Positions 1 to 64,000 of a stretch of 64,000 bases of DNA are shown here, in pieces. Within the stretch, counting starts at the first letter, position 1. The number at the start of each line of letters is the position of its first letter. Both the position numbers and the translations under genes were made by a program. This DNA is from Hydrogenovibrio sp. JE_KL2 (GTDB taxonomy: Bacteria > Pseudomonadota > Gammaproteobacteria > Thiomicrospirales > Thiomicrospiraceae): the NCBI RefSeq assembly GCF_009296185.1, contig NZ_WBJR01000002.1, positions 186,001 to 250,000 on the forward strand, read 5' to 3'. The notes beneath the pieces were generated by a model. It was given only the letters and a program-made list of their open reading frames with translations, did not search any database and was not told the DNA's origin.

Positions 1-2
1 CG

Positions 3-65
3 AACAACGATCATAAATCGACTTCGTTGAACCGTGCTGAAGAAGCATTGTTGGAAGCGGTTTAA
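3..65 (+). CDS. 3' end of an unidentified gene (partial)
   Basis: An open frame enters from the left edge and stops at TAA 63-65, giving 20 residues that end ALLEAV. It is followed at once by a strong hairpin terminator, which supports a real plus-strand gene ending here. The visible tail is too short and too polar to assign to a family, so no function is proposed. Confidence 0.55.
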   Translation, partial: NNDHKSTSLNRAEEALLEAV

Positions 66-80
66 TTAAGCAAGATGAGT

Positions 81-110
81 CGCAATGTCGGAAACGGCAT
101 TGCGTTTAAA
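81..110 (+). terminator. Hairpin terminator with GAAA loop
   Basis: CGCAATGTCG and CGGCATTGCG form a 10-bp stem (one T-G wobble) closed by a GAAA tetraloop and followed by TTT. It lies 16 bases after the stop of the left-edge gene and before the 3' end of the convergent cyclase gene. Confidence 0.7.
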
Positions 111-126
111 AGCGCTGAAACTGGGA

Positions 127-1677
127 TCACCCAATCAGTGTTTTGAAGTTTTCGGTTTCGATTCTTTCTGACCAATAAGGTCCCTGCCCATAAGCACAGC
201 CCCAGTGTTTAAGTTCTTCCGCTTGCTGTTCTGAGTGAATACCGCCGGCAATCATACAGGCATCCAAACTTTGTGCCATTTGAATAATGGCTTTCACCCA
301 CTGTTTACCCTGCTCGGATTGCATTTGCTTGTCCAACCAAATCGGATCGAAGCGAAACTCTTGAATCGTCAATCCCATTAGGAAATTCAAATCCAAAGGC
401 TGTGACCCGACATCAGAAAGCGTCAATTGATAACCTGCCTCAGTCAGCGCCTGTAACAGTTCTTTAACGTCTTCCCCTTCTTGTTGCAAACTTCTCAAAG
501 AGAAGGATAACTGTAGCTGGTTCTTTGGAATGTCATAACGTTCAACCGCTTCGTCGAGTTTCTTTTGCAAAGAATCATTCCACAAAGGTTTCAAAATCGG
601 CAAGGTCACCACAAATTCAGGATCCAATACCTGCCAATCCTTTAAGTAGTGGCAAGCAGTATCCAACAACCAATCCCCCGCGGTATCTGCCCACAAGGCA
701 TTTTCAAGCTTCTCTTCCCACTCGCCATCGGAAAAAGTTTCATAGAAAGGGTTCTGCCAGGCAATAGACAGGCAACCGCCAACGATACGGCTTTCTTTTA
801 AATCGATTTGCGGTTGAACGCAGCTAATCAACTCATCCTTGCCAATCGCCATTTCCAAGGCAGCGCGAATATCCGATTCTCTCTTTTCATTCAAGAAATC
901 TGGCGATGTGTGTGCATCTTCGTAGAAACGGAATTGCTTTTTCCCCATATTCTTGGCGACATATAAAGCTTTGTCTGCGTTTTCAGACAGTTCGGAAGCA
1001 ATACGTCCATCATGAGGGAAACGACTGACACCAATACTGGTTGAGATTCTGACTTCGTGCCCATCAAAACAATAAAGACGTGAAATCTCGTTGATAATGC
1101 GTTTGCAGATACCTTCGATAATATCGCGGTTGTCTTCAGAGTCGGTCAGTAGAGCAACAAACTCATCCCCGCCTAAACGGGCAACGATATCATTCTCACG
1201 AAGCGAGGAGACCAAGCGTGCCGCGGCATGACGTAGCAGTTCATCACCAATATGATGCCCTAGATTGTCATTGACCTGCTTAAAGCCATCCAAATCGAGA
1301 AAAAGCAAGGTGAACTTGGTATTGGTGTCGGTGGCACGCTGAACCATCTGCTCCATCAAGTCATGGAAATAGCTGCGATTCGGCAAGTGCGTCAAGGCAT
1401 CATAATGCGCTTTTCGGTAAAGTTCTTCCGTACGGGCTTTCACTTCGGCCTCTATAAGATTTTCGACATCTTGCTGACGTCCAGAGAATTTATAACGTAA
1501 GTCAGACAACAGATTTTTGACATTTCCCATCTCCAATCTGGCTTGAAGTGATGCCTCATTATCCCTCACAAGGCCACCCAGCTGTTCATGCGCCAAACGA
1601 CTTTCATTTGCTAGCCTTTCGATGGATGCATCGCTTAGCGTAACCTCTGAAAACGGGCTCATGTCGTCTTTTACCAT
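127..1677 (-). CDS. GGDEF diguanylate cyclase with degenerate EAL domain
   Basis: A 516-residue protein without obvious membrane segments, so probably cytoplasmic. Residues 1-85 are helical. A GGDEF domain follows, with an intact GGDEF at 169-173 and an RxxD inhibitory I-site (REND, 160-163) exactly five residues upstream, so synthesis of cyclic di-GMP with product feedback is expected. The C-terminal 250 residues have the EAL fold pattern (QPQIDL, then IVGG), but the EALLRW signature has become CLSIAW and the DDFGTG loop is replaced by DVGSQP. Phosphodiesterase activity is therefore unlikely, and this half may bind c-di-GMP or a partner. AGGA lies 7 bases before the ATG. No sensory domain is recognised. 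Confidence 0.9.
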   Translation of the reverse strand: MVKDDMSPFSEVTLSDASIERLANESRLAHEQLGGLVRDNEASLQARLEMGNVKNLLSDLRYKFSGRQQDVENLIEAEVKARTEELYRKAHYDALTHLPNRSYFHDLMEQMVQRATDTNTKFTLLFLDLDGFKQVNDNLGHHIGDELLRHAAARLVSSLRENDIVARLGGDEFVALLTDSEDNRDIIEGICKRIINEISRLYCFDGHEVRISTSIGVSRFPHDGRIASELSENADKALYVAKNMGKKQFRFYEDAHTSPDFLNEKRESDIRAALEMAIGKDELISCVQPQIDLKESRIVGGCLSIAWQNPFYETFSDGEWEEKLENALWADTAGDWLLDTACHYLKDWQVLDPEFVVTLPILKPLWNDSLQKKLDEAVERYDIPKNQLQLSFSLRSLQQEGEDVKELLQALTEAGYQLTLSDVGSQPLDLNFLMGLTIQEFRFDPIWLDKQMQSEQGKQWVKAIIQMAQSLDACMIAGGIHSEQQAEELKHWGCAYGQGPYWSERIETENFKTLIG

Positions 1678-1752
1678 GGTAATTTCCTAGTTTCTCTCTA
1701 TTTCCCGGTTGTAATTGGCGATTGTCTAGTCACTTTTGCACAAGGCTTTGAC

Positions 1753-1758
1753 TATAAT
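1753..1758 (+). promoter_or_regulatory. Possible -10 box upstream of purT
   Basis: A perfect TATAAT lies in the 206-base divergent gap, 126 bases before purT. No well-spaced -35 box is visible (TTGCAC at 1736 is only 11 bases away), so this is a weak call. Apart from the purT ribosome binding site I see nothing else in the gap. Confidence 0.3.
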
Positions 1759-1883
1759 ATGCCTACAACTGCGTAAACACTTTTGAACGACTTCCGTCCG
1801 AAATTGACTCTTAACGTTATTCTAAAGTGTTTGATGTCAATAAGTTAACAACAATTTACTAAACACTTAGCAAAGGAAATGCC

Positions 1884-3089
1884 ATGTCTCAGGATTCGGC
1901 TACGAACACTGTCACCATTGGAACCAAGTTTTCACCTACCGCAACCAAACTTTTATTGTGTGGCTCAGGAGAACTAGGAAAAGAAGTCGCTTTAGAAGCA
2001 CAACGTTTTGGCATAGAAGTGATTGCGCTTGACCGCTATGAAAACGCGCCAGCCATGCAAGTTGCGGATAAAAGCTACACCTTGAGCATGCTTGACGGTG
2101 ATGCATTGCGTGACATTATCCTCAAAGAAAAGCCTGACTTCATCGTACCGGAAATCGAAGCGATTGCGACCGACACCTTGGCTGAACTTGAACAACAAGG
2201 CTTTAATGTCGTCCCGACCGCCAAAGCCACGCAATTGACGATGAACCGTGAAGGCATTCGTCGCTTGGCGGCAGAAACGCTGGGCTTAAAGACCTCGCCT
2301 TACGCGTTTGCAGACAATAAAGAAGACTTTGTTCAGGCGGTGAACAACATCGGTATTCCATGTGTTGTGAAGCCAATCATGAGCTCTTCAGGCAAAGGGC
2401 AAAGCGTCATTAAAACCGCAGCAGACATTGATAAGGCGTGGGATTACGCGCAAGAAGGCGGACGTGCAGGCAAAGGTAAAGTTATTGTCGAAGGCTTTGT
2501 GGATTTCGACTACGAGATTACACTATTAACTGTACGCCATATCGATGGCACCAGCTTCTGCGAGCCTATCGGCCACTTACAGGAAGACGGCGATTACCGT
2601 CAGTCTTGGCAGCCGCATCCAATGACAGCAACAGCGTTGGAAAAAGCACAGCAGATGGCAAAAAGCATTACGGATGCGCTCGGCGGGCGCGGACTGTTCG
2701 GCGTTGAACTCTTTGTCAAAGGCGATGAGGTCATTTTCAGTGAAGTGTCGCCACGACCACATGACACAGGCCTAGTGACATTGATTTCTCAGGACATTTC
2801 CGAGTTTGCACTGCATGTACGCGCAATCCTTGGGCTGCCGATTCCGAATATTGTCCAGCATGGTCCTTCGGCCTCCAGCGTCATTCTGCCTACCGGGCAA
2901 TCGACACAAACAGCGTTCGGCAATCTGTATCAAGCGCTTAACGAACCGGACACACAAATCAAACTGTTCGGTAAGCCTGAAATCGCCGGTAGACGCCGCA
3001 TGGGTGTTGCGCTTGCCAGAGGCAACTCTATTGAAGAAGCCTTAGAAAAAGCCAAGCGTGCTTCTCAAGCCGTCACCGTTACCTTTTAA
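1884..3089 (+). CDS. purT: Formate-dependent GAR transformylase PurT
   Basis: PurT makes formyl-GAR from GAR, formate and ATP in the third step of purine synthesis, independently of folate. The 401-residue product is close to the usual ~392. An N-terminal pre-ATP-grasp part ([20 protein letters not shown], residues 24-43) is followed by an ATP-grasp domain with [13 protein letters not shown] and the metal-binding stretch [20 protein letters not shown]. The reading frame continues to the characteristic end [17 protein letters not shown] lies 6-7 bases before the ATG. The gene stands alone and is followed by an inverted pair of the dispersed repeat, which may end its transcript. Confidence 0.95.
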
Positions 3090-3117
3090 AAACGTTCTTA
3101 AATAAATACTTTGTCCC

Positions 3118-3160
3118 CCCCAACCTGGCAGAAATTTGTCAATAATCTGCCAGGTTGGGG
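3118..3160. repeat. Inverted pair of the dispersed CCCCAACCTGGCAGA repeat
   Basis: CCCCAACCTGGCAGA (3118-3132) and TCTGCCAGGTTGGGG (3146-3160) are perfect 15-base inverted copies separated by 13 bases. They can form a strong hairpin 29 bases after the purT stop. There is no long T-run, so terminator function is possible but not shown. The rest of the 300-base gap (3161-3317) is AT-rich with no gene seen before the sigma-54 promoter. Confidence 0.85.
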
Positions 3161-3317
3161 TCATATTCTTCACATCAACCCCCGTCAATTTTCTGACTAT
3201 CAGCAATAATTGCCAGTTTCTCGTTGGTTTTTTGCACTCACGCGGCAATTTTTTCCACCCACTAAAATCCTTTAAAATCAATGCTTTAATTTAATTGTTG
3301 GTAACTTTTACCTACTT

Positions 3318-3333
3318 TGGCACGGTCAATGCT
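3318..3333 (+). promoter_or_regulatory. Sigma-54 (RpoN) promoter of the fliS-like gene
   Basis: TGGCACGGTCAATGCT matches the RpoN consensus TGGCACGNNNNTTGCW at all but one fixed position, with the invariant GG and GC at correct spacing. It lies 56 bases before the fliS-like start codon. Many polar flagellar genes of gammaproteobacteria are RpoN-dependent, so this fits the gene behind it. Confidence 0.85.
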
Positions 3334-3389
3334 GTTGGCTAAGTAAAGAAAAACTTTAATTATTTTTTCGACTAGAAAGGAAAACAGCC

Positions 3390-3824
3390 ATGACTACTAA
3401 TTTAACGATGACATCAGAAGCGAAAGCACCACTGATTAAAGACTACAATCGTAACCCACAAACTGAAAAACACTTGGCTGAAAACCCAAGAAAAACTGTT
3501 TTGTTACTATTACAAGGTGTTGTTGATAAAGGAAATTTGGCAAAAGTTTGCCACCAATCCAATGCTTTGGTTGAAAAAGGATTCCACCTAGGTCGTATGA
3601 CAACGATTCTTGACGCACTTCGTGACCGTTTGAGTTTGACCGAACACACTCCGATTGCGTACGATCTGGAAGAACTTTATCACTATGCTGATAAAGCGAT
3701 ACAAGAAGCTGTGTTTGAAAAAGATACTTTCTATCTAGACAGCGCTATCGAAATTCTTACCGAGCTAAGAGATGCTTGGTTGGAAATGATGCATCAAACA
3801 GGTGAGCTTGGCGATCACGCTTAA
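3390..3824 (+). CDS. fliS: FliS-like flagellin export chaperone
   Basis: A 144-residue, largely helical protein. Residues 30-135 follow the FliS pattern: an alkyl-rich first helix (KTVLLLLQGVVDKGNLAKV), a central I..LRDRL segment, then L..LY.Y.......A and a last helix with LTELRDAWLEM. FliS binds the flagellin C-terminus in the cytoplasm and prevents early polymerisation. The N-terminal 25 residues are extra and polar. GAAAGG lies about 10 bases before the ATG. No flagellin (fliC) or fliD gene is adjacent, so this is an orphan copy. The RpoN promoter upstream strongly supports a flagellar role. The family call rests on pattern recognition. Confidence 0.72.
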   Translation: MTTNLTMTSEAKAPLIKDYNRNPQTEKHLAENPRKTVLLLLQGVVDKGNLAKVCHQSNALVEKGFHLGRMTTILDALRDRLSLTEHTPIAYDLEELYHYADKAIQEAVFEKDTFYLDSAIEILTELRDAWLEMMHQTGELGDHA

Positions 3825-3898
3825 TTCTCGCTTAGCTTGCCTGATGCAACTAAGTTTGGCTTTCTTTCCTTTCAAACTCGAAGGCTTTACTTACTCCC

Positions 3899-3930
3899 AA
3901 GACCAGTTACTTTAGCTGGTCTTTTTTTTA
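3899..3930 (+). terminator. Rho-independent terminator after fliS
   Basis: AAGACCAG and CTGGTCTT pair around a 9-base loop, followed by a run of T. It falls between fliS and the cytochrome gene. This argues that the longer open frame starting at 3837 is not translated and that the cytochrome starts at 4002. Confidence 0.85.
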
Positions 3931-4001
3931 TCTGTTTTCTTTGTATAATCCTCTATAGACTAAATCGTTCTGCACTTTCAACCCAACAAAGAGTCAACCC
4001 A

Positions 4002-4562
4002 ATGAGCCTAAAAAACACTCCTAATAGCTTCGGCCTAGTTTCTCGCGCAAACCACTGGATTTCCGCTTTTGCATTTATCCTGGCGCTTATTACTGCTTTC
4101 GCTGCCGAAGAATTCATGGCAAAAGGTGAAGCAAGAACCGCCGTGTTCCATCTGCATTTCTCTTTGGGAATCAGCTTATTTCTGCTGATGATTCTTCGAG
4201 TCATCTGGTTGAAGATGTCACCTAACCCGGAAGACATCGGTGAAAATCGTATGGAAGTCGTGTTGAGCCACATCGTCAAAGGCTTCTTGTACCTTTCCTT
4301 GATTGTCATGCCGATTTCAGGCTATATGATGGTCAGCGCCGGTGGACACGACATCCCTTTCTTTAATCTGTTTACATTACCGAACTTGATTGGCGAAAAT
4401 CCTGACATTAAAGCCATTGCCAAACCGCTACATGTTTACAGCGGATTCCTCATCACATTCATTTTGATGATGCATATTGCCGGTGCTTTGAAACATCATT
4501 TCGTCTACAAAGATGACGTACTTAACCGTATGTTAGGTCGCTCTTCCTCTAAGCCTGAATAA
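4002..4562 (+). CDS. Cytochrome b561 family protein
   Basis: A 186-residue inner-membrane protein with four predicted helices and the b561/CybB layout: ANHWISAFAF near the N-terminus, HLHFSLGISLFLLMILRV, then HIVKGFLYLSLIVMPISGYMM, and KPLHVYSGFLITFILMMHIAGALKHH at the end. The spaced histidines fit two b-type haems. Such proteins pass electrons between quinol or other reductants and periplasmic acceptors; the partner is unknown. I chose ATG 4002 (MSLKNTPNSFG) over the upstream in-frame start because a terminator hairpin and a TATAAT box (3944-3949) lie between them. A weak AAAGAG precedes the start. Confidence 0.85.
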   Translation: MSLKNTPNSFGLVSRANHWISAFAFILALITAFAAEEFMAKGEARTAVFHLHFSLGISLFLLMILRVIWLKMSPNPEDIGENRMEVVLSHIVKGFLYLSLIVMPISGYMMVSAGGHDIPFFNLFTLPNLIGENPDIKAIAKPLHVYSGFLITFILMMHIAGALKHHFVYKDDVLNRMLGRSSSKPE

Positions 4563-4664
4563 GGCCGTTTAAAACCTAGAAAATTTTTAAATAATAAAAA
4601 TAACTATTTGTTTTTCTAAAGTTTTAACAAAGTCTGTCGATACCATGAATATCGCAAAAAATGA

Positions 4665-4691
4665 TTAGCACTCTCTTGACTTGAGTGCTAA
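4665..4691. promoter_or_regulatory. CIRCE operator (HrcA site) in the rpoH promoter
   Basis: TTAGCACTC, nine bases, then GAGTGCTAA: a perfect match to the CIRCE consensus bound by the heat-shock repressor HrcA. It overlaps the -35 box of the rpoH promoter, so bound HrcA would be expected to block transcription. Confidence 0.93.
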
Positions 4692-4703
4692 TTTCTGTAT
4701 ATT
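4676..4703 (+). promoter_or_regulatory. rpoH promoter overlapping CIRCE
   Basis: TTGACT (4676-4681) and TATATT (4698-4703) are separated by 16 bases, a good sigma-70-type promoter. The -35 box lies inside the CIRCE spacer. Transcription would start around 4710, about 34 bases before the chosen ATG. Confidence 0.75.
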
Positions 4704-4743
4704 AGAGTTAATGAAAAAGATGACTCAACAGGAGCAGGATTGT

Positions 4744-5595
4744 ATGACAAATCAAATGATTCCGTTTAGCGCGAGCCTTACTCCAGGACAAAACATCGAA
4801 CACTACCTGGCAACCGTTCAAACTATGCCTGTCTTAAGTGCAGAAGAAGAACACGCGCTTGCTGAAAAATTGTATTACCAACAAGACCTAGAAGCAGCTA
4901 GACAACTTATCTTGTCAAGCCTACGCTATGTTGTGCCCGTTGCCCGCTCTTATAAAGGTTATGGATTGCCTTTGGGAGACTTGGTGCAAGAAGGAAACAT
5001 CGGCTTGATGAAAGCGGTAAAACGCTTTAACCCAAACGAAAATGTCCGCCTAATGACGTTTGCCGTGCATTGGATTCGTGCTGAAATCAACGAATATGTC
5101 ATTAAAAACTGGCGTATCGTTAAAACAGCAACCACCAAAGCGCAACGTAAATTGTTCTTCAAACTAAGAAGCACAAAAAAATCGTTGGAATGGTTTGGTA
5201 ACAAAGATGCCGATGCGGTTGCAAAAGAACTGGGGGTTACACGACGCGACGTGTTGGAAATGGAAACCCGACTTTACGGTCAGGATTTACCGGTAGATAT
5301 GAGTTCCGATGATTCGGAAGATTCAGGTAAAACCTACCCTATCTTGGTCAGCCAAGAGTTGGACCCGGAAACACACTTGGTCAACGAATCCCAAAATGAT
5401 TATGAAATGGGCATGATGACATCTGCGCTTGCGAACTTGGATGAACGTAGCCAAGACATTATCCGCAAACGCTGGTTAACTGAAGATAAAGTCGGTTTGA
5501 AAGAATTGTCTGAAATTTACGGTGTTTCTATGGAACGTATCCGTCAGATTGAACAGCAAGCTTTGTTAAAAATGCGTGCGAACATGCAAGCTTAA
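4744..5595 (+). CDS. rpoH: Heat-shock sigma factor RpoH (sigma-32)
   Basis: Directs RNA polymerase to heat-shock promoters. The 283-residue product matches the usual 284. Region 2 contains GDLVQEGNIGLMKAVKRF and FAVHWIRAEI, followed by the RpoH box QRKLFFKLR and the region 4 helix-turn-helix LKELSEIYGVSMERIRQIE. I chose ATG 4744 because AGGAG sits 9 bases upstream and the protein then starts at the usual place. An in-frame start at 4681 would lie inside the promoter. A CIRCE operator overlaps the promoter, so the regulator of one heat-shock regulon appears to be controlled by the repressor of another. Confidence 0.96.
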   Translation: MTNQMIPFSASLTPGQNIEHYLATVQTMPVLSAEEEHALAEKLYYQQDLEAARQLILSSLRYVVPVARSYKGYGLPLGDLVQEGNIGLMKAVKRFNPNENVRLMTFAVHWIRAEINEYVIKNWRIVKTATTKAQRKLFFKLRSTKKSLEWFGNKDADAVAKELGVTRRDVLEMETRLYGQDLPVDMSSDDSEDSGKTYPILVSQELDPETHLVNESQNDYEMGMMTSALANLDERSQDIIRKRWLTEDKVGLKELSEIYGVSMERIRQIEQQALLKMRANMQA

Positions 5596-5614
5596 CGACC
5601 GCTTTCAACACCAT

Positions 5615-5645
5615 AAAAAAGCCCCGACATCGGGGCTTTTTTTAT
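5615..5645. terminator. Bidirectional terminator after rpoH
   Basis: GCCCCG and CGGGGC pair around ACAT, flanked by A6 on one side and T7 on the other. It can serve rpoH on the plus strand and the convergent small membrane protein gene on the minus strand. Confidence 0.93.
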
Positions 5646-5671
5646 GAGTGATTTTAAGTATTAGTGGTGTG

Positions 5672-5995
5672 TCAGAAAAATCGCATCGCAACGATCAAAA
5701 CAATACAAGCATCCGCAATCAAAGTTAATAGGAAACCGAGCTTTTGTACCATGCCGCGCATTACACTCGTACTCCCCTTCAACACCAATAACGACAGCAA
5801 ATTGGCAAAGATCACGAGAGGTACCCCCCAAGTAATCGCCACATTGAACTCTGTCGCACCAGGCTTAACTTCATTCAACCCGAACACCACCAACAATGCC
5901 GGCAGAAATAGTCCAAACGCAATTAAACCGAACATCGCCGCCAAGATGGACAGCATATTGATTAACCATTGAGGTTTGTCGGTTTTATTCGTCAT
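5672..5995 (-). CDS. Small integral membrane protein, unknown function
   Basis: A 107-residue protein with three to four hydrophobic segments (around residues 12-42, 54-75 and 85-105 of the ATG form) and no motif I recognise. It follows the mutarotase gene by 20 bases on the same strand and is probably the last gene of the aroK-aroB operon. A TTG in frame at 6010 is an alternative start; ATG 5995 is preferred because a G-rich stretch (GGGGGC) precedes it. Confidence 0.65.
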   Translation of the reverse strand: MTNKTDKPQWLINMLSILAAMFGLIAFGLFLPALLVVFGLNEVKPGATEFNVAITWGVPLVIFANLLSLLVLKGSTSVMRGMVQKLGFLLTLIADACIVLIVAMRFF

Positions 5996-6015
5996 CGCAG
6001 TCGCCCCCAACCAAT

Positions 6016-6918
6016 CTACAAATTTTCCGCTGACAATATCATGGTTAAGGTATGTTTTGACTCACTGGGAATCAACACCGCATTATCCAAAACATTGCCA
6101 GACTCGACGCACAACATTGTCTGCCAAGCATCGTCATTCATATCACCAAAAGCCTTCACACCTTCAGGTCCTGGGTTCCAAACCACACTGGAGAGGCTAT
6201 GGTCTTTTTCTATCACAATGCGACGACCCAATCCCTCATCTTCAAAACTGACTTTTCCAGACTGATTTAAATAAACATTATCCATTGGTGGTTCAACCAC
6301 TACCGCACCTTGCTGCTGAACAGCGTCGGCATAGGTTAGCTTATCAAGCAAAATAGAATCTTCCAGCCCTTCTATCTCAATAGCTTGAGGATTAGAAACG
6401 GCGAAATAGGTATGGAATGCTTCAGTGATACTCAAATCATAACGATTCAGGTTGTGCGTGGTGAGTGCCATCGACAACTTTTCACCTATCTCGATTCTTA
6501 GAGACAAATGAAAGGCATGCGGCCAAAGCGTTTGAGAAAAGGCATCCGAATCGCACACCAGCAGAACTTCTGTTACACCACTGTCATAGGTATGGACTTT
6601 ATCCAAATGCCAAACCTGATTACGCACAAAACCATGGGCAGGCAGGCCCTCTTCATCAGACTTGCCAAACCAAGGCCAACAAATTGGAATCCCCCCTCTG
6701 ACAGGCTTTTTGCCATCATAGACCGCTGAATCAGATACCCAAATCAAATCTTTGTCGGCAGAAGCGCCTTGCTTTGGCACATAGCTCAACAGACTCGCGC
6801 CATGGGTAGTAATTTTCGCGGTTGCGAAAGGGTTATCAATATCGATCATCATCAAATGATCTTTCATTGAAAAGGAGACACCTTCGGCATCAAACTGTTG
6901 AGCAAGTGCGTCTATCAT
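6016..6918 (-). CDS. D-hexose-6-phosphate mutarotase (glucose-6-phosphate 1-epimerase)
   Basis: A 300-residue protein of the YeaD type in the aldose 1-epimerase superfamily, which interconverts the alpha and beta anomers of hexose 6-phosphates. Seen in order: ATAKITTHGASLLSYVP, DLIWVSDSAVYDGKKPVRGG, GIPICWPWFG, LPAHGFVRN with the catalytic histidine region, ITEAFHTYFAVS, and a late VWNPGPEG segment. AAGGAA lies just before the ATG. It lies 54 bases downstream of aroB on the same strand; the link to aromatic synthesis is not obvious and is probably only positional. Confidence 0.88.
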   Translation of the reverse strand: MIDALAQQFDAEGVSFSMKDHLMMIDIDNPFATAKITTHGASLLSYVPKQGASADKDLIWVSDSAVYDGKKPVRGGIPICWPWFGKSDEEGLPAHGFVRNQVWHLDKVHTYDSGVTEVLLVCDSDAFSQTLWPHAFHLSLRIEIGEKLSMALTTHNLNRYDLSITEAFHTYFAVSNPQAIEIEGLEDSILLDKLTYADAVQQQGAVVVEPPMDNVYLNQSGKVSFEDEGLGRRIVIEKDHSLSSVVWNPGPEGVKAFGDMNDDAWQTMLCVESGNVLDNAVLIPSESKHTLTMILSAENL

Positions 6919-6972
6919 GCTATTTCCTTACTAGGCGCGCCGACAAAGTCGGCAGCGGAATTATGACTGAAA

Positions 6973-8055
6973 CTATCGCCACTCGGTCAAGGTTTGCTCC
7001 AACAGCGACTGAGAGTAATCACCCGTAACATAGGCTTCCCCAATTTGCTTTAGCAACACCAAACGAATGTGACCAGCCTGTACCTTTTTATCTCCCGCCA
7101 TCAAGTCCAAGAAACGCTGATTGGACATGTCATTAACACTTGGCGGTAACGTTGGGAGTTTGGCATGTTTAAAAATTTTCTCGATTCTGTCGAAGTCAGC
7201 TTGTGAAATATTCCCCATCAACTTAGATAAGTAAATGGCTTGCATAGAACCGGCACTAACGCCTTCACCATGCAACCATTTACCGTAACCCATCCCGGCT
7301 TCAATCGCATGGCCAAAGGTATGACCCAAATTGAACAGGGCACGCAATCCAGACTCTTTTTCATCCAACGCAACAATTTTCGCCTTGTTTTGACAGGATC
7401 TTTCAATCGCCTCCGTTAAGGCAACTGAATCACGGGCAAGCAATTCATCCATGTGCTGCTCAAGCCACTCGAAGAACGGATAATCTGTAATCAAACCGTA
7501 CTTGATAACCTCTGCTAAACCTGCGGACAGCTCTCGGTCTTCCAAAGTACTCAACACATCGGTATCAATCACAACACATTCCGGCTGATGAAAGGCACCA
7601 ATCATATTCTTACCGAACGGATGGTTTACGCCGGTTTTTCCACCTACTGAAGAATCTACTTGAGACAATAGTGTCGTCGGAATCTGAATGAAATTGACAC
7701 CACGTTGATAGGCAGCAGCAGCAAAACCTGTCATATCACCAATCACACCGCCGCCCAGTGCCACAAAGGTACACTTTCGATCAAAACGATTGGCAATCGC
7801 TACATCAAAAATCTTGTTCAGCACTTCCAGATTCTTGTACTCTTCACCATCAGGAAGCACAGCTACACGAACTTCATAATCCGAAAAGGTTTTCTCCACC
7901 TGTTCCAAATAAAGTGGTGCCACCGTTGTATTGGTGACGATCAATACTTGGGCTCCTTGAACATAAGGGCGAATCAACTCAGGATTATTAATCAGTTGCT
8001 GTCCGATGAAAATCGGGTAACTTCTTTCTCCTAAATCGACATTTAGTGTTTTCAA
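6973..8055 (-). CDS. aroB: 3-dehydroquinate synthase AroB
   Basis: Second enzyme of the shikimate pathway, converting DAHP to 3-dehydroquinate with NAD and a divalent metal. The 360 residues are close to E. coli's 362. [11 protein letters not shown] opens the protein as usual, [19 protein letters not shown] binds NAD, and [22 protein letters not shown] plus the metal histidines in [10 protein letters not shown] and WLHGEGVS are present. The start is TTG, supported by GAGGAC 7 bases upstream; no ATG fits the family N-terminus. It lies 69 bases after aroK, the standard aroKB pair. Confidence 0.95.
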
Positions 8056-8124
8056 TAGTCTGTCCTCAATTCTTTAAAACTTTTTGCTGGCAAGTGTATT
8101 TGGTCGGGGGATACTTTGGTTGGC

Positions 8125-8649
8125 TTATGCCAAATTCTCTTCTTCCAGTTTTTCGACGATTTGTTTAACCACTCTATGCACCGGAATTTGCTCGGTTTCA
8201 ATCACCAAGTCCGCGACTTCCATATACAGAGGGTCGCGCTTTTCCATGAGATCCATCAAGACTTGCTCAGGGTTATCCGTTTGTAGCAGAGGGCGATTGC
8301 GATCATGCTTGGTACGTTGCACCAACGCATCCACTGAAGATTTAAGATAAACAACAAAGCCTCTTGAGCGTAAATGTCTGCGGTTTTCAGGGTCTAACAC
8401 CGCGCCGCCACCTGTTGCCAAAACCGTTTCCGTGCGCTGCGTCAGTTCATCAATAACATTTGCTTCGCGAGCACGAAAGCCTTCTTCGCCTTCAATGTCG
8501 AAAATAATCGGAATAGTTGCGCCGGTTTTTGCCTCTATTTCGTGATCGCTGTCCACAAAATCATAGTGCAGCTTTTCCGACAAAAAACGACCAACGGTGG
8601 ATTTTCCAACCCCCATCGGACCGACCAAAAAAATACTTTCTTTATGCAT
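8125..8649 (-). CDS. aroK: Shikimate kinase AroK
   Basis: Phosphorylates shikimate with ATP. A 174-residue protein with the P-loop GPMGVGKST at residues 11-19, the shikimate-binding DSDHEIE, the GFRAREA arginine motif, GGGAV, and the lid region RTKHDRNRP. All are in the family order and the length is normal. It is the first gene of the minus-strand run aroK-aroB-mutarotase-membrane protein, divergent from gmk across a 285-base gap that holds no further gene I can see. Confidence 0.95.
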
Positions 8650-8934
8650 GGTGTTATTTTAGCCCACTACTGGAAACGACTTAAAATTTTGTTTAAAAAT
8701 TATACGGAGCGCACTTTTACCAACCGACCAAGCGCCAATCCAACAAACCGCATAAAAATGAAAGTAATTTTTTTAGCTGTATGTTACAGATAGCATGGTT
8801 AATTTTTGGTTAAACTCTGTTAAAATGCCCAACTTGCTACAAAATTAAAAATACTACCAAATTACATACAAAGATTCCCTCACATTTCAGTGAAACGGGA
8901 GACTTTAGTTAAAAAACTGGAAACACAACAAGAC

Positions 8935-9570
8935 ATGACAGGCTCGCTTTATATCATTTCCGCACCCTCTGGCGCAGGGAAATCTTCTCTTGTCAGCAAA
9001 CTTCTGGAACGCGACCAGCATATTCAGGTTTCCGTATCAACCACCACTCGCCAGCCACGCCCAGGTGAAGAAGATGGTGTAAACTATTTTTTCGTGACTG
9101 TTGACGCTTTCAAAGAGAAAATTGCGCAAAACGACTTTCTTGAATACGCTGAAGTCTTCGATAACTTTTACGGTACTTCAAAGTCCATCGTCGAGTCCAA
9201 GTTATCCGATGGCAAAGACGTCATTCTGGAAATAGACTGGCAGGGTGCGCAACAAGTCAAATCGCTCTTTCCCGATGCCATTAGCATTTTCATTTTGCCA
9301 CCCAGTATGACAGAGCTCAACAAACGTCTAAAAGGCCGTGGAACAGACAGTGAGAAAGTGATTGCATCCCGCATGGCAAAAGCAGTCAATGAAATGTCAC
9401 ACTTCGACGAATTTGATTATGTTGTGATTAACAACCATTTTGAAACGGCTTTAGCGGAATTACACAGCATCTTTTTGGCAAACCGCCTTCGCCGCCATAT
9501 TCAGCACCAAAAACACCGAAATATGATTAACGAATTGCTGGAAAACAGCTCTCCAGAAAAGGACCTATAA
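8935..9570 (+). CDS. gmk: Guanylate kinase Gmk
   Basis: Converts GMP to GDP with ATP, in the nucleotide pathway that also feeds (p)ppGpp. [15 protein letters not shown] contains the P-loop. [20 protein letters not shown] and the GMP-binding [15 protein letters not shown] and LEIDWQGA follow. The ATG at 8935 gives 211 residues, close to the usual 207, and begins like other Gmk proteins; an in-frame GTG at 8890 would add 15 atypical residues. The ribosome binding site is weak. The stop codon directly abuts the kdnA start, so the two genes are likely cotranscribed. Confidence 0.95.
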
Positions 9571-10761
<1,191 letters not shown>

Positions 10762-10797
10762 ACTTTGATTTTTGAATTACCCCCAAACCACCTGCAA

Positions 10798-10819
10798 CTA
10801 AAAACGTACTAAAAACGTA
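10798..10819 (+). repeat. Tandem 11-bp repeat before kdnB
   Basis: CTAAAAACGTA occurs twice in tandem with no mismatch in the 71-base gap between kdnA and kdnB. It ends directly before the AGGGA ribosome binding site of kdnB. Confidence 0.8.
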
Positions 10820-10820
10820 A

Positions 10821-11918
<1,098 letters not shown>

Positions 11919-12025
11919 ATTTAACTTCCTCGTTTTGCGCTTAGCTTTGTTAGCCCTTCAGTCATTGAGTTTTACTCAACTCCTTCAGGCCTGCCTTGCT
12001 AAGCATCAAAACGAGAGTGTTAAAT
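11919..12025. repeat. 107-bp imperfect inverted repeat between kdnB and kdsB
   Basis: Nested matching arms: ATTTAAC/GTTAAAT at the outer ends, CTCGTTTTG/CAAAACGAG, CTTAGC/GCTAAG, and an inner TTGAGT-TTT-ACTCAA. Twenty-two of the outer bases pair on each side with short internal loops. The 5' arm starts three bases after the kdnB stop. The overall form is that of an ERIC-like or MITE-like intergenic element. It could also be a transcript-processing hairpin within the operon. Confidence 0.85.
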
Positions 12026-12060
12026 AGATTACTCAATCTCATAAGGGTCATCGTGAATTT

Positions 12061-12807
12061 ATGAAAACCTATGTATTTATCCCAGCACGTTACGGATCTT
12101 CCCGTTTACCGGGCAAACCTCTTAAGCTAATCAATGGCAAACCGATGATTCAGCATGTTTTCGAACGCATTTCCAAAGCACAGGGCATTGAAGCGGTTTA
12201 TGTTGCAACCGATGATGACCGCATCAAAACGGCCGTTGAGGATTTCGGCGGTAACGTAATTATGACACCTCCAGAAGCGGAGTCAGGTACAGACCGTATT
12301 GCGCAAGCCGCTGCACAACTTCAACTTCAGCCAGATGATTTGATTGTGAACGTACAGGGCGACCAACCTCTGGTGCACTCGGAGTCGATTGAAGCGGTTA
12401 TCTCACCATTCATGGACAGCAATTATGATGGCAGCTTTGAAATGTCGACCCTGTCTTTCAAAATCGTCAATGAAGCCGAAATCACCAGCCCTAAGGATGT
12501 TAAGCTCGTCACAGATGTGAATGGTTTTGCGCTGTATTTTTCACGCGCGACCATTCCTCATGGTAGAGATTATTGGGATCATGATTCCTTTAAACACTTG
12601 GGCGTTTATGCCTATACCAAACGCTTTGTAGATGCTTTTAACCAGCTACCGATGGGTCGCCTGGAAAACATTGAGAAGTTGGAACAACTGCGTGCATTAG
12701 AGTTTGGTCACAAAATCAAAGTCGTTGAAAGCCTTTGGGATTCGCCAGAAGTGGATGTTCCTGGTGATATCGAAATCATGGAAGCCTTGCTGAACGCAGG
12801 ACATTAA
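12061..12807 (+). CDS. kdsB: CMP-Kdo / CMP-Kdo8N synthetase KdsB
   Basis: Activates Kdo, or in this context the 8-amino sugar, with CTP before transfer to lipid A. The 248 residues match the family. [16 protein letters not shown] is the CTP-binding N-terminus, followed by [18 protein letters not shown] and [10 protein letters not shown], then [11 protein letters not shown] and [11 protein letters not shown]. Lying behind kdnA-kdnB, it is likely the type that prefers the amino sugar, as described for Shewanella. The ribosome binding site is poor; AAGGG lies 13 bases upstream. Confidence 0.94.
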
Positions 12808-12830
12808 TCTCCAAACCCAATAGGCTAATT

Positions 12831-14072
12831 ATGCTGATTTATCAATTATTGATTCGCTTACTAAGCCCATTGGTACTATTCCTCATCATTTCAGACGCCA
12901 TTAAAAAACATGGTGGATGGATTTTCTTTCTGCAGCGCTTTGGCTTTGGCTACAAAAAACCGCAACACACTTCGTCACCTATCTGGATTCATTGCGCCTC
13001 GGTAGGAGAAGTCAAAGCGGCAGAACCTTTAATTCGTCGCTTACTGCCGGAAGCAAGGATTCTGGTAACCACCAACACGCCAACGGGTTATACACTCATT
13101 CAAGCTCTATTCAAGCAGAACATTTCCTGTGCCTATTGTCCGCTGGACTACCCCTATGCGATTAGACGCCTTCTCAGAACTTATACACCCGAAAAACTCT
13201 GGGTTATTGAGACAGAAATCTGGCCAAACCTTTATCATCTCGCGCATAAAAACAGCATTGAAATCAGCCTATTGAATGCCCGCCTTTCTAAAAAGACACT
13301 CAACAGCCCTGCATGGCTAAAACAGTCCTACAAAAAAACGCTGTCCTTAGTAACACACTTGTTGGTTAGAAACAGTCAGGAAGCAGAGCATTTTCAACAA
13401 TTGCAAGCACCAAAAAACGCCATTCAAGTGGTAGGTAACCTTAAGTTCGCCGCCATCGACAAAACGGCAAAAGCAGAGTGCCCTGTTGGCCGACCTTATG
13501 TATTACTGGCTTCCAGCCATGACAATGAGGAAGCGGAGATCGCCCAGCGTTGGTTAGCCTTGCACAGACCTGAGTTGTTGGTCATTGTGCCTAGACACCC
13601 GAAAAGAGCGGAGCAAATAGTCAATTCGCTGCCTTTGAATCGAAACCAAATCAGTGTCCACAGCTTAGGCGAAAGCATTCATGCCAGAACCTTGGTTTAT
13701 ATTGACGACCGCATTGGTGCCCTTACCCCTTTCTATTGCCATGCTAAATTGGTAGTCATGGGCGGCGCTTTTGCACCCAAGGGAGGGCACAACGTATTAG
13801 AGCCGGCTGCATGCGGTGTAGCTATCTTGACTGGACCGGACATGTCGGACTTTGAGGCAGAAACAGAACTGCTGAAAAAACATAATGCCTTGTTGCAATG
13901 CTCTGACTACGACAGCTTATTCTCTGAACTTAGTCGAATCATTGATGCGGATGATGAGCGTCAACAAATGGGCGCTGCCGCTAAACAGGCACTACAAGAT
14001 CAAACGCATATACTGGAAGATTATTTGCAAATTCTTGCGCCAAAACTTTCTTTGTCGCCTGCTAAAGCATAA
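12831..14072 (+). CDS. waaA: Kdo transferase WaaA (KdtA)
   Basis: Inner-membrane glycosyltransferase adding Kdo (or Kdo8N) to the lipid A precursor. The 413-residue protein has an N-terminal membrane helix (LLSPLVLFLIIS), then WIHCASVGEVKAAEPLI with the catalytic glutamate, TTNTPTGY, YCPLDYPYAIRRLL, ETEIWPNL, LLNARLS, and the GT-B C-terminal motif GGAFAPKGGHNVLEPAACG. It follows kdsB by 23 bases, so sugar modification, activation and transfer are encoded together. Whether it acts once or twice cannot be read from sequence. Confidence 0.94.
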   Translation: MLIYQLLIRLLSPLVLFLIISDAIKKHGGWIFFLQRFGFGYKKPQHTSSPIWIHCASVGEVKAAEPLIRRLLPEARILVTTNTPTGYTLIQALFKQNISCAYCPLDYPYAIRRLLRTYTPEKLWVIETEIWPNLYHLAHKNSIEISLLNARLSKKTLNSPAWLKQSYKKTLSLVTHLLVRNSQEAEHFQQLQAPKNAIQVVGNLKFAAIDKTAKAECPVGRPYVLLASSHDNEEAEIAQRWLALHRPELLVIVPRHPKRAEQIVNSLPLNRNQISVHSLGESIHARTLVYIDDRIGALTPFYCHAKLVVMGGAFAPKGGHNVLEPAACGVAILTGPDMSDFEAETELLKKHNALLQCSDYDSLFSELSRIIDADDERQQMGAAAKQALQDQTHILEDYLQILAPKLSLSPAKA

Positions 14073-14204
14073 AATAAACCAGAAAAGTTACGACTTGTGT
14101 CGTTATCACATATACAATTGTTTTCAAATTCGTTAAAATAGTAGTTTACGCAAAAATTTGCGGATAAAGATTCCTAGTAAGGCAACACAATCAAAGGCAA
14201 TAAA

Positions 14205-14429
14205 ATGGCTCGTGTAACAGTAGAAGACTGCTTAGACCAAGTTGAAAATCGTTTTGAATTGGTTATCTTGGGTGCAAAACGCGCTCGTCAACTTTCTTAC
14301 GGTGCGGAACCGACTCTAGAGTGGGACAGAGACAAGCCTACCGTCATGGCGCTTCGCGAACTAGCGGACAACACCATTGACAAAGAAGTGGTTATGTCTG
14401 ACCCAGATACCCCTCCTTATTTCGGTTAA
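14205..14429 (+). CDS. rpoZ: RNA polymerase omega subunit RpoZ
   Basis: Small subunit that helps assemble RNA polymerase and forms one ppGpp site in proteobacteria. The 74-residue protein starts [20 protein letters not shown] and continues [11 protein letters not shown], the family signature, then [11 protein letters not shown]. Slightly shorter than the 91 residues of E. coli, mainly at the C-terminus. It lies 23 bases upstream of spoT, the conserved rpoZ-spoT arrangement, which links the ppGpp target to the enzyme. Confidence 0.95.
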
Positions 14430-14452
14430 TCGGACTCCTTCAGCTCTCGCCA

Positions 14453-16612
14453 ATGCCAACACCAACCAGTATCGATGGTTTATTAGAAAAGGCGTCGCTT
14501 TACCTAAGCAAAAAGCAGGTTAAGCAAATTCAGGCAGCATTTGAATTTGGAGCTGAAGCCCATCAAGGGCAAACTCGAAAATCCGGTGGGGATTACATAT
14601 GGCACCCAATAGCGGTTGCTGAAATTCTCGCCGAAATCCAACTTGATTGCGAAAGCCTCATCGCAGCGATTCTTCACGATGTTGTAGAAGACACCCCCTT
14701 CACCAAAGAAGATATTGAACAAAAATTCGGACATAATGTTGCTGAAATTGTCGATGGTGTCACCAAGCTCGGAAAACTCGAATTCGACAACCCGCAAGAA
14801 GCTCAGGCTGAAAACTTCAGAAAAATGATTCTGGCAATGTCGCGAGATATACGCGTCATCCTCATCAAACTTGCCGACCGCCTGCACAATATGCGAACCC
14901 TTGGCGTCATGCGCCCGGAAAAACAACGCCGCATTGCCCGAGAAACCTTAGAAATTTTTGCACCAATTGCTGCCAGGTTGGGGATTAACGCCTTCCGTAT
15001 CGAGTTGGAAGACCTCGGCTTTAAAGCCATGTACCCAAATCGTTACTCCGTGCTGGAACGCGCCGTAAAAAAAGCGCGAGGCAACCGAAATGAAGTCGTA
15101 AACCAAATCAGTGAAGCCATCACCAACCGCTTGGTCGACGATAAGATTCCTGCACAGGTTGTCGGACGGGAAAAACATTTGTACAGCTTGTACAAAAAGA
15201 TGAAATATAAAAATCTTAGCTTTGATGAGATTTTGGATATTTTTGCCTTCCGTGTCGTGGTCAATAGTGTCGATGAATGTTATCGCGTACTGGGCAGTGT
15301 TCACTCGCTTTACAAACCTTTCCCGGGTCGTTTCAAAGACTATATCGCCATCCCAAAATCCAACGGATACCAATCACTACACACGGTACTGTTCGGACCT
15401 TTTGGCGCCTATATCGAAGTGCAAATACGTACCAAAGAAATGCATGAAGTCTCCGAACACGGTATTGCAGCCCATTGGATTTACAAAAATGATCAAACCG
15501 AAGAAGGACAGGCCACTCAACACCGCCTGAACGCCGTCGAAATCAGAGCGCAGGAATGGGTGAAAAACCTATTGGAAATCCAGCAAAGCGCGGGGAACTC
15601 TCTCGACTTCCTAGAAAACGTGAAAATCGACCTATTCCCAAGCGTCATCTATGTCTTCACACCAAAAGGAGAGATTGTCACGCTACCTGCTGGTTCCACT
15701 GCCGTTGACTTTGCCTATGCGGTGCATACCAGCGTTGGACATTCAACAGTTGGCTGTCGTGTCGATAAAAAACTGGTACCCTTGAGAACCCATTTGGAAA
15801 GCGGACAAACCGTTGAAATCTTGAGAAGCCAAGAACAACAGCCTAACCCTGCATGGCTACATTTTGTCACCACGGCCAAAGCGCGCTCTCAGATTCGTCA
15901 CTTCCTCAAAACACAGCAAACAGAGTCTGCGGCGAGTCTTGGTAAACGCTTACTGACAAAAGCCATTCGCAGCTTCAATATGTCTTACCAAGGACTAACG
16001 GAAGAAGTCCAACAAAAAGTGGTCGAAGAGCTTAAGCTGAACAGCTGGGATCATTTGCTGGAAGAAATCGGTTTAGGCCAACGATTGGCCAACCTGGTCG
16101 CCAAGCAAATCCATGACCTGCTACTTGGTACGGAAGACTCAATATTCCATTATCAAGGGAAAATCGACCCTACAATGCCATTGGTTATTTCCGGCACAGA
16201 AGGCATGGTCGTCAATTACGCAAACTGTTGTCATCCGATTCCTGGAGACGATATTCTTGGGTTTATCAGTGCTGAAAAAGGACTGGTGATTCATCGTCAA
16301 GAGTGTCCTAACGTCAAGAACTTCAAAAACCATCCTGAAAAATGGCTCGACGTTCACTGGGAAGAAAACATCACCCAAACATTCAATGTCGAACTACAAA
16401 TTGAAGTACTGAACGGGCGCGGCGCCCTGGCGACTGTTGCCAGCAAAATCGCTGAGATGAAAACCGATATCGACCGTGTGCGCTCCGAAGATAAAGACGA
16501 GACTTACAGCTTGATGAATATCGTCATCCGTGTTCGCACCCGTAAGCATCTGGCCGACATCATGCGTAAATTAAAACGCCTGCCAATCGTTGAAAAAATT
16601 CATCGCATTTAA
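14453..16612 (+). CDS. spoT: Bifunctional (p)ppGpp synthase/hydrolase SpoT
   Basis: A 719-residue RelA/SpoT homologue. The HD hydrolase domain is intact (HDVVEDTPFT near residue 80; LADRLHNMRTLG). The synthetase domain contains YIAIPKSNGYQSLH, and TGS (VYVFTPKGEIVTLPAGSTAVDFAYAVHT) and C-terminal ACT domains follow, all as in SpoT. Both activities are plausible. The stretch CTGCCAGGTTGGGG at 14970-14983, inside the codons for PIAARLGI, is identical to the core of the dispersed repeat. The ribosome binding site is weak, which suggests coupling to rpoZ. Confidence 0.96.
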   Translation: MPTPTSIDGLLEKASLYLSKKQVKQIQAAFEFGAEAHQGQTRKSGGDYIWHPIAVAEILAEIQLDCESLIAAILHDVVEDTPFTKEDIEQKFGHNVAEIVDGVTKLGKLEFDNPQEAQAENFRKMILAMSRDIRVILIKLADRLHNMRTLGVMRPEKQRRIARETLEIFAPIAARLGINAFRIELEDLGFKAMYPNRYSVLERAVKKARGNRNEVVNQISEAITNRLVDDKIPAQVVGREKHLYSLYKKMKYKNLSFDEILDIFAFRVVVNSVDECYRVLGSVHSLYKPFPGRFKDYIAIPKSNGYQSLHTVLFGPFGAYIEVQIRTKEMHEVSEHGIAAHWIYKNDQTEEGQATQHRLNAVEIRAQEWVKNLLEIQQSAGNSLDFLENVKIDLFPSVIYVFTPKGEIVTLPAGSTAVDFAYAVHTSVGHSTVGCRVDKKLVPLRTHLESGQTVEILRSQEQQPNPAWLHFVTTAKARSQIRHFLKTQQTESAASLGKRLLTKAIRSFNMSYQGLTEEVQQKVVEELKLNSWDHLLEEIGLGQRLANLVAKQIHDLLLGTEDSIFHYQGKIDPTMPLVISGTEGMVVNYANCCHPIPGDDILGFISAEKGLVIHRQECPNVKNFKNHPEKWLDVHWEENITQTFNVELQIEVLNGRGALATVASKIAEMKTDIDRVRSEDKDETYSLMNIVIRVRTRKHLADIMRKLKRLPIVEKIHRI
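14970..14983 (-). repeat. Core copy of the dispersed repeat inside spoT
   Basis: CTGCCAGGTTGGGG, 14 bases identical to the repeat core, here encoding part of the conserved APIAARLGI segment. The AT-rich flank is not conserved, so this copy could be coincidental. Confidence 0.55.
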
Positions 16613-16663
16613 CCCCTCTCCCTTCTGTATTTTAAACGTCACTTTTCATTCATTTTTATTAAC

Positions 16664-16693
16664 TTGAAGCTAAAAACCTCTGTCTTCTATAAT
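16664..16693 (+). promoter_or_regulatory. Sigma-70 promoter of the SpoIIAA-like gene
   Basis: TTGAAG (16664-16669), 18-base spacer, then TATAAT (16688-16693). The start codon is 50 bases downstream. Confidence 0.7.
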
Positions 16694-16742
16694 GAAGTTT
16701 CCTGTTTTATCACTACCGGAACTTTGTTCAAAGGAGATCATG

Positions 16743-17129
16743 ATGACAACAGAAATTCACGGCCTTTCTATCGGCATTGCCAGAATCGACAATCAGTTTT
16801 TCATGACCTTGACTGCCAAGGGAAAACTGACACACGAAGACTATCAACTTATCACCCCAATGCTTAATCATGCCATTGAAGGTATCGACCAGCCCAAGAT
16901 TAATCTTTTTGTCGACGCGACCGAATTGCAGGGATGGGAGCTACACGCTGCCTGGGATGATTTCAAACTGGGCATGACGCATGGTAAATCTTTTGAAAAG
17001 ATCGCTATCTATGGCAATAAGAAATGGCAGGAATGGGCGGCTAAAATCGGTTCCTGGTTCATTGGCGGAGAAGCCAAGTTTTTTGAAAACCGAAAGGATG
17101 CCCTCCAGTGGTTACATGACGCCGCATAA
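16743..17129 (+). CDS. SpoIIAA-like (STAS-related) protein
   Basis: A 128-residue cytoplasmic protein of the SpoIIAA-like family. Typical pattern: an N-terminal GKLTHEDYQLITPMLNHAI, then LFVDATELQGWELHAAWDDFKLGMTH, FEKIAIYGNKKWQEWAAKIGSWF and a closing EAKFFENRKDALQWL. The family has a STAS-like fold; its function is not established. AGGAG lies 6 bases before ATG 16743; the overlapping ATG at 16740 is too close. It has its own promoter and sits between spoT and ridA. Confidence 0.82.
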   Translation: MTTEIHGLSIGIARIDNQFFMTLTAKGKLTHEDYQLITPMLNHAIEGIDQPKINLFVDATELQGWELHAAWDDFKLGMTHGKSFEKIAIYGNKKWQEWAAKIGSWFIGGEAKFFENRKDALQWLHDAA

Positions 17130-17168
17130 TACGACTTGGTGATCAAACCAAAGAAAAAGGTCGCACTA

Positions 17169-17186
17169 CCCAACCTGGCAGATTTT
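17169..17186 (+). repeat. Dispersed repeat copy upstream of ridA
   Basis: CCCAACCTGGCAGATTTT, an exact consensus copy, 39 bases after the SpoIIAA-like gene and 66 bases before ridA. Confidence 0.85.
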
Positions 17187-17252
17187 CGCTAGAATGAAGA
17201 CCTTATAGATGCCGCTCAAACAAGTGGCGTGACGATTGATAAAGGACAGTTC

Positions 17253-17639
17253 ATGAAAGAAGTTATTGCAACCGATAAAGCACCTCAAGCCATCGGCACC
17301 TATTCCCAAGCAGTTCGTACCGGTTCTACCGTTTACCTATCCGGACAAATTGCGTTGATTCCAGAAACCATGGAACTGAAAGAAGGGGAGATTTCAGAAC
17401 GCATTCATCAGGTTTTCAAAAATCTGAGTGCCGTCTGTGAAGCTGCTGGCGGAAGCTTGCAAGACATCGTCAAACTCAATATCTTCTTAACGGATTTAAG
17501 CCACTTCGCAACGGTCAATGAAATCATGGCACAGTACTTTGAACAGCCTTATCCAGCACGCGCTGCCGTTGGCGTGAAAGAGCTTCCAAAAGGCACTGAC
17601 GTCGAAATGGACGGCGTCATGTATTTGAGCGCCTACTAA
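17253..17639 (+). CDS. ridA: Enamine/imine deaminase RidA
   Basis: Hydrolyses reactive enamines and imines released by PLP enzymes, protecting cytoplasmic enzymes. The 128 residues equal the family length. [16 protein letters not shown] and [12 protein letters not shown] are followed by the conserved arginine in [16 protein letters not shown] and a final [11 protein letters not shown] 17253 is preferred to the in-frame GTG at 17229 because AAAGGA lies 7 bases upstream and the N-terminus then matches the family. ridA is often found next to spoT. Confidence 0.94.
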
Positions 17640-17657
17640 CGCCTAGAGAGTCGCTTC

Positions 17658-18569
17658 GTGAGCTTCCTGCCCAGAATAAACCACCTCTTTATCAAGTGGC
17701 TACTACTGGCCTGCCTACTGGGCACCGCCAATAGTGTTTGGGCAAAAGCTTTCGTATGGAAAGTCTCGAAAGACAACCGTGTTGTTTACTTGGGTGGAGC
17801 AATTCACTTACTCGCTCAGTCCGACTACCCGCTTCCCAAGGAATACGAATTCGCCTACCAGAGTTCAAAAGCATTGGTTTTCGAAGTCGATCTGCGCCAA
17901 ACGCAAACACCGAGCTTCCAACAACACCTGTTGATGCAAATGCGCTATCCCTATGGGGAAACACTACAACAACACCTTTCCCCTTCGGTCTACAAAAAAC
18001 TGACATCGCAACTTAAAAGCTACGGTGTTGATATCAATAAAATCCGCAATTATCGAGCAAGCTTGATGTCGATGAACCTCACCCTGCTTGAAATGAAACG
18101 ATTGGGGTTAGCGGGAACAGGCGTTGATAAGTACTTTCTTGAAAAAGCCATCCAACACCAAAAACCGATTTTGGCGCTAGAAACGCCAAAACAACATTTG
18201 CTCTTCATGAGCTCAATGGGGGAAGGCCATGAAAACGCCATGATTCTTCATACCCTCGAAGAAAACACCCACCTTGGTCAAATCATGCGCTCAATGAAAC
18301 AGTTTTGGCGCGCCGGTGATGTGGCAGGGTTTGACCGCACCGTACTCAAACCTTTTGAAACCGACTTTCCATCTATCTACCACGCCATCATTGTTGAACG
18401 TAATCAAAACTGGCTGCCCAAAATTGAATACATGATTCACACCCCGCCTACTGAGTTCATCTTAGTCGGCACACTTCACCTTGTTGGCAAACATGGTTTG
18501 CTGGAACAGCTCAAACGCAAAGGCTACCAAGTTCAGCAGCTCGACTTCAAACCACCTAAGCAATCGTAA
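17658..18569 (+). CDS. TraB/GumN family protein, secreted
   Basis: A 303-residue protein of the TraB/GumN (Tiki-like) family, some members of which are thought to be proteases. A signal peptide (WLLLACLLGTANSVWA) ends near residue 29. The first family motif VVYLGGAIHLL, the central GVDKYFLEKAIQHQKPILALET, and the C-terminal second histidine motif FILVGTLHLVGKHGLLEQL are present with both key histidines. The start is GTG with GAGAG upstream. It lies 18 bases after ridA. Function in the periplasm is unknown. The stop codon overlaps a copy of the dispersed repeat. Confidence 0.85.
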   Translation: MSFLPRINHLFIKWLLLACLLGTANSVWAKAFVWKVSKDNRVVYLGGAIHLLAQSDYPLPKEYEFAYQSSKALVFEVDLRQTQTPSFQQHLLMQMRYPYGETLQQHLSPSVYKKLTSQLKSYGVDINKIRNYRASLMSMNLTLLEMKRLGLAGTGVDKYFLEKAIQHQKPILALETPKQHLLFMSSMGEGHENAMILHTLEENTHLGQIMRSMKQFWRAGDVAGFDRTVLKPFETDFPSIYHAIIVERNQNWLPKIEYMIHTPPTEFILVGTLHLVGKHGLLEQLKRKGYQVQQLDFKPPKQS

Positions 18570-18586
18570 AATCTACCAGGTTGGGG
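18568..18586 (-). repeat. Dispersed repeat copy at the TraB/GumN stop codon
   Basis: AAAATCTACCAGGTTGGGG, one mismatch to consensus (A for G). Its first bases overlap the TAA of the preceding gene. Confidence 0.75.
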
Positions 18587-18663
18587 TAATTCACACCGCT
18601 GTCCGCTAGGTTCTCTACGCCTAAGTTTGATAGAATGCCAATGTCCTAACTAAAGAAAATACT

Positions 18664-20757
18664 ATGCTTGCTGAACAAACCCTAACGTCCTTAAAAGGCG
18701 TTGGCGAAAAACAACTCGAAAAACTCCATCGACTCGGGCTTCACACAGTTCAGGACTTACTGTTTCATCTGCCGCTACGTTATCAAGATAAAACCAAACT
18801 CACGCCGTTATCCAACCTCTTCGTCGGTCAAGAAGCGCTGGTAGAAGGCGAAATCATCAGCCAACACCTAACACAGAGCCGCAACACCAGCTTATTGGTC
18901 AAAATTGTCGATGCCGAAGGCAATTTGCTTACCTGCCGATTCTTTCACTTCCACTACCGTCAGGCACAACAATTTAAACGAGGGCTGATCCTCAGAGCTT
19001 ATGGCGAAGTCCGTTCCGGGCCAACCGGCTTAGAGATGGTTCACCCCACCTATCAACTCTTCGCCGCGGACAAGCCGCCTGCCTTAGAAGATACGCTGTC
19101 CCCCATTTACCCAACGACCGAAGGCTTAGGACAACCCTCGCTGCTAAAGTTGATGACGCAAGCCGTCGCCCTGTTGAAGCAATATCCATTGGACGAAGGT
19201 ATTCCCAATGAATTACTGGACTCTCTACAGCTCCCGGGTATCAATCAAGCACTACTGACTTTGCACCAACCTCAGCCGGAAGACGACCTTTTCCAAATCA
19301 AGCAATTTGAACACCCTGCTCAAAAGCGTCTGATTTTAGAAGAACTCATGACCTCACAAATGAGCCTGTTGTTGATGCGCCAATCGGAAAAGAAATACGA
19401 TGCGCCCGTTTTCACTGTTGGCGAAAAGAGCCAAGCTTTACTGGCTAACCTCCCATTTGAACTCACCCAAGCGCAACAACGTGTGCTAAATGAAATTCAA
19501 CAGGATCTGGCATTACCGCACCCCATGCAGCGTCTTGTTCAGGGGGATGTCGGCTCTGGAAAAACCGTTATTGCGGCGCTTGCCGCTATTCAAGCCGCCG
19601 AGGCAGGCTATCAAGTGGCTATTATGGCGCCGACCGAGATTCTGGCTGAACAACACCGCAATCACTTCATGGAATGGCTGATTCCACTTGGCATTGACGT
19701 CGCTTGGCTAAACGGCAGAATGAAGGCCGCAGAAAAAAGACTCATGCTTGGCAAAGTATCTTCAGGAGAAGCACAAGTCATTATCGGGACACATGCGCTA
19801 TTTCAGGAAAGCGTTGAATTCCATCGATTAGGCTTAGTGATTATTGATGAACAGCACCGTTTCGGCGTTCACCAGCGGCTCGCACTTCATGAAAAAGGCA
19901 AAGCGAGCAATGAGTCTTCAGAAAATGAAAACCACCCTCATCAACTGATTATGACCGCCACCCCTATTCCCAGAACACTCGCGATGACCGCTTATGGTGA
20001 TCTGGACTTGTCCGTTATTGACGAATTACCACCTGGAAGAAAACCGATTGAGACTGCGGTATTAAGCAATGCAAAACGCTTTGAGGTCATGGAGCATTTA
20101 GTCGCGCAATGCCAACAAGGTGTTCAAGCCTATTGGGTTTGCCCTTTAATCGAGGAGTCAGAGTTACTGCATGCCCAAGCCGCCGAAGTAACGGCGCAGC
20201 AATTCAAAGACAATTGGCCGGATTTAAAGGTCGGGCTGATTCATGGCCGTTTGAAAGGAGACGAAAAAGCGACGGTCATGAATGCTTTTCAGCAACACGA
20301 TATTGATCTATTGGTCGCCACCACGGTGATTGAAGTGGGGGTTAATGTCCCAAATGCCAGCCTGATGATTATCGAAAACGCCGAACGCCTTGGCCTTGCA
20401 CAATTGCACCAGCTTAGAGGACGTGTCGGGCGGGGTTCCAAACAAAGCCATTGTGTCTTACTCTACCAGCCACCATTGAGTGAAACAGGCAAGGCTCGCT
20501 TGAATATTATGAGAGAAACCAATGATGGCTTTAGAATCGCCGAAGAAGATTTAAAACTTCGCGGACCAGGAGAAATACTGGGAACAAGACAGACAGGCGG
20601 CATACAATTCCGCATTGCCGACTTAAAGCGGGACCAAGAGTGGATTGCCACGGCAAAACATTTGGCGGAAACTTTTTTACATAGTGCAAGCAATGAACAA
20701 ATCACCGTCTTACAAACCCGCTGGCATGGCGAGCGGCTTGCCTATCAAAGAGCCTAA
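18664..20757 (+). CDS. recG: ATP-dependent DNA helicase RecG
   Basis: Remodels stalled replication forks and branch-migrates Holliday junctions. The 697 residues match E. coli (693). The wedge/OB domain fills the first 250 residues; the helicase core has the P-loop VQGDVGSGKTVIA, MAPTEILAEQH, IGTHALFQ, the DEQHRFGV box, TATPIPRTLAM, then the second RecA domain with GLIHGRLKGDEK, VATTVIEVGVNVPNAS and QLRGRVGRG. The C-terminal TRAM-like GILGTRQTGG region is intact. It begins 94 bases after the TraB/GumN gene, with one repeat copy between. Confidence 0.97.
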   Translation: MLAEQTLTSLKGVGEKQLEKLHRLGLHTVQDLLFHLPLRYQDKTKLTPLSNLFVGQEALVEGEIISQHLTQSRNTSLLVKIVDAEGNLLTCRFFHFHYRQAQQFKRGLILRAYGEVRSGPTGLEMVHPTYQLFAADKPPALEDTLSPIYPTTEGLGQPSLLKLMTQAVALLKQYPLDEGIPNELLDSLQLPGINQALLTLHQPQPEDDLFQIKQFEHPAQKRLILEELMTSQMSLLLMRQSEKKYDAPVFTVGEKSQALLANLPFELTQAQQRVLNEIQQDLALPHPMQRLVQGDVGSGKTVIAALAAIQAAEAGYQVAIMAPTEILAEQHRNHFMEWLIPLGIDVAWLNGRMKAAEKRLMLGKVSSGEAQVIIGTHALFQESVEFHRLGLVIIDEQHRFGVHQRLALHEKGKASNESSENENHPHQLIMTATPIPRTLAMTAYGDLDLSVIDELPPGRKPIETAVLSNAKRFEVMEHLVAQCQQGVQAYWVCPLIEESELLHAQAAEVTAQQFKDNWPDLKVGLIHGRLKGDEKATVMNAFQQHDIDLLVATTVIEVGVNVPNASLMIIENAERLGLAQLHQLRGRVGRGSKQSHCVLLYQPPLSETGKARLNIMRETNDGFRIAEEDLKLRGPGEILGTRQTGGIQFRIADLKRDQEWIATAKHLAETFLHSASNEQITVLQTRWHGERLAYQRA

Positions 20758-20763
20758 GCGTTT

Positions 20764-21336
20764 ATGATACAGCCTGCTAAAACCCTCAGCCCCAAATGGT
20801 ATGCCAAACCCTTAAAGCACAGGATGATGCTTACCAGAAGCCTGGAAGACTGGTTGTTTGATCCTTCTTCTCTAACGGCTAAGTTAAGACAAAAGTGCCC
20901 CGAACTATCGGTCAAAATCTTGTCTGAAAAATTGGAATACCCATTGCCTGATGAGCAACAACGCTTGAAAATGGCTCCCGGAGAAAAGGCATGGATCAGG
21001 ATTGTGACACTCACCTGCGGCGAGTTGCCCTTGGTTTATGCCAGAACCATCATTCCCAACTTTCAACCGGGAAATCCCTGGTTTTCACTAAAGACATTGG
21101 GGCATACACCATTAGGACATGTTTTGTTCGCAAAGGATATCAAAAACCATTATTTCCGCTCGGAATTTGAATGCCAAGATCAACGAAAAATCTGGCCTTA
21201 TCTTAGCACTAAGACTATTTTTTTATCAGAAAAAGGGAATAGATTAGCTTCTAGACGCTGCGAATTCTCCAAAAAAGGGAATTCGCTTTTATTGACTGAG
21301 GTGTTTTTACCCAACAGCTTACCGCTATTTGATTAA
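20764..21336 (+). CDS. ubiC: Chorismate pyruvate-lyase UbiC
   Basis: Splits chorismate into 4-hydroxybenzoate and pyruvate, the first committed step of ubiquinone synthesis. The 190-residue protein fits the family (E. coli 165) with an N-terminal W.....L.DWLFDPSSLTAKLR, a central EKAWIRIVTLTCGELPLVYARTIIP containing the active-site arginine region, LGHTPLGHVLF, and a C-terminal RRCEFSKKGNSLLLTEVFLP. It starts 6 bases after recG and overlaps the convergent anti-sigma gene by 4 bases. UbiA, the next enzyme, is encoded 6 kb away. Confidence 0.9.
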   Translation: MIQPAKTLSPKWYAKPLKHRMMLTRSLEDWLFDPSSLTAKLRQKCPELSVKILSEKLEYPLPDEQQRLKMAPGEKAWIRIVTLTCGELPLVYARTIIPNFQPGNPWFSLKTLGHTPLGHVLFAKDIKNHYFRSEFECQDQRKIWPYLSTKTIFLSEKGNRLASRRCEFSKKGNSLLLTEVFLPNSLPLFD

Positions 21337-22043
21337 AACTTATGGTAGCTCCATCCGTGCTGCATTTTATCGACAATTTCGTCAACTGCAGTACGGTCTG
21401 ACTCAACATTTGAAATCAACTTAATCGGATGTCCCGAATCGGCACGACGCTCCAAGGCACGCTTACAAGCAAGCAGCTTCAGATTGTCATACTTTTTCAG
21501 CATCTCAATAATTTCCGCTCGGTTTTTACTGGTCTGATCGAATAAATCAATTCCATGGTCATTTGCGACGATTTCAACCTGAGGCTTTGAAGCTGTTCCA
21601 GAGGTCTTTTCCAATAGCTGATTTGCGGTTTGCAACAAAGCTTGCACACGTGCAGGCTTGTCTGAATCAATATGTAAAATCACTTTTTTAGGTGCAAAAT
21701 TATCTGCGACCAAGCTTGACGTTACATTTCCGGCTTGCAGTTCGCCAGTTTGGTGAGACGCCACAAACCCAAGCCCAAATGCCAACGTCAAAGAAGCCGC
21801 TACTGCCCAACGAGACCCCCAACCTTTGGAAGTTTGAACATTCAATTCCGGCATGGGTGGAATATCAATTTTCTGGTAGTGCTCCAAAATCTGTTGTTTG
21901 ATCTTTCTGAGTTCGCAGACTTCTTCTTTTAATTCATCATCCTGACGCATTGCCTTTTCAAATGCATTTTTTTCTTTTGAAGAAAGGTCTCCATCAATGT
22001 AGGCATGCAGGTTTTGAACAGTAAATTTATCAAGTGCGTTCAT
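21333..22043 (-). CDS. Anti-sigma factor with periplasmic DsrE-like domain
   Basis: A 236-residue protein. Residues 1-55 (LHAYIDGDLSSKEKNAFEKAM) resemble the cytoplasmic anti-sigma domain of the zf-HC2 type without the zinc ligands. A membrane helix follows at about 79-96 (WAVAASLTLAFGLGFVA). Residues 119-236, expected in the periplasm, look like a DsrE/F domain: KKVILHIDSDKP, VEIVANDHGIDLF, a single Cys193 in LKLLACKRAL, and a closing VDEIVDKMQHGWSYHKF. This aligns with both secreted DsrE-like proteins encoded divergently, including the cysteine. It lies 2 bases after the ECF sigma gene. The anti-sigma role is inferred from position and layout. Confidence 0.8.
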   Translation of the reverse strand: MNALDKFTVQNLHAYIDGDLSSKEKNAFEKAMRQDDELKEEVCELRKIKQQILEHYQKIDIPPMPELNVQTSKGWGSRWAVAASLTLAFGLGFVASHQTGELQAGNVTSSLVADNFAPKKVILHIDSDKPARVQALLQTANQLLEKTSGTASKPQVEIVANDHGIDLFDQTSKNRAEIIEMLKKYDNLKLLACKRALERRADSGHPIKLISNVESDRTAVDEIVDKMQHGWSYHKF

Positions 22044-22045
22044 GG

Positions 22046-22618
22046 CTATTTACTCTTCTTAAGACTCACCACATTATGATGATAATGTGGAATATATTTC
22101 TCACTTGTAACCAATTTTTTCAGCTTATCACGTGCTCGGGAAAGCCTACTCATAACGGTTCCCACTGGTATTTCCATGACCTCTGCCACTTCCTGATAGC
22201 TATAACCTTGCAGGTCAACCAAAATAATAATTTCCTTTTGATCGACAGGCAAACACCCTATCGCATCGTGGATATTTTGGATGGTCTGTTTTTTGATATA
22301 CAACGTCTCAATCGATTCGGACTGCAACTCCTCCGAAAAGTCATCAACATCGACCTGTTGCCAACGTGAATTGTGACGACAGTTGTCATAAAACAGGTTA
22401 TGCATCACTTTGCACAACCATCGATCAATGTTTTCAAAGCTGGTAATGGTCTCTGCTTTTTGCAACGACTTCAGCATAGTGTCCTGCACCAGATCCTGTG
22501 CAAGAGAACCATCCTGACACCAAGCATAAGCAATACGATAGAGGTTCGCATAATGCGACTCCAAAACCGCATGCAGCTTAGTTTGATTGTTTTTTTGTTT
22601 TATCCAAGTTCTTATCAT
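22046..22618 (-). CDS. ECF-family RNA polymerase sigma factor
   Basis: A 190-residue extracytoplasmic-function sigma factor. Region 2 reads LYRIAYAWCQDGSLAQDLVQDTMLKSL, and IDRWLCKVMHNLFYDNCR continues it. Region 4 reads LPVDQKEIIILVDLQGYSYQEVAEVMEIPVGTVMSRLSRARDKLKK with a clear helix-turn-helix. The linker is short, as in ECF proteins. It is followed after 2 bases by its putative membrane anti-sigma factor and faces two dsrE-like genes across 214 bases. The subgroup cannot be fixed by eye. Confidence 0.92.
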   Translation of the reverse strand: MIRTWIKQKNNQTKLHAVLESHYANLYRIAYAWCQDGSLAQDLVQDTMLKSLQKAETITSFENIDRWLCKVMHNLFYDNCRHNSRWQQVDVDDFSEELQSESIETLYIKKQTIQNIHDAIGCLPVDQKEIIILVDLQGYSYQEVAEVMEIPVGTVMSRLSRARDKLKKLVTSEKYIPHYHHNVVSLKKSK

Positions 22619-22760
22619 TTTGATATCTTTAAAAATTCACTTTTTCCATCTTAGGCAAAAAAAAATTAGAGCACAAGCGATATTTTCAATATCAGAAAAT
22701 AATGATTTTCTTAAATAAATGGCGCTGATTTATCCATAGAAAATTGCAGTGGAACAAAGT

Positions 22761-22786
22761 GGAATAAACCTCTCCTCCCCCCCGTT
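22761..22786 (+). promoter_or_regulatory. Candidate ECF-type promoter of the dsrE-like genes
   Basis: GGAATAAAC (-35-like) and CGTT (-10-like) are separated by 17 bases counted from GGAAT. GGAA and CGT are common ECF promoter elements. A second GGAACAAA lies 10 bases upstream. It sits 50 bases before the first dsrE-like start. A low-certainty call based on general ECF promoter features. Confidence 0.4.
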
Positions 22787-22838
22787 ATTGCCATGAGTAC
22801 TCAAAGTTTTACATTTCAACTAGAAGGAAACTGTGGTG

Positions 22839-23297
22839 ATGAAATTTTTAACACGTTCGTTTATTTTGGGCTGGTTGTTCAGCCTGCTACTTTCGCCGAT
22901 GGCGATGGCAGCGCAACAAGAAGCTCCACTACCTGATACCTTTGCCGCCCATAAAGTGGTATTGCAAATCAGTGACCCTGACCCTTTTAAGCAAACTTTG
23001 GTTCTCAATGTTGCTGGCAACCTAATGAAATATTACGGCCCTGAGAATGTTGATATCGAAGTCGTAGCTTTTGGCCCTGGCTTACGTTTGCTGATGAAAG
23101 GTAATGTAAACACGCCTCGCATCAAATCAATGATGAGTACTGGTATTCGCTTCAGTGCCTGTCAAAACACACTGAACAACTTTGCGAAAAAGCTTGGGTA
23201 TACCCCAAAAATCATTGAAGGCGTACAAATGGTTCCAGCTGGTGCAGGAAGAATTCTGCAATTGAATGCTGCTGGTTACCAAATCCTTAAACCATAA
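22839..23297 (+). CDS. Secreted DsrE-family protein 1
   Basis: A 152-residue protein with a signal peptide (cleavage expected after AMA, residue 24), so probably periplasmic. The mature part follows the DsrE/F family: HKVVLQISDPDPFKQTLVLN, NLMKYYGPENVDIEVVAFGP with the GPGLRLL turn, one cysteine (Cys108, IRFSACQNTL), and the closing LQLNAAGYQILKP. Cytoplasmic DsrE relatives carry persulfide sulfur on a comparable cysteine; that role here is inference. ATG 22839 has AAGGA about 10 bases upstream; GTG 22833 is an alternative. It is divergent from the sigma operon and 23 bases before a paralogue. Confidence 0.85.
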   Translation: MKFLTRSFILGWLFSLLLSPMAMAAQQEAPLPDTFAAHKVVLQISDPDPFKQTLVLNVAGNLMKYYGPENVDIEVVAFGPGLRLLMKGNVNTPRIKSMMSTGIRFSACQNTLNNFAKKLGYTPKIIEGVQMVPAGAGRILQLNAAGYQILKP

Positions 23298-23320
23298 AAA
23301 AATAATCTTAGGAGCAAGCA

Positions 23321-23812
23321 ATGTTCAACAAAATGAAATTTTTTAAATTGATGTTTGGCTTACTGATTGCCGGTTTGGCAATGTCAGGCCCAGCTTCAGC
23401 AAACGAGCGTTACGGTGATCAAAAGGTGGTTTATCACATTAACTATGATGATCCTAAACACCAGGCAACCGTTTTGCATAACATTCAAAACAACATCAAT
23501 GCCGTCGGCGCGGACCACATTACAGTCAAAGTGGTTCTGCACGGAAATGGATTATCTTTACTGTTACTTCCTAAAGCATTAAAGACTCATCCAAAATTTC
23601 GTACTGCAAATGCGACATCTGAAATGCAACAAAAAATTGACGCTTTAAAAATGCAAGGCGTGCAATTCGATGTTTGCGCCAACACGCTTAAAGGTAAAGC
23701 CGTGGACTATAAAAAAGATCTTTATGATGTAGATACCAAAGATGTTGTGCCAAGCGGCGTTGCTGAACTTGTTCGCCTACAACAACAAGGCTATGCCTAC
23801 CTAAGACCCTAA
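23321..23812 (+). CDS. Secreted DsrE-family protein 2
   Basis: A 163-residue paralogue of the preceding protein, with a signal peptide ending GPASA (residue 27). QKVVYHINYDDPKHQATVLHN, ITVKVVLHGNGLSLLLLP, the cysteine at 119 (VQFDVCANTL), and VPSGVAELVRLQQQGYAYLRP follow the periplasmic DsrE pattern closely. A 15-20 residue insertion (PKFRTANATSEMQQ) is not present in paralogue 1. AGGAG lies 7 bases before the ATG. It is likely cotranscribed with paralogue 1 and possibly with the porin downstream. Confidence 0.87.
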   Translation: MFNKMKFFKLMFGLLIAGLAMSGPASANERYGDQKVVYHINYDDPKHQATVLHNIQNNINAVGADHITVKVVLHGNGLSLLLLPKALKTHPKFRTANATSEMQQKIDALKMQGVQFDVCANTLKGKAVDYKKDLYDVDTKDVVPSGVAELVRLQQQGYAYLRP

Positions 23813-23837
23813 CTCATTGCAAGATATCGTCGCTAGT

Positions 23838-23861
23838 ATGTTGCTTTATTTGTAGCAACAT
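23838..23861 (+). other. Hairpin between dsrE-like gene and porin
   Basis: ATGTTGCT and AGCAACAT form an 8-bp stem with an 8-base loop. There is no T-run after it, so it looks more like an mRNA-processing or attenuating hairpin inside a transcript than a full terminator. Confidence 0.5.
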
Positions 23862-23908
23862 CAGGAGAACTTTATCTCAAAAGATTAAATTAAGAAGAGA
23901 TGATACTT

Positions 23909-25207
23909 ATGAAAACACAATTTATGAAAAAAGTACTTCCACTCGCTCTACTTGCAGCAACCGCTTCGACAACAGCACATGCAGCTAACTGGTTGATGCT
24001 ACAAGGAACCGAACCCACCAATCAGGCACCTCGTGCAAAAGTTTGGGGAATCCTACAATTGGACTACCAGCAAACTGATGATACCAAGCTTAAAGCAGGG
24101 CCTTATGCAGGAAAGTCCGCAGCATTTAACCAAGTTGCACCTCAGCTGTCTTCTTCAAGCAGCTTTAATGTAAAACGTGCACGTATTGGGGTAAGAGGAA
24201 ACAATTTCCCATTGGACTCCAAAATTAACTACTTCCTATTGGCGGAATTCGGTAACAACGGCATTACCACGGGCAAAAACGCTTCTCAAGGTCAGTTGAC
24301 AGATGCCAGTGTCACCATCAACCACATTCCTGGTGCACGCATTCGTGTCGGTTTGTTCAAAACACCTGGCTCAGAAGAAGCGATGCAAGCGATTGGTGTT
24401 GCCAATTATGTTAACTTCAGCAATGTGACTGACCGCCTATTGTTGGAACGCTATTTTGATACATCATCTTCCGATACTCAGCGCAACGGGCCTGTTGGTG
24501 CTTTCCGTGATACCGGGGTAGAAGTTTTTGACAGCTTCAACCTAAAAGGCTGGGATACCAGTTATGCCGTGATGCTTGGTAACGGTAATGGCTTGGCAAG
24601 AGTCGACAACAATAAAAACAAAGATACCTATTTATATCTTTCTACCGAAAAAGTATTCGGTGACTCTAAAGGACCACGCCGCCATGGTCTGAAGTTCTAC
24701 GTTTGGTCACAAAACGGTAAACGCACTATCGACAACACCGAGAAAAAGCGTGATCGTTCTGGATTAGGAACAACTTATTTTAATGGTAAATATCGTTTAG
24801 CTGCAGAATATGTAAATGCAGACGGCATGATCTACGGTGGAACCAAAGGGGGCGGAACGCCTGCTGATAGTGCAACATTCAACGTTCAGCCAGATCAGGC
24901 AGCCAATGGTTATCACGTTGACCTAGGGTACCGTGTCGTGCCAAAGGTTGAGTTGAACGTTCGTTATGACTATCTAGATAGCGGTACCAAAAATAACGCT
25001 AAATCTGGCACAAACAATGATGAAGAAAGGCAGTTTACGACCACTACTCTTGGCGCTCAATATTTCTTCAACAAAAAAACCACTTTGATTGCGAACTATG
25101 AGATTCGTGACATTAAAGCACCTGGCGCACCATCTTCTGCACCAGTGCATAAAATTCTAGACTCTCTGGACAATCGTATTGCCCTTCAATTGAGAGTCAT
25201 TTACTAG
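23909..25207 (+). CDS. Outer-membrane porin, OprP/OprO-like
   Basis: A 432-residue protein with a signal peptide (LALLAATASTTAHA, then ANWLML) and an overall beta-barrel pattern. It resembles the phosphate-selective porin family: WGILQLDYQQTDD, FNVKRARIGVRGN, INYFLLAEFGNN, IRVGLFKTPGSEE, DTGVEVFDSFN, and a last strand ending in an aromatic residue (IALQLRVIY). Substrate is unknown. ATG 23909 is preferred over ATG 23900 because GAAGAG then has better spacing. It lies downstream of the dsrE-like genes and may belong to the same ECF-controlled unit. Confidence 0.82.
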   Translation: MKTQFMKKVLPLALLAATASTTAHAANWLMLQGTEPTNQAPRAKVWGILQLDYQQTDDTKLKAGPYAGKSAAFNQVAPQLSSSSSFNVKRARIGVRGNNFPLDSKINYFLLAEFGNNGITTGKNASQGQLTDASVTINHIPGARIRVGLFKTPGSEEAMQAIGVANYVNFSNVTDRLLLERYFDTSSSDTQRNGPVGAFRDTGVEVFDSFNLKGWDTSYAVMLGNGNGLARVDNNKNKDTYLYLSTEKVFGDSKGPRRHGLKFYVWSQNGKRTIDNTEKKRDRSGLGTTYFNGKYRLAAEYVNADGMIYGGTKGGGTPADSATFNVQPDQAANGYHVDLGYRVVPKVELNVRYDYLDSGTKNNAKSGTNNDEERQFTTTTLGAQYFFNKKTTLIANYEIRDIKAPGAPSSAPVHKILDSLDNRIALQLRVIY

Positions 25208-25241
25208 TCTTGATTTTTTAATGCTTGTCTCTTAACCCTTT

Positions 25242-25278
25242 CCTGCTACTTCTATCTCCATTGGTAGCAGGCTTTTTT
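25242..25278 (+). terminator. Terminator after the porin gene
   Basis: CCTGCTAC and GTAGCAGG form an 8-bp stem with a 14-base loop, followed by CTTTTTT. It lies in the short gap before the convergent gene. Confidence 0.88.
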
Positions 25279-26437
25279 ACTTTTCAAACTTCCTATCATA
25301 AAACTGCGCTTCAAACATAAAGGTAATATTGGGATCTGCTTGACGAAAAGCCGTATCCTGACTGAAGTCCACCCGCGGTTGAATCTCAAAGAATAACCAT
25401 TTCTTATAAATACGTTCTCGCCAGTTGAATCCTATATGGTACGACGTTAAGTGCGGTCCAACATCCTTAGTATCCCAATCCCAACCAACATGATAGGCCA
25501 CTGCACGATGCACGTTCATCGTCTGATAAAAATAGAAGGTCTGATGCAATTCATAGAATTGCTCTTTATCCCACCAAGTTCCTAGCGTCTCAGATCGAAA
25601 TAAATTTTCATGGTTAAATTGATAGTCAAAAGTTTGCTTGGATGTCAGTCCAACCCCGTCATAACTTTCCCAAAATAAGTCTTGCACCATACGGCTGTAA
25701 ATTTTATCGCTCAACTGCCATTTATAGGTCCCTTTGATACGCGCATAAGGATCGGGAGAAATACCTCTAAAATTCCAACCAAAACCGACAAATGACGACG
25801 TATAGTCCTTTACGTCCAACATATAACGCAATCCAACCGCTGTTGCCGTGTCATTATTGGCTGTTGCCGTCGCTGCGGTATTGCCGGAAACATTGGCATC
25901 CGAGCTGGCGTTTGCATAATCCTGTATGGAGTTTTCTGCCGACTGCACAATCATATTCCATCGTTTGTTGGTTCTTGGCAATGCGACTTTTGCTCGAAAC
26001 TTCACTCTGGTATCAACCTTACCATTGGCATGGAGAGTAAGAGGTGTCATGATATCCAGGCGGCTGCCTTGCGTTCGGTCAAAATCTTCATCAGAACCAA
26101 AGAAGGCATCAGCAGACTCTCCCAAATCCTCTACGTAACCGCCCACCCAATTCTGAACTTTGTCTAGATAATTGAATGTCGAATTCATCAATGGGTTAGA
26201 AGTGCCTTCAAAAAAGTATTGTTTGTTATCGGATTGAGGAGAAGCCTTTTGGGTATCGGTATCTGAAGGAAGAAGCGTTGTATTGTTTTCAAGATTTGAT
26301 GAAATTGAAGGCGATTTCGATTTCTCATTGCTTTTGGGCGTATCGGCACCTGCCAAACATGAGATCGGCCATATCAGACAAATGCCGAAACAGGTTATAA
26401 TGCTTCTAACGAAAACCAACACCTTAATTATGTCCAA
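25277..26437 (-). CDS. Predicted outer-membrane beta-barrel protein, unknown function
   Basis: A 386-residue protein with an N-terminal hydrophobic segment (ITCFGICLIWPISCLAG), then a low-complexity Ser/Asn/Lys linker to about residue 75. The remainder has alternating aromatic strands (TLHANGKVDTRVKFRAKV, YKWQLSDKIYSRMVQDLFW, YHIGFNWRERIYKKWLFFE, ending FMFEAQFYDRKFEK). This suggests an outer-membrane barrel, but I recognise no named family. The longest frame starts with TTG and no good ribosome binding site is visible, so the start is uncertain. Its first codons overlap the first codons of the divergent gene at 26430. Confidence 0.65.
   Translation of the reverse strand: MDIIKVLVFVRSIITCFGICLIWPISCLAGADTPKSNEKSKSPSISSNLENNTTLLPSDTDTQKASPQSDNKQYFFEGTSNPLMNSTFNYLDKVQNWVGGYVEDLGESADAFFGSDEDFDRTQGSRLDIMTPLTLHANGKVDTRVKFRAKVALPRTNKRWNMIVQSAENSIQDYANASSDANVSGNTAATATANNDTATAVGLRYMLDVKDYTSSFVGFGWNFRGISPDPYARIKGTYKWQLSDKIYSRMVQDLFWESYDGVGLTSKQTFDYQFNHENLFRSETLGTWWDKEQFYELHQTFYFYQTMNVHRAVAYHVGWDWDTKDVGPHLTSYHIGFNWRERIYKKWLFFEIQPRVDFSQDTAFRQADPNITFMFEAQFYDRKFEK
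26396..26401 (+). promoter_or_regulatory. -10 box for the gene at 26430
   Basis: TATAAT 29 bases before ATG 26430, lying within the 5' coding part of the divergent barrel gene. No clear -35 box. Confidence 0.4.
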
Positions 26438-26927
26438 TCAAATTAAACAAATACAAGCGCATTATCTCCCAATAGAAGACAGAATCCTGCTTAAGATTCA
26501 TACCGATGACAAACAGGTATTCCATGCATGGTTGACCCGCCGTTATTTAAAATTATTGCTGCCTGCATTACAAGGCCAGCATCCACAAACAGGCGAAGCC
26601 CTTTTTAGCGAAAACGCACAAACTGAGATAGTTCAGCCAGCTGCCCTTGATGAAAGCCAGTTTAATCAGCCTTACGAACCGCCAGAAGCCGCTGATTTTC
26701 CTTTAGGGGAAGCGCCAATCCTTCTAAGCAAGATTACTTTCAAAGGGTTTGATACTGATGCGCCGCAATTAGCCCTTGAACCAGAAGAAGGGGCTGGCAT
26801 CGCACTCAGTTATCAGCCATCTTTTGTCAAAGCGCTACTCACGATTATTCAGCAATCTGTCGCTAAGGCCGACTGGCAATTTGATAGCTTCATCCATCAA
26901 GCACCTGAAATTGGTACGCTACAATAA
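26430..26927 (+). CDS. Hypothetical cytoplasmic protein
   Basis: A 165-residue acidic protein without signal peptide or membrane segments. It starts IKQIQAHYLPIEDRILLKIHTDDKQVFHAWLTRR and has a Pro/Glu-rich middle (YEPPEAADFPLGEAP). I do not recognise the family. ATG 26430 is chosen because a TATAAT box lies 29 bases before it; the longer frame from 26283 would be translated entirely antisense to the barrel gene. No ribosome binding site is evident. It is followed by the convergent ubiA. Confidence 0.7.
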   Translation: MSNQIKQIQAHYLPIEDRILLKIHTDDKQVFHAWLTRRYLKLLLPALQGQHPQTGEALFSENAQTEIVQPAALDESQFNQPYEPPEAADFPLGEAPILLSKITFKGFDTDAPQLALEPEEGAGIALSYQPSFVKALLTIIQQSVAKADWQFDSFIHQAPEIGTLQ

Positions 26928-26941
26928 TCACTGTTCTTGGC

Positions 26942-27805
26942 TTACCACTTATCAAACAGTGTACCCAACAGTAGCACCAATCCAACCCAATGATTGTTTA
27001 AAAAAGCATCAAACGCAGCTTTAGGATCATTTTTAGCCAATAAACGCTGGTGATACATGAACAACCCAAAAACAATCAGTAGCGCGGCATGATAACCCAC
27101 TGCTAGATCAAATAACGCGCCAATCCAAATCAGCAATCCGAACATAATCAACTGGAAGAAACCTATCCAGAATCGCACATGTTCTCCAAACAATATTGCA
27201 GTAGAGCGAATACCTATTTTCAAATCGTCTTCTTTATCTCCTATGGCATAGGCGGTGTCATAGATCAGCGCCCAAATCATAATGGTGAGGAAAACAATCC
27301 AACTTTGCCAAGGCACATCGTTTTGTACCGCCGCAAAGGCCATAGGAATCGCCCAGGCAAATGCAGCACCTAAAAAAGCTTGCGGCCAGTAAGTATGGCG
27401 TTTCATAAAAGGATAGAGTGTCGCCAGTATCAGTGCGCCAATCGACAGGATAATCGTCAATTTATTCAGTAGCAGCACTAGCCCTAAGCTGAGTAGACAC
27501 AGGGCAATAAAAAAACCTAGTGCCTGTTTTTCGGTAATTAATCCCGCTGCCAATGGGCGGTTGCAGGTTCGCTCCACGTGACCATCAAAATGACGATCTG
27601 CGTAGTCATTAATAATGCAGCCAGCTGAACGCATGGCAAATGCACCCAGAGTAAAAATAATGACCAGACTCATGGAAGGTAAGTGGTCTGCCGCAAGCAC
27701 AAGTGCCCACAATGCAGGCCAAAGAACAAGATAAGTACCAATAGGTCGATCCAGTCTTGTCAACTGTATAAAAATCAGCCAGGTTTTCTTAGACAATAAG
27801 TGCAT
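26942..27805 (-). CDS. ubiA: 4-hydroxybenzoate polyprenyltransferase UbiA
   Basis: Membrane prenyltransferase joining the isoprenoid tail to 4-hydroxybenzoate in ubiquinone synthesis. The 287-residue protein has about eight membrane helices. RLDRPIGTYLVLWPALWAL starts the first. The first aspartate motif is NDYADRHFDGHVERT and the second is DTAYAIGDKEDDLKIG, both intact. The ATG at 27805 is preferred to a GTG three codons upstream. It lies directly after a small unknown gene and downstream of glmU on the same strand. Confidence 0.95.
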   Translation of the reverse strand: MHLLSKKTWLIFIQLTRLDRPIGTYLVLWPALWALVLAADHLPSMSLVIIFTLGAFAMRSAGCIINDYADRHFDGHVERTCNRPLAAGLITEKQALGFFIALCLLSLGLVLLLNKLTIILSIGALILATLYPFMKRHTYWPQAFLGAAFAWAIPMAFAAVQNDVPWQSWIVFLTIMIWALIYDTAYAIGDKEDDLKIGIRSTAILFGEHVRFWIGFFQLIMFGLLIWIGALFDLAVGYHAALLIVFGLFMYHQRLLAKNDPKAAFDAFLNNHWVGLVLLLGTLFDKW

Positions 27806-27807
27806 TG

Positions 27808-28077
27808 TTACCACTCGGACAATAATGCATCAATTAAAGGTTTTGCCTGTGGATTCATTTCTAAGTGCGATGCCTGAACACCTTGGTTTTCAGAGAAATG
27901 AAGCCAAACTTCTGCGGCCTTTTCTTCACCTTCAATAACGCATCGCCAATGCATGATGTATGCCCAACCGATAAACTCACTTTGGCCACCATCCTGAGAA
28001 ACCATTTCCCATTGATTGTCTTTCATCAGCTTTTGAAAACTATCCGCTTGTGACGGCAGGATTTCTCGGTAAATCAT
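27808..28077 (-). CDS. Small hypothetical protein
   Basis: An 89-residue soluble protein with three tryptophans in the middle (EFIGWAYIMHWRCVIEGEEKAAEVWLHF) and no motif I recognise. It is tightly coupled to ubiA: its stop lies 2 bases before the ubiA ATG. It begins 42 bases after the glmU stop, with a copy of the dispersed repeat between. Its compact operon position supports a real gene. Confidence 0.7.
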   Translation of the reverse strand: MIYREILPSQADSFQKLMKDNQWEMVSQDGGQSEFIGWAYIMHWRCVIEGEEKAAEVWLHFSENQGVQASHLEMNPQAKPLIDALLSEW

Positions 28078-28102
28078 GTCTGTTCCCTTTGTCGTTCAGC
28101 TA

Positions 28103-28121
28103 CCCCAACCTGGCAGATTTT
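28103..28121 (+). repeat. Dispersed repeat copy at the glmU stop codon
   Basis: CCCCAACCTGGCAGATTTT, exact. Read on the minus strand it is AAAATCTGCCAGGTTGGGG, with its first bases inside the glmU TAA. Confidence 0.88.
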
Positions 28122-29493
28122 ATGACTTCGCTTTCTTGATTGGCTTCTGCCAACCCTTGATCGTCAGTTGCTTGGAACGTGACAACGTCAACTCTCCCGA
28201 TGGCGCGGTTTTGGTGATGGTTGAGCCTGCACCGATGGTCGCATCGTTCTCGATTTCAACAGGAGCCACCAGCTGAGTATCAGAGCCAACAAATACATTA
28301 TCTCCAATCTTGGTTTGGTGCTTGTTAACGCCATCGTAGTTACAGGTGATGGTTCCGGCACCGATATTACAGTTTTGCCCCATCAGGGTATCGCCAACAT
28401 AACTCAAATGATTGACCTTTGAACCGTAGCCAATAACGGCTTTTTTGGTTTCAACAAAATTGCCAATTTTCACTTTTTCCGCCAAGACGGTTCCTGGGCG
28501 AATACGTGCATAAGGCCCAATCACACAGTCTGCACCGATCTCGGCGCTGTCTAAATGAGAAAATGCTTCAATACTCACACCATCTGCTATCTCACAGTTC
28601 TTAACAATAGAGTTGGCGCCAATTCTTACGCCATCGCCCAGGCTGACTCTACCTTCAAAAACGACATTGACATCAATTTCAACATCTTGCCCAACAACCA
28701 ATTCTCCGCGAACATCAATTCTTTCAGCATCAATCAGTGTCACGCCTTGTTCCATCAAATCAGCAGCCAAAGCTCGTTGATATTGACGCTCCAAATCCTG
28801 TAATTGTTGTTTGTTGTTAACCCCTAACACTTCCATCAAGCTGACTGGCTGAGCTGTTTCAACATGGAAGCCATCAGACACACACATGGCAATAATATCC
28901 GTTAAATAATATTCACCTTGCGCATTATCATTTGAAAGGTTGGAAAGCCATTGTTTAAGCCACTTTCCTTTTGCTGCCATGATGCCTGTGTTGATTTCTT
29001 TGATATGCTTCTGTTCGTTGGAAGCATCTTTTTCCTCAACAATTTCGGTGACTTGTTGGCGTTCATTTCGCACAATTCGTCCATATCCAGTGGCATCATC
29101 AAGGTTGGTCGTTAGTAATGCCAGAGGGGCTTGGTCGTTCAACTGTCCCAACAAACCTTCCAATGTTTCTTTTTTTGTTAGTGGAACATCACCATACAAA
29201 ATCAGTACATCGTCTTCCTCCTGAAAATGATCTACTGCCTGCTGAACGGCATGACCGGTACCTAGCTGTTGTTGCTGTAAAACAAAGTGTAAATGTTCTG
29301 ATTGAATGGCTTCTTTGACTTGATCTGCGCCATGACCAATCACAGCCAAAATATTGTCAGCACCTAGTCTTTCGGATGTGGCAACGACATGGGCCAGTAA
29401 TGGCTTGCTTGCAAGTGGTTGAAGAACTTTCGGGAGTTTTGAGCGCATTCTTGTACCTTTGCCAGCAGCAAGAATAATAACTTTTAACGGCAT
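28120..29493 (-). CDS. glmU: Bifunctional UDP-GlcNAc pyrophosphorylase / GlcN-1-P acetyltransferase GlmU
   Basis: Makes UDP-GlcNAc for peptidoglycan and lipopolysaccharide. The 457 residues equal the family length. The uridyltransferase half begins VIILAAGKGTRMRSKLPKVL and contains YGDVPL. The C-terminal half is a left-handed beta helix of hexapeptide repeats with NFVETKKAVIGYGSKVNHLSYVGD and NIGAGTITCNYDGVNKH, the acetyltransferase site. It is often found next to the atp operon, as here, separated by a strong terminator. Confidence 0.97.
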   Translation of the reverse strand: MPLKVIILAAGKGTRMRSKLPKVLQPLASKPLLAHVVATSERLGADNILAVIGHGADQVKEAIQSEHLHFVLQQQQLGTGHAVQQAVDHFQEEDDVLILYGDVPLTKKETLEGLLGQLNDQAPLALLTTNLDDATGYGRIVRNERQQVTEIVEEKDASNEQKHIKEINTGIMAAKGKWLKQWLSNLSNDNAQGEYYLTDIIAMCVSDGFHVETAQPVSLMEVLGVNNKQQLQDLERQYQRALAADLMEQGVTLIDAERIDVRGELVVGQDVEIDVNVVFEGRVSLGDGVRIGANSIVKNCEIADGVSIEAFSHLDSAEIGADCVIGPYARIRPGTVLAEKVKIGNFVETKKAVIGYGSKVNHLSYVGDTLMGQNCNIGAGTITCNYDGVNKHQTKIGDNVFVGSDTQLVAPVEIENDATIGAGSTITKTAPSGELTLSRSKQLTIKGWQKPIKKAKS

Positions 29494-29572
29494 AGACTTT
29501 CCTGTATAGGAGAATTTCTTAACTAAATGAGCCTATTATACAGAATGCTATGAAAGAGGTTTTAACAGGTAT

Positions 29573-29598
29573 AAAAAAAGCGCCAAAAGGCGCTTTTT
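29573..29598. terminator. Terminator of the atp operon
   Basis: AGCGCC-AAAA-GGCGCT hairpin flanked by A-rich and T-rich runs on both sides. It lies 17 bases after the atpC stop on the minus strand. Confidence 0.92.
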
Positions 29599-29614
29599 TC
29601 ACTTAGATTAACAA

Positions 29615-30049
29615 TTATGCCAACCCAGTTTTATGCAGACGATCACGCAATTTGCTGATAGTCTGAATTTGAGCAACTGCTTCTGCCAATTCAACTTGGG
29701 CTCTAGCAATATCCGTATCGGATTTTGCTTTGTCCATCGCTTCTTCAGCTCTGCGTTTTGCTTCTTCAGCAGCAACTTGGTCAAGATCTTCAGCACGAAT
29801 GGCTGTATCTGCCAAAATGGTTACAACCGAAGGCTGTACTTCGATGATGCCACTGTTGATAAAGAAGAAATCTTCTTCATCACCACTGATAACACGAACT
29901 TGTCCAGGCTTTAACTGGCTCAAAAACTGGGTATGGTGAGGCATGATACCAACCTCACCATTGGCAGCCTGTGCGAATACCATTTCTGCCTTACCGGAGA
30001 AAAGGGATCCTTCTGCACTAACAATATCGACTTGCATTGAGACTGCCAT
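29615..30049 (-). CDS. atpC: ATP synthase epsilon subunit AtpC
   Basis: Central-stalk subunit that couples rotation to F1 and inhibits ATP hydrolysis. The 144-residue protein starts MAVSMQVDIVSAEGSLFSG, has GEVGIMPHHTQFLSQLKPG and IEVQPSVVTILADTA, and a helical C-terminal hairpin. ATG 30049 is chosen on family grounds; a TTG two codons upstream abuts the atpD stop and is also possible. Last gene of the operon. Confidence 0.95.
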   Translation of the reverse strand: MAVSMQVDIVSAEGSLFSGKAEMVFAQAANGEVGIMPHHTQFLSQLKPGQVRVISGDEEDFFFINSGIIEVQPSVVTILADTAIRAEDLDQVAAEEAKRRAEEAMDKAKSDTDIARAQVELAEAVAQIQTISKLRDRLHKTGLA

Positions 30050-30055
30050 AATCAA

Positions 30056-32328
<2,273 letters not shown>

Positions 32329-32340
32329 GGACTACCCCTT

Positions 32341-33882
32341 TTAGTAAACGCCGTTAGCTTTGAAAGCTTCGATACAAGCTTTTACACCTGCAACGATGTC
32401 GTCGTTCCAATCACCTTTAGCATTAATGCTAGCGGCTAGGTCAGCGTGTTCAGAGTTCAAGAACGCGTGGAGCGCTGCTTCGAAATCCAAAACCTTCTCG
32501 ACTTCTACATCATCAAGGTAGCCTTCGTTAGCTGCATAAAGAGAAGTAGCCATTTCAGCAATAGTCAACGGAGCATATTGTTTTTGCTTCATCAACTCGG
32601 TAACGCGCTTACCACGTTCTAGCTGAGCTTTAGTCGCTGCATCCAAATCAGATGCAAACTGTGCGAAAGCCGCAAGTTCACGATATTGAGCCAAGTCTAG
32701 ACGGATACCACCACCCAATTTCTTGATTGCTTTAGTTTGAGCGGCACCACCAACACGGGATACTGACAAACCAGCGTTAACAGCAGGACGGATACCTTGA
32801 GAGAACAAACCAGTTTCAAGGAAGATCTGACCGTCTGTAATAGAAATTACGTTGGTAGGTACGAAAGCAGAAACGTCACCTGCTTGTGTTTCAATAATAG
32901 GAAGAGCAGTCAAAGAACCTGTCTTACCTTTTACTTCACCGTTAGTGAACTTCTCTACATACTCAGCGCTTACACGAGCAGCACGCTCTAGCAAACGTGA
33001 ATGTAGATAGAATACATCACCAGGGAAAGCTTCACGTCCAGGAGGACGACGTAATAGTAGAGATACTTGACGGTAAGCTTGTGCTTGTTTAGTCAAATCA
33101 TCATAGATGATCAAAGCATCTTCACCACGGTCACGATAGTATTCACCCATCGCGCAACCTGCATAAGCAGCCATGTATTGAAGTGCCGCAGGATCAGAAG
33201 CGTTAGCTGCAACGATAACAGTGTTATCCATCGCACCCATTTCTTCCAACTTACGTCTTACGTTGTTGACAGTAGAAGCTTTTTGCCCCATTGCAACGTA
33301 AACACACTTAACACCTGTGTTCTTTTGGGAAATGATTGCATCAATCGCGATCGCTGTTTTACCAGTTTGACGGTCACCGATGATCAACTCACGCTGACCA
33401 CGACCAACTGGAATCATTGAATCGATAGACTTGATACCTGTCATCATTGGTTGATCAACAGATTTACGGTCGATTACACCTGGAGCGATACGCTCGATAG
33501 GTGATGTTACTTTAGTGTCGATAGCGCCTTTACCGTCGATTGGACGACCTAGTGCATCAACAACACGACCCATCATTTCTGGTCCAACTGGAACTTCCAG
33601 AATACGACCAGTACAAGTCACTTTTTGACCTTCTGAGATGTGTTCGAATTCACCTAATACAACAACACCAACAGAGTCACGCTCAAGGTTAAGCGCCATA
33701 CCGAAAGTGTTCTCATCGAACTGAACCATCTCACCATACATTACATCTGATACGCCGTGAATAAGTGCGATACCGTCAGCAATGCTAACGACCGTACCTT
33801 CACTGCCAGACTCTGCTGCGCCATCAAAACCTTTGATTCGGTCTTTGATCAGGCTGCTAATTTCAGAGGCATTCAATTGCAT
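32341..33882 (-). CDS. atpA: ATP synthase alpha subunit AtpA
   Basis: Regulatory nucleotide-binding F1 subunit. The 513 residues equal E. coli. The P-loop [13 protein letters not shown], the [37 protein letters not shown] stretch and the [20 protein letters not shown] arginine-finger region are intact. It lies 12 bases upstream of atpG. Confidence 0.97.
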
Positions 33883-33897
33883 GTGTGTTCCTCTCCA

Positions 33898-34434
33898 TTA
33901 TTGGGCGATTGCTGCGCCAAGTTTGTTTAACTGCGATAGTGCTGAGCCATCAATAGCCCAGTCACCTACGATGATTTTAATGCCGGCGATCAATGAAGAA
34001 TCTTCTTCATAAGTAATCTCAACTTCGGCATCAAACTTAGCATTTAAAGCAGCACTTAATTTCTTTTTCTGCTCTACCGTTGCTGCACGTGCTGAAATAA
34101 CCGTTGCTCTCACCTTTTTTTCTTCGATAGCTTTCATGTCCTCAAACAATTCAGCTACGAAAGGCAATGATTGCAAACGCTTGTTTTCAGTCATTACAGA
34201 CAGTAAGTTATCTAGCTCTTTATCTGTTTTTCCACCCAAAACTGCGGTGAATACTTCAGATACTTGGGAATCCTGAGTTTCAGGATTCGCCATAAAAGCT
34301 TGCATTGTCTCGTCAGAAACAATTGCGGCTAGATTTGCTAGGCTTTCAGACCAAGCTTCTAACTTACCTTCTTCCTTCGCTACCGCAAAAACGGCTTCAG
34401 CATAAGGTCTAGCAATTGTTATTAATTCTGCCAT
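33898..34434 (-). CDS. atpH: ATP synthase delta subunit AtpH
   Basis: Peripheral-stalk subunit joining F1 to the b dimer. A 178-residue, mostly helical protein with the N-terminal ARPYAEAVFAVAKEEGKLEAW and the C-terminal IVGDWAIDGSALSQLNKLG, both typical of OSCP/delta. It lies between atpF and atpA with short gaps. Confidence 0.96.
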   Translation of the reverse strand: MAELITIARPYAEAVFAVAKEEGKLEAWSESLANLAAIVSDETMQAFMANPETQDSQVSEVFTAVLGGKTDKELDNLLSVMTENKRLQSLPFVAELFEDMKAIEEKKVRATVISARAATVEQKKKLSAALNAKFDAEVEITYEEDSSLIAGIKIIVGDWAIDGSALSQLNKLGAAIAQ

Positions 34435-34443
34435 AGAGTTTCC

Positions 34444-34914
34444 TTAGATTGATTTTACTAAGGCTTCAAGCATGTCGTTGTGTGCTGCAGCATTAACTTC
34501 TTTCTTAAGAATTTTCTCTGCACCTTCAACCACTAGGCCAGAAACTTCTTTACGAAGCTCTTCTCTAGCACGACTTACTTCTTGCTCTAATTCTGCTTGG
34601 GCGGCAGCTTTGATACGGTCAGCTTCTTCAGCAGCCTTTACTTTCGCATCTTCTACGATTTCAGAACCACGCTTTTCAGCTTGACTTAGTACGTTCTGAG
34701 CTTGAGATTTAGCATCCTTCAAAATTTCTTTTGCTTTCTGTTCAGCTAATTCAAGCTCATGCTTACCTTTCTCTGCAGCAGAAAGACCATCAGCGATACG
34801 CTTTTGACGATCTTCCATTAACTTTGAAAGCGGCCCCCACAGCACTCTGTTCACAAACCAAATCAACAGCGCAAAAGCGATAATTTGGATGAGAAGCGTT
34901 GCGTTAATACTCAC
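34444..34914 (-). CDS. atpF: ATP synthase b subunit AtpF
   Basis: Peripheral stalk. The 156 residues equal E. coli. A membrane helix ([21 protein letters not shown], residues 6-26) is followed by a long charged coiled coil rich in Ala, Glu and Lys. The start is GTG, supported by GAGG 8 bases upstream. Confidence 0.96.
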
Positions 34915-34968
34915 GGTGGTTACCTCGCCATTCGTTATTAAAAATTATGGGTATAAAAAGTCTTTGGA

Positions 34969-35253
<285 letters not shown>

Positions 35254-35385
35254 TTAGTTTACTCCTTAAAGTTAAAGTTAATAGTTAAATAAAAAGCGGT
35301 TTACCTATTGGTTTGACAGGTAGGTTGCTTAAAACCTTTAGAGACTTTAATGTGCAGCCTCTATATTCCTTTCTTGCCTAACTTG

Positions 35386-36603
<1,218 letters not shown>

Positions 36604-36614
<11 letters not shown>

Positions 36615-36915
36615 CTTTGCCCTGTTCTTCTACTTTAGAATCACCTGTTTCTTTTAGCTTTTCAGGCAATTCCATTAAATCCATTTTTCCAAGCAACTTA
36701 TGAATTCTCATAATGCCGCCGATAAAGCCCAATACACCACAAGCCAGCAAAAACAACGGCGTGGTATTGAACAACTGGTCAAATACATATCCAACCAAAA
36801 AACCAGCAACAATCATGCTGGTAAACACTGACCCGGCACCCATCAGCAAAAAATTTAACGCAGGTTTTTGCTTCGAGGAAGAGGTTTCTTCAACTCTTTT
36901 TTCTTCTGTTTTCAC
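36604..36915 (-). CDS. atpZ: AtpZ-like ATP synthase accessory membrane protein
   Basis: A 103-residue protein. After a charged N-terminus come two membrane helices (FLLMGAGSVFTSMIVAGFLVGYVFDQ and PLFLLACGVLGFIGGIMRI), then a charged tail. This matches the small AtpZ/AtpI-partner family found at the start of atp operons. The start is GTG. It is the first gene of the operon and overlaps atpI by 11 bases. Confidence 0.8.
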
Positions 36916-36992
36916 GTTAAATTTCTAGCTCTGTTTGACACATTATTTCAGTGCCAATATCCAAATCAAAACGGCTTGAAATGATAGCTTTT

Positions 36993-37020
36993 TCTATAGC
37001 TAAAATCTAGTAGTATTCAA
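36993..37020 (-). promoter_or_regulatory. Candidate promoter of the atp operon
   Basis: On the minus strand TTGAAT (37020-37015), 16 bases, then TATAGA (36998-36993), about 78 bases before atpZ. The gap 36916-37129 holds no gene that I can see. Confidence 0.5.
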
Positions 37021-37129
37021 ACTATTTTTATGAAGCCACTAGATATAGTTATAACAATAATTCATGACACTAAATATGCTCAAAAACACCTTGTCGTCAT
37101 TAATATCATTTATCTTTTCGCACCTTTGC

Positions 37130-37993
37130 TTAGCTCAAGTGCTCAAGCAAACGCTGTAACTCTTCTTCGGAAGAGAAGGCTAACTCAATTTTACCTTTGC
37201 CATTCGCGCCATGGTTAATCTTAACTTTGGTCGCCATCTTCTCAGAAATCTGTTCCTGCTTTTCAAGGTAGTGTGCAGCAAGCTGGGGCTTCTTCGCTTT
37301 CTTCAAGTTTTTAGGTACCAAAATCGCTTGAACTGCCTGTTCCATATCTCGCACTGTCCAGTTCTTGGCGATAGATTTTTGCGCCAACTCCAACTGCAAG
37401 TTTTCCGGTAGCGTAATAATGGCTCTGGCATGCCCCATGGTTAAATCACCGTTGTGCAACCACTCTTGTACTTTTTCTGGAAGCTTCAGTAGTCTCAGCA
37501 AATTGGTTACAGCAGTTCTTGAACGCCCGACTGCATCTGCAACAGCTTGCTGAGTTAACTCAAACTCTTTCATCAAACGTTTCAAACCAAGTGCCGTTTC
37601 AATCGGATTTAGGTCTTCGCGCTGGATATTTTCAATCAATGCCATTGCCAGCGTTGCTTGATTGTCAGCTTGACGAATAACAACAGGGACAGATGTTAAC
37701 CCTGCAATTTTGGCTGCGCGCCAGCGGCGCTCACCCGCAATAATTTCATAAGTATTATCTTCATCGGACACTTTGACGACAATTGGCTGAACGATACCTT
37801 GCAAACGAATCGAATCCGCCAACTCGGATAAAGCCTCTTGATCAAACTTGTAACGTGGCTGATAAACCCCCGGCTTTAAATGATCAATGGAAACTTTTTC
37901 GATGCGTAGGTCCGAAACATTCGATTCCGCTTTTTGCTTAGCGCCGTACAATGCACGAACACCACCTAGTCCCATTCCTCTTTTCTTTGCCAT
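37130..37993 (-). CDS. parB: Chromosome-partitioning protein ParB
   Basis: CTP-dependent DNA clamp that loads at parS and segregates the origin region. The 287-residue protein has the N-terminal KRGMGLGGVRALYG segment that contacts ParA, then the CTPase part with YQPRYKFDQEAL, GERRWRAAKIAG and ALIENIQREDLNPIE. A helix-turn-helix follows (LTQQAVADAVGRSRTAVTNLLRLL), and then a C-terminal dimer domain. It lies 32 bases after parA. Confidence 0.96.
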   Translation of the reverse strand: MAKKRGMGLGGVRALYGAKQKAESNVSDLRIEKVSIDHLKPGVYQPRYKFDQEALSELADSIRLQGIVQPIVVKVSDEDNTYEIIAGERRWRAAKIAGLTSVPVVIRQADNQATLAMALIENIQREDLNPIETALGLKRLMKEFELTQQAVADAVGRSRTAVTNLLRLLKLPEKVQEWLHNGDLTMGHARAIITLPENLQLELAQKSIAKNWTVRDMEQAVQAILVPKNLKKAKKPQLAAHYLEKQEQISEKMATKVKINHGANGKGKIELAFSSEEELQRLLEHLS

Positions 37994-38025
37994 CTTTTTC
38001 GTCCGCTTTTCCGTTAATGAAACTT

Positions 38026-38793
38026 TTAAATCTTGGTTTTTCGAATCAACTCATTCGCCAGTGCCAAATAAGCAATCGCACCATTTGATCCAATATCGTA
38101 GTCCAGTATTGATTCACCATGACTTGGTGCTTCAGCCAACCGAACATTTCTCGGGATAATCGTTTGTAGCACTTTCATACCAAAGTGCGCTACCAACTCA
38201 TTGGAGACATCATTCGCCAGATTATTGCGACGATCATGCATGGTGCGCAACAAACCATCGATATGTAAATCAGAATTCAAATCCTGCTGCACCGCCTCAA
38301 TGGTATCCATCAATGCAGACAGTCCTTCCAGCGCAAAGAATTCACACTGCACAGGCACAACAATACCGTCTGCCGCAGTCAAGGCATTCAATGTCAGCAT
38401 ATTTAAGGTTGGAGGGCAGTCAATAATGATGGCGTCGTAATGATCAACGGTTTTTTTGAGGGCTTTGCGTAGACGCTTTGGACCTTTGCTTTCTTCAATC
38501 AGTTCAACTTCGGCAGCGGTCAGTTCGCTGTTCGAACCGATGAGATCCAGTCCTTCGATTTCGGTTGGCAGAATAACATCTTTGGTTTTCAGATCACCAA
38601 GCAGAAGATCATAAGCTGAGACCTCAATCTCATCCTTATCAACGCCAATAGCGACTGTGGCGTTACCTTGCGGATCCATATCAATCAGCAGAACCTTCTT
38701 TTTCATTCTCGCCAATGCAGCTGCCAAATTAACACTGGTAGTCGTTTTTCCGACGCCGCCTTTCTGATTAGCGATTGCAATGATCCGACTCAT
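38026..38793 (-). CDS. parA: Chromosome-partitioning ATPase ParA
   Basis: Walker-type ATPase that moves ParB-parS complexes. The 255 residues match the family. The deviant P-loop QKGGVGKTTTSVNLAAAL at residues 10-27, DMDPQGNATVAIGV, and the DCPPTLNMLTLNAL switch are intact. It lies 14 bases after rsmG in the order mnmG-rsmG-parA-parB, typical of the origin region. Confidence 0.97.
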   Translation of the reverse strand: MSRIIAIANQKGGVGKTTTSVNLAAALARMKKKVLLIDMDPQGNATVAIGVDKDEIEVSAYDLLLGDLKTKDVILPTEIEGLDLIGSNSELTAAEVELIEESKGPKRLRKALKKTVDHYDAIIIDCPPTLNMLTLNALTAADGIVVPVQCEFFALEGLSALMDTIEAVQQDLNSDLHIDGLLRTMHDRRNNLANDVSNELVAHFGMKVLQTIIPRNVRLAEAPSHGESILDYDIGSNGAIAYLALANELIRKTKI

Positions 38794-38807
38794 ATCACCT
38801 AGACACT

Positions 38808-39437
38808 CTAAATTTTCTGCACTTGAATTAAGGTTCTTTCCGCTTGCAAATGAGGTACTTGCAACTCGAAAACTTGCGTTATTCTAGCAAAATTAGGTAA
38901 TTGCGCTAGCTCATCTTGAGTTTTCTGTGATTTCATTGCCCACCAGTAACCCTCCTCCTTCAGGAGATGTCCGGTCCAATGCAACATATCGTCTAAAGAA
39001 GCAAACGCTCTGGAGACAACGCCGTCATATAAAGTTTCCGGCTGATAATCCTCTACTCGCATATGAAACACCTGCGTATTTTGAAGACCTAATTCTGCTT
39101 TCGCCTGAATCAGAAAACGGGTTTTTTTACTGTTGCTGTCCAGCAAATCAATTTGTCTTTCCGGAAACAATATCGCCAGAGGAATACCAGGTAAACCACC
39201 CCCAGTACCAACATCAATCAATCTTTCACTATCAATAAATGGTGCGACTGCCAAGCTATCCAATAAATGTTTAACGAACATTTCCTGTTCATTACGAATC
39301 GCCGTCAAGTTATAAACCTTGTTCCACTTGCGTAATAACGCCAAATAGTCGACCAATTTCTGCCAGGTTGGGGGGGATGGCTCCAAGCCCCATGCTTCAT
39401 AAGCTTCCGCCAGTTGATCAAAATAGAATTGAGACAT
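38808..39437 (-). CDS. rsmG: 16S rRNA (guanine-N7) methyltransferase RsmG
   Basis: Methylates G527 of 16S rRNA using SAM. The 209-residue protein has LLRKWNKVYNLTAIRN, LDSLAVAPFI, and the SAM-binding DVGTGGGLPGIPLAI, followed by LLDSNSKKTRFL. The N-terminal, poorly conserved segment PPTWQKLV is encoded by a copy of the dispersed repeat (39355-39373). It lies 15 bases after mnmG. Confidence 0.96.
   Translation of the reverse strand: MSQFYFDQLAEAYEAWGLEPSPPTWQKLVDYLALLRKWNKVYNLTAIRNEQEMFVKHLLDSLAVAPFIDSERLIDVGTGGGLPGIPLAILFPERQIDLLDSNSKKTRFLIQAKAELGLQNTQVFHMRVEDYQPETLYDGVVSRAFASLDDMLHWTGHLLKEEGYWWAMKSQKTQDELAQLPNFARITQVFELQVPHLQAERTLIQVQKI
39355..39373 (-). repeat. Dispersed repeat copy inside rsmG
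   Basis: AATTTCTGCCAGGTTGGGG on the plus strand, one to two differences from consensus in the AT-rich flank. It encodes PPTWQKLV near the rsmG N-terminus. Confidence 0.8.
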
Positions 39438-39452
39438 GAATTTCTTTTCTAC

Positions 39453-41390
39453 CTATGCAACCGTTTTTACCGCTTGGCGGTGCTTTTTAATATAAATCAG
39501 CAAGATCGAGATAGCCGCCGGCGTAATCCCTGAAATGCGTGACGCCATGCCAATCGTATCTGGCTTATGATCGCGAATTTTTTGCTTCACTTCATTCGAT
39601 AACCCGGAGATTTTATCCAAATCCAAGTCTTCTGGAATTTTCACTTCTTCTGAACGACGGAGTTTTTCGATATCCAGCTTTTGGCGCTCAATATAACCCG
39701 AGTACTTCGCTTCAATTTCTATCTGCTCAATCACTTGTGGGTCGTCAACTGTCTCACCAAACATGTCTAGCGTCGCCAAAGCGTCATAACGCACATTCGG
39801 GCGTTTCAGCAATTCAAACAATGTTTGCTCTTTACTCAAAGGTAAGTCCATCAAAGCTTCCGCTTTTTTCGCCTCTGCGTGATGAGGATAAATCCACGTT
39901 TGTTTCAAACGCTCGATTTCCTTATCCATGGATTCCATCTTCTGCTCAAACGCCACCCAGCGCGCATCATCCACCAAGCCAAACTCACGACCGATTTCCG
40001 TCAAACGCTGATCCGCATTGTCTTCACGCAACATCAAACGATACTCAGCACGAGAAGTGAACATACGATACGGCTCATTGGTTCCCAAGGTAATCAAATC
40101 ATCAACCAACACACCCATGTAAGCTTCATCGCGGCGCGGTGTCCACTGATCTTTTTCTTGTGCGGCTCTGGCAGCATTCATCCCCGCCAACAAGCCTTGC
40201 GCTGCGGCTTCTTCATAACCCGTCGTTCCGTTGATTTGCCCCGCAAAGAACAAACCATTAATCGCACGGGTTTCCAAGGTTGGCTTCAAGCCTCTTGGAT
40301 CAAAATAATCATATTCAATCGCGTAACCGGGGCGCAAAATTCTCGCCTGCTCCATCCCTTTCATTGAACGCACGATTTGCATTTGGGTGTCAAAGGGCAG
40401 GCTAGTGGAAATACCATTTGGATAAAGCTCAATAGAAGTCAAACCTTCCGGTTCAATAAACACTTGATGACGGTCTTTATCGGCAAAACGCATTACCTTG
40501 TCTTCAATAGAAGGACAATAACGCGGACCGATGCTGTCAATTTCTCCAACATCAGAGTACATAGGAGACTGATCCAATGAATTTCGAATCACGTCATGTG
40601 TTTTTTCATTGGTATAAGTAATGTAGCAAGGCATTTGCTGCGGGTGCATCTCGCGCGTTCCCATAAAGGAAAACACAGGCATCGGATCATCACCAGGCTG
40701 AACCTGCATTGCATCAAAATCAACAGTACGCGCATCAATTCTCGGCGGCGTCCCCGTTTTTAGGCGTCCAACCGGCAAATCCAGTTCACGCAGTTTTGCC
40801 GCAAGGCGATTCGCCGGTTCGTCACCAGCACGCCCGCCTTCATAGTTTTGAAGTCCGATATGAATTTTCCCTGCCAAGAAAGTCCCAACCGTCAACACCA
40901 CTTGTGGCGCATAAAACCACAACCCCATTTTGGTGCCAACGCCGACGACTTTGTCGCCCTCAATCAACATATCTTCGACAGGTTGCTGAAAAATATATAA
41001 ATTAGGTTGGTTTTCCAATAGGGTACGGATAGCTTGGCGATAAAGCACACGATCCGCTTGAGCGCGCGTGGCACGCACCGCAGGTCCCTTGGAAGCATTC
41101 AGGGTTCTGAATTGAATACCAGCTTGATCGATCGCAAGAGCCATCGCGCCACCCAAAGCATCAACCTCTTTGACCAAATGTCCTTTGCCGATTCCACCAA
41201 TCGCCGGATTACAAGACATCTGCCCCAAAGTATCGATATTATGGGTCAACAACAGGGTTTTTACCCCCATTCTTGCAGAAGCCAAAGCTGCTTCCGTACC
41301 GGCGTGACCACCCCCTACAACAATCACGTCATAGTGAGTCATATCCTTATCGATAGAACGATTTGATGCGTTTCCTTTTTGGCCACTCAT
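39453..41390 (-). CDS. mnmG: tRNA uridine-5-carboxymethylaminomethyl modification enzyme MnmG (GidA)
   Basis: With MnmE, modifies the wobble uridine of several tRNAs using [26 protein letters not shown] binds FAD, and [37 protein letters not shown] and [19 protein letters not shown] are the family signatures. The frame from 41390 gives 645 residues, with GGAAG 6 bases upstream. The ATG at 41342 (MTHYDVIV) would give 629, the E. coli length, but its purine-rich box is too close. The first start is kept on ribosome-site evidence, the second on family length; this is unresolved. Confidence 0.95.
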
Positions 41391-41468
41391 AGCAAACTTC
41401 CAAACTATCTTAACGCTCTTGCTCTAGGCATCGGCGCTAAAATCATAAATCATTAATAAAAACAGTTA

Positions 41469-41477
41469 ATTATAGCA
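41469..41477 (-). promoter_or_regulatory. Extended -10 promoter of mnmG
   Basis: Minus-strand TGCTATAAT, an extended -10 element (TGnTATAAT), 79 bases before the mnmG start at 41390. No -35 box is needed with such an element. Confidence 0.6.
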
Positions 41478-41573
41478 CATTCGTTATTGACCTTTTTTCA
41501 GAAAAAAACCAATCCGCGCCAAAAAAGTCGGAGATAATAAACACTTAGATTGCTCGTGTCGAGGAGTTTTGCC

Positions 41574-42194
41574 ATGAGAGTATTAAAAACCGCATCATTT
41601 AAACTGGGGTCAATCGCAGCCATCTTAAGCTTAGGCCTAACGGCTTGCTCTCTGACGCCGCCCAAATCGGTTATGGATGTTCAGGCTGAAGACAGCTTTC
41701 AACTCAACCAAGCCCTGACCGTGCCCGCCAATGCAACACGTGTCTTCATTCAGTTTGGAAAAGTCACAACAAGAAGTGGTTTTAGCCGCTTGGATCAACA
41801 CTGTGAACTGGAAGTGAATCAGGTAAAAGACCACGAGCAAAAAATCTTACCCGACCACTTTACCGTCACCAAGGTAAGAATCAGCAGTGAAATGGTTGCA
41901 CAAAACCAAAAACCTGTTGGCAAAGTGCTCTTTGCTGAAGCGGACAACGGCATTGCCTCTGATGCACAACTCAGCCCGATGCAACTGACGGTTGCCAGTG
42001 ACGATAATAATAGAACGGAAACCATGGATACGGTGATGATTTACTTGAAGCCGACCGACAAAAACCCTGGCATTCTTCGTCTGACTTGTGCCGGTTCGCT
42101 GAGCAGCGGCAACTTACAGGATGCACCAAGAAGCTATCGTCCAGAAAAAGCGCAAATCAACGCCATCCTAGATCCGATTGGCCACCTGAACTGA
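41574..42194 (+). CDS. Putative lipoprotein, unknown function
   Basis: A 206-residue protein with a lipoprotein signal: helix ILSLGLTAC, with the modified cysteine at about residue 25, so membrane-anchored. The mature part (residues 26-206) has two more cysteines, one in QHCELEVNQ and one in LRLTCAGSL, which could form a disulfide. I do not recognise a family. GAGGAG lies 8 bases before ATG 41574. It is divergent from mnmG and convergent with the nnrS-like gene. Confidence 0.75.
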   Translation: MRVLKTASFKLGSIAAILSLGLTACSLTPPKSVMDVQAEDSFQLNQALTVPANATRVFIQFGKVTTRSGFSRLDQHCELEVNQVKDHEQKILPDHFTVTKVRISSEMVAQNQKPVGKVLFAEADNGIASDAQLSPMQLTVASDDNNRTETMDTVMIYLKPTDKNPGILRLTCAGSLSSGNLQDAPRSYRPEKAQINAILDPIGHLN

Positions 42195-42212
42195 TTGCCA
42201 ACCGGCAATCAG
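42191..42212 (+). terminator. Hairpin overlapping the lipoprotein stop codon
   Basis: CTGATTGCC-AACC-GGCAATCAG, a perfect 9-bp stem with a 4-base loop. The TGA stop lies within the 5' arm. Followed by TTGCTTC, a weak T-tract. Confidence 0.75.
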
Positions 42213-42223
42213 TTGCTTCACAA

Positions 42224-43381
42224 TTAAAGCAAAATGCCCGTCTCTTTTGGCGGGCTTGGCCTTGTCAAAATTGGCAAATAAAGCACACTCAACCACAAAA
42301 ACCCTAGCGCCCAACCTAACTGGCTGATATGAACCCAAAGCACCGTTTGGTGAGGGAAAACAACCGGGAATATCACCCTGAAAATCGCGCTCACAGCCAA
42401 GCTCACAAAAACCCAAATCAGTCCTTTCGGCGGATTAAATACATTACGATTAGTATGCCCCAAAGAAATCCTTGCCATAATCGCCGAGCAAAGCAGTCCT
42501 ATACCGCCAGCCGCTAAAGCATGAATAGCGATTGATAAGCTAATCCATCCAACAGGCACGGCGGCAAACATCAACATCCCCAACGTCATGAAACCATAAG
42601 AAACAAATAGCGGCCATAACAAAGTCACCTTCCATATGCCAGGGCGATACCAACGCCACAGACGAATAAAATGGACAATAAATAATAAGAGCCCAACAAG
42701 AGTGACAATCCAATGCATCGGCCAAAAAATGACAACCACCATCAATACCAAAAAACCAACCAATGCGAATAAGTCCAGCCACTTGTACTGTTGCTGTTCG
42801 CGCAAACCCAATGCTTTCTCGGTAAAGAAAGGCACTAGGCGCCGCATCATAGTCAGATTAATTGCCAAAACCAAAAACAAGCCGAACAATATCGCATTTA
42901 ACTGACTAAATGCTGTCCAACCTAATGCATTGGCGTAAAACAAACCGTTCGCTACCATCAACAGTAAAAACTTTGCACTCAACCCGCTTTGTGCCCACAA
43001 CTCTTTTTGCACCACAGGTATCGCAAAATGCAGCAACAGTCCCAGGTTGAATGCCATATCAAAAAATGCCACCCACACAATCGGCGCATCCAATAAATAC
43101 CCAAGCCTTGCTACCAACCAAAAACCAAAAATCAGCGCCAAGCGATAACCGGAAGCCGACTCTAATCTTGTCCAGTTCATCACCGCAGTCAATAGAAAGC
43201 CCGTCACCGTTGCCAAAGCATAGCCAAATACCATTTCATGAGCATGCCACATCATAGGCAAAAGCGTGGAAAATTGCTTTGATGCCACTGGATATTGTCC
43301 AAACCAGACAAGCATCGCCATCACCGAAAAAAGACTGCCGCCAATAAAAAATGAACGAAAAGCTCTATCGAAAAAAAACAT
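42224..43381 (-). CDS. NnrS family membrane protein
   Basis: A 385-residue protein with about twelve membrane helices, matching NnrS: FFIGGSLFSVMAMLVWFGQYP, MMWHAHEMVFGYALATVTGFLLTAVMNWT, LNLGLLLHFAIPVV and a late AIHALAAGGIGLLCSAIMARISLGHTNR. NnrS proteins bind haem and copper and are linked to nitric-oxide tolerance. ATG 43381 is chosen because AGGGTG lies 6 bases upstream; ATG 43396 is possible. The 3' end overlaps a GCCCG/CGGGC hairpin (42236-42255) that may terminate it. Confidence 0.88.
   Translation of the reverse strand: MFFFDRAFRSFFIGGSLFSVMAMLVWFGQYPVASKQFSTLLPMMWHAHEMVFGYALATVTGFLLTAVMNWTRLESASGYRLALIFGFWLVARLGYLLDAPIVWVAFFDMAFNLGLLLHFAIPVVQKELWAQSGLSAKFLLLMVANGLFYANALGWTAFSQLNAILFGLFLVLAINLTMMRRLVPFFTEKALGLREQQQYKWLDLFALVGFLVLMVVVIFWPMHWIVTLVGLLLFIVHFIRLWRWYRPGIWKVTLLWPLFVSYGFMTLGMLMFAAVPVGWISLSIAIHALAAGGIGLLCSAIMARISLGHTNRNVFNPPKGLIWVFVSLAVSAIFRVIFPVVFPHQTVLWVHISQLGWALGFLWLSVLYLPILTRPSPPKETGILL
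42236..42255 (-). terminator. Possible terminator of the nnrS-like gene
   Basis: GCCCG and CGGGC pair around 10 bases within the last codons of the nnrS-like gene, followed on the minus strand by ATTTTGCTTT. Confidence 0.5.
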
Positions 43382-43646
43382 CTGCACACCCTGCATAAAA
43401 GCCAACAAGACAACTTTGCCATGAAAGCCACACCTTAAAGATGTATCTATTATACATCAATAAGAATTATTTCATCTGCAACTAAATATATGAATACTTT
43501 ATGAAAAAGAATCGAAATGCTTGATTTTTTTATAAATTTCATTGATTATTAATTATAGCAATACGAAAGATTCCGCATTCTCGCTGTACGCCATTTCGTA
43601 TCCAGGCCAATGACTTTAGGAACCATTCTGCTTAGGAAGAGCAAAG

Positions 43647-44702
43647 ATGAGCCTTATGAATGATCGATACCACATCCTTATAGTCGATGATGTCTCTGAA
43701 AATATTCAAGTCGCAATGAATATTTTAAAAGAAGGCAATTATCAATTTTCTTTCGCACTAAATGGTGAAAAAGCACTCGCCTTGGTGGAAGAAAATGACT
43801 TTGATTTAATTCTGCTCGACATCATGATGCCCGGCCTCAATGGCTTTGAAGTTTGCTCTCGCCTGAAAAGAAACCCCATGACATCAGACATTCCGGTGAT
43901 TTTCCTAACCGCGAAAGTCGATATCGACTCCATTAGCCAAGGTTTTAAGCTTGGCGCGGTCGATTACATCACCAAACCTTTTCATGCTGAAGAACTTATC
44001 GCCCGCGTCAAAAACCATCTCGAACTTTTCACCGCCAAAAAACTCCTGAAACAACACAACATTGCACTTCAAAACAGTCTCATCAGCAAAGAAAAACGTT
44101 TCACGACTGAACTGGAAGAAAACCAAAAAGAAATGATTTATGTGCTGACCGAGCTCATGGAAGCAACATCGGATGAAACCGGACGCCATATTCGCCGAGT
44201 AGCTGAATACTCAAGATTACTGGCCGAATACTACCCGGGCCTATCCTCTGACGATGTCGAAATCATTTTTCATTCCGCTCCCATGCATGACATCGGAAAA
44301 ATCACCATTCCGCACCATATCCTTTGCAAACCTGACAAACTCACCCCTGAAGAATTCGAAATCATGAAAACGCATACGACTCGAGCCGCCGAAGTCATGC
44401 GTATTTCAAAACGTAAATTCATGAAGGCGGCTGAACTCATCGCCCTACAACACCATGAAAAATGGGATGGAACAGGTTACCCGCAAGGACTTAGCGGCAA
44501 TCAAATACACATTTACGCGCGTATCGTTGCGGTGGCAGATGTGTTCGATGCACTCACCCACAAACGTGTATACAAAGAAGCTTGGAGCTTGGAAGATGCG
44601 GCCAACTACATCATGGAAAACAGCAGCACGCACTTCGACCCTGAATTAACCGAAATCTTTGCCGAGCACCTGGATGAGTTTAAGGCAATTGCACAATCTT
44701 AA
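43647..44702 (+). CDS. Response regulator with HD-GYP c-di-GMP phosphodiesterase domain
   Basis: A 351-residue RpfG-like protein. The receiver domain has phosphorylation site Asp58 (LILLDIMMPG) and switch lysine in DYITKPF. A coiled linker joins it to an HD-GYP domain with GRHIRRVAEYS, MHDIGKITIPHHIL, LQHHEKWDGTGYPQGL and VADVFDALTHKRVYKE, all catalytic ligands present. Phosphorylation by the following kinase probably controls c-di-GMP hydrolysis. AGGAAG lies 9 bases upstream. Its last 29 bases overlap the kinase gene. The 240-base AT-rich gap upstream contains no gene that I can see. Confidence 0.95.
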   Translation: MSLMNDRYHILIVDDVSENIQVAMNILKEGNYQFSFALNGEKALALVEENDFDLILLDIMMPGLNGFEVCSRLKRNPMTSDIPVIFLTAKVDIDSISQGFKLGAVDYITKPFHAEELIARVKNHLELFTAKKLLKQHNIALQNSLISKEKRFTTELEENQKEMIYVLTELMEATSDETGRHIRRVAEYSRLLAEYYPGLSSDDVEIIFHSAPMHDIGKITIPHHILCKPDKLTPEEFEIMKTHTTRAAEVMRISKRKFMKAAELIALQHHEKWDGTGYPQGLSGNQIHIYARIVAVADVFDALTHKRVYKEAWSLEDAANYIMENSSTHFDPELTEIFAEHLDEFKAIAQS

Positions 44703-47700
44703 AGCCAGCTTATTTGTCTGGCTTTTTCTCCTCTCTTTTCATGCACAAGCAGCACTACAACTTAGCCCAAAAGAAAAGCACTGGATAAAAGAACACCCTG
44801 TCGTTCATTTGGGGGGTGACTTCAACTGGCCCCCATTTGAGTTTGCTGACGCCAAGAAAGAACATGCCGGTATTGCAGCAGACATACTGAAAGAAATTGC
44901 CAAAAGAACCGGCTTAACCATTCGTGTCAAAACAGGCATATGGTCAGATATTCTGGCGCAGGCAAAAGCAGGACAACTGGACGGACTATCCTGTGCGGTC
45001 AAAACTCAACAACGTGAAGCTTATTTCACTTTTACAACACCCTATACCACCATGCCATTAGCTTTGGTGGTTTCTACCAACAGCTCAATCAGAAATTTAA
45101 AACAGTTAAACGGCAAAACCCTTGCACTGAATGGCGCATCCTACCTAGAAGAGTGGATACGAAAACACTACCCGCAAATTCATGTCGTCCCCATGCACTC
45201 CAACAAGCAAGCACTGGAAGCGGTTAGCACCCAACAAGTTGATGCCTACGCTGGCAATATCGCTGTTGCCACCTATTTGATAAAGAAAAGCTTCCTGACC
45301 AACATATCCATTGTCTCCCAAATCAGTGGTTACCAAACAAACACTTCCATTGCCATCAGCAAAAAATTACCAATATTAGCGTCAATCATGCAAAAGGCAT
45401 TGGATGACATTCCTCAAATTGACAAGAACGCTATTCTAAACAAATGGTTTATCGCATCCAGTGAATACCAATTCACCGCCAAAGAACAACAATGGATGGC
45501 AAACCACCCAGTGATTAAAGTAGCCGGGGAGACCGATTGGGCGCCATTTGATTTTACCGGTTCTCAGGGCGATTACAAAGGCATCGCCAATGACTATCTG
45601 AACGTCATCAGCAAAAAAACCGGGTTAAGGTTTAAAATACAAACCGGTTCCTGGCAACACAACCTCTCTTTGTTGAGGGAGAAAAAAGTCGACCTCCTTC
45701 CTGCCGCCAATAAAACAGAAGACAGACTAAAATTCGCCCTGTTTTCTCGCCCTTACTTTAAAACGCTGAACTATTTCTTTATCCGCAATGACCTAAAAGC
45801 AAAAACACTCAACGATTTGAATGGCAAAGTATTGGCGATTCCAAAAGATTATGCCAGTATAAAACTGCTGAAAAAGAAATTCCCACGCATCCAACTGCTA
45901 CAGACAGACAATCTCAACCAGGCGTTAGATGCGGTCATACAAAACAAAGCACAGATTCTTTATGACACCTACTCCGTCCTTTCCTTCAAGCTGGCGCAAG
46001 AAGGGATTTCGACCATTCATCCATTCGCATCAACGCGTGACGAACCACAAACCTTACACTTTATGGTCAGAAAAGATGCACCCGAACTGGTCTCTATCAT
46101 CAACAAAGCGTTGAACGACATGTTACCCATTGAGAAGAAACATATTTTCGATCAATGGCTCAGCAAACCGGAAGATCAAACCGTATTTAACTTAAAGGCG
46201 CTCAAATTGTCGGATGCGGAAACAGCCTGGCTATCCAGGCACTCTTCAATCACCTTTGCCGGCGACCCCAATTGGTTACCTTATGAAGCCTTCAATAAGG
46301 AAGGCAAATATATCGGTATTGTTGCCGACAACCTTAAAGCTATTGAACATAAAATACCGTTGAAGATTCAACCAAAGCACGTGACCTCCTGGCAGCAAAC
46401 ACTCAAGCTGTCCGAGCACAAATCCGTCGATATTATTTCGGGCGATATGGATGATGCCATCCTCAGAAAAAACTATCACCCAATTACCCCTTATATGAGC
46501 AGCCCTATCGTCATTGTGATGGACGACAAAACCCAGTTCATCAATAGTCTGACAGAACTAAAAAATCAACGGGTCGCTTTGGTCAAAGGCTATGGTTATA
46601 CCAACGCGATTTATAAGGATTTTCCGGACCAAAACTTCATCGAAGTCAATACCCCTGACGAAGCACTCGAAGGTGTCGGCATTGGTAAATTCGATGCAGC
46701 CATCTTATCGCTACCCAAGGCCAGCTATCTGATTAAGCAAAAAGGGCTCAACACCCTTAAAATTGTCGGTAAAACGCCCGTCGACATGAAGCTCACCCTT
46801 TTCGTTAAAAAAGGAGAGCCCGAGTTATTCAGTCTGCTTAACAAAGTGATGAAAAATGTCACGGCAGAGTCCGGTTCAAAGATTTTAAACAACTGGACGA
46901 AAATCGAATTCGCTTCCAAAGTCGACTACTGGATGGTCATCCGAATCATCGCCATCTTTCTGGCGATCATTGGATTCATCATTTACTGGAATCTGAAGCT
47001 ATCGAAAGAAATCACCCAGAGAAAACTGGCTGAAGACCATCTTCAGATAGAAAAAGAAAACTTCCAAAATCTCTTCGAAACCTCTGCCGATGCACACCTC
47101 ATTATCCAAAATCGACAATTTATCTCCTGTAACCATGCGGCCTTGGAGTTGCTCGGGCTTGAATCCAAACAACAATTGCTCGGCACAACCCCGATGGATT
47201 GGTCACCAGAGTACCAACCTGACACCATTTCTTCCGAAGATAAAATCAACTACACCCTAAGAGAGTGCTTCAACCGCGGCACAATCCGTCTGGACTGGAT
47301 GATGCGCAAACAAAACGGAGAGGAGTTTTGGGTAGATGTCGTCCTGACCGTTATTCAATATCAAGGACATCCCGCCATTTATGTTTCTTGGCGAGACCAA
47401 ACGGAACAAAAAAACCTCGAGGCTTCTATCAAACGCAATCAAGAACAGGTTCAGGCAATCATTGACAGCGTTCCTTTGATCATCAAGGTCACCGACTATG
47501 ATGGAAATTTACTCTCTGCAAACCAAAAAGCCAAAAAAGACTATCTCATTGATGTCGACAATCCTACCACCCAAAGGATGAAAAACTACTACAGCAGACC
47601 CGAAGAACAAAAAGAAATTGAAGACCTGCTCAACACCCATGGCAAGATCGAGCAGCGCATCGTACCCATGAAAGACATCAATGGTAACGATGTACAAATG

Positions 47701-49302
47701 ATGCTTTCCATTTTGCCGATTCACTATGCAAATCGACTGGCGTTACTGTCCATTTATGTTGATCTGAGTGATCGTATTCATATGGAGCAACAGTTGAATG
47801 AAGCCAAGGAGTTGGCCGAATCCGCCAACCAAGCCAAAACCGAATTTCTTGCCAACATGAGTCATGAGATTCGCACGCCAATGAATGCCATCATTGGTTT
47901 TACCGAACTACTCAACGACCAAATCAAAGAGCCTCGCCTTAAATCGTTTATCCGCACCATTCAGTCCGCGGGAAATACTTTGCTTATGCTTATCAACGAC
48001 ATTCTTGATCTGTCAAAAATCGAAGCCGGCAAAATGACCCTGCACAAACAGGCGACTAATCCGACAGACCTATTCCAGGAAATCGCCGATATTTTCTCAA
48101 TGAATGTACAGCAAAAAGGTTTGGATTTGTTCATGGATGTTGCGCCGGATTTACCGGAGGCCATCCTGCTGGATTCCGTTCGTCTGCGTCAGGTTCTGTT
48201 TAACCTACTGGGCAACGCCGTCAAATTCACTGACTCCGGCTATATCAAACTTTCGGTACGCGCCATTAATCTCGACCAACCTCGCAGCAAACTTGACCTG
48301 CTCATAGAAGTGAAAGACACTGGTATTGGCATTCCCGAAGCGGAGCAATCGCGCATATTCAACGTTTTCGAGCAGCAATCCGGCCAAGACAACCGTAAAT
48401 TTGGCGGTACCGGATTAGGGCTTTCCATCACCAAACGCTTGGTGGAGATGATGGAAGGCGAGATTCAGGTTGAAAGCAAAGCCGGTAAAGGTTCCACATT
48501 CAAAATTCTGCTACATCAAATGGACATCGCCTCCACTCATAGCCCACAATACATGGCAACCCATCGTAATTTGAACAATATCAATTTCCGATTCGGCAGA
48601 ATACTGGTTGTCGACGACATTGCCGACAACCGCGAACTGATTGCACAAAACTTCATTGATACCGAAGTGCAGATTACTCAAGCACAAAATGGTCAGGAAG
48701 CACTTGATAAAGCTATGGCTGAAGACTTCGATCTGATTTTGATGGACATTCGTATGCCCGTGATGGACGGCTATGAAGCCGCGCAGCGTATCAAAGCCGA
48801 AAAACCGGCAATTCCAGTCATCGCACTCACCGCATCGGTAATGCAAGACGAGTTTGAAAAAGCCAAGCGCGCACATTTCGACGGTTATTTACGTAAACCT
48901 GTCTTAAAAAATGACTTATTCAATATGCTCTGCCAATATTTGGCTTACGATGAAATTGAAGTGGATGATGCCGAAGTCAAACAACCACTAACACTTTCAG
49001 ACACCGCTCGCAGCCGCTTGCAAGATTTGAACGCCGCATTGGAAGATCAACTAGAACCTAAACATCAACGTGCGGTGAAAACCAATAACCTTGAAGATTT
49101 TGAAGCCTTTGCGGAAAATGCAAAAGAAGTCGGAGAGCTGTTTGACGTGCCTGAACTCATCAACTTCTCTTCGCAGTTGAAAGAGAAGGTCGACAGCTTC
49201 GATATCGGCGGCATGCAACAGATGCTAAAACAATTCGGCTTATTATCAAGCGAACTGTCCAACTTGATTCAACAAACCACCGCCAACCGCTCCCGACGCT
49301 AG
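44674..49302 (+). CDS. Hybrid sensor histidine kinase with three solute-binding domains
   Basis: A 1542-residue membrane kinase of the BvgS/EvgS layout. After a signal (LFVWLFLLSFHAQA) come three periplasmic family-3 solute-binding domains, starting near 41 (HPVVHLGGDFNWPPFEF), 279 and 524. A membrane helix lies at about 754-776, then two PAS domains (797-909, 925-1039). HisKA follows with His1064 (MSHEIRTP), then an ATPase domain (NLLGNAVKF, GGTGLGLSI), then a receiver with Asp1358 (LILMDIRMPV). The last 100 residues are helical and Hpt-like, but without a clear phosphorylatable histidine motif. The output is probably the overlapping HD-GYP regulator. ATG 44674 is preferred to a TTG at 44659. 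Confidence 0.94.
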   Translation: MSLRQLHNLKASLFVWLFLLSFHAQAALQLSPKEKHWIKEHPVVHLGGDFNWPPFEFADAKKEHAGIAADILKEIAKRTGLTIRVKTGIWSDILAQAKAGQLDGLSCAVKTQQREAYFTFTTPYTTMPLALVVSTNSSIRNLKQLNGKTLALNGASYLEEWIRKHYPQIHVVPMHSNKQALEAVSTQQVDAYAGNIAVATYLIKKSFLTNISIVSQISGYQTNTSIAISKKLPILASIMQKALDDIPQIDKNAILNKWFIASSEYQFTAKEQQWMANHPVIKVAGETDWAPFDFTGSQGDYKGIANDYLNVISKKTGLRFKIQTGSWQHNLSLLREKKVDLLPAANKTEDRLKFALFSRPYFKTLNYFFIRNDLKAKTLNDLNGKVLAIPKDYASIKLLKKKFPRIQLLQTDNLNQALDAVIQNKAQILYDTYSVLSFKLAQEGISTIHPFASTRDEPQTLHFMVRKDAPELVSIINKALNDMLPIEKKHIFDQWLSKPEDQTVFNLKALKLSDAETAWLSRHSSITFAGDPNWLPYEAFNKEGKYIGIVADNLKAIEHKIPLKIQPKHVTSWQQTLKLSEHKSVDIISGDMDDAILRKNYHPITPYMSSPIVIVMDDKTQFINSLTELKNQRVALVKGYGYTNAIYKDFPDQNFIEVNTPDEALEGVGIGKFDAAILSLPKASYLIKQKGLNTLKIVGKTPVDMKLTLFVKKGEPELFSLLNKVMKNVTAESGSKILNNWTKIEFASKVDYWMVIRIIAIFLAIIGFIIYWNLKLSKEITQRKLAEDHLQIEKENFQNLFETSADAHLIIQNRQFISCNHAALELLGLESKQQLLGTTPMDWSPEYQPDTISSEDKINYTLRECFNRGTIRLDWMMRKQNGEEFWVDVVLTVIQYQGHPAIYVSWRDQTEQKNLEASIKRNQEQVQAIIDSVPLIIKVTDYDGNLLSANQKAKKDYLIDVDNPTTQRMKNYYSRPEEQKEIEDLLNTHGKIEQRIVPMKDINGNDVQMMLSILPIHYANRLALLSIYVDLSDRIHMEQQLNEAKELAESANQAKTEFLANMSHEIRTPMNAIIGFTELLNDQIKEPRLKSFIRTIQSAGNTLLMLINDILDLSKIEAGKMTLHKQATNPTDLFQEIADIFSMNVQQKGLDLFMDVAPDLPEAILLDSVRLRQVLFNLLGNAVKFTDSGYIKLSVRAINLDQPRSKLDLLIEVKDTGIGIPEAEQSRIFNVFEQQSGQDNRKFGGTGLGLSITKRLVEMMEGEIQVESKAGKGSTFKILLHQMDIASTHSPQYMATHRNLNNINFRFGRILVVDDIADNRELIAQNFIDTEVQITQAQNGQEALDKAMAEDFDLILMDIRMPVMDGYEAAQRIKAEKPAIPVIALTASVMQDEFEKAKRAHFDGYLRKPVLKNDLFNMLCQYLAYDEIEVDDAEVKQPLTLSDTARSRLQDLNAALEDQLEPKHQRAVKTNNLEDFEAFAENAKEVGELFDVPELINFSSQLKEKVDSFDIGGMQQMLKQFGLLSSELSNLIQQTTANRSRR

Positions 49303-49314
49303 ACCTGCTAGCAA

Positions 49315-49333
49315 CCCCAACCTGGCAGATTTT
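49315..49333 (+). repeat. Dispersed repeat copy between the kinase and queF
   Basis: CCCCAACCTGGCAGATTTT, exact. On the minus strand it starts 2 bases after the queF stop codon; on the plus strand it lies 12 bases after the kinase stop. Confidence 0.9.
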
Positions 49334-49335
49334 GA

Positions 49336-50178
49336 TTACTGACGGCTTAATCGTGTCAAATCAAACTCGTCTTCAAAGTTTGAACGATAAGGGTTGATGT
49401 CCAACCCGCCGCGACGCAAGTAACGTGCATAGACTGTTAAATGTTCGGGCTGACAACGTTTTTGGATGTCGGTAAAGATACGCTCGACGCATTGCTCATG
49501 AAATTCATTGTGATTACGGAAAGAAATCAGGTATTTCAGCAAACCTTCCCACTCGATTTTCTTGCCTTCATAGCGTATCACCACCGAACCCCAATCCGGC
49601 TGCCCAGTTACCAGACAGTTCGACTTCAGCAAATGACTGTGCAGTGTTTCGCTGATGATCTCTTCCGATTCACACACCAGCAAATCGGGCGACACTTGAT
49701 AGGCATCGACTTCAATATCCAAGTCATCCAGACACTCCCCCGGCAATTTACCCAGATACTCTTCGGCATCAACCGGACGCATGTCTACAGACACTTCACC
49801 ACCGCTCGCAGCCGACAGGTCTTTTTCCCACAGAGCAATGACCTCGTCTGCCGAATCGAAACGTGTGCCGTTGAAGGAGTTCAGATACAGCTTGAAGGAT
49901 TTGGATTCAATCAAATTCGGTGCATCCGCAGAAAAAGCGAACTCAACAATGGCGACCTGAGGCTTGCCTTTGGCATTAAGCCAAGAGACTTCGTAGGCAG
50001 TCCAAATGTCTAATCCCACAAACGGCAAACTTTGTAAATCAAAGCCCAATTCGTCACGATTTTCCTGACGCGGAATCGGAAACAAAAGTGTTGGATCATA
50101 GCGGTGACAGTAAGGCGTGCTCTGCCCCAAAAGACTCTGTTGTGCTGTTGACGCGTTTTTTTTGTTATGATCGGACAT
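49336..50178 (-). CDS. queF: NADPH-dependent 7-cyano-7-deazaguanine reductase QueF
   Basis: Reduces preQ0 to preQ1 in queuosine synthesis. The 280-residue long (YqcD) type has two tunnelling-fold halves: FVGLDIWTAYEVSWLN and the ESKSFKLYLNSFNGTRF motif that binds the substrate, then the catalytic cysteine in LKSNCLVTGQPDWGS and ISFRNHNEFHEQCVERIF in the second half, which closes with ARYLRRGGLDINPYRS. Length equals E. coli (282). Single gene, convergent with the kinase. Confidence 0.96.
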   Translation of the reverse strand: MSDHNKKNASTAQQSLLGQSTPYCHRYDPTLLFPIPRQENRDELGFDLQSLPFVGLDIWTAYEVSWLNAKGKPQVAIVEFAFSADAPNLIESKSFKLYLNSFNGTRFDSADEVIALWEKDLSAASGGEVSVDMRPVDAEEYLGKLPGECLDDLDIEVDAYQVSPDLLVCESEEIISETLHSHLLKSNCLVTGQPDWGSVVIRYEGKKIEWEGLLKYLISFRNHNEFHEQCVERIFTDIQKRCQPEHLTVYARYLRRGGLDINPYRSNFEDEFDLTRLSRQ

Positions 50179-50252
50179 GAAGTTATTTTGCTCTAAATAG
50201 ACAGGGAATGCGCAATATTATACCCGAGTCATTCGCTACTCGCCTGCTTGCC

Positions 50253-51173
50253 CTACCAGGACTTGAGCAGTTCGCTGTGCAGATGGTTGACTTGTTTTTT
50301 CAGGTGAGACAAACGTTTTTGGGTGAATTTCTGCAAGACTTTGTGCGCATCCAGCCCTTTTTCATCCCCTTTCAGGTCTTTTTTAAGGGTTCTCAAATGC
50401 AGGTACAAAATCTCAAAATCATGTTCTTTACCAAGCAGATTGCCTAACTGGTCGAGTTTTCGCACCACCTTTTGCCCCTTGTCCGTTCCCAGCGACTTCA
50501 GCAGCTTCAACTGGTAATAACCATGCTTGACCCATTTACGCCACTCATGACGCTCTTCAGTCGTCGCTCCCACGGCAATGCCCGCCAACGCATGACGATG
50601 ACATGCACTCAATGTCATCAGAAACCCTTTCTGCAAAGTCAGCATAAAATCCTGCTCAATCGAAAGTGCCTGCCAAGCCGCCAGCTCTTCTTCCAAGGCT
50701 TGTTCGACCACCTCCCAATCTATCTCCGGTAAAGCTTGAACCTGTTTGGCGATTTGCGACTCAAAATCGGATTTCAATCTGTCTAAGTAGGCTTGTGTTT
50801 TAGCGGACACGCCCTCGTCCATCATCAGGGATTCGATTTGCAAAAGCGACTCTAACATCACCTGTAAATCACGATGTTGCGCCAATCGTTTTGCTGTCTG
50901 GCGAATACGCTCGTTCGCCGCTTTAAATGTTTCTTTGGGAATGGCTGGCGAGATGAGTCGCCAGTAAGCACGTAAGCGCTTAAAGGTCACGCGAATGGCA
51001 TGAATGGATTTTGGCGCTTCACGGTTTTCGACATCTTTAGCCAATGCCAGTACATCGGATACTTCCTCACAGACGGACGCCATAAAGGCGACTGCCATTT
51101 CATCAGAAGCTTTCGATTTTAAGCCGAAGTTTTTAAACACCCGGCGAGTAAAATCTTTTGAAATGGTTTCCAT
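50253..51173 (-). CDS. CHAD domain protein
   Basis: A 306-residue all-helical CHAD protein. The signature histidine and basic residues appear in IHAIRVTFKRLRAYWRLI and RLAQHRDLQVMLESL in the first half, and again as HEWRKWVKHGYYQLKLL with LGKEHDFEILYLHLR in the second. CHAD domains bind inorganic polyphosphate. No CYTH domain is attached and no polyphosphate kinase gene is in the window, so the process is unknown. The ATG start lacks a strong ribosome site. The gene is followed by queF after a 74-base gap. Confidence 0.88.
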   Translation of the reverse strand: METISKDFTRRVFKNFGLKSKASDEMAVAFMASVCEEVSDVLALAKDVENREAPKSIHAIRVTFKRLRAYWRLISPAIPKETFKAANERIRQTAKRLAQHRDLQVMLESLLQIESLMMDEGVSAKTQAYLDRLKSDFESQIAKQVQALPEIDWEVVEQALEEELAAWQALSIEQDFMLTLQKGFLMTLSACHRHALAGIAVGATTEERHEWRKWVKHGYYQLKLLKSLGTDKGQKVVRKLDQLGNLLGKEHDFEILYLHLRTLKKDLKGDEKGLDAHKVLQKFTQKRLSHLKKQVNHLHSELLKSW

Positions 51174-51281
51174 AAGCCTGGCTATTGCTTGTTAACAGAG
51201 TTGCATATTATGCCGAGCCTATTTGACATGCAAATGAAATTTTCTATCGCAACAGATGTTTTTTCTCTATGGGTAACGCCT

Positions 51282-52886
51282 TTATGCCGGATTCAATGTT
51301 CCGTTAGGCGTGTGCACTGTTCTTTCGTGCTCCACTTCAGCCAGTGTCGGCGTTTCTGGCTCAATGTCTGGACGGCTCCCCGGCGCACCATAAGTACGTT
51401 GCAAGTAAATACCTGCAATCGCTAGGAATACCCCCGTGACCGAACAGATAAATGCCAGTGAAGTAAACCAAACCAACGCAACCAAACCAACCAAATGTTT
51501 TGGTACATCGCGAGCCGACTCATTGCCGTTGATATAGGCCGCCACACGATAAATCTGGTTTTGGGTAATCAGGGTATTAATCTTGTGATCAATCTCCAAC
51601 TTCTGTTGTTGCAGACCGAAAATATCCTCATCAATCTTTTTGACCTTTTGCTGAATTTCATCAAAAGTTTCCAACTGGCTCTTTTTCTCTTTCAAAGCTC
51701 GATGGATAATGCTGTCCTTGGTTTGCACCGCTTCATTGGTAAACTGCTGATACTGCTGACGGTACTTCGCTCTTAAAGCTTCATCTTCCTCCGAGCGTTG
51801 CTTCAAACGGTTAGATAAGAAATCAATACGTTGATGGATAGTGTCGATACGTTTTTGATAAGTCACACCCATGGTTTTCAACTGTGCCTGAAGCATTTCT
51901 TCCGTACCGGTTTGCTCTTTCAGTGCTTCTTTCCCGCTGGAGAAATCACTGACTTGATACAGACGTTTCTCTTTTTTGTCGATTAAGGCACGGTACTTGT
52001 CCTCTACAGACTGACGTGTCAAGAAAGTCGCGTCCGCCATCTTTTGCTTCATCTCGGCTTTCAGGTTCGCCACTTCTTTTTCAAGTTGTGCTTTCTCTTC
52101 CGTTGAGCCTTCCAAGTTCTGGTTCAACATCTTACGGATACGTTGTTGCAATGCATCACGTTCTTTATCCCAATCGGCATAAACTTGTGCTTCTTTGTTT
52201 TGTAGGTCGGACACCTCTTGGTCGATTTTGTCTTTATAACTGGTGTCGATTTCAGACAAGCGCCGCTCCATCACTTTTCTCTGTGAGGATAGGTTATCTG
52301 TGAAATAACGGTTCGCATTAGAAACGTTTCGATGGTAGTTCGCATCAATCGTATCCATATGCAAAGTGTCGATGCTTTTCTTTTGCTGGTTCAAGCTGTT
52401 GATCTTTTCATCCAAACGCAAGGCGGCATTTTTATTATCGTCAATCGCCAAGGTCAAGTTAGAAAAGTTACGTTCAAAACCGTTCAACATGGTTTCAAAG
52501 GTAATGGTAGCCAGCATAATGACGCCAATGAAAAAGCCCACACGCCAAGCAAAATGGCGGGCATACATCATCGCCGTGGCAATAGGAATCTTGCTCGCCT
52601 CAACCACAGCGACCAACACAAACGGTAAACCAGCGACCAGAATCGTCGAGATGTTGCCGGCAGACATTTCGCGCTCATGCGCATTGAGCTGTATATAAAC
52701 GGAATAAGACACAACAATGGAAATTAAAAGGCCTATCGAAACGGCAAGTATCTCTACCGCCCAAGCAAATTTAATCAATTTGCCACCTACATCATAAAGT
52801 CTTCTGTTTTCCATATCTTTTGTGCGCCTTAGTAGAAAATGATTTTTTGTGATTCGTAAATGTACGAATTTATCCAAAAGAGACAT
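51282..52886 (-). CDS. Membrane protein with long coiled coil, unknown function
   Basis: A 534-residue protein: three membrane helices at about 38-62, 82-105 and 113-135, a charged coiled coil of roughly 300 residues (from LRLDEKINSLNQQKKSIDTL to QQQKLEIDHKINTLI), and a last membrane helix at about 468-495 (LVGLVALVWFTSLAFICSV). The short C-terminal tail is Pro-rich. It belongs to no family I recognise; the shape suggests a structural or trafficking role at the inner membrane. An in-frame ATG at 52814 (MENRRLYDVGG) is an alternative start; neither has a convincing ribosome site. Confidence 0.75.
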   Translation of the reverse strand: MSLLDKFVHLRITKNHFLLRRTKDMENRRLYDVGGKLIKFAWAVEILAVSIGLLISIVVSYSVYIQLNAHEREMSAGNISTILVAGLPFVLVAVVEASKIPIATAMMYARHFAWRVGFFIGVIMLATITFETMLNGFERNFSNLTLAIDDNKNAALRLDEKINSLNQQKKSIDTLHMDTIDANYHRNVSNANRYFTDNLSSQRKVMERRLSEIDTSYKDKIDQEVSDLQNKEAQVYADWDKERDALQQRIRKMLNQNLEGSTEEKAQLEKEVANLKAEMKQKMADATFLTRQSVEDKYRALIDKKEKRLYQVSDFSSGKEALKEQTGTEEMLQAQLKTMGVTYQKRIDTIHQRIDFLSNRLKQRSEEDEALRAKYRQQYQQFTNEAVQTKDSIIHRALKEKKSQLETFDEIQQKVKKIDEDIFGLQQQKLEIDHKINTLITQNQIYRVAAYINGNESARDVPKHLVGLVALVWFTSLAFICSVTGVFLAIAGIYLQRTYGAPGSRPDIEPETPTLAEVEHERTVHTPNGTLNPA

Positions 52887-52930
52887 TCTAATGAAAAGTT
52901 GTGAAATATGCTATTCAATCCTTGAATTCA

Positions 52931-53047
52931 TCACAAAAACATCATAAAAATGTCAGTTTTCACTCTTGGAAAGAATTTAGCAATAATTGACCCAACCTGG
53001 CAGATTTTCAGTGCCTTTTGATTGGCTAATGACATGACTTGCTTCAT
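52931..53047 (-). CDS. 38-residue ORF carrying the repeat-encoded N-terminal module
   Basis: A short frame starting MKQVMSLANQKALKICQVGS. Its first 52 bases match the 5' end of the gene at 56042 at about 79%, with the same 14-codon distance from ATG to the ICQVG codons. After the module it runs into a hydrophobic tail and stops. AGAAG lies about 8 bases upstream. It may be a truncated remnant of a gene with this 5' module. The same DNA is also open in another frame (ending ENLPGWVNYC), so its coding status is doubtful. Confidence 0.35.
   Translation of the reverse strand: MKQVMSLANQKALKICQVGSIIAKFFPRVKTDIFMMFL
52991..53008 (+). repeat. Dispersed repeat copy in the 52.9-53.2 kb gap
   Basis: CCCAACCTGGCAGATTTT, exact. 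It lies within the short ORF at 52931-53047. Apart from that ORF and the one at 53096-53182, the 299-base gap shows no gene. Confidence 0.88.
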
Positions 53048-53095
53048 AAATATTCTTCTCAATCTCTTTAAACACCAAGTGTAATGTCAGTGAGA

Positions 53096-53182
53096 TTAGA
53101 TGTCATGCCCTTGAACCTGGCTAAGTTTTTCCGAGGCTTTCGCTAAGAAGTCTTCATTCTTCCCTAAATTAAACGCACCCAT
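53096..53182 (-). CDS. Possible 28-residue peptide
   Basis: A short frame MGAFNLGKNEDFLAKASEK... ending QGHDI, starting 3 bases after the stop of the 305-residue gene. AGGTT precedes it. The composition looks protein-like and hydrophilic, but there is no family and it could be the remnant of a longer gene. Confidence 0.25.
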   Translation of the reverse strand: MGAFNLGKNEDFLAKASEKLSQVQGHDI

Positions 53183-53185
53183 ATT

Positions 53186-54103
53186 TTACAACCTATCCTG
53201 ACCTATACTTTTCAATTGCTTAGTGATGTTACATTCAGGCTTTCCATCAAAGTAGAAACTGCCGCTCTTAAAAAAAAGAGGCCCATTATTGCAGTTTGCC
53301 TCTTTGAATGTCTGATCATCCATTAAATCATAATAGTTATATTGTCCAGTTCTCGTATTTGAATAAATAACGCTATTGCCAAAGAGATAATCATATATTC
53401 CGTCCTGATTGAGGTCTATCCTAGGAGCAAAATCCATTGCTCGGCTTTGCTGCTCCTTACTATAACCATGTTTTGCTAATAACTTACAAATAGTCTCGGT
53501 ATGGGAGGAATCTTGACATTTCTGATGCCAACGAGTAAAAAATTCTACAAAAAAGCCCCTATTATCTGGGTTAATCATGCAAATATTGATATTCTGGTTG
53601 GTCAGTCTTGCAGAGTGCGTTGGAAAAAAATTGGTCCACTGTTTCTGTGTTGCGATAATCCGCAAACGCAGTGCCATACCGTTATAATCCATAAGAGAGT
53701 TTCTGACAAACTGATAGAACTCTGGGCTGCTATATTGCTTTTTGGTGATTTTAAACCGAATATCACGACCAAAAGCCAATGCATAAACAGTTCGTCTTTT
53801 ACCCTTAATGTCCGCCTGATATTTAACTACACCAACACCGTTAAAAGTGATCTGGTCTTTTTGAAAGTCAAATGATGGCGCTTTGATCTTTTTAGTTTTA
53901 TCAATCCATTTCACGTTCATGAATTCATCACACATGGGGTATTGAGCTTTTAGTGCTGTCCGTTCGGCACCAGTTTTAAACCCAATATTCGTTTCTTCAG
54001 CATAAGCGGTGCTGATAAACCCTATAAGTAAGCAGAACCCTATCCACCCAACCTGGCAGATTTCGTGTAATTTTTTCTGAACTGACTGTCTTGTTGCTTG
54101 CAT
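53186..54103 (-). CDS. Exported protein with EF-hand-like calcium loop, unknown function
   Basis: A 305-residue protein with a signal peptide (WIGFCLLIGFISTAYA, cleavage near residue 35). Its N-terminal codons 15-20 (ICQVGW) come from the dispersed repeat. The mature part has eight to nine cysteines, likely disulfide-bonded, and an acidic loop DLNQDGIYDYL near residue 237 resembling a calcium-binding EF-hand or dockerin-type loop. AGGA lies 6 bases before the ATG. I recognise no overall family. AT-rich codon use and clustering with two other exported unknown proteins suggest an accessory region. Confidence 0.72.
   Translation of the reverse strand: MQATRQSVQKKLHEICQVGWIGFCLLIGFISTAYAEETNIGFKTGAERTALKAQYPMCDEFMNVKWIDKTKKIKAPSFDFQKDQITFNGVGVVKYQADIKGKRRTVYALAFGRDIRFKITKKQYSSPEFYQFVRNSLMDYNGMALRLRIIATQKQWTNFFPTHSARLTNQNINICMINPDNRGFFVEFFTRWHQKCQDSSHTETICKLLAKHGYSKEQQSRAMDFAPRIDLNQDGIYDYLFGNSVIYSNTRTGQYNYYDLMDDQTFKEANCNNGPLFFKSGSFYFDGKPECNITKQLKSIGQDRL
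54047..54063 (+). repeat. Dispersed repeat copy in the signal region of the 54103 gene
   Basis: CCCAACCTGGCAGATTT, exact over 17 bases. It encodes ICQVGW just before the hydrophobic part of the signal peptide. Confidence 0.88.
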
Positions 54104-54133
54104 ATAAATCCTGTCTTTTGCCTTTGAGCCGAC

Positions 54134-55069
54134 TTAACTTATTCCTAGATAGGAAATCATGTGCTTTTTAAGAATTGGTTTGGCTTGTTCTAGCGGCATT
54201 CCGGAATGGATTTCATTTGAATAAAGCGCCTTCAGATAGGCAACATCTAAAGGTTGAATATCTCCATATTTATAATTCGGAACAACAAGGATACTAGGCA
54301 AGTCTCTAACATTAATAGTATCTGTGAACATATTGAAAAACATCTGATTCATATTGCCCAATACGCTATTAACACCTTTCTTTTCAATTAAGGGATGTGT
54401 CGAGTCTAACAACCCTATAGCCATATTGACGCTTCTATTCTCTCGTCTTATAAATAGAGATGTTTTGTATATACTGTTCCTTTGTTTTTCTCTTTCTATT
54501 GCCTGCTGAAGCTTTTCGCCTTTTTTTCCATGGTAAAGGCGGTTTACATACGCGGAAGATGTACTCATTTGGTATACAGGCATACCCGCCACTGCCATAT
54601 CAAAATACACATTTCTTTCATTAGAGCCTTGGGGAATGTAACGAATCTTTAATCCGGTTAGTTTTCTGTATCGTGCCAAGTTGCTTTTAAAGTGCTCGAA
54701 CAGCTTTTCTTTAAGTTCCGGGGAAACTTTTGCAACACTCAAGCCCGCTTTAAGATATTCAGTTTTACCATGAAGCTCTTTATAACGGTCTAAACTCCTA
54801 TTCAACGCAGTTTCCAGATACCCTTTTTCAAAGCGAACAATGCCTTTTGTCTGACTTTTTAGCGCTTGATCTAAATAACTAGCGACCATTTCCTCGGTAA
54901 TAGTTTCTGATTGTGCATCTTCAGCAAGAGCTTGATTCATAGGAAGCACCAAAATAAATAATATTGAAAAAACAAGTTTAAAAACTTCTAGCTGTCTAAA
55001 ACACTTCTCCACCCCAACCTTGCAGATTTTTAATGTATTTTGCTTACCTAATAACATTGCTGGTTTCAT
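54134..55069 (-). CDS. Exported DUF2927-like protein 1
   Basis: A 311-residue protein whose signal peptide (VFSILFILVLPMNQALA) lies unusually late, at about residues 32-48. The first 19 residues (MKPAMLLGKQNTLKICKVG) are shared with the next gene and are partly repeat-encoded. The mature part resembles DUF2927 proteins: YRKLTGLKIRYIPQ in the middle and PLDVAYLKALYSNEIHSGMPLEQA near the end. The function of this family is unknown. The family call is from memory of its pattern. It lies 30 bases upstream of the EF-hand-like gene on the same strand. Confidence 0.68.
   Translation of the reverse strand: MKPAMLLGKQNTLKICKVGVEKCFRQLEVFKLVFSILFILVLPMNQALAEDAQSETITEEMVASYLDQALKSQTKGIVRFEKGYLETALNRSLDRYKELHGKTEYLKAGLSVAKVSPELKEKLFEHFKSNLARYRKLTGLKIRYIPQGSNERNVYFDMAVAGMPVYQMSTSSAYVNRLYHGKKGEKLQQAIEREKQRNSIYKTSLFIRRENRSVNMAIGLLDSTHPLIEKKGVNSVLGNMNQMFFNMFTDTINVRDLPSILVVPNYKYGDIQPLDVAYLKALYSNEIHSGMPLEQAKPILKKHMISYLGIS
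55012..55030 (+). repeat. Dispersed repeat copy (one mismatch) in the 55069 gene
   Basis: CCCCAACCTTGCAGATTTT, one mismatch in the core (T for G). It encodes KICKVG. It is part of a longer, about 70-base similarity with 55985-56058. Confidence 0.82.
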
Positions 55070-55142
55070 AGCATCCTACTTAAACTCTAAATATTGTTAA
55101 TCAATCGAGTCTGACCCTGTTGATTCTTCCCAGGCATCTGAA

Positions 55143-56042
55143 TTAACTCCCTTTTAACAAATCAACATTACTGTCTAAAATTGCTGGAGCGTAATGGTGC
55201 TCTTGAATGTAATCGACAGTTAAATCAATTAATTTTTGTTTAAAGATTTTCATTTGTTCTGTAGATAGATTCTCTCCAAAAAAAGACTCTAACTTCGGCG
55301 AATAAAAACTCACTAAAAGCGCTTTATCAATTGGAAAATAGTGTCCCATATCACACTCATTTCGATAGTTAAAAACGGTTCTATTTAAAGGACTTTTTTC
55401 TGCATTATTATCTGGAACAAGCCCCTCTAATAAAGCATTTTGCAGATAGCAATAATCTTTAGGGTTTACAAAATTTGAGATCAAGAAGTAATGAGATAAA
55501 AAACCATTTTCACTTCTAATTATTTGCTTTGATTCAGTGGTTTGACTATACAAATAATCAATAAACTCCTTATCCGACATTTTTGCTAGTTCAGGGTTTC
55601 CTTCCTTATACCATTTGGCTTTGTAGGCAATTTCAAAGCGCCAATCATTGGCAAATAGTAATGCTGTATTAGTCTTCTTCCAGTTATCTACTTTTTGTAT
55701 ATCTAGCCCTGTTAAGGCTCTTAATTTGCCATAACTCTTAAAAATTAGAGCATTTTGCTCTGTGCTGAACTTATAAGGTGTAGCAAAATATGTCTGATAC
55801 CTAACTTGTTTGTTCCATCGTAGAATTCCTGGAAACAAGTTTTTTTTCTGGTCATCATTAAGTAACGAATTGACTTGAAGCGTTACCAAATATTTAAGAG
55901 GGCCTGATGCTTTAAGGTTATTATCACTTGGTTTATTTTGAGAACACCCACTTAACGTCAGCGTCAACGCCAATGAAAGTAACCACCCAACCTGGCAGAT
56001 TTTTAATGTCTTTTGTTTGCCTGATAACATTGCTGGTTTCAT
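55143..56042 (-). CDS. DUF2927-like lipoprotein 2
   Basis: A 299-residue protein. The first 20 residues (MKPAMLSGKQKTLKICQVGW) contain the repeat-encoded module, then a lipoprotein signal (LLSLALTLTLSGC, cysteine at about residue 33). DUF2927-like features follow: a TGLDIQKV segment after LRAL, DYCYLQNALLEGLVPDN with a cysteine, and PIDKALLVSFYSPKLESFFG. It is related in layout to the gene at 54134 and probably forms one transcription unit with it. Translation starts 73 bases before the gap holding no other gene. Function is unknown. Confidence 0.68.
   Translation of the reverse strand: MKPAMLSGKQKTLKICQVGWLLSLALTLTLSGCSQNKPSDNNLKASGPLKYLVTLQVNSLLNDDQKKNLFPGILRWNKQVRYQTYFATPYKFSTEQNALIFKSYGKLRALTGLDIQKVDNWKKTNTALLFANDWRFEIAYKAKWYKEGNPELAKMSDKEFIDYLYSQTTESKQIIRSENGFLSHYFLISNFVNPKDYCYLQNALLEGLVPDNNAEKSPLNRTVFNYRNECDMGHYFPIDKALLVSFYSPKLESFFGENLSTEQMKIFKQKLIDLTVDYIQEHHYAPAILDSNVDLLKGS
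55986..56004 (+). repeat. Dispersed repeat copy in the 56042 gene
   Basis: CCCAACCTGGCAGATTTTT, exact. It encodes KICQVGW directly before the lipoprotein signal. Confidence 0.9.
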
Positions 56043-56124
56043 AGAATCCTACTTAACTCTGATATTGCTGAGGGTTATTGCAGGTTATGGTACCAAAGAT
56101 TGTAGGTATTTCTGTAGGTTGATA

Positions 56125-56715
56125 TTAACGATAGGTGCAGCGATTTTGTTCCAATCGCTGGCAGAATGTTGCTTGATGCGCCAAAGGGAGCTGTAATTGA
56201 AGTGTGACTTGATTGGTGTAATCGACAGAAACCAATTTGCCCTCGGCTTCTTCCAAAAAGTGGCGCACCTGCTTTTCTAAAGCGAAATCGCAGACCACTT
56301 CTATCGACACCATTTCCACTTGCTGAATGATGGGTAGAATTTCCATCACCGCTTGCGCCGCCTGCCCGTAAGCTCGGGTCAGCCCGCCGGCACCGAGCTT
56401 GATGCCACCGAAATAGCGCACGACAATCACCATGACATCGCCCACGCCTTTGTGTTGCAACACGTTCAGGATGGGTTTTCCTGCGGTACCGGAAGGTTCG
56501 CCATCATCGCCCATCCCGGCATTGGAAGCACAGGCGGGATTGCCGATTAAATAAGCCCAGCAGTGGTGTCGTGCATCAGGATAGCGTGTTTTGATTTCGT
56601 CTAGCCATTGCATGCCTTGTTCACGGGTTTCGATGGTTTGCGCATAGGCGATGAAACGACTTTTTTTGATTTCGATTTCCGCGTGCGTCAGCTCGGCGGG
56701 CACCGGGTAAGACAT
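56125..56715 (-). CDS. yigZ: YigZ/IMPACT family protein
   Basis: A 196-residue protein of the IMPACT/UPF0029 family. Signature stretch: EIKKSRFIAYAQTI, RHHCWAYLIG, then DDGEPSGTAGKPILNVL and VVIVVRYFGGIKLGAGGLTRAYGQAA, all intact, with a C-terminal ferredoxin-like domain. The molecular role is not settled; the eukaryotic relative regulates the GCN2 kinase. Its ATG overlaps the stop of the upstream CDF gene (TAATG), so the two are coupled. Confidence 0.93.
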   Translation of the reverse strand: MSYPVPAELTHAEIEIKKSRFIAYAQTIETREQGMQWLDEIKTRYPDARHHCWAYLIGNPACASNAGMGDDGEPSGTAGKPILNVLQHKGVGDVMVIVVRYFGGIKLGAGGLTRAYGQAAQAVMEILPIIQQVEMVSIEVVCDFALEKQVRHFLEEAEGKLVSVDYTNQVTLQLQLPLAHQATFCQRLEQNRCTYR

Positions 56716-57647
56716 TACTCAGGGTCTCCAACGCTACGCTTCGCCCACACAGGGTCGGCAGTGAAAATAACATCCACCGCGAGGTATTCATAACGTTGTT
56801 TCAACTTGTGGTAAAGATGGGTACGGAACAAATCTGCTTCTTGCAGGTTGAAGTCACAATCCGGCTTCATTTGAATATAAAGCTGAACGTAGATGGAACG
56901 ACCTAATTGAAGATAGCGTTTCTCGAAGCCGATAAAACGATCTTCTTTCAACTCATGGCGCACCAACTCTTCAATATCATCGGAAATCTCGGAGTTTTCA
57001 AATCGACCAATCAACTGCAAACCGTTTTCTTTCACGACCTTGATCGGCAATGGCAGCATCAGCATAACCAACACAAGAATAACAATCGGGTCAGTATAAG
57101 GCACCCAATCTTTATATTCGGTGCTCGACAGCCACATGGAGAAGCCGAAGGAAATCCCAACCGCCAAACTCAACACGCCCCCGATCAGCCAACCTTGTAA
57201 GTCGACCTCTATCAAATCGGATTTAACGCTCTTGTTCATGCGATGGAGGAAGTAAGACAACACAAACCCGAGCAAAGAGGCGACAACAGCATAGAAAACA
57301 GCGATATCCGCCACAACATGACGCCCACCGTTCAACAGGGCATGCACAGAGGCATAAATCGCGAAAATGACCACCACCAGAATCATGATCCCTTTGATGA
57401 AATTGAGCAAAGGTTCATAAATGGCATAGCCGAACGGCTGGTTTTGATTGGCTTGCTTGGAAATCAAGGTGGCAACACGCAAGGTCAATAACCCCGCGGT
57501 CATGTCGATGAACGGATAGATACCATCCATCAAGATCGCCTGAGAATGTGTCAGGTAATAAAAGCTCAAACCCAACACCGCCATCAAGACGTCACCAATC
57601 ATTACAAGTTTGATGGCTTTCTTTTCAACTTCTAAGGTTCTGTCCAT
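56715..57647 (-). CDS. Cation diffusion facilitator (CDF) transporter
   Basis: A 310-residue inner-membrane protein with six helices and a cytoplasmic C-terminal domain. In helix 2 the metal-binding pair is present (ILMDGIYPFID). In helix 5 the usual HxxxD is not seen; the aligned region reads SDLIEVDLQGWLIGG, so metal choice cannot be inferred. The C-terminus has a typical RSIYVQLYIQMKPD strand. ATG 57647 is chosen over a TTG five codons upstream. It lies near the copper efflux genes, but with a 150-base gap. Confidence 0.85.
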   Translation of the reverse strand: MDRTLEVEKKAIKLVMIGDVLMAVLGLSFYYLTHSQAILMDGIYPFIDMTAGLLTLRVATLISKQANQNQPFGYAIYEPLLNFIKGIMILVVVIFAIYASVHALLNGGRHVVADIAVFYAVVASLLGFVLSYFLHRMNKSVKSDLIEVDLQGWLIGGVLSLAVGISFGFSMWLSSTEYKDWVPYTDPIVILVLVMLMLPLPIKVVKENGLQLIGRFENSEISDDIEELVRHELKEDRFIGFEKRYLQLGRSIYVQLYIQMKPDCDFNLQEADLFRTHLYHKLKQRYEYLAVDVIFTADPVWAKRSVGDPE

Positions 57648-57796
57648 GGCTAAAGCGGTCAATCATCTATTCGGTTTAAAATAAAGATCGCCTATTTTAA
57701 CGTAAAAAGCCGCCCGGCACCTCGATTTTCCGGACAGTTTTTCGGTTTTTTAAGACAGAAGGCAACGCCTGCCTAAGCGAAATTACGCGTTCAAAC

Positions 57797-59134
57797 TTAT
57801 TTCAATAAACCCAAAGCGCCATAAAACTCAAACCAGCTTTGCCAAATCTTCGCTTTGGTCAAAGGCACATCGCGTTGCGCTTTGTGCAGGCTGCGTTGTG
57901 CGTTGAGCAAGTCGAGAATATTCCGCGTGCCGGTACGCAAACCGTTTTCCGTGGCTTTTACCGCTTCTTGGTTAGATGACAGTGCTGCTTTCAAAGCTGC
58001 AAGGCGTTCAACACCGGCTTGATAACTGAGCAAACTGTTTCTGACGGTTGCCTCCAGTTGCAACACCAATTGACGTTTTTGCGCTTGTGCCGCAGACACT
58101 TGAGCGCGAGATTTAGAAACCGCCGCATCAGTTCGTCCACCGAGGTACAAGGGATACTTCAGCTCCAAGCCGCCTTTGACCCCTTGCATATCATCGTAGT
58201 AATTGCCATCACTGTCGTTATACACATAGGCGCCAAAGGCATCTAGCTGAACGCCGTTCTTGTTTTTCTCATAATCCACTTGTCGGTTAGCCGCCATAAT
58301 CTGTTGCTCCAAGGCTTTCACCTGTGGATTCTGCAACAACCAATCCGGTTGAACCTTGGCATCCACTTTCTGGCTGGACGATGCTCTGTTGAGCAACGCA
58401 TCATTCGGCAAATCCTCCGGCATTTTCATTCGATGCAAATCGACTGATTCTCCCACTTGCGCAGATAAATCCGACTCGGTAATCGCCAGCGCCTGTTTCG
58501 CCGCCAGCAAATCGGCACGGTTGTTATCCAGCCTTGCGCGAATCTCAGCGATGTCGTTCAAATCCTGATAACCGACCTGAAAGCGCTTGCGCACTTGCGT
58601 CATGATGGAAGCAATGGATGTTTGCTCTTTGACCAAAAAGTCCACTTGCGCCTGCTGAGACCAATAGCGGTAATAGAGCTCTGACAACTGCAACATCAGT
58701 TTTTGTCTTTGGGCTTCAAGCTGCCATTGCGCCGCATCATGTTGAAAAGTCGCCACTTGGGTCAAATCGGTTTTATCCGGTTGATACAAAGGATAGCTTG
58801 CCTTCAACTGATTGGCGGTACGCCCGAAGTCCTTTTTCTTCATCCAGGCGTAACTCAACTCCGACTGCAGCTGAACCTGAAGTTTTTCATAAGACGCCGC
58901 CTGTTTCTGTTGGCTCAAAGCGCCCTGTGCCTGAGCCGAAAAAACTGCCAGGTTGGGGTTATTGCTTAACGCGGTTTGATAAAGCTGCATCAACTGCGCA
59001 TCTTTTTGCAGCACTTTTTCTGGGGCTGTCACCGCCATTTGCGGCTCGGCGAAGGCCGAGGTTGCAACCAACATCAAAGCGATTACCACCGTATATACGG
59101 TTTGATTTACGGCTTGTTTCAATAAAGGTTTCAT
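57797..59134 (-). CDS. TolC-family outer-membrane efflux protein (CusC-like)
   Basis: A 445-residue protein with a signal peptide (VVIALMLVATSAFA) and the two-fold helical barrel pattern of the TolC family: LMQLYQTALSNNPNLAVFSAQ near the N-terminus, LYYRYWSQQAQVDFLVKEQ, VRKRFQVGYQDLNDIAEIRARL, a strand-rich GGLELKYPLYLGG, and a second GLRTGTRNILDLLNAQRSL. It has no lipidation cysteine, unlike E. coli CusC. The start overlaps the cusA stop (TAATG). It is the outer channel for the CusBA pump. A variant of the dispersed repeat encodes part of NNPNLAVFSA. Confidence 0.9.
   Translation of the reverse strand: MKPLLKQAVNQTVYTVVIALMLVATSAFAEPQMAVTAPEKVLQKDAQLMQLYQTALSNNPNLAVFSAQAQGALSQQKQAASYEKLQVQLQSELSYAWMKKKDFGRTANQLKASYPLYQPDKTDLTQVATFQHDAAQWQLEAQRQKLMLQLSELYYRYWSQQAQVDFLVKEQTSIASIMTQVRKRFQVGYQDLNDIAEIRARLDNNRADLLAAKQALAITESDLSAQVGESVDLHRMKMPEDLPNDALLNRASSSQKVDAKVQPDWLLQNPQVKALEQQIMAANRQVDYEKNKNGVQLDAFGAYVYNDSDGNYYDDMQGVKGGLELKYPLYLGGRTDAAVSKSRAQVSAAQAQKRQLVLQLEATVRNSLLSYQAGVERLAALKAALSSNQEAVKATENGLRTGTRNILDLLNAQRSLHKAQRDVPLTKAKIWQSWFEFYGALGLLK
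58941..58958 (-). repeat. Dispersed repeat copy inside the tolC-like gene
   Basis: AAAACTGCCAGGTTGGGG: the 14-base core is exact, with one T missing from the flank. It encodes part of the conserved NNPNLA segment. Confidence 0.75.
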
Positions 59135-62100
59135 TAACGTGTCTCCCCTTTTTGTGGAGCAATCTCATTGGCGTGTTTGCCGAACAGTCGTCTGCGGTAA
59201 AGCAAATAGGTGAGTATCGGAATCAAAATCATCGACACGATTGGCGCGGAAATCATGCCGCCAATCATCGGTGCGGCAATACGTTTCATCACATCCGCTC
59301 CCGTGCCTGTACCAAATAGAATCGGCAACAGCCCAATGACAATCACCGCCACGGTCATGGCTTTAGGGCGCACCCGTTGCACCGCACCCTGCATAATCGC
59401 GGCACGTAAGTCTTGAACCGAGTTCAGTTGATTGGCTTCTTTGGCATGATTGATGGCTTGCTTGAGATACAGCAACATCACCACCCCAAACTCGGCGGAC
59501 ACTCCGGCAAGGGCAATCATCCCCACTGCAACCGCCACCGAATAAGCGAAGCCCAATCCCCACAGAAACCAAAGCGACCCTAAAAGCGCAAACGGAATCA
59601 CCAGCAGAATCATCGCCGCCTCGACGACATCTTTGAAGATGAAGTAGAGCAACAGGAAGATAATTAACAGTGTCAGCGGCACAATTTGCTCAAGCGATTT
59701 CTGCGCTTTGAGCAGATATTCATATTGCCCAGTCCAGCTAATGCTGTAACCGGCAGGCAATTTGACCTTTTGTTCGACGATTTTCTGCGCACGGGCAACA
59801 TACTCGCCCAAGTCCACGCCTTTGTTCAAATCAACAAACGTCCAGCCGTTCAAACGGGCGTTTTCGGATTTGATCATCGGCGGCCCAAGCTTAACGACCA
59901 CATCAGCAACCTGACCCAACTCCAATTGCTGACCTTTTGGCGTGACAATCGGTAAGGTCTGTAGTTTTTGCAGAGAATCTCGCCAGACTTGAGGGTAACG
60001 CAGGTTCATGGTGTAGCGTTCACGTCCTTCCAAGGTGGTATTCAGTACCTTTCCACCTACTGCGGTGGACAGAATATCCGCCAACTCCGCCATACTGAGG
60101 CCATAACGTGCCATGGCTTTTCGGTTTGGCAAAATGTCCATATAACGACCACCTTCCGCTCTGTCGGAATAAGCCGACAAAGTGCCGGGCACCTGCTTCA
60201 ATACCGCTTCCAACTGACGACCGATTTTGTCGATTTGGTGTAAGTCATCACCGGCGACCTTGATACCAATCGGTGTTTTTATCCCGGTGGAAAGCATGTC
60301 TATCCGGGTTTTAATCGGTTGTACCCAAGCATTCGTCACCCCGGGGAATTTCACCTTGTCGTTCAACTGCGTAATCAGTTTTTCCAAGGTCATACCCTGC
60401 GGCCACTCTGACTTAGGTTTAAGTTGAATGGTGGTTTCAATCATTGTCAAAGGTGCAGGATCGGTGGCAGTGTCCGCACGACCGATTTTACCGAACACGC
60501 TTTTCACCTCCGGAAAGCTTTTAATCAAAGCATCCGTTTCCTGTAAAAGCGTTTGTGCTTCACCAATCGACAACCCGGGCAGGGTAGTCGGCATATAAAG
60601 CAAGTCACCTTCTTCCAGCTCCGGCATGAACTCCGAACCCAAGTTTTGCCAAGGGTAAAATGCCGTGACGAAAAGTACCAAAGACACTGCCAACACGCTT
60701 TTCGGCCAGTGCAATAGTTTGTCCAGCAAGGGACGATAACCGGCAATCAACACACGGTTAATCGGGTTGTTCGTTTCATGTGGAACCTTGCCTCGCACGA
60801 AGTAGCCAATCAGCACCGGCACCAGCGAAATCGCCAGCCCGGCAGCGACCGCCATCGCCAAGGTTTTGGTTAACGCCAAAGGCGTGAACAAACGTCCTGC
60901 TTGCTCTTGTAGTGAGAAGATTGGAATAAAGCTCAACGCAATAATCAGCAATGACAAGAACAACGGCAACCCGACTTCTTTCGCCGCCTCCAAAATCAAC
61001 TGCCAATGCACTTCACCTTTTGCAATCTCTCCGGTTTCACGGTGATAGGCTTCAAGATGCTTATGGGCGTTTTCAATCATCACGATAGAGGCATCAACCA
61101 TGGTGCCGATGGCAATAGCAATCCCTCCCAAACTCATGATATTGGCGGAAACGCCCAGTTTTTCGAGAATGATAAACGCACCCAAAATCCCCAAAGGCAA
61201 AGACACCACGGCCACCAGTGCCGAGCGCAAATGCATCAGGAACACCAGAGAAATCAGCGCAACCACCAGAATCTCTTCAATCAGCTTGTCTTTCAGCGTG
61301 TCTACCGAGCGGTTAATCAAACCGGAACGGTCATAAACTTCCTTGATTTCCACACCCTTTGGCAGCCCCGGCTTCAGCTCGGCAAGCTTACGTTTAACTG
61401 CTTGAATCACTTTCAAGGCATTTTCGCCGGAGCGCATCACGACGATACCACCTACCACTTCACCTTCACCATTGAGTTCGGCAATACCACGACGAGGTTG
61501 TGGCCCCAGTTTAATCTGAGCGATGTCCTTCAACATCACCGGCGTTCTGTCTTTGGAGAAAATCCCGACCTGCACGTCACCCAACTGACTCACCTTGGTG
61601 ACATAGCCTTTGAGCGCGACCATATATTCGGCTTCGCCTTGCTCAATGACCGACGCCCCCATTTCAACACTTGAGTTGCGAATGGCTTTTTCCACCTGTT
61701 GCAAACTCAGGTTATAGGCACGCAGCTTATTTGGGTCGATAGTGACTTGGTATTGTTTGATCATCCCGCCGACAGAGGCGACTTCCGATACACCAGGCAC
61801 CGATTGCAACTCATACTTCAAGAACCAGTCCTGCAAGGTTCTGAGTTGCGACAAATCATGCCGGTGTGTCTTATCAACCAAGGCATATTCGTACACCCAG
61901 CCCACACCAGAAGCATCCGGCCCAAGCGTCGGCTGAACATCGGCAGGCAATGCGCCCTTAACCTGGCTCAAATACTCCAAAACCCGTGAGCGTGCCCAAT
62001 AGGGATCGGTGCCATCCTCAAACAACACATAAACATAAGAGTCACCGAAAAACGAATAGCCACGAACCGCTTTGGTTTTGGGAACGGACATCATCAGCTT

Positions 62101-62310
62101 GGAAATCGGATAGGTGACCTGATCTTCCACCACCTGCGGCGTTTGCCCCGCATAAGGTGTTTTGACGATGACTTGTACATCTGACAAATCAGGAATCGCA
62201 TCCAGCGGTGTTTTTTGAAATGCCACCCAGCCGGTGATGGCGACTGCGACACTCAACAACAGGATCAGCACCCGATTTTGAATCGAGTAGGCAATTATTT
62301 TATTAATCAT
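59134..62310 (-). CDS. cusA: Copper/silver RND efflux pump CusA
   Basis: A 1058-residue HME-type RND transporter of the inner membrane, driven by protons. The membrane motif reads NIMSLGGIAIAIGTMVDASIVMIENAHK, the Cu/Ag (CusA) form rather than the DFGLIVDG form of CzcA. The three metal-binding methionines of CusA are conserved in context: GDLLYMPTTLPGLS, APLTMIETTI and TRIDMLSTGIKTPIG. Twelve membrane helices and two large periplasmic loops are in normal positions. It lies between the cusB-like and tolC-like genes, 12 bases after cusB. Confidence 0.96.
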   Translation of the reverse strand: MINKIIAYSIQNRVLILLLSVAVAITGWVAFQKTPLDAIPDLSDVQVIVKTPYAGQTPQVVEDQVTYPISKLMMSVPKTKAVRGYSFFGDSYVYVLFEDGTDPYWARSRVLEYLSQVKGALPADVQPTLGPDASGVGWVYEYALVDKTHRHDLSQLRTLQDWFLKYELQSVPGVSEVASVGGMIKQYQVTIDPNKLRAYNLSLQQVEKAIRNSSVEMGASVIEQGEAEYMVALKGYVTKVSQLGDVQVGIFSKDRTPVMLKDIAQIKLGPQPRRGIAELNGEGEVVGGIVVMRSGENALKVIQAVKRKLAELKPGLPKGVEIKEVYDRSGLINRSVDTLKDKLIEEILVVALISLVFLMHLRSALVAVVSLPLGILGAFIILEKLGVSANIMSLGGIAIAIGTMVDASIVMIENAHKHLEAYHRETGEIAKGEVHWQLILEAAKEVGLPLFLSLLIIALSFIPIFSLQEQAGRLFTPLALTKTLAMAVAAGLAISLVPVLIGYFVRGKVPHETNNPINRVLIAGYRPLLDKLLHWPKSVLAVSLVLFVTAFYPWQNLGSEFMPELEEGDLLYMPTTLPGLSIGEAQTLLQETDALIKSFPEVKSVFGKIGRADTATDPAPLTMIETTIQLKPKSEWPQGMTLEKLITQLNDKVKFPGVTNAWVQPIKTRIDMLSTGIKTPIGIKVAGDDLHQIDKIGRQLEAVLKQVPGTLSAYSDRAEGGRYMDILPNRKAMARYGLSMAELADILSTAVGGKVLNTTLEGRERYTMNLRYPQVWRDSLQKLQTLPIVTPKGQQLELGQVADVVVKLGPPMIKSENARLNGWTFVDLNKGVDLGEYVARAQKIVEQKVKLPAGYSISWTGQYEYLLKAQKSLEQIVPLTLLIIFLLLYFIFKDVVEAAMILLVIPFALLGSLWFLWGLGFAYSVAVAVGMIALAGVSAEFGVVMLLYLKQAINHAKEANQLNSVQDLRAAIMQGAVQRVRPKAMTVAVIVIGLLPILFGTGTGADVMKRIAAPMIGGMISAPIVSMILIPILTYLLYRRRLFGKHANEIAPQKGETR

Positions 62311-62322
62311 AACCCCTCCCGA

Positions 62323-63639
62323 TTAATGTTGATGGTCAGTGTGTGCCGATTTCTCGGACGCACTGCTGGTCGACATCAATTTTCTGAGGTTGCTTTGAAT
62401 CTGGCTTTCGGAATCCAACAGGAACTGACCTGAAACCACAATACGGTCGCCTTCATCCAATCCGGAGTAGATTTCGACAATACCTTGCGTTTCCATCCCC
62501 GTGACGACTTTCACCACTTGGAATTCGCCGTTATCCAGCGCTTTCACCACGCGTTTTTCATGACCATCGTCAATCACAGCACTCAACGGAATCGCCAAGG
62601 TATTACGTTTCGGTCCACCGTAAATCGCCACATTGACGAACATATTCGGCTTAAGTGCCAAGTCCTTGTTTTCCACAGGAAGACGGACTTTCAAGGCTTG
62701 CGAAGCTACATCCGTCACCGGGTAGATATAATCAATCACACTTTCCCATTTTCGGCTCGGGTAAGCGTCGGTCGAAATATCCGCCGTCAGCCCATCTTTA
62801 ATCCAACTTTGTTGTAGTGGCATAACTTCGGCTTCCACCCAAACACTCGACAAGTCCGCGACACTCATCAACTCGGTTTGCGGTTGTACATACATGCCGT
62901 CCTGCACAATAAGGCTTGAGACCACGCCATCCTGCGGCGCATAAATCGGTACCTGATTGATGGTTTTTCCGGTTTTTTCGATTTGTCGGATGACGGAATT
63001 ATCCAACCCTAAGAGCGATAAACGAATTTCAGCGGACTGCACCAACGAGTCAGCGGATCGTCCAATACGTTTACGATTCTGCACCGCCAGCAGCAAATCC
63101 TGCTCGGCAGAGACGATTTCCGGTGAATAGATGCGGTAAAGCAACTGACCTTTCTTGATGCTTTCGCCATTGCTTCGTACCGCCAAGTCGCTAATCCAAC
63201 CTGATGCTCTTGGGTGAATATGCACCGCTTTGCTTTCATCCGCCACGACTTTCCCGAATGTCGGAATATATTTCCAAAGCGTGGTTTTCTGCACTTTGGT
63301 GGTTCGGATGGCGAACCCTTGCTTGGTACCGGAAGCACCACCTTGCCCAACAGAAATCTTGGGCGTTTCTTCAGAGGCCTTGAAGGCTTGTTTCACCAAT
63401 GTCATGCCACAAATAGGGCAAGTACCAGGATGGTCACGCACAATCTGCGGATGCATCGGGCAAACATATTTATAAAGAATCTTGTCATCGCCTTTACTTG
63501 GCGATAGCGTCATGAGTTTTTTGCCATCGGCAGTAGCATCCGCTGACTTAGAAACCGCTGTATCAGCTAGGGCCAATGCCGGTACACCGCTCATTACCGC
63601 GGCAATCATGCCGGAAAGAAATTGTCTACGAGTTTTCAT
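62323..63639 (-). CDS. cusB: Efflux adaptor CusB with heavy-metal-binding domain and Tat-like signal
   Basis: A 438-residue periplasmic membrane-fusion protein. The signal is [26 protein letters not shown] matches the twin-arginine pattern. Residues ~55-85 hold a heavy-metal-binding domain with [10 protein letters not shown] and [10 protein letters not shown]. The barrel-sandwich and beta-barrel parts follow ([34 protein letters not shown], then [16 protein letters not shown]), and the C-terminus is His-rich (HTDHQH). ATG 63639 is preferred over the longer frame because AGGTGG precedes it. First complete gene of the minus-strand cusBA-tolC operon. Confidence 0.93.
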
Positions 63640-63741
63640 AGAATCCACCTTTTTTCGAGACAGCATCCCGAAAATTAAAATTGATTGAACACACGCACAG
63701 TGAACAGCCATTCAGCGTTCAACAGGCGCAAGGAAGCACAA

Positions 63742-64000
63742 TCAGGTAGATTTTGGAGGGCGGATAGTTTTGCTGGTAGGCGCAACCGGTAGGGTGGTTT
63801 GCAAGGTGAAAACCGGCATCTCAGATGGCACGGCAAAATGGAATTCCTGCATGACTAAATCAGCGACAGGATAGATAACATGACAGGTATCCATATCGTA
63901 GTCACAAGGGCCATGACAATAAGGACAATAGTGCGCATAAGACATTTTCGGCATATCCTGCTGCTGCAAGGAGGTCATGTGCATATGATGGCAAGGCATC
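63742..64000 (-). CDS. Cys/His-rich small protein, possibly truncated by window edge
   Basis: At least 85 residues run into the right edge; an ATG lies at 63999, but the true start may be outside. The visible part is rich in metal-binding residues: MPCHHMHM, then HYCPYCHGPCDYDMDTCH, followed by a hydrophobic stretch and a basic tail. Small proteins of this kind, often exported, sit beside copper efflux operons and may bind copper. I do not assign a family. It lies about 100 bases upstream of cusB on the same strand. Confidence 0.65.
   Translation of the reverse strand, partial: MPCHHMHMTSLQQQDMPKMSYAHYCPYCHGPCDYDMDTCHVIYPVADLVMQEFHFAVPSEMPVFTLQTTLPVAPTSKTIRPPKST

Follow-up and report, generated by a model that had tools for sequence, protein, structure and literature searches.

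In Hydrogenovibrio sp. JE_KL2, a gene pair for an ECF sigma factor and a membrane anti-sigma factor faces a predicted operon for two secreted DsrE-like proteins and an outer-membrane porin, and the periplasmic part of the anti-sigma factor is itself a DsrE domain. We consider it fairly probable that this unit is a self-contained ECF envelope switch, which senses a periplasmic sulfur compound and has the secreted DsrE proteins and the porin as its output. The features of the unit, which lies in the window (the whole analysed stretch of 64,000 nucleotides from contig NZ_WBJR01000002.1), are listed in Table 1. The sigma factor, the anti-sigma factor, and the two secreted DsrE-like proteins were all found where the first-pass annotation of this DNA had placed them; for DsrE-A, the ATG at 22839 is a likelier start than the GTG at 22833. 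The porin gene and the promoter are further members of the unit which that annotation did not contain.

Table 1 Features of the sigma/anti-sigma unit and of the facing operon (positions in the window; parts of the anti-sigma factor in residues)
Feature	Position	Strand	Basis
ECF sigma factor, 190 aa	22046-22618	(-)	Sigma70_r2, Sigma70_r4_2, TIGR02937
Membrane anti-sigma factor, 236 aa	21333-22043	(-)	Profiles, AF2 model, DsrE fold matches
Anti-sigma factor, parts: anti-sigma domain ~9-58; transmembrane helix 77-97; periplasmic DsrE domain 117-236 including Cys193			
Putative promoter for the ECF sigma factor of this unit, GGAATAAACCTCTCCTCCCCCCCGTT	22761-22786	(+)	Conserved motif and direct reading
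Secreted DsrE-A, Cys110	22833-23297	(+)	Signal peptide in sequence; DsrE profile
Secreted DsrE-B, Cys119	23321-23812	(+)	DsrE profile; MTH1491 match
Outer-membrane porin (predicted), 435 aa, same predicted operon as the DsrE proteins	23900-25207	(+)	

The sigma factor matches Sigma70_r2 (residues 20-85, E 2.8e-12) and Sigma70_r4_2 (residues 114-166, E 1.5e-18), and its score for TIGR02937 exceeds the model cut-off. It thus has sigma-70 regions 2 and 4 without region 3, and the adjoining anti-sigma gene and the cognate GGAA...CGT promoter are likewise those of an ECF sigma factor; in every locus examined with a DsrE-bearing anti-sigma factor, the sigma gene adjoins the anti-sigma gene. The anti-sigma factor is organized as a membrane anti-sigma factor, with an N-terminal anti-sigma domain followed by the one transmembrane helix seen in the model. 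Its N-terminus gave a weak match to an anti-sigma profile (NCBIfam, E 1.1e-7, below the model cut-off), and of 33 homologs, 29 match zf-HC2, the best with E 9.8e-6. Because the canonical zinc motif HxxxCxxC of ZAS proteins is not present in this N-terminus and its one cysteine, Cys43, is poorly conserved (20/47 aligned homologs), the domain is best described as ZAS-like without zinc ligands. It would be the part that binds the ECF sigma factor. The protein has two cysteines, the cytoplasmic Cys43 and Cys193 in the DsrE domain.

The C-terminal 120 residues of the anti-sigma factor are identified as DsrE by sequence profile, by profile-profile match, and by predicted fold, which bears out the proposal of the first-pass annotation that this part is DsrE-like; the motifs quoted there for the three proteins (KVILHI/KVVLQI/KVVYHI in the first strand, LLACKRAL/FSACQNTL/FDVCANTL around the cysteine) and the C-termini are all correct. 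The profile of the anti-sigma factor matches two solved DsrE structures, MTH1491 (1l1s; E 1.9e-19) and ST0148 (2pd2; E 1e-11), and aligns with DsrE-A over residues 114-235 (E 1.2e-19), with Cys193 opposite Cys110. In BLASTP, the anti-sigma factor matches DsrE-A with E 8e-9 and DsrE-B with E 0.006, a value weak on its own, and DsrE-A matches DsrE-B with E 3e-14; at the level of sequence, the likeness of the anti-sigma C-terminus to the secreted proteins is beyond chance. The AF2 model of the domain (pLDDT ~95) resembles DsrE/Tus structures well and no other structures well (Z 18.4 to 1l1s and 12.6 to the DsrE subunit of 2hy5). PF02635 (DsrE) itself is not matched by the anti-sigma factor of the window and is matched by 7 of 33 homologs (best E 1.2e-6). 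DsrE-B matches this Pfam family with E 3.3e-10 and MTH1491 with E 1.7e-11, and DsrE-A falls slightly short of the Pfam cut-off (E 2.9e-4).

Cys193, which is aligned with the cysteine of MTH1491 and occupies the place of the conserved acceptor cysteine of the DsrE family, occurs in 46 of 47 aligned anti-sigma homologs, the sole exception having no DsrE domain, and hence in all 46 DsrE-bearing ones; its counterpart is kept in 64/64 aligned DsrE proteins. The cysteine highlighted in the earlier annotation is therefore conserved, and Cys193 is a candidate sulfur-binding residue; a DsrE fold and a cysteine alone are insufficient to establish sulfur binding. The DsrE domains of the anti-sigma factors form one clade, and the fusion therefore arose once.

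A full-length anti-sigma factor of this type was found in 66 of 369 sampled genomes of the class, belonging to 40 families. In 299 genomes of the phylum, full-length matches were confined to members of the same class, with separate DsrE proteins only elsewhere, and plasmids gave partial matches only, in Rhizobium. The arrangement of sigma and anti-sigma genes facing DsrE gene(s) and a porin gene recurs across the class, in Thiomicrospira, Thiomicrorhabdus, and other gammaproteobacterial MAGs as well as in distant families. Among 37 neighbour loci picked by anti-sigma similarity alone, DsrE gene(s) adjoin the anti-sigma gene in 33, and a porin ortholog is linked in 27. Porin_O_P (PF07396), a family which includes phosphate porins, is matched by 3 of 10 porin orthologs (best E 9.9e-13) and not by the copy in the window, the AF2 model of which has a pLDDT of only 43; the porin profile gave no convincing match in the PDB.

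Of 31 homologous loci, 27 have an ECF-type promoter, GGAATAA-N12-17-CGTT/C, ahead of the DsrE/porin operon (expected 0.02), and in five of the 31 the motif is directed toward the sigma gene. In distant loci, it is directed toward the divergent partner in 11/22 and toward the sigma gene in 13/22, and an exact-motif search gave no site in 7/22. In two families (L193, L202), the divergent partner is SoxB-like, with the motif on both sides, which makes this gene a predicted target of the switch; at another locus (L211), the anti-sigma gene has a true soxB some 2 kb away. Across the genome of the window, GGAATAA-N12-16-CGTT has 10 sites, the same number as a reversed-pattern control, and the motif alone is therefore not specific. 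With a stricter motif in 18 relatives, the readable sites point to the DsrE operon, other sites lying mostly inside open frames, and among these readable sites the sox genes of Thiomicrospira-group genomes seem to be outside the regulon. Another secreted DsrE gene (G000:C1:136058-136588), with a motif site 81 bp upstream, was rejected as a regulon member because the site occurs in three close species only and overlaps a TATAAT box; this check covered about half of the orthologs. The conserved promoter suggests in the first place that the secreted DsrE proteins are the output of the switch; they may in addition have a feedback or partner role, which would be compatible with this.

The system is strongly associated with soxB, which is present in 65 of 66 genomes with it vs 87 of 303 without it (Fisher p 1.7e-28, for genomes within a class, which are not independent); the sole genome with the system and without soxB has soxC and dsrA. 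Once soxB is taken into account, neither reverse DsrA nor SoxCD is significantly associated with the system (p 0.055 for DsrAB and 0.10 for SoxCD within soxB-positive genomes). The soxB association and the SoxB-like predicted target in two families support the link to sulfur chemistry assumed in the first-pass annotation; what soxB marks, however, is a way of life and no particular ligand.

In the mechanism we favour, the sensed signal is most likely periplasmic sulfane sulfur or thiosulfate. At rest, the ECF sigma factor would be held by the cytoplasmic N-terminal domain of the anti-sigma factor. The periplasmic DsrE domain would then encounter a reactive sulfur compound from Sox-type oxidation, which may be thiosulfate/tetrathionate or a form of sulfane sulfur, for example polysulfide, and an adduct on Cys193 (persulfide or thiosulfonate) would be the most likely mode of sensing; there is a precedent in the Cys-S-thiosulfonates that tetrathionate forms on TusA and on a DsrE homolog (PMC4175335). 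The adduct may alter the conformation, oligomeric state, or protease sensitivity of the anti-sigma factor such that the sigma factor is freed and transcribes the secreted DsrE/porin operon from the conserved promoter. The secreted DsrE proteins and the porin would bind the same compound and carry it across the envelope, and its depletion would switch the system off. What the scheme adds to the observed features is inferred: that the sigma factor is bound, which ligand is sensed, how the cysteine reacts, how the sigma factor is released, and what the porin does.

A tentative alternative, close to what the first-pass annotation had proposed, is that the secreted DsrE proteins act as reporters, their mixed oligomers or competition with the anti-sigma DsrE domain setting sigma activity, in which case their amount or sulfur load would matter, as relay of the ligand or as feedback inhibitor. 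The sensor domain groups with DsrE-A, the same cysteine is kept in sensor and secreted families, secreted DsrE genes are neighbours of most of the anti-sigma genes, and the fold matches include DsrEFH and TusBCD, which are hetero-oligomers built of homologous subunits; but some loci (L049, L052, L193, L202, L224, L226) have the sensor with a porin or other targets and no neighbouring secreted DsrE, and a DsrE partner encoded next door is therefore not obligatory. The corresponding picture of a trans-envelope sulfur gauge, with mixed oligomers of sensor and secreted DsrE proteins and sulfur-loaded regulon proteins as ligand or feedback inhibitor, is equally tentative; if true, a metabolic carrier and its receptor would share one fold and descend from one gene. 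It is unlikely that the DsrE thiol senses envelope redox stress or thiophilic ions (arsenite, copper) and that the DsrE proteins protect the cell as scavengers: a single reactive cysteine and the arsenite response of DsrE/F-like genes in Thioalkalivibrio (PMC6620896) are consistent with such a role, but a general stress sensor should not be restricted to soxB genomes. That the system monitors the porin or an anion carried by it, with the DsrE domain merely a docking fold, is very improbable despite the frequent linkage of the porin and the Porin_O_P match among its orthologs, since the cysteine is invariant and unneeded for docking, the porin is missing at several loci (L036, L038, L066, L070), and the soxB link is strong.

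The favoured switch shares single features with several known systems. Its sensor domain has the same fold as the DsrE/DsrF-like family (MTH1491, ST0148, DsrEFH, TusBCD), but it forms the periplasmic end of a fusion with a transmembrane anti-sigma factor, whereas DsrEFH and TusBCD are sulfur relays of the cytoplasm (PMC13047784). The ECF26 sigma factors RpoE1 and RpoE4 of Sinorhizobium meliloti, which are activated during the use of thiosulfate and taurine, likewise have an adjoining anti-sigma gene (PMC3511301), but they are alphaproteobacterial, their target is the sulfite dehydrogenase SorT, and no DsrE domain is reported for the anti-sigma factor. Other ECF/anti-sigma pairs alter sox gene expression, but differ by their description, which mentions neither a DsrE domain nor a secreted DsrE target (PMC3445524). 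RsgI of Clostridium thermocellum is a one-pass anti-sigma factor with an outer sensor domain of the same kind as the regulated secreted machinery, namely a carbohydrate-binding module or a glycoside hydrolase (PMC12203970); it differs in that Sigma-I is not an ECF sigma factor, polysaccharides are sensed, an autocleavage domain is present, and no cysteine chemistry is involved. sHdrR and SoxR of Hyphomicrobium denitrificans also place genes of thiosulfate oxidizers under the control of reactive sulfur (PMC12423496), but as ArsR-type DNA-binding repressors responsive to sulfane sulfur, not as a transmembrane sigma switch. A literature search on ECF/anti-sigma factors and DsrE gave no relevant paper, although the main ECF classification paper may mention the combination; in agreement with the first-pass annotation, which knew of no system of this design, a DsrE-bearing anti-sigma switch seems not to have been described previously.

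The Sox system works in the periplasm, and to our knowledge little is known about how sulfur oxidizers sense reduced sulfur there; we also know of no function assigned to secreted DsrE proteins. For sulfur sensing, two-component systems have been proposed in Acidithiobacillus (PMC6335251); for Hyphomicrobium, the proposal is one of cytoplasmic repressors (PMC12423496). The present system offers a widespread candidate sensor, found in 40 families of one class sample, and since its promoter, operon, and cysteine are defined, the question of periplasmic sulfur sensing becomes directly testable. A DsrE domain would thereby gain a regulatory role, and the secreted DsrE proteins a context; in sulfur-oxidizing bacteria, the switch probably serves as an inbuilt gauge of envelope sulfur compounds.

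At the locus, the gene of an ECF sigma factor is followed by that of a membrane anti-sigma factor, which has a cytoplasmic N-terminus, a single transmembrane helix and a periplasmic domain; divergent from this pair lies a predicted operon for two secreted DsrE-like proteins and a porin (see table). The porin gene lies outside the region delimited by the first-pass annotation. The window corresponds to G000:C2:186001-250000 of the 2.44-Mb genome. Convergent with the porin gene, positions 25277-26437 (minus strand) encode a 386-aa exported-looking protein with zero Pfam matches.

Features of the sigma/anti-sigma locus and of the variant loci L193 and L202
Feature	Position	Strand	Remark
ECF sigma factor	22046-22618	minus	Sigma70_r2 and r4_2
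Anti-sigma factor, 236 aa	21333-22043	minus	two bases beyond sigma gene
Secreted DsrE-like protein (DsrE-A)	22833-23297	plus	faces away from sigma/anti-sigma pair
Secreted DsrE-like protein (DsrE-B)	23321-23812	plus	faces away from sigma/anti-sigma pair
Porin, 435 aa	23900-25207	plus	faces away from sigma/anti-sigma pair
SoxB-like metallophosphatase region	L193:3286-5460 and L202:4494-6626		

In pairwise BLASTP, the anti-sigma factor matches DsrE-A with an E value of 8e-9 and DsrE-B with one of only 0.006; on its own it does not match the Pfam DsrE model, which matches 7 of 33 homologs. The reality of the domain is settled by the profile of these 33 homologs, which matches the solved DsrE protein MTH1491 (1l1s; E 1.9e-19) in an alignment spanning the first strand, the cysteine and the last residue, and which also matches a DsrE-A profile (E 1.2e-19). 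In the AF2 model (12 sequences), the N-terminus is helical, a helix spans residues 77-97, and residues 117-236 have a pLDDT of about 95. All top six Foldseek matches of the model are DsrE-family proteins; in VIA-align 1l1s scores Z 18.4, and ten DsrE/Tus entries reach Z 12.0 or more before the next matches fall to 7.1. The prediction therefore speaks against the absence of a DsrE fold, which the first-pass annotation had named as refuting its reading.

All but one of 47 aligned homologs (46) retain Cys193 of this domain, the sole exception (L055) lacking the whole DsrE domain; in the curated set this residue is invariant, as are L20, G230 and W231. Its counterpart occurs in 64/64 aligned DsrE sequences, nearly all drawn from anti-sigma neighbourhoods. 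The second cysteine, C43, is cytoplasmic and not conserved (20/47).

Among 37 loci with a DsrE-bearing anti-sigma factor (window excluded), picked by anti-sigma similarity alone, the sigma gene adjoins in all 37, a secreted DsrE occurs in 33 and a porin in 27. A profile search detected full-length anti-sigma factors in 66 of 369 genomes of the class, from 40 families, and none outside it in a sample of 299 phylum genomes. Thiomicrospira sp. WB1 and several Thiomicrorhabdus are among the named genomes that carry the nearest system; the same gene block is present in nearly all named-species loci with a full-length anti-sigma factor and in many loci from distant families of the class. Several loci deviate. 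The system is duplicated in L203:4081-8536 and L205:4560-8949, with two tandem sigma/anti-sigma(DsrE) pairs and secreted DsrE genes on either flank. In two distant genomes (L224:1790-4383, L226:2075-4337), an uncharacterized secreted protein of ~550 aa and a smaller secreted protein lie opposite sigma, the two L224 proteins having no NCBIfam match. In a Thiomicrorhabdus MAG (L043:1863-2553, also L087), the anti-sigma gene forms two open frames broken between membrane part and DsrE domain, which is either a frameshift or an assembly error.

A tree of DsrE domains (168 in all), built on few columns and with a bootstrap that had not settled, places the 79 from anti-sigma factors in a single clade (support 100/97); this clade groups with DsrE-A-type proteins (98/85), and most DsrE-B sequences fall outside that group. 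The fusion is thus most simply read as a single event that probably began in, or together with, the lineage of the secreted protein next door, sensor and output having diverged together afterwards.

Between the sigma and DsrE genes lies the motif GGAATA(A/C/T)-N12-17-CGT(T/C), in the window at 22761-22786, 72 bases upstream of the annotated DsrE-A start. Of 31 such regions, 27 carry it directed at the DsrE/porin operon (0.02 expected from first-order shuffles) and five carry it directed at sigma; in distant loci it points toward the partner in 11/22 and toward sigma in 13/22. Since the motif stands upstream of this operon, the switch is predicted to have the secreted DsrEs and the porin as its output; the orientation of the motif toward sigma, seen in several lineages, suggests autoregulation. 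In the rest of the window's genome the motif has control frequency, and among the sites read in the Thiomicrospira group none marked a second conserved target. The same genome carries a further secreted DsrE gene near pitA, phoU, phoB and phoR-like genes (L154:6056-6589, G000:C1), preceded at 81 bp by a motif match that only three close species share. At L156:2064-6166 (G000:C10), a secreted DsrE-like protein is encoded close to a rhodanese-like protein, also secreted, and to two YeeE/YedE-transporter-like membrane proteins, possibly another sulfur-handling cluster.

Of the 66 genomes that encode the system, 65 carry soxB (TIGR04486), against 87 of the 303 that do not encode it (Fisher p 1.7e-28); as such p-values ignore shared ancestry, the 40-family spread is the better argument for this link. 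The remaining genome, G116, contains soxC and dsrA. Among soxB genomes, the association showed no dependence on SoxCD (p 0.10) and no clear one on reverse DsrA (p 0.055). In L211 the anti-sigma gene has a true soxB at a distance of about 2 kb, and two genomes of one genus, G217 and G327, have soxB within 5 kb. Two loci from different families, L193 and L202, have a secreted SoxB-like metallophosphatase opposite sigma in place of the DsrE/porin operon, with the motif in both directions; these proteins match the SoxB model (E 1.8e-51 and 5.2e-53) under its cut-off, and the true soxB of the same genomes is a separate gene.

ECF control of sulfur genes has been described in Sinorhizobium (ECF26; PMC3511301) and Arcobacter (PMC3445524), a DsrE domain being reported for neither. 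A sensor domain resembling the secreted machinery under its control is an idea already existing for RsgI of Clostridium thermocellum (PMC12203970). A literature search, covering sources other than the central ECF classification, found no paper joining DsrE to an anti-sigma factor, and the sensor module is apparently new to the literature.

The proposal of the first-pass annotation that the secreted DsrEs bind or compete with the sensor is attractive because hetero-oligomers are known among DsrE relatives, yet in several loci the sensor has no neighbouring secreted DsrE. We favour direct sensing, working as in other one-pass anti-sigma switches: the N-terminus would bind sigma, and Cys193 would accept a sulfur adduct that may release sigma via conformation, oligomer change or regulated proteolysis. 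Such chemistry has a precedent in Metallosphaera cuprina, whose DsrE3A and TusA form Cys-S-thiosulfonates on reaction with tetrathionate (PMC4175335). The secreted DsrEs and the porin would handle the same compound, closing a homeostatic loop.

What the first reader, a model, noticed from the sequence alone, without database searches (positions are those of the whole stretch)
52931..56042. The repeat is used as an N-terminal coding module in four consecutive ORFs
Four minus-strand ORFs start, after exactly 14 codons, with ICQVG or ICKVG encoded by the repeat (starts at 53047, 54103, 55069, 56042). Three of these then run into a signal peptide or lipoprotein signal. Outside the repeat the 5' ends are also alike: about 79% over 52 bases between 53047 and 56042, and about 70 bases of near identity, including upstream DNA, between 55069 and 56042. 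A shared 5' cassette has apparently been placed in front of different mature proteins, or one gene duplicated and diverged.
Basis: seen in the sequence. Interest (0 to 1): 0.8.

Follow-up and report, generated by a model that had tools for sequence, protein, structure and literature searches.

The report
Candidate DNA-uptake tag inside gene starts
The repeat at the start of these genes is one of about 250 copies of a short DNA tag scattered over a Hydrogenovibrio genome; related species carry their own spelling of it, which is what one expects of a signal for taking up DNA of one's own kind, so far reported only from two other bacterial families.

Summary
In detail: four minus-strand ORFs carry the repeat in frame after exactly 14 codons; two share a ~71-nt 5' unit (92%), a third a weaker copy, and similarity stops at the repeat.

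But the repeat is not primarily a coding module. Its core CTGCCAGGTTGGG occurs 252 times in the 2.44-Mb genome (123/129 per strand; reversed control 0), mostly intergenic (38 of 49 sampled sites, though 83% of the DNA is called coding). Species of the genus, Hydrogenovibrio, use different versions: T-form here and in H. marinus (252, 223), C-form in a third (211), CGCCAGGGGTGG in a fourth, palindromic CCAGGCCTGG (367-677) in seven. Of 12 orthologous sites still recognisable in the C-form species, 11 carry C; all 9 C-sites located here carry T. The versions nest along a tree. This is the pattern of DNA-uptake-sequence dialects, which a 2025 paper knows only from Neisseriaceae and Pasteurellaceae.

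In these ORFs the tag sits in signal-peptide starts, as it also does in fliO. The 5' unit has five copies at two loci, three of them only short leader ORFs; the 53047 'ORF' is a chimera joined at the repeat. Uptake function is inferred, untested.

The parts
55986..56002 (-). repeat (uptake-like tag) AAAATCTGCCAGGTTGGG in frame as KICQVG, start of lipoprotein signal of the 56042 ORF
55013..55029 (-). repeat with one mismatch (CTGCAAGGTTGGG), read as ICKVG in the 55069 ORF
54047..54063 (-). repeat, read as ICQVG in the 54103 ORF
52991..53007 (-). repeat at the junction: DNA downstream (lower coordinates) is homologous to G004 (H. marinus), DNA upstream is not (0.78 against 0.33 identity)
55143..56042 (-). 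299-aa lipoprotein, DUF2927 (E 5.8e-6); ortholog in G003 at another locus
54134..55069 (-). 311-aa secreted protein, weak DUF2927 hit (E 3e-4, below the curated cut-off)
53186..54103 (-). 305-aa secreted protein, no Pfam family; 5' end only marginally like the other three
52934..53047 (-). 38-codon ORF MKQVMSLANQKALKICQVGS...: copy of the 5' unit joined at the repeat to native intergenic DNA; not a gene
55986..56060 (-). copy 1 of the 5' unit (ribosome-binding site, ATG, 14 codons, repeat), ~75 nt
55013..55088 (-). copy 2 of the 5' unit (91% to copy 1)
52991..53048 (-). copy 3 of the 5' unit (81% over 59 nt to copy 1)
53068..53106 (-). remnant of the 3' end of an outer-membrane efflux (OEP/TolC-like) gene, like L104 7040-7080
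   Evidence: alignment read by eye
55100..55117 (-). GGGTCAGACTCGATTGAT, the sequence that flanks the IS200/RAYT-like transposase gene at G000:C1:560 kb
53013..56126 (.). variable island: absent from the syntenic place in G004 and G003 (TonB receptor plus 4Fe-4S membrane protein there); GC 36.4% against 44.5% for the window
3119..3159 (.). inverted pair of the tag between genes, folds as a strong hairpin (-30.4 kcal/mol, z -6.3)
14970..14982 (+). tag inside a 719-aa ORF; orthologous place degenerate in G003
17169..17181 (-). intergenic tag; C-form at the orthologous place in G003
18573..18585 (+). tag with one mismatch at a gene 3' end; C-form in G003
28104..28116 (-). intergenic tag; C-form in G003
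39360..39372 (+). tag, antisense in the 5' part of a 209-aa ORF; C-form in G003
49316..49328 (-). tag between convergent genes; C-form (with CTACC) in G003
58945..58957 (+). tag, antisense in an OEP/TolC-like ORF; C-form in G003 with the same flank

Best explanation
The repeat is a self-DNA recognition tag of Hydrogenovibrio, most likely a DNA-uptake sequence: a short motif around CCAGG with a 5' A-tract, bound by a surface (probably type IV pilin) receptor during natural transformation, so that DNA carrying it is taken up and recombined more often and the motif accumulates by point mutation plus biased recombination; when the receptor's preference shifts, sites all over the genome follow, giving dialects. 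SHOWN: abundance, both orientations, in-place conversion of sites between dialects, nesting of dialects on a tree, hairpin-forming pairs, comEC in all 11 genomes. INFERRED: uptake, and the receptor. The four ORFs hold the tag in frame for two reasons. (1) The start of a signal peptide tolerates the pentapeptide ICQVG; fliO, an ordinary gene elsewhere in the genome, has it at the same codon. (2) A ~75-nt 5' unit (ribosome-binding site, ATG, 14 codons, ending in the tag) has been copied to five places at two loci in front of unlike genes, with similarity ending at the tag; at 53003 the tag is the junction between foreign and native DNA. I infer that incoming or duplicated DNA recombined at the tag plus its adjoining 5' unit.
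For: Abundance: 252 exact copies, 123+/129-, reversed control 0. Dialects: a k-mer scan of samples from all 11 genus genomes finds a CCAGG-containing motif in each (G009 confirmed on 100 kb; G004 seen from only 20 kb and on 160 kb, where unrelated repeats rank above it); whole-genome counts T-form 252/223/4 in G000/G004/G003, C-form 1/2/211, palindrome 367-677 in the seven others and 0-1 in G000, G003, G004, G009. In-place conversion: of 78 G000 sites examined, 14 had an ortholog in the G003 samples; 11 carry the motif with C (7 exact, 3 with one more mismatch, 1 with a tail gap), 1 (in comEC) keeps T, 2 are degenerate; conversely 9 of 28 G003 sites had an ortholog in G000 and all 9 carry T (first seen). 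Tree nests G009, G003, (G000, G004) with supports 0.98-1.0. Location: 11 of 49 sites in called genes against 82.7% coding. Tag pairs within 60 bp: 4 among 85 C1 sites, 0.48 expected; hairpin z -6.3. comEC 11/11; pilin cluster in 4 of 4 genomes searched. ORFs: unit pairs: upstream identity 0.87-0.89 against 0.346 sd 0.051; downstream 0.32-0.45 against 0.351 sd 0.059; 97 sites, 4656 pairs; FliO, E 7.1e-21.
Against: No uptake or transformation data exist here; comEC also rings in non-specialised controls such as E. coli, so it proves little. The FimT/GspH family, one known DNA-binding minor pilin, was found in 0 of 11 genomes, and no receptor was identified. Density is about 1 per 10 kb, lower than the ~1900-5900 per genome of Neisseriaceae DUS (PMC3630211, section read). 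Outside the genus the pattern is patchy: 14 of 22 other-family-member samples of 7-20 kb showed no clear motif. The majority dialect is a palindrome, unlike DUS or USS. The T-form persists in G003 in 4 places. The recombination-at-the-tag step rests on few junctions, and the 54103 5' end is only marginally similar.
Confidence: 0.74

Rival explanations
1. A highly iterated motif of the HIP1 kind: a genome-wide site kept by methylation, nucleoid or recombination functions and not by uptake.
For: Seven of 11 genus genomes have a palindromic version; the core CCAGG is a CCWGG site (recalled as a Dcm-type methylation site).
Against: CCWGG as such is not enriched: 336 against 530 expected in 338 kb of G000, and also below expectation in the other four samples tested. 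Four genomes use asymmetric versions. Motifs change in concert between close species, whereas HIP1 is described as the same sequence in all described cases (PMC4390886, passages seen).
Confidence: 0.14
2. A Chi/KOPS-like polar motif for recombination or chromosome segregation.
For: Chromosome-wide, short, frequent.
Against: No strand polarity: 101+/122- in complete G004; of 100 listed + sites 54 lie in the first and 46 in the second half (origin near base 1 assumed). Strong exclusion from genes and hairpin pairs are not expected.
Confidence: 0.03
3. A mobile small repeat (REP/MITE) moved by the RAYT/IS200-like transposase found at C1:560 kb.
For: A Y1_Tnp transposase gene (E 3.4e-16) lies between two copies of the 5' unit.
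Against: Sites differ between species by point substitutions at aligned positions, not by insertions; the transposase has its own flanking repeat GGGTCAGACTCGATTGAT; conservation beyond 19 bp is absent.
Confidence: 0.03
4. One reading: the repeat is a dedicated N-terminal coding module (secretion leader) shared by a gene family.
For: In-frame use after 14 codons in four ORFs and in fliO; five copies of the 5' unit.
Against: Most copies are intergenic; three of the five 5' units are short leader ORFs not fused to the next gene; the peptide changes (V to A) with the species dialect.
Confidence: 0.06

Closest known systems
Neisseriaceae DNA uptake sequence (DUS) and its dialects (PMC3630211: abstract, passages and section on dialects read)
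   Same: Hundreds of near-identical copies on both strands, a short conserved inner core, species dialects differing by single bases and following phylogeny, inverted pairs at gene ends.
   Different: Unrelated motif; lower density; palindromic majority dialect; Gammaproteobacteria; receptor (ComP there) not identified; no uptake test.
Pasteurellaceae uptake signal sequence (USS) (PMC12616744 abstract and introduction; PMC2346458 first of three parts read)
   Same: AT-rich flank next to a GC-rich core, bias away from coding DNA and to gene ends, terminator-like pairs.
   Different: Core AAGTGCGGT is unrelated; no evidence for the two downstream AT-tracts; Sxy/CRP-S regulon not looked for.
HIP1 of cyanobacteria (PMC4390886: passages seen)
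   Same: Highly iterated, palindromic in seven genomes.
   Different: Concerted dialect changes and asymmetric versions; enclosing CCWGG sites not enriched.

Membership tests
DNA-uptake sequences as a kind (DUS/USS) | Hundreds or thousands of copies per genome on both strands | tested here: met
   252 copies, 123+/129-, control 0
DNA-uptake sequences as a kind (DUS/USS) | Dialects conserved within a species and following phylogeny | tested here: met
   (one genome per species held, so within-species conservation itself not tested)
DNA-uptake sequences as a kind (DUS/USS) | Invariant inner core across dialects | tested here: inconclusive
   CCAGG in all Hydrogenovibrio versions; CAGGCC in G022, G023, G046, G047 and ACCGGCCGGT in G026, from 20 kb each
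DNA-uptake sequences as a kind (DUS/USS) | Inverted pairs as terminator hairpins | tested here: met
   4 pairs within 60 bp against 0.48 expected on C1; fold of window 3105-3175
DNA-uptake sequences as a kind (DUS/USS) | Competence machinery | tested here: inconclusive
   comEC 11/11 but also in E. coli control; prepilin cluster 4/4; GspH/FimT 0/11; ComEA, DprA, PilQ not searched
DNA-uptake sequences as a kind (DUS/USS) | Motif enhances DNA uptake/transformation | not testable with these tools
   needs an assay
Neisseriaceae DUS | Sequence ATGCCGTCTGAA or a described dialect | tested here: not met
   motif is AAAATCTGCCAGGTTGGGG
Pasteurellaceae USS | Core AAGTGCGGT or ACAAGCGGT | tested here: not met
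HIP1-like | Perfect palindrome containing enriched methylation sites | tested here: not met
   asymmetric in G000, G003, G004, G009; CCWGG under-represented
REP/RAYT repeats | Copies inserted at empty sites, extragenic, paired with a RAYT | tested here: not met
   in-place substitutions, some coding copies

The most novel reading that the evidence does not exclude
Hydrogenovibrio and relatives (Thiomicrorhabdus included) are a third bacterial group with uptake-sequence-driven self-DNA recognition, arisen independently: the widespread palindrome CCAGGCCTGG is the older form, and a chain of asymmetric dialects (CGCCAGGGGTGG, CTGCCAGGCTGGG, CTGCCAGGTTGGG) evolved within one genus; the tag also acts as a recombination joint that puts a ready-made translation start in front of new secreted genes.
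Probability: 0.6. Interest if true: 0.9.

Novelty: new variant of a known kind. Interest (0 to 1): 0.8.

Why it matters
[quoted passage not shown] A third, in free-living chemolithoautotrophs, with dialects changing inside one genus between species close enough to align site by site, would let one watch how receptor and genome-wide motif change together, and find the receptor by comparing pilins between a T-form and a C-form species.

Tried and rejected
Rejected: repeat as mobile element, as Chi/KOPS-like polar site, and as generic CCWGG site (see rivals). RNA element: no Rfam match in 48-60 kb, and single-copy 5' units do not fold better than shuffles (z 0.39, 0.66). Plasmid origin of the island: no match in the plasmid collection. 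Receptor search: GspH/FimT none in 11; the N_methyl cluster shows a 184-aa prepilin that is 79% identical to G004 but 51% to G003, suggestive only. Structure models of two island proteins were unusable (mean pLDDT 34.8 and 36.4), so no fold search was made. Naming through genome contigs gave only Thiomicrorhabdus arctica as a family member; names of G004 and G008 come from contig lengths equal to published ones. One search (order) returned the same 62 genomes. Literature: no paper holds both 'uptake signal sequence' and Thiomicrospira, 'DNA uptake sequence' and Hydrogenovibrio or 'DNA uptake sequence' and sulfur-oxidizing; the 13-mer is in one unrelated paper; CCAGGCCTGG is in 49 papers, 40 listed, none by title on these bacteria, 9 not seen; searches showed none on the subject among the rows listed (25 of 211, 12 of 17). 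Most subscription papers are not held.

Limits of counts: the gene caller was home-made, needed trained codon usage and missed the island genes (two of the 38 'intergenic' exact sites, 54047 and 55986, lie in island ORFs; counting these, 13 of 49 are coding); some of the 15 stretches were chosen because sites or the unit lay in them. The position matrix mixes orientations for 12 of 41 rows, so I rely on its printed rows and. Eight short stretches (G012, G015, G016, G033, G036, G037, G038, G041; 5 kb or less) were fetched but left out of the k-mer scan. G007 rests on 46 kb and G004 on 20 kb. An earlier count said the palindrome is abundant in most genomes of 6 of 7 genera; the count is 26 of 62 genomes with 234 or more copies, in 4 of 7 genera, and that is the one I stand by. 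In one search two translations were one base out of frame and were redone (still wrong; 94, 95 right).
Full report
What is there. The four ORFs and their 14 codons before the repeat are as described. The repeat core CTGCCAGGTTGGG is highly significant in the window (15 matches with up to two mismatches, 0.99 expected). In the whole 2.44-Mb genome there are 252 exact copies, 123 on one strand and 129 on the other, none of the reversed control. Flanking rows read AAAATCTGCCAGGTTGGGG, with nothing shared further out.

Which organism. G004, the nearest species held (YigZ protein 97% identical), has one contig of 2,491,293 bp, exactly the chromosome of Hydrogenovibrio marinus MH-110 (PMC6797543, whole text); G008 contig 1 is 263,867 bp, exactly the largest contig of Hydrogenovibrio sp. 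SC-1 (PMC5794960, whole text). The genus is therefore Hydrogenovibrio.

Dialects. The T-form core is found in 3 of 62 family genomes: this one 252, H. marinus 223, G003 4. Scanning 20-100 kb of each of the 11 genus members for over-represented words finds a CCAGG-containing motif in every one: CTGCCAGGCTGGG in G003, CGCCAGGGGTGG in G009 (17 of the 10-mer CCAGGGGTGG in 100 kb), palindromic CCAGGCCTGG in G001, G002, G005, G006, G007, G008 and G010. Whole-genome counts: C-form 211 in G003 against 1 and 2 in G000 and H. marinus; palindrome 367-677 in the seven, 0-1 in the other four, with at most 2 of its control. In the family, 26 of 62 genomes, in 4 of 7 genera, have 234-856 palindromes; one more has 106; the rest 44 or fewer. 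Thiomicrorhabdus arctica, a named member, has 3 palindromes and 6 ACCAGGCCTG in 20 kb, while none of the 25 further named loci inspected (L165-L189) has more than one palindrome. Short samples suggest more versions in genus g5 (G022, G023, G026, G046, G047), and none in 14 of the 22 other samples.

Sites change in place. I aligned tag sites with their orthologs in the DNA at hand. Of 78 G000 sites, 14 had an ortholog in G003: 11 carry the motif with C in place of T, one (in comEC) keeps T, two are degenerate. Of 28 G003 sites, 9 had an ortholog in G000, and all 9 carry T. The flanks are 71-83% identical in those alignments. H. marinus keeps 12 of 14 exactly and two with one substitution. So sites are made and unmade by point mutation, and one base changed almost everywhere. 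A tree of two proteins nests the versions: (G009,(G003,(G000,H. marinus))) within palindrome species, supports 0.98-1.0.

Location. By a home-made gene caller on 338 kb, 82.7% of the DNA is coding but 11 of 49 sites are (13 if the island ORFs are counted); 8 of the 11 are antisense; many of the rest lie just beyond gene ends. Pairs within 60 bp exceed expectation (4 against 0.48), and the pair at 3119-3159 forms a hairpin. There is no strand polarity. These are the habits described for DUS and USS (PMC12616744 introduction; PMC2346458, first of three parts), and the latter reports USS bias to gene termini in Pasteurellaceae.

Back to the four ORFs. (a) Frame: the 56042 protein has one ortholog in the genus, in G003 at another locus, and it reads its C-form tag in the same frame (ICQVG becomes TCQAG). 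fliO (FliO, E 7.1e-21) begins MQSMNRLIIVFVRKICQVGVFAFAWFSANVYA, with the tag after the same 14 codons but no similarity to the 5' unit. So a tag in a signal-peptide start is tolerated, and the shared number 14 is partly copying and partly coincidence. (b) The 5' unit: 75 nt with five copies in this genome and none in the ten other genus genomes: 56042, 55069, 53047, C1:559082 and C1:560815 (only its 40 best candidates per genome were scored). Among 97 tag sites (4656 pairs), 47-nt upstream identities of the best unit pairs are 0.87-0.89 against a mean of 0.346 (sd 0.051), while their downstream identities are at background. The C1 copies follow an OEP gene and a transposase gene and encode 31- and 30-codon leaders ending at, or just before, the start of the next gene. 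(c) The island 53013-56126 replaces, relative to H. marinus and G003, a TonB-receptor and a 4Fe-4S membrane gene; its GC is 36.4%, third lowest of 609 windows. Its lower edge lies at the 53003 tag: 0.33 identity to H. marinus upstream, 0.78 downstream. The 53047 ORF is therefore a join of a 5' unit to native intergenic DNA.

Mechanism. I take the tag to be an uptake sequence: a receptor at the cell surface, probably a minor pilin, prefers it; tagged DNA recombines in; sites spread and are kept true to the receptor; a receptor change drags the sites along. Shown are the genomic traces; receptor and uptake are inferred. The copying of the 5' unit I attribute to recombination of incoming or duplicated DNA anchored on the unit and ending at the tag; this is inferred from one clear junction and from the sharp edges.

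Against. No assay; comEC is uninformative on its own; no FimT/GspH; ComEA, DprA and PilQ were not searched; density is lower than in Neisseriaceae; the majority dialect is a palindrome, so a HIP-like role cannot be excluded; the genus-level dialect in G004 is outranked by unrelated repeats in one sample.

Noticed in passing
L259 4696 (G003), L258 3917 (G000), L260 4845 (H. marinus): One of only four T-form tags in G003 lies in comEC, at the place where G000 and H. marinus have theirs: a relic or a transfer.
   Followed up: partly
L254 6563-10000 (G000:C8:194.6-198 kb): Cluster of four prepilin-like genes; the 184-aa one is 79% identical to H. marinus but 51% to G003, below its neighbours: receptor candidate.
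   Followed up: partly
L104 7964-8680; window 55100-55117: IS200/RAYT-like transposase gene flanked by GGGTCAGACTCGATTGAT; one such sequence also stands between two of the island genes.
   Followed up: partly
L066, L076-L079 (G001); L120-L123, L127-L129 (H. marinus): Unrelated words repeated 18-34 times in the samples (CCGACACCACGG in G001; CCACAGCGGA in H. marinus), probably long repetitive genes.
   Followed up: no
G000, G002, G003, G006, G009 samples: CCWGG is below a Markov expectation in all five genomes tested (e.g. 336 against 530), as if avoided outside the tag.
   Followed up: no
L047 (G006:C2, 103,628-bp contig): Only 2 palindromes in 20 kb against 24 in 80 kb of the main contig; possibly a plasmid poor in tags, sample too small.
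   Followed up: no
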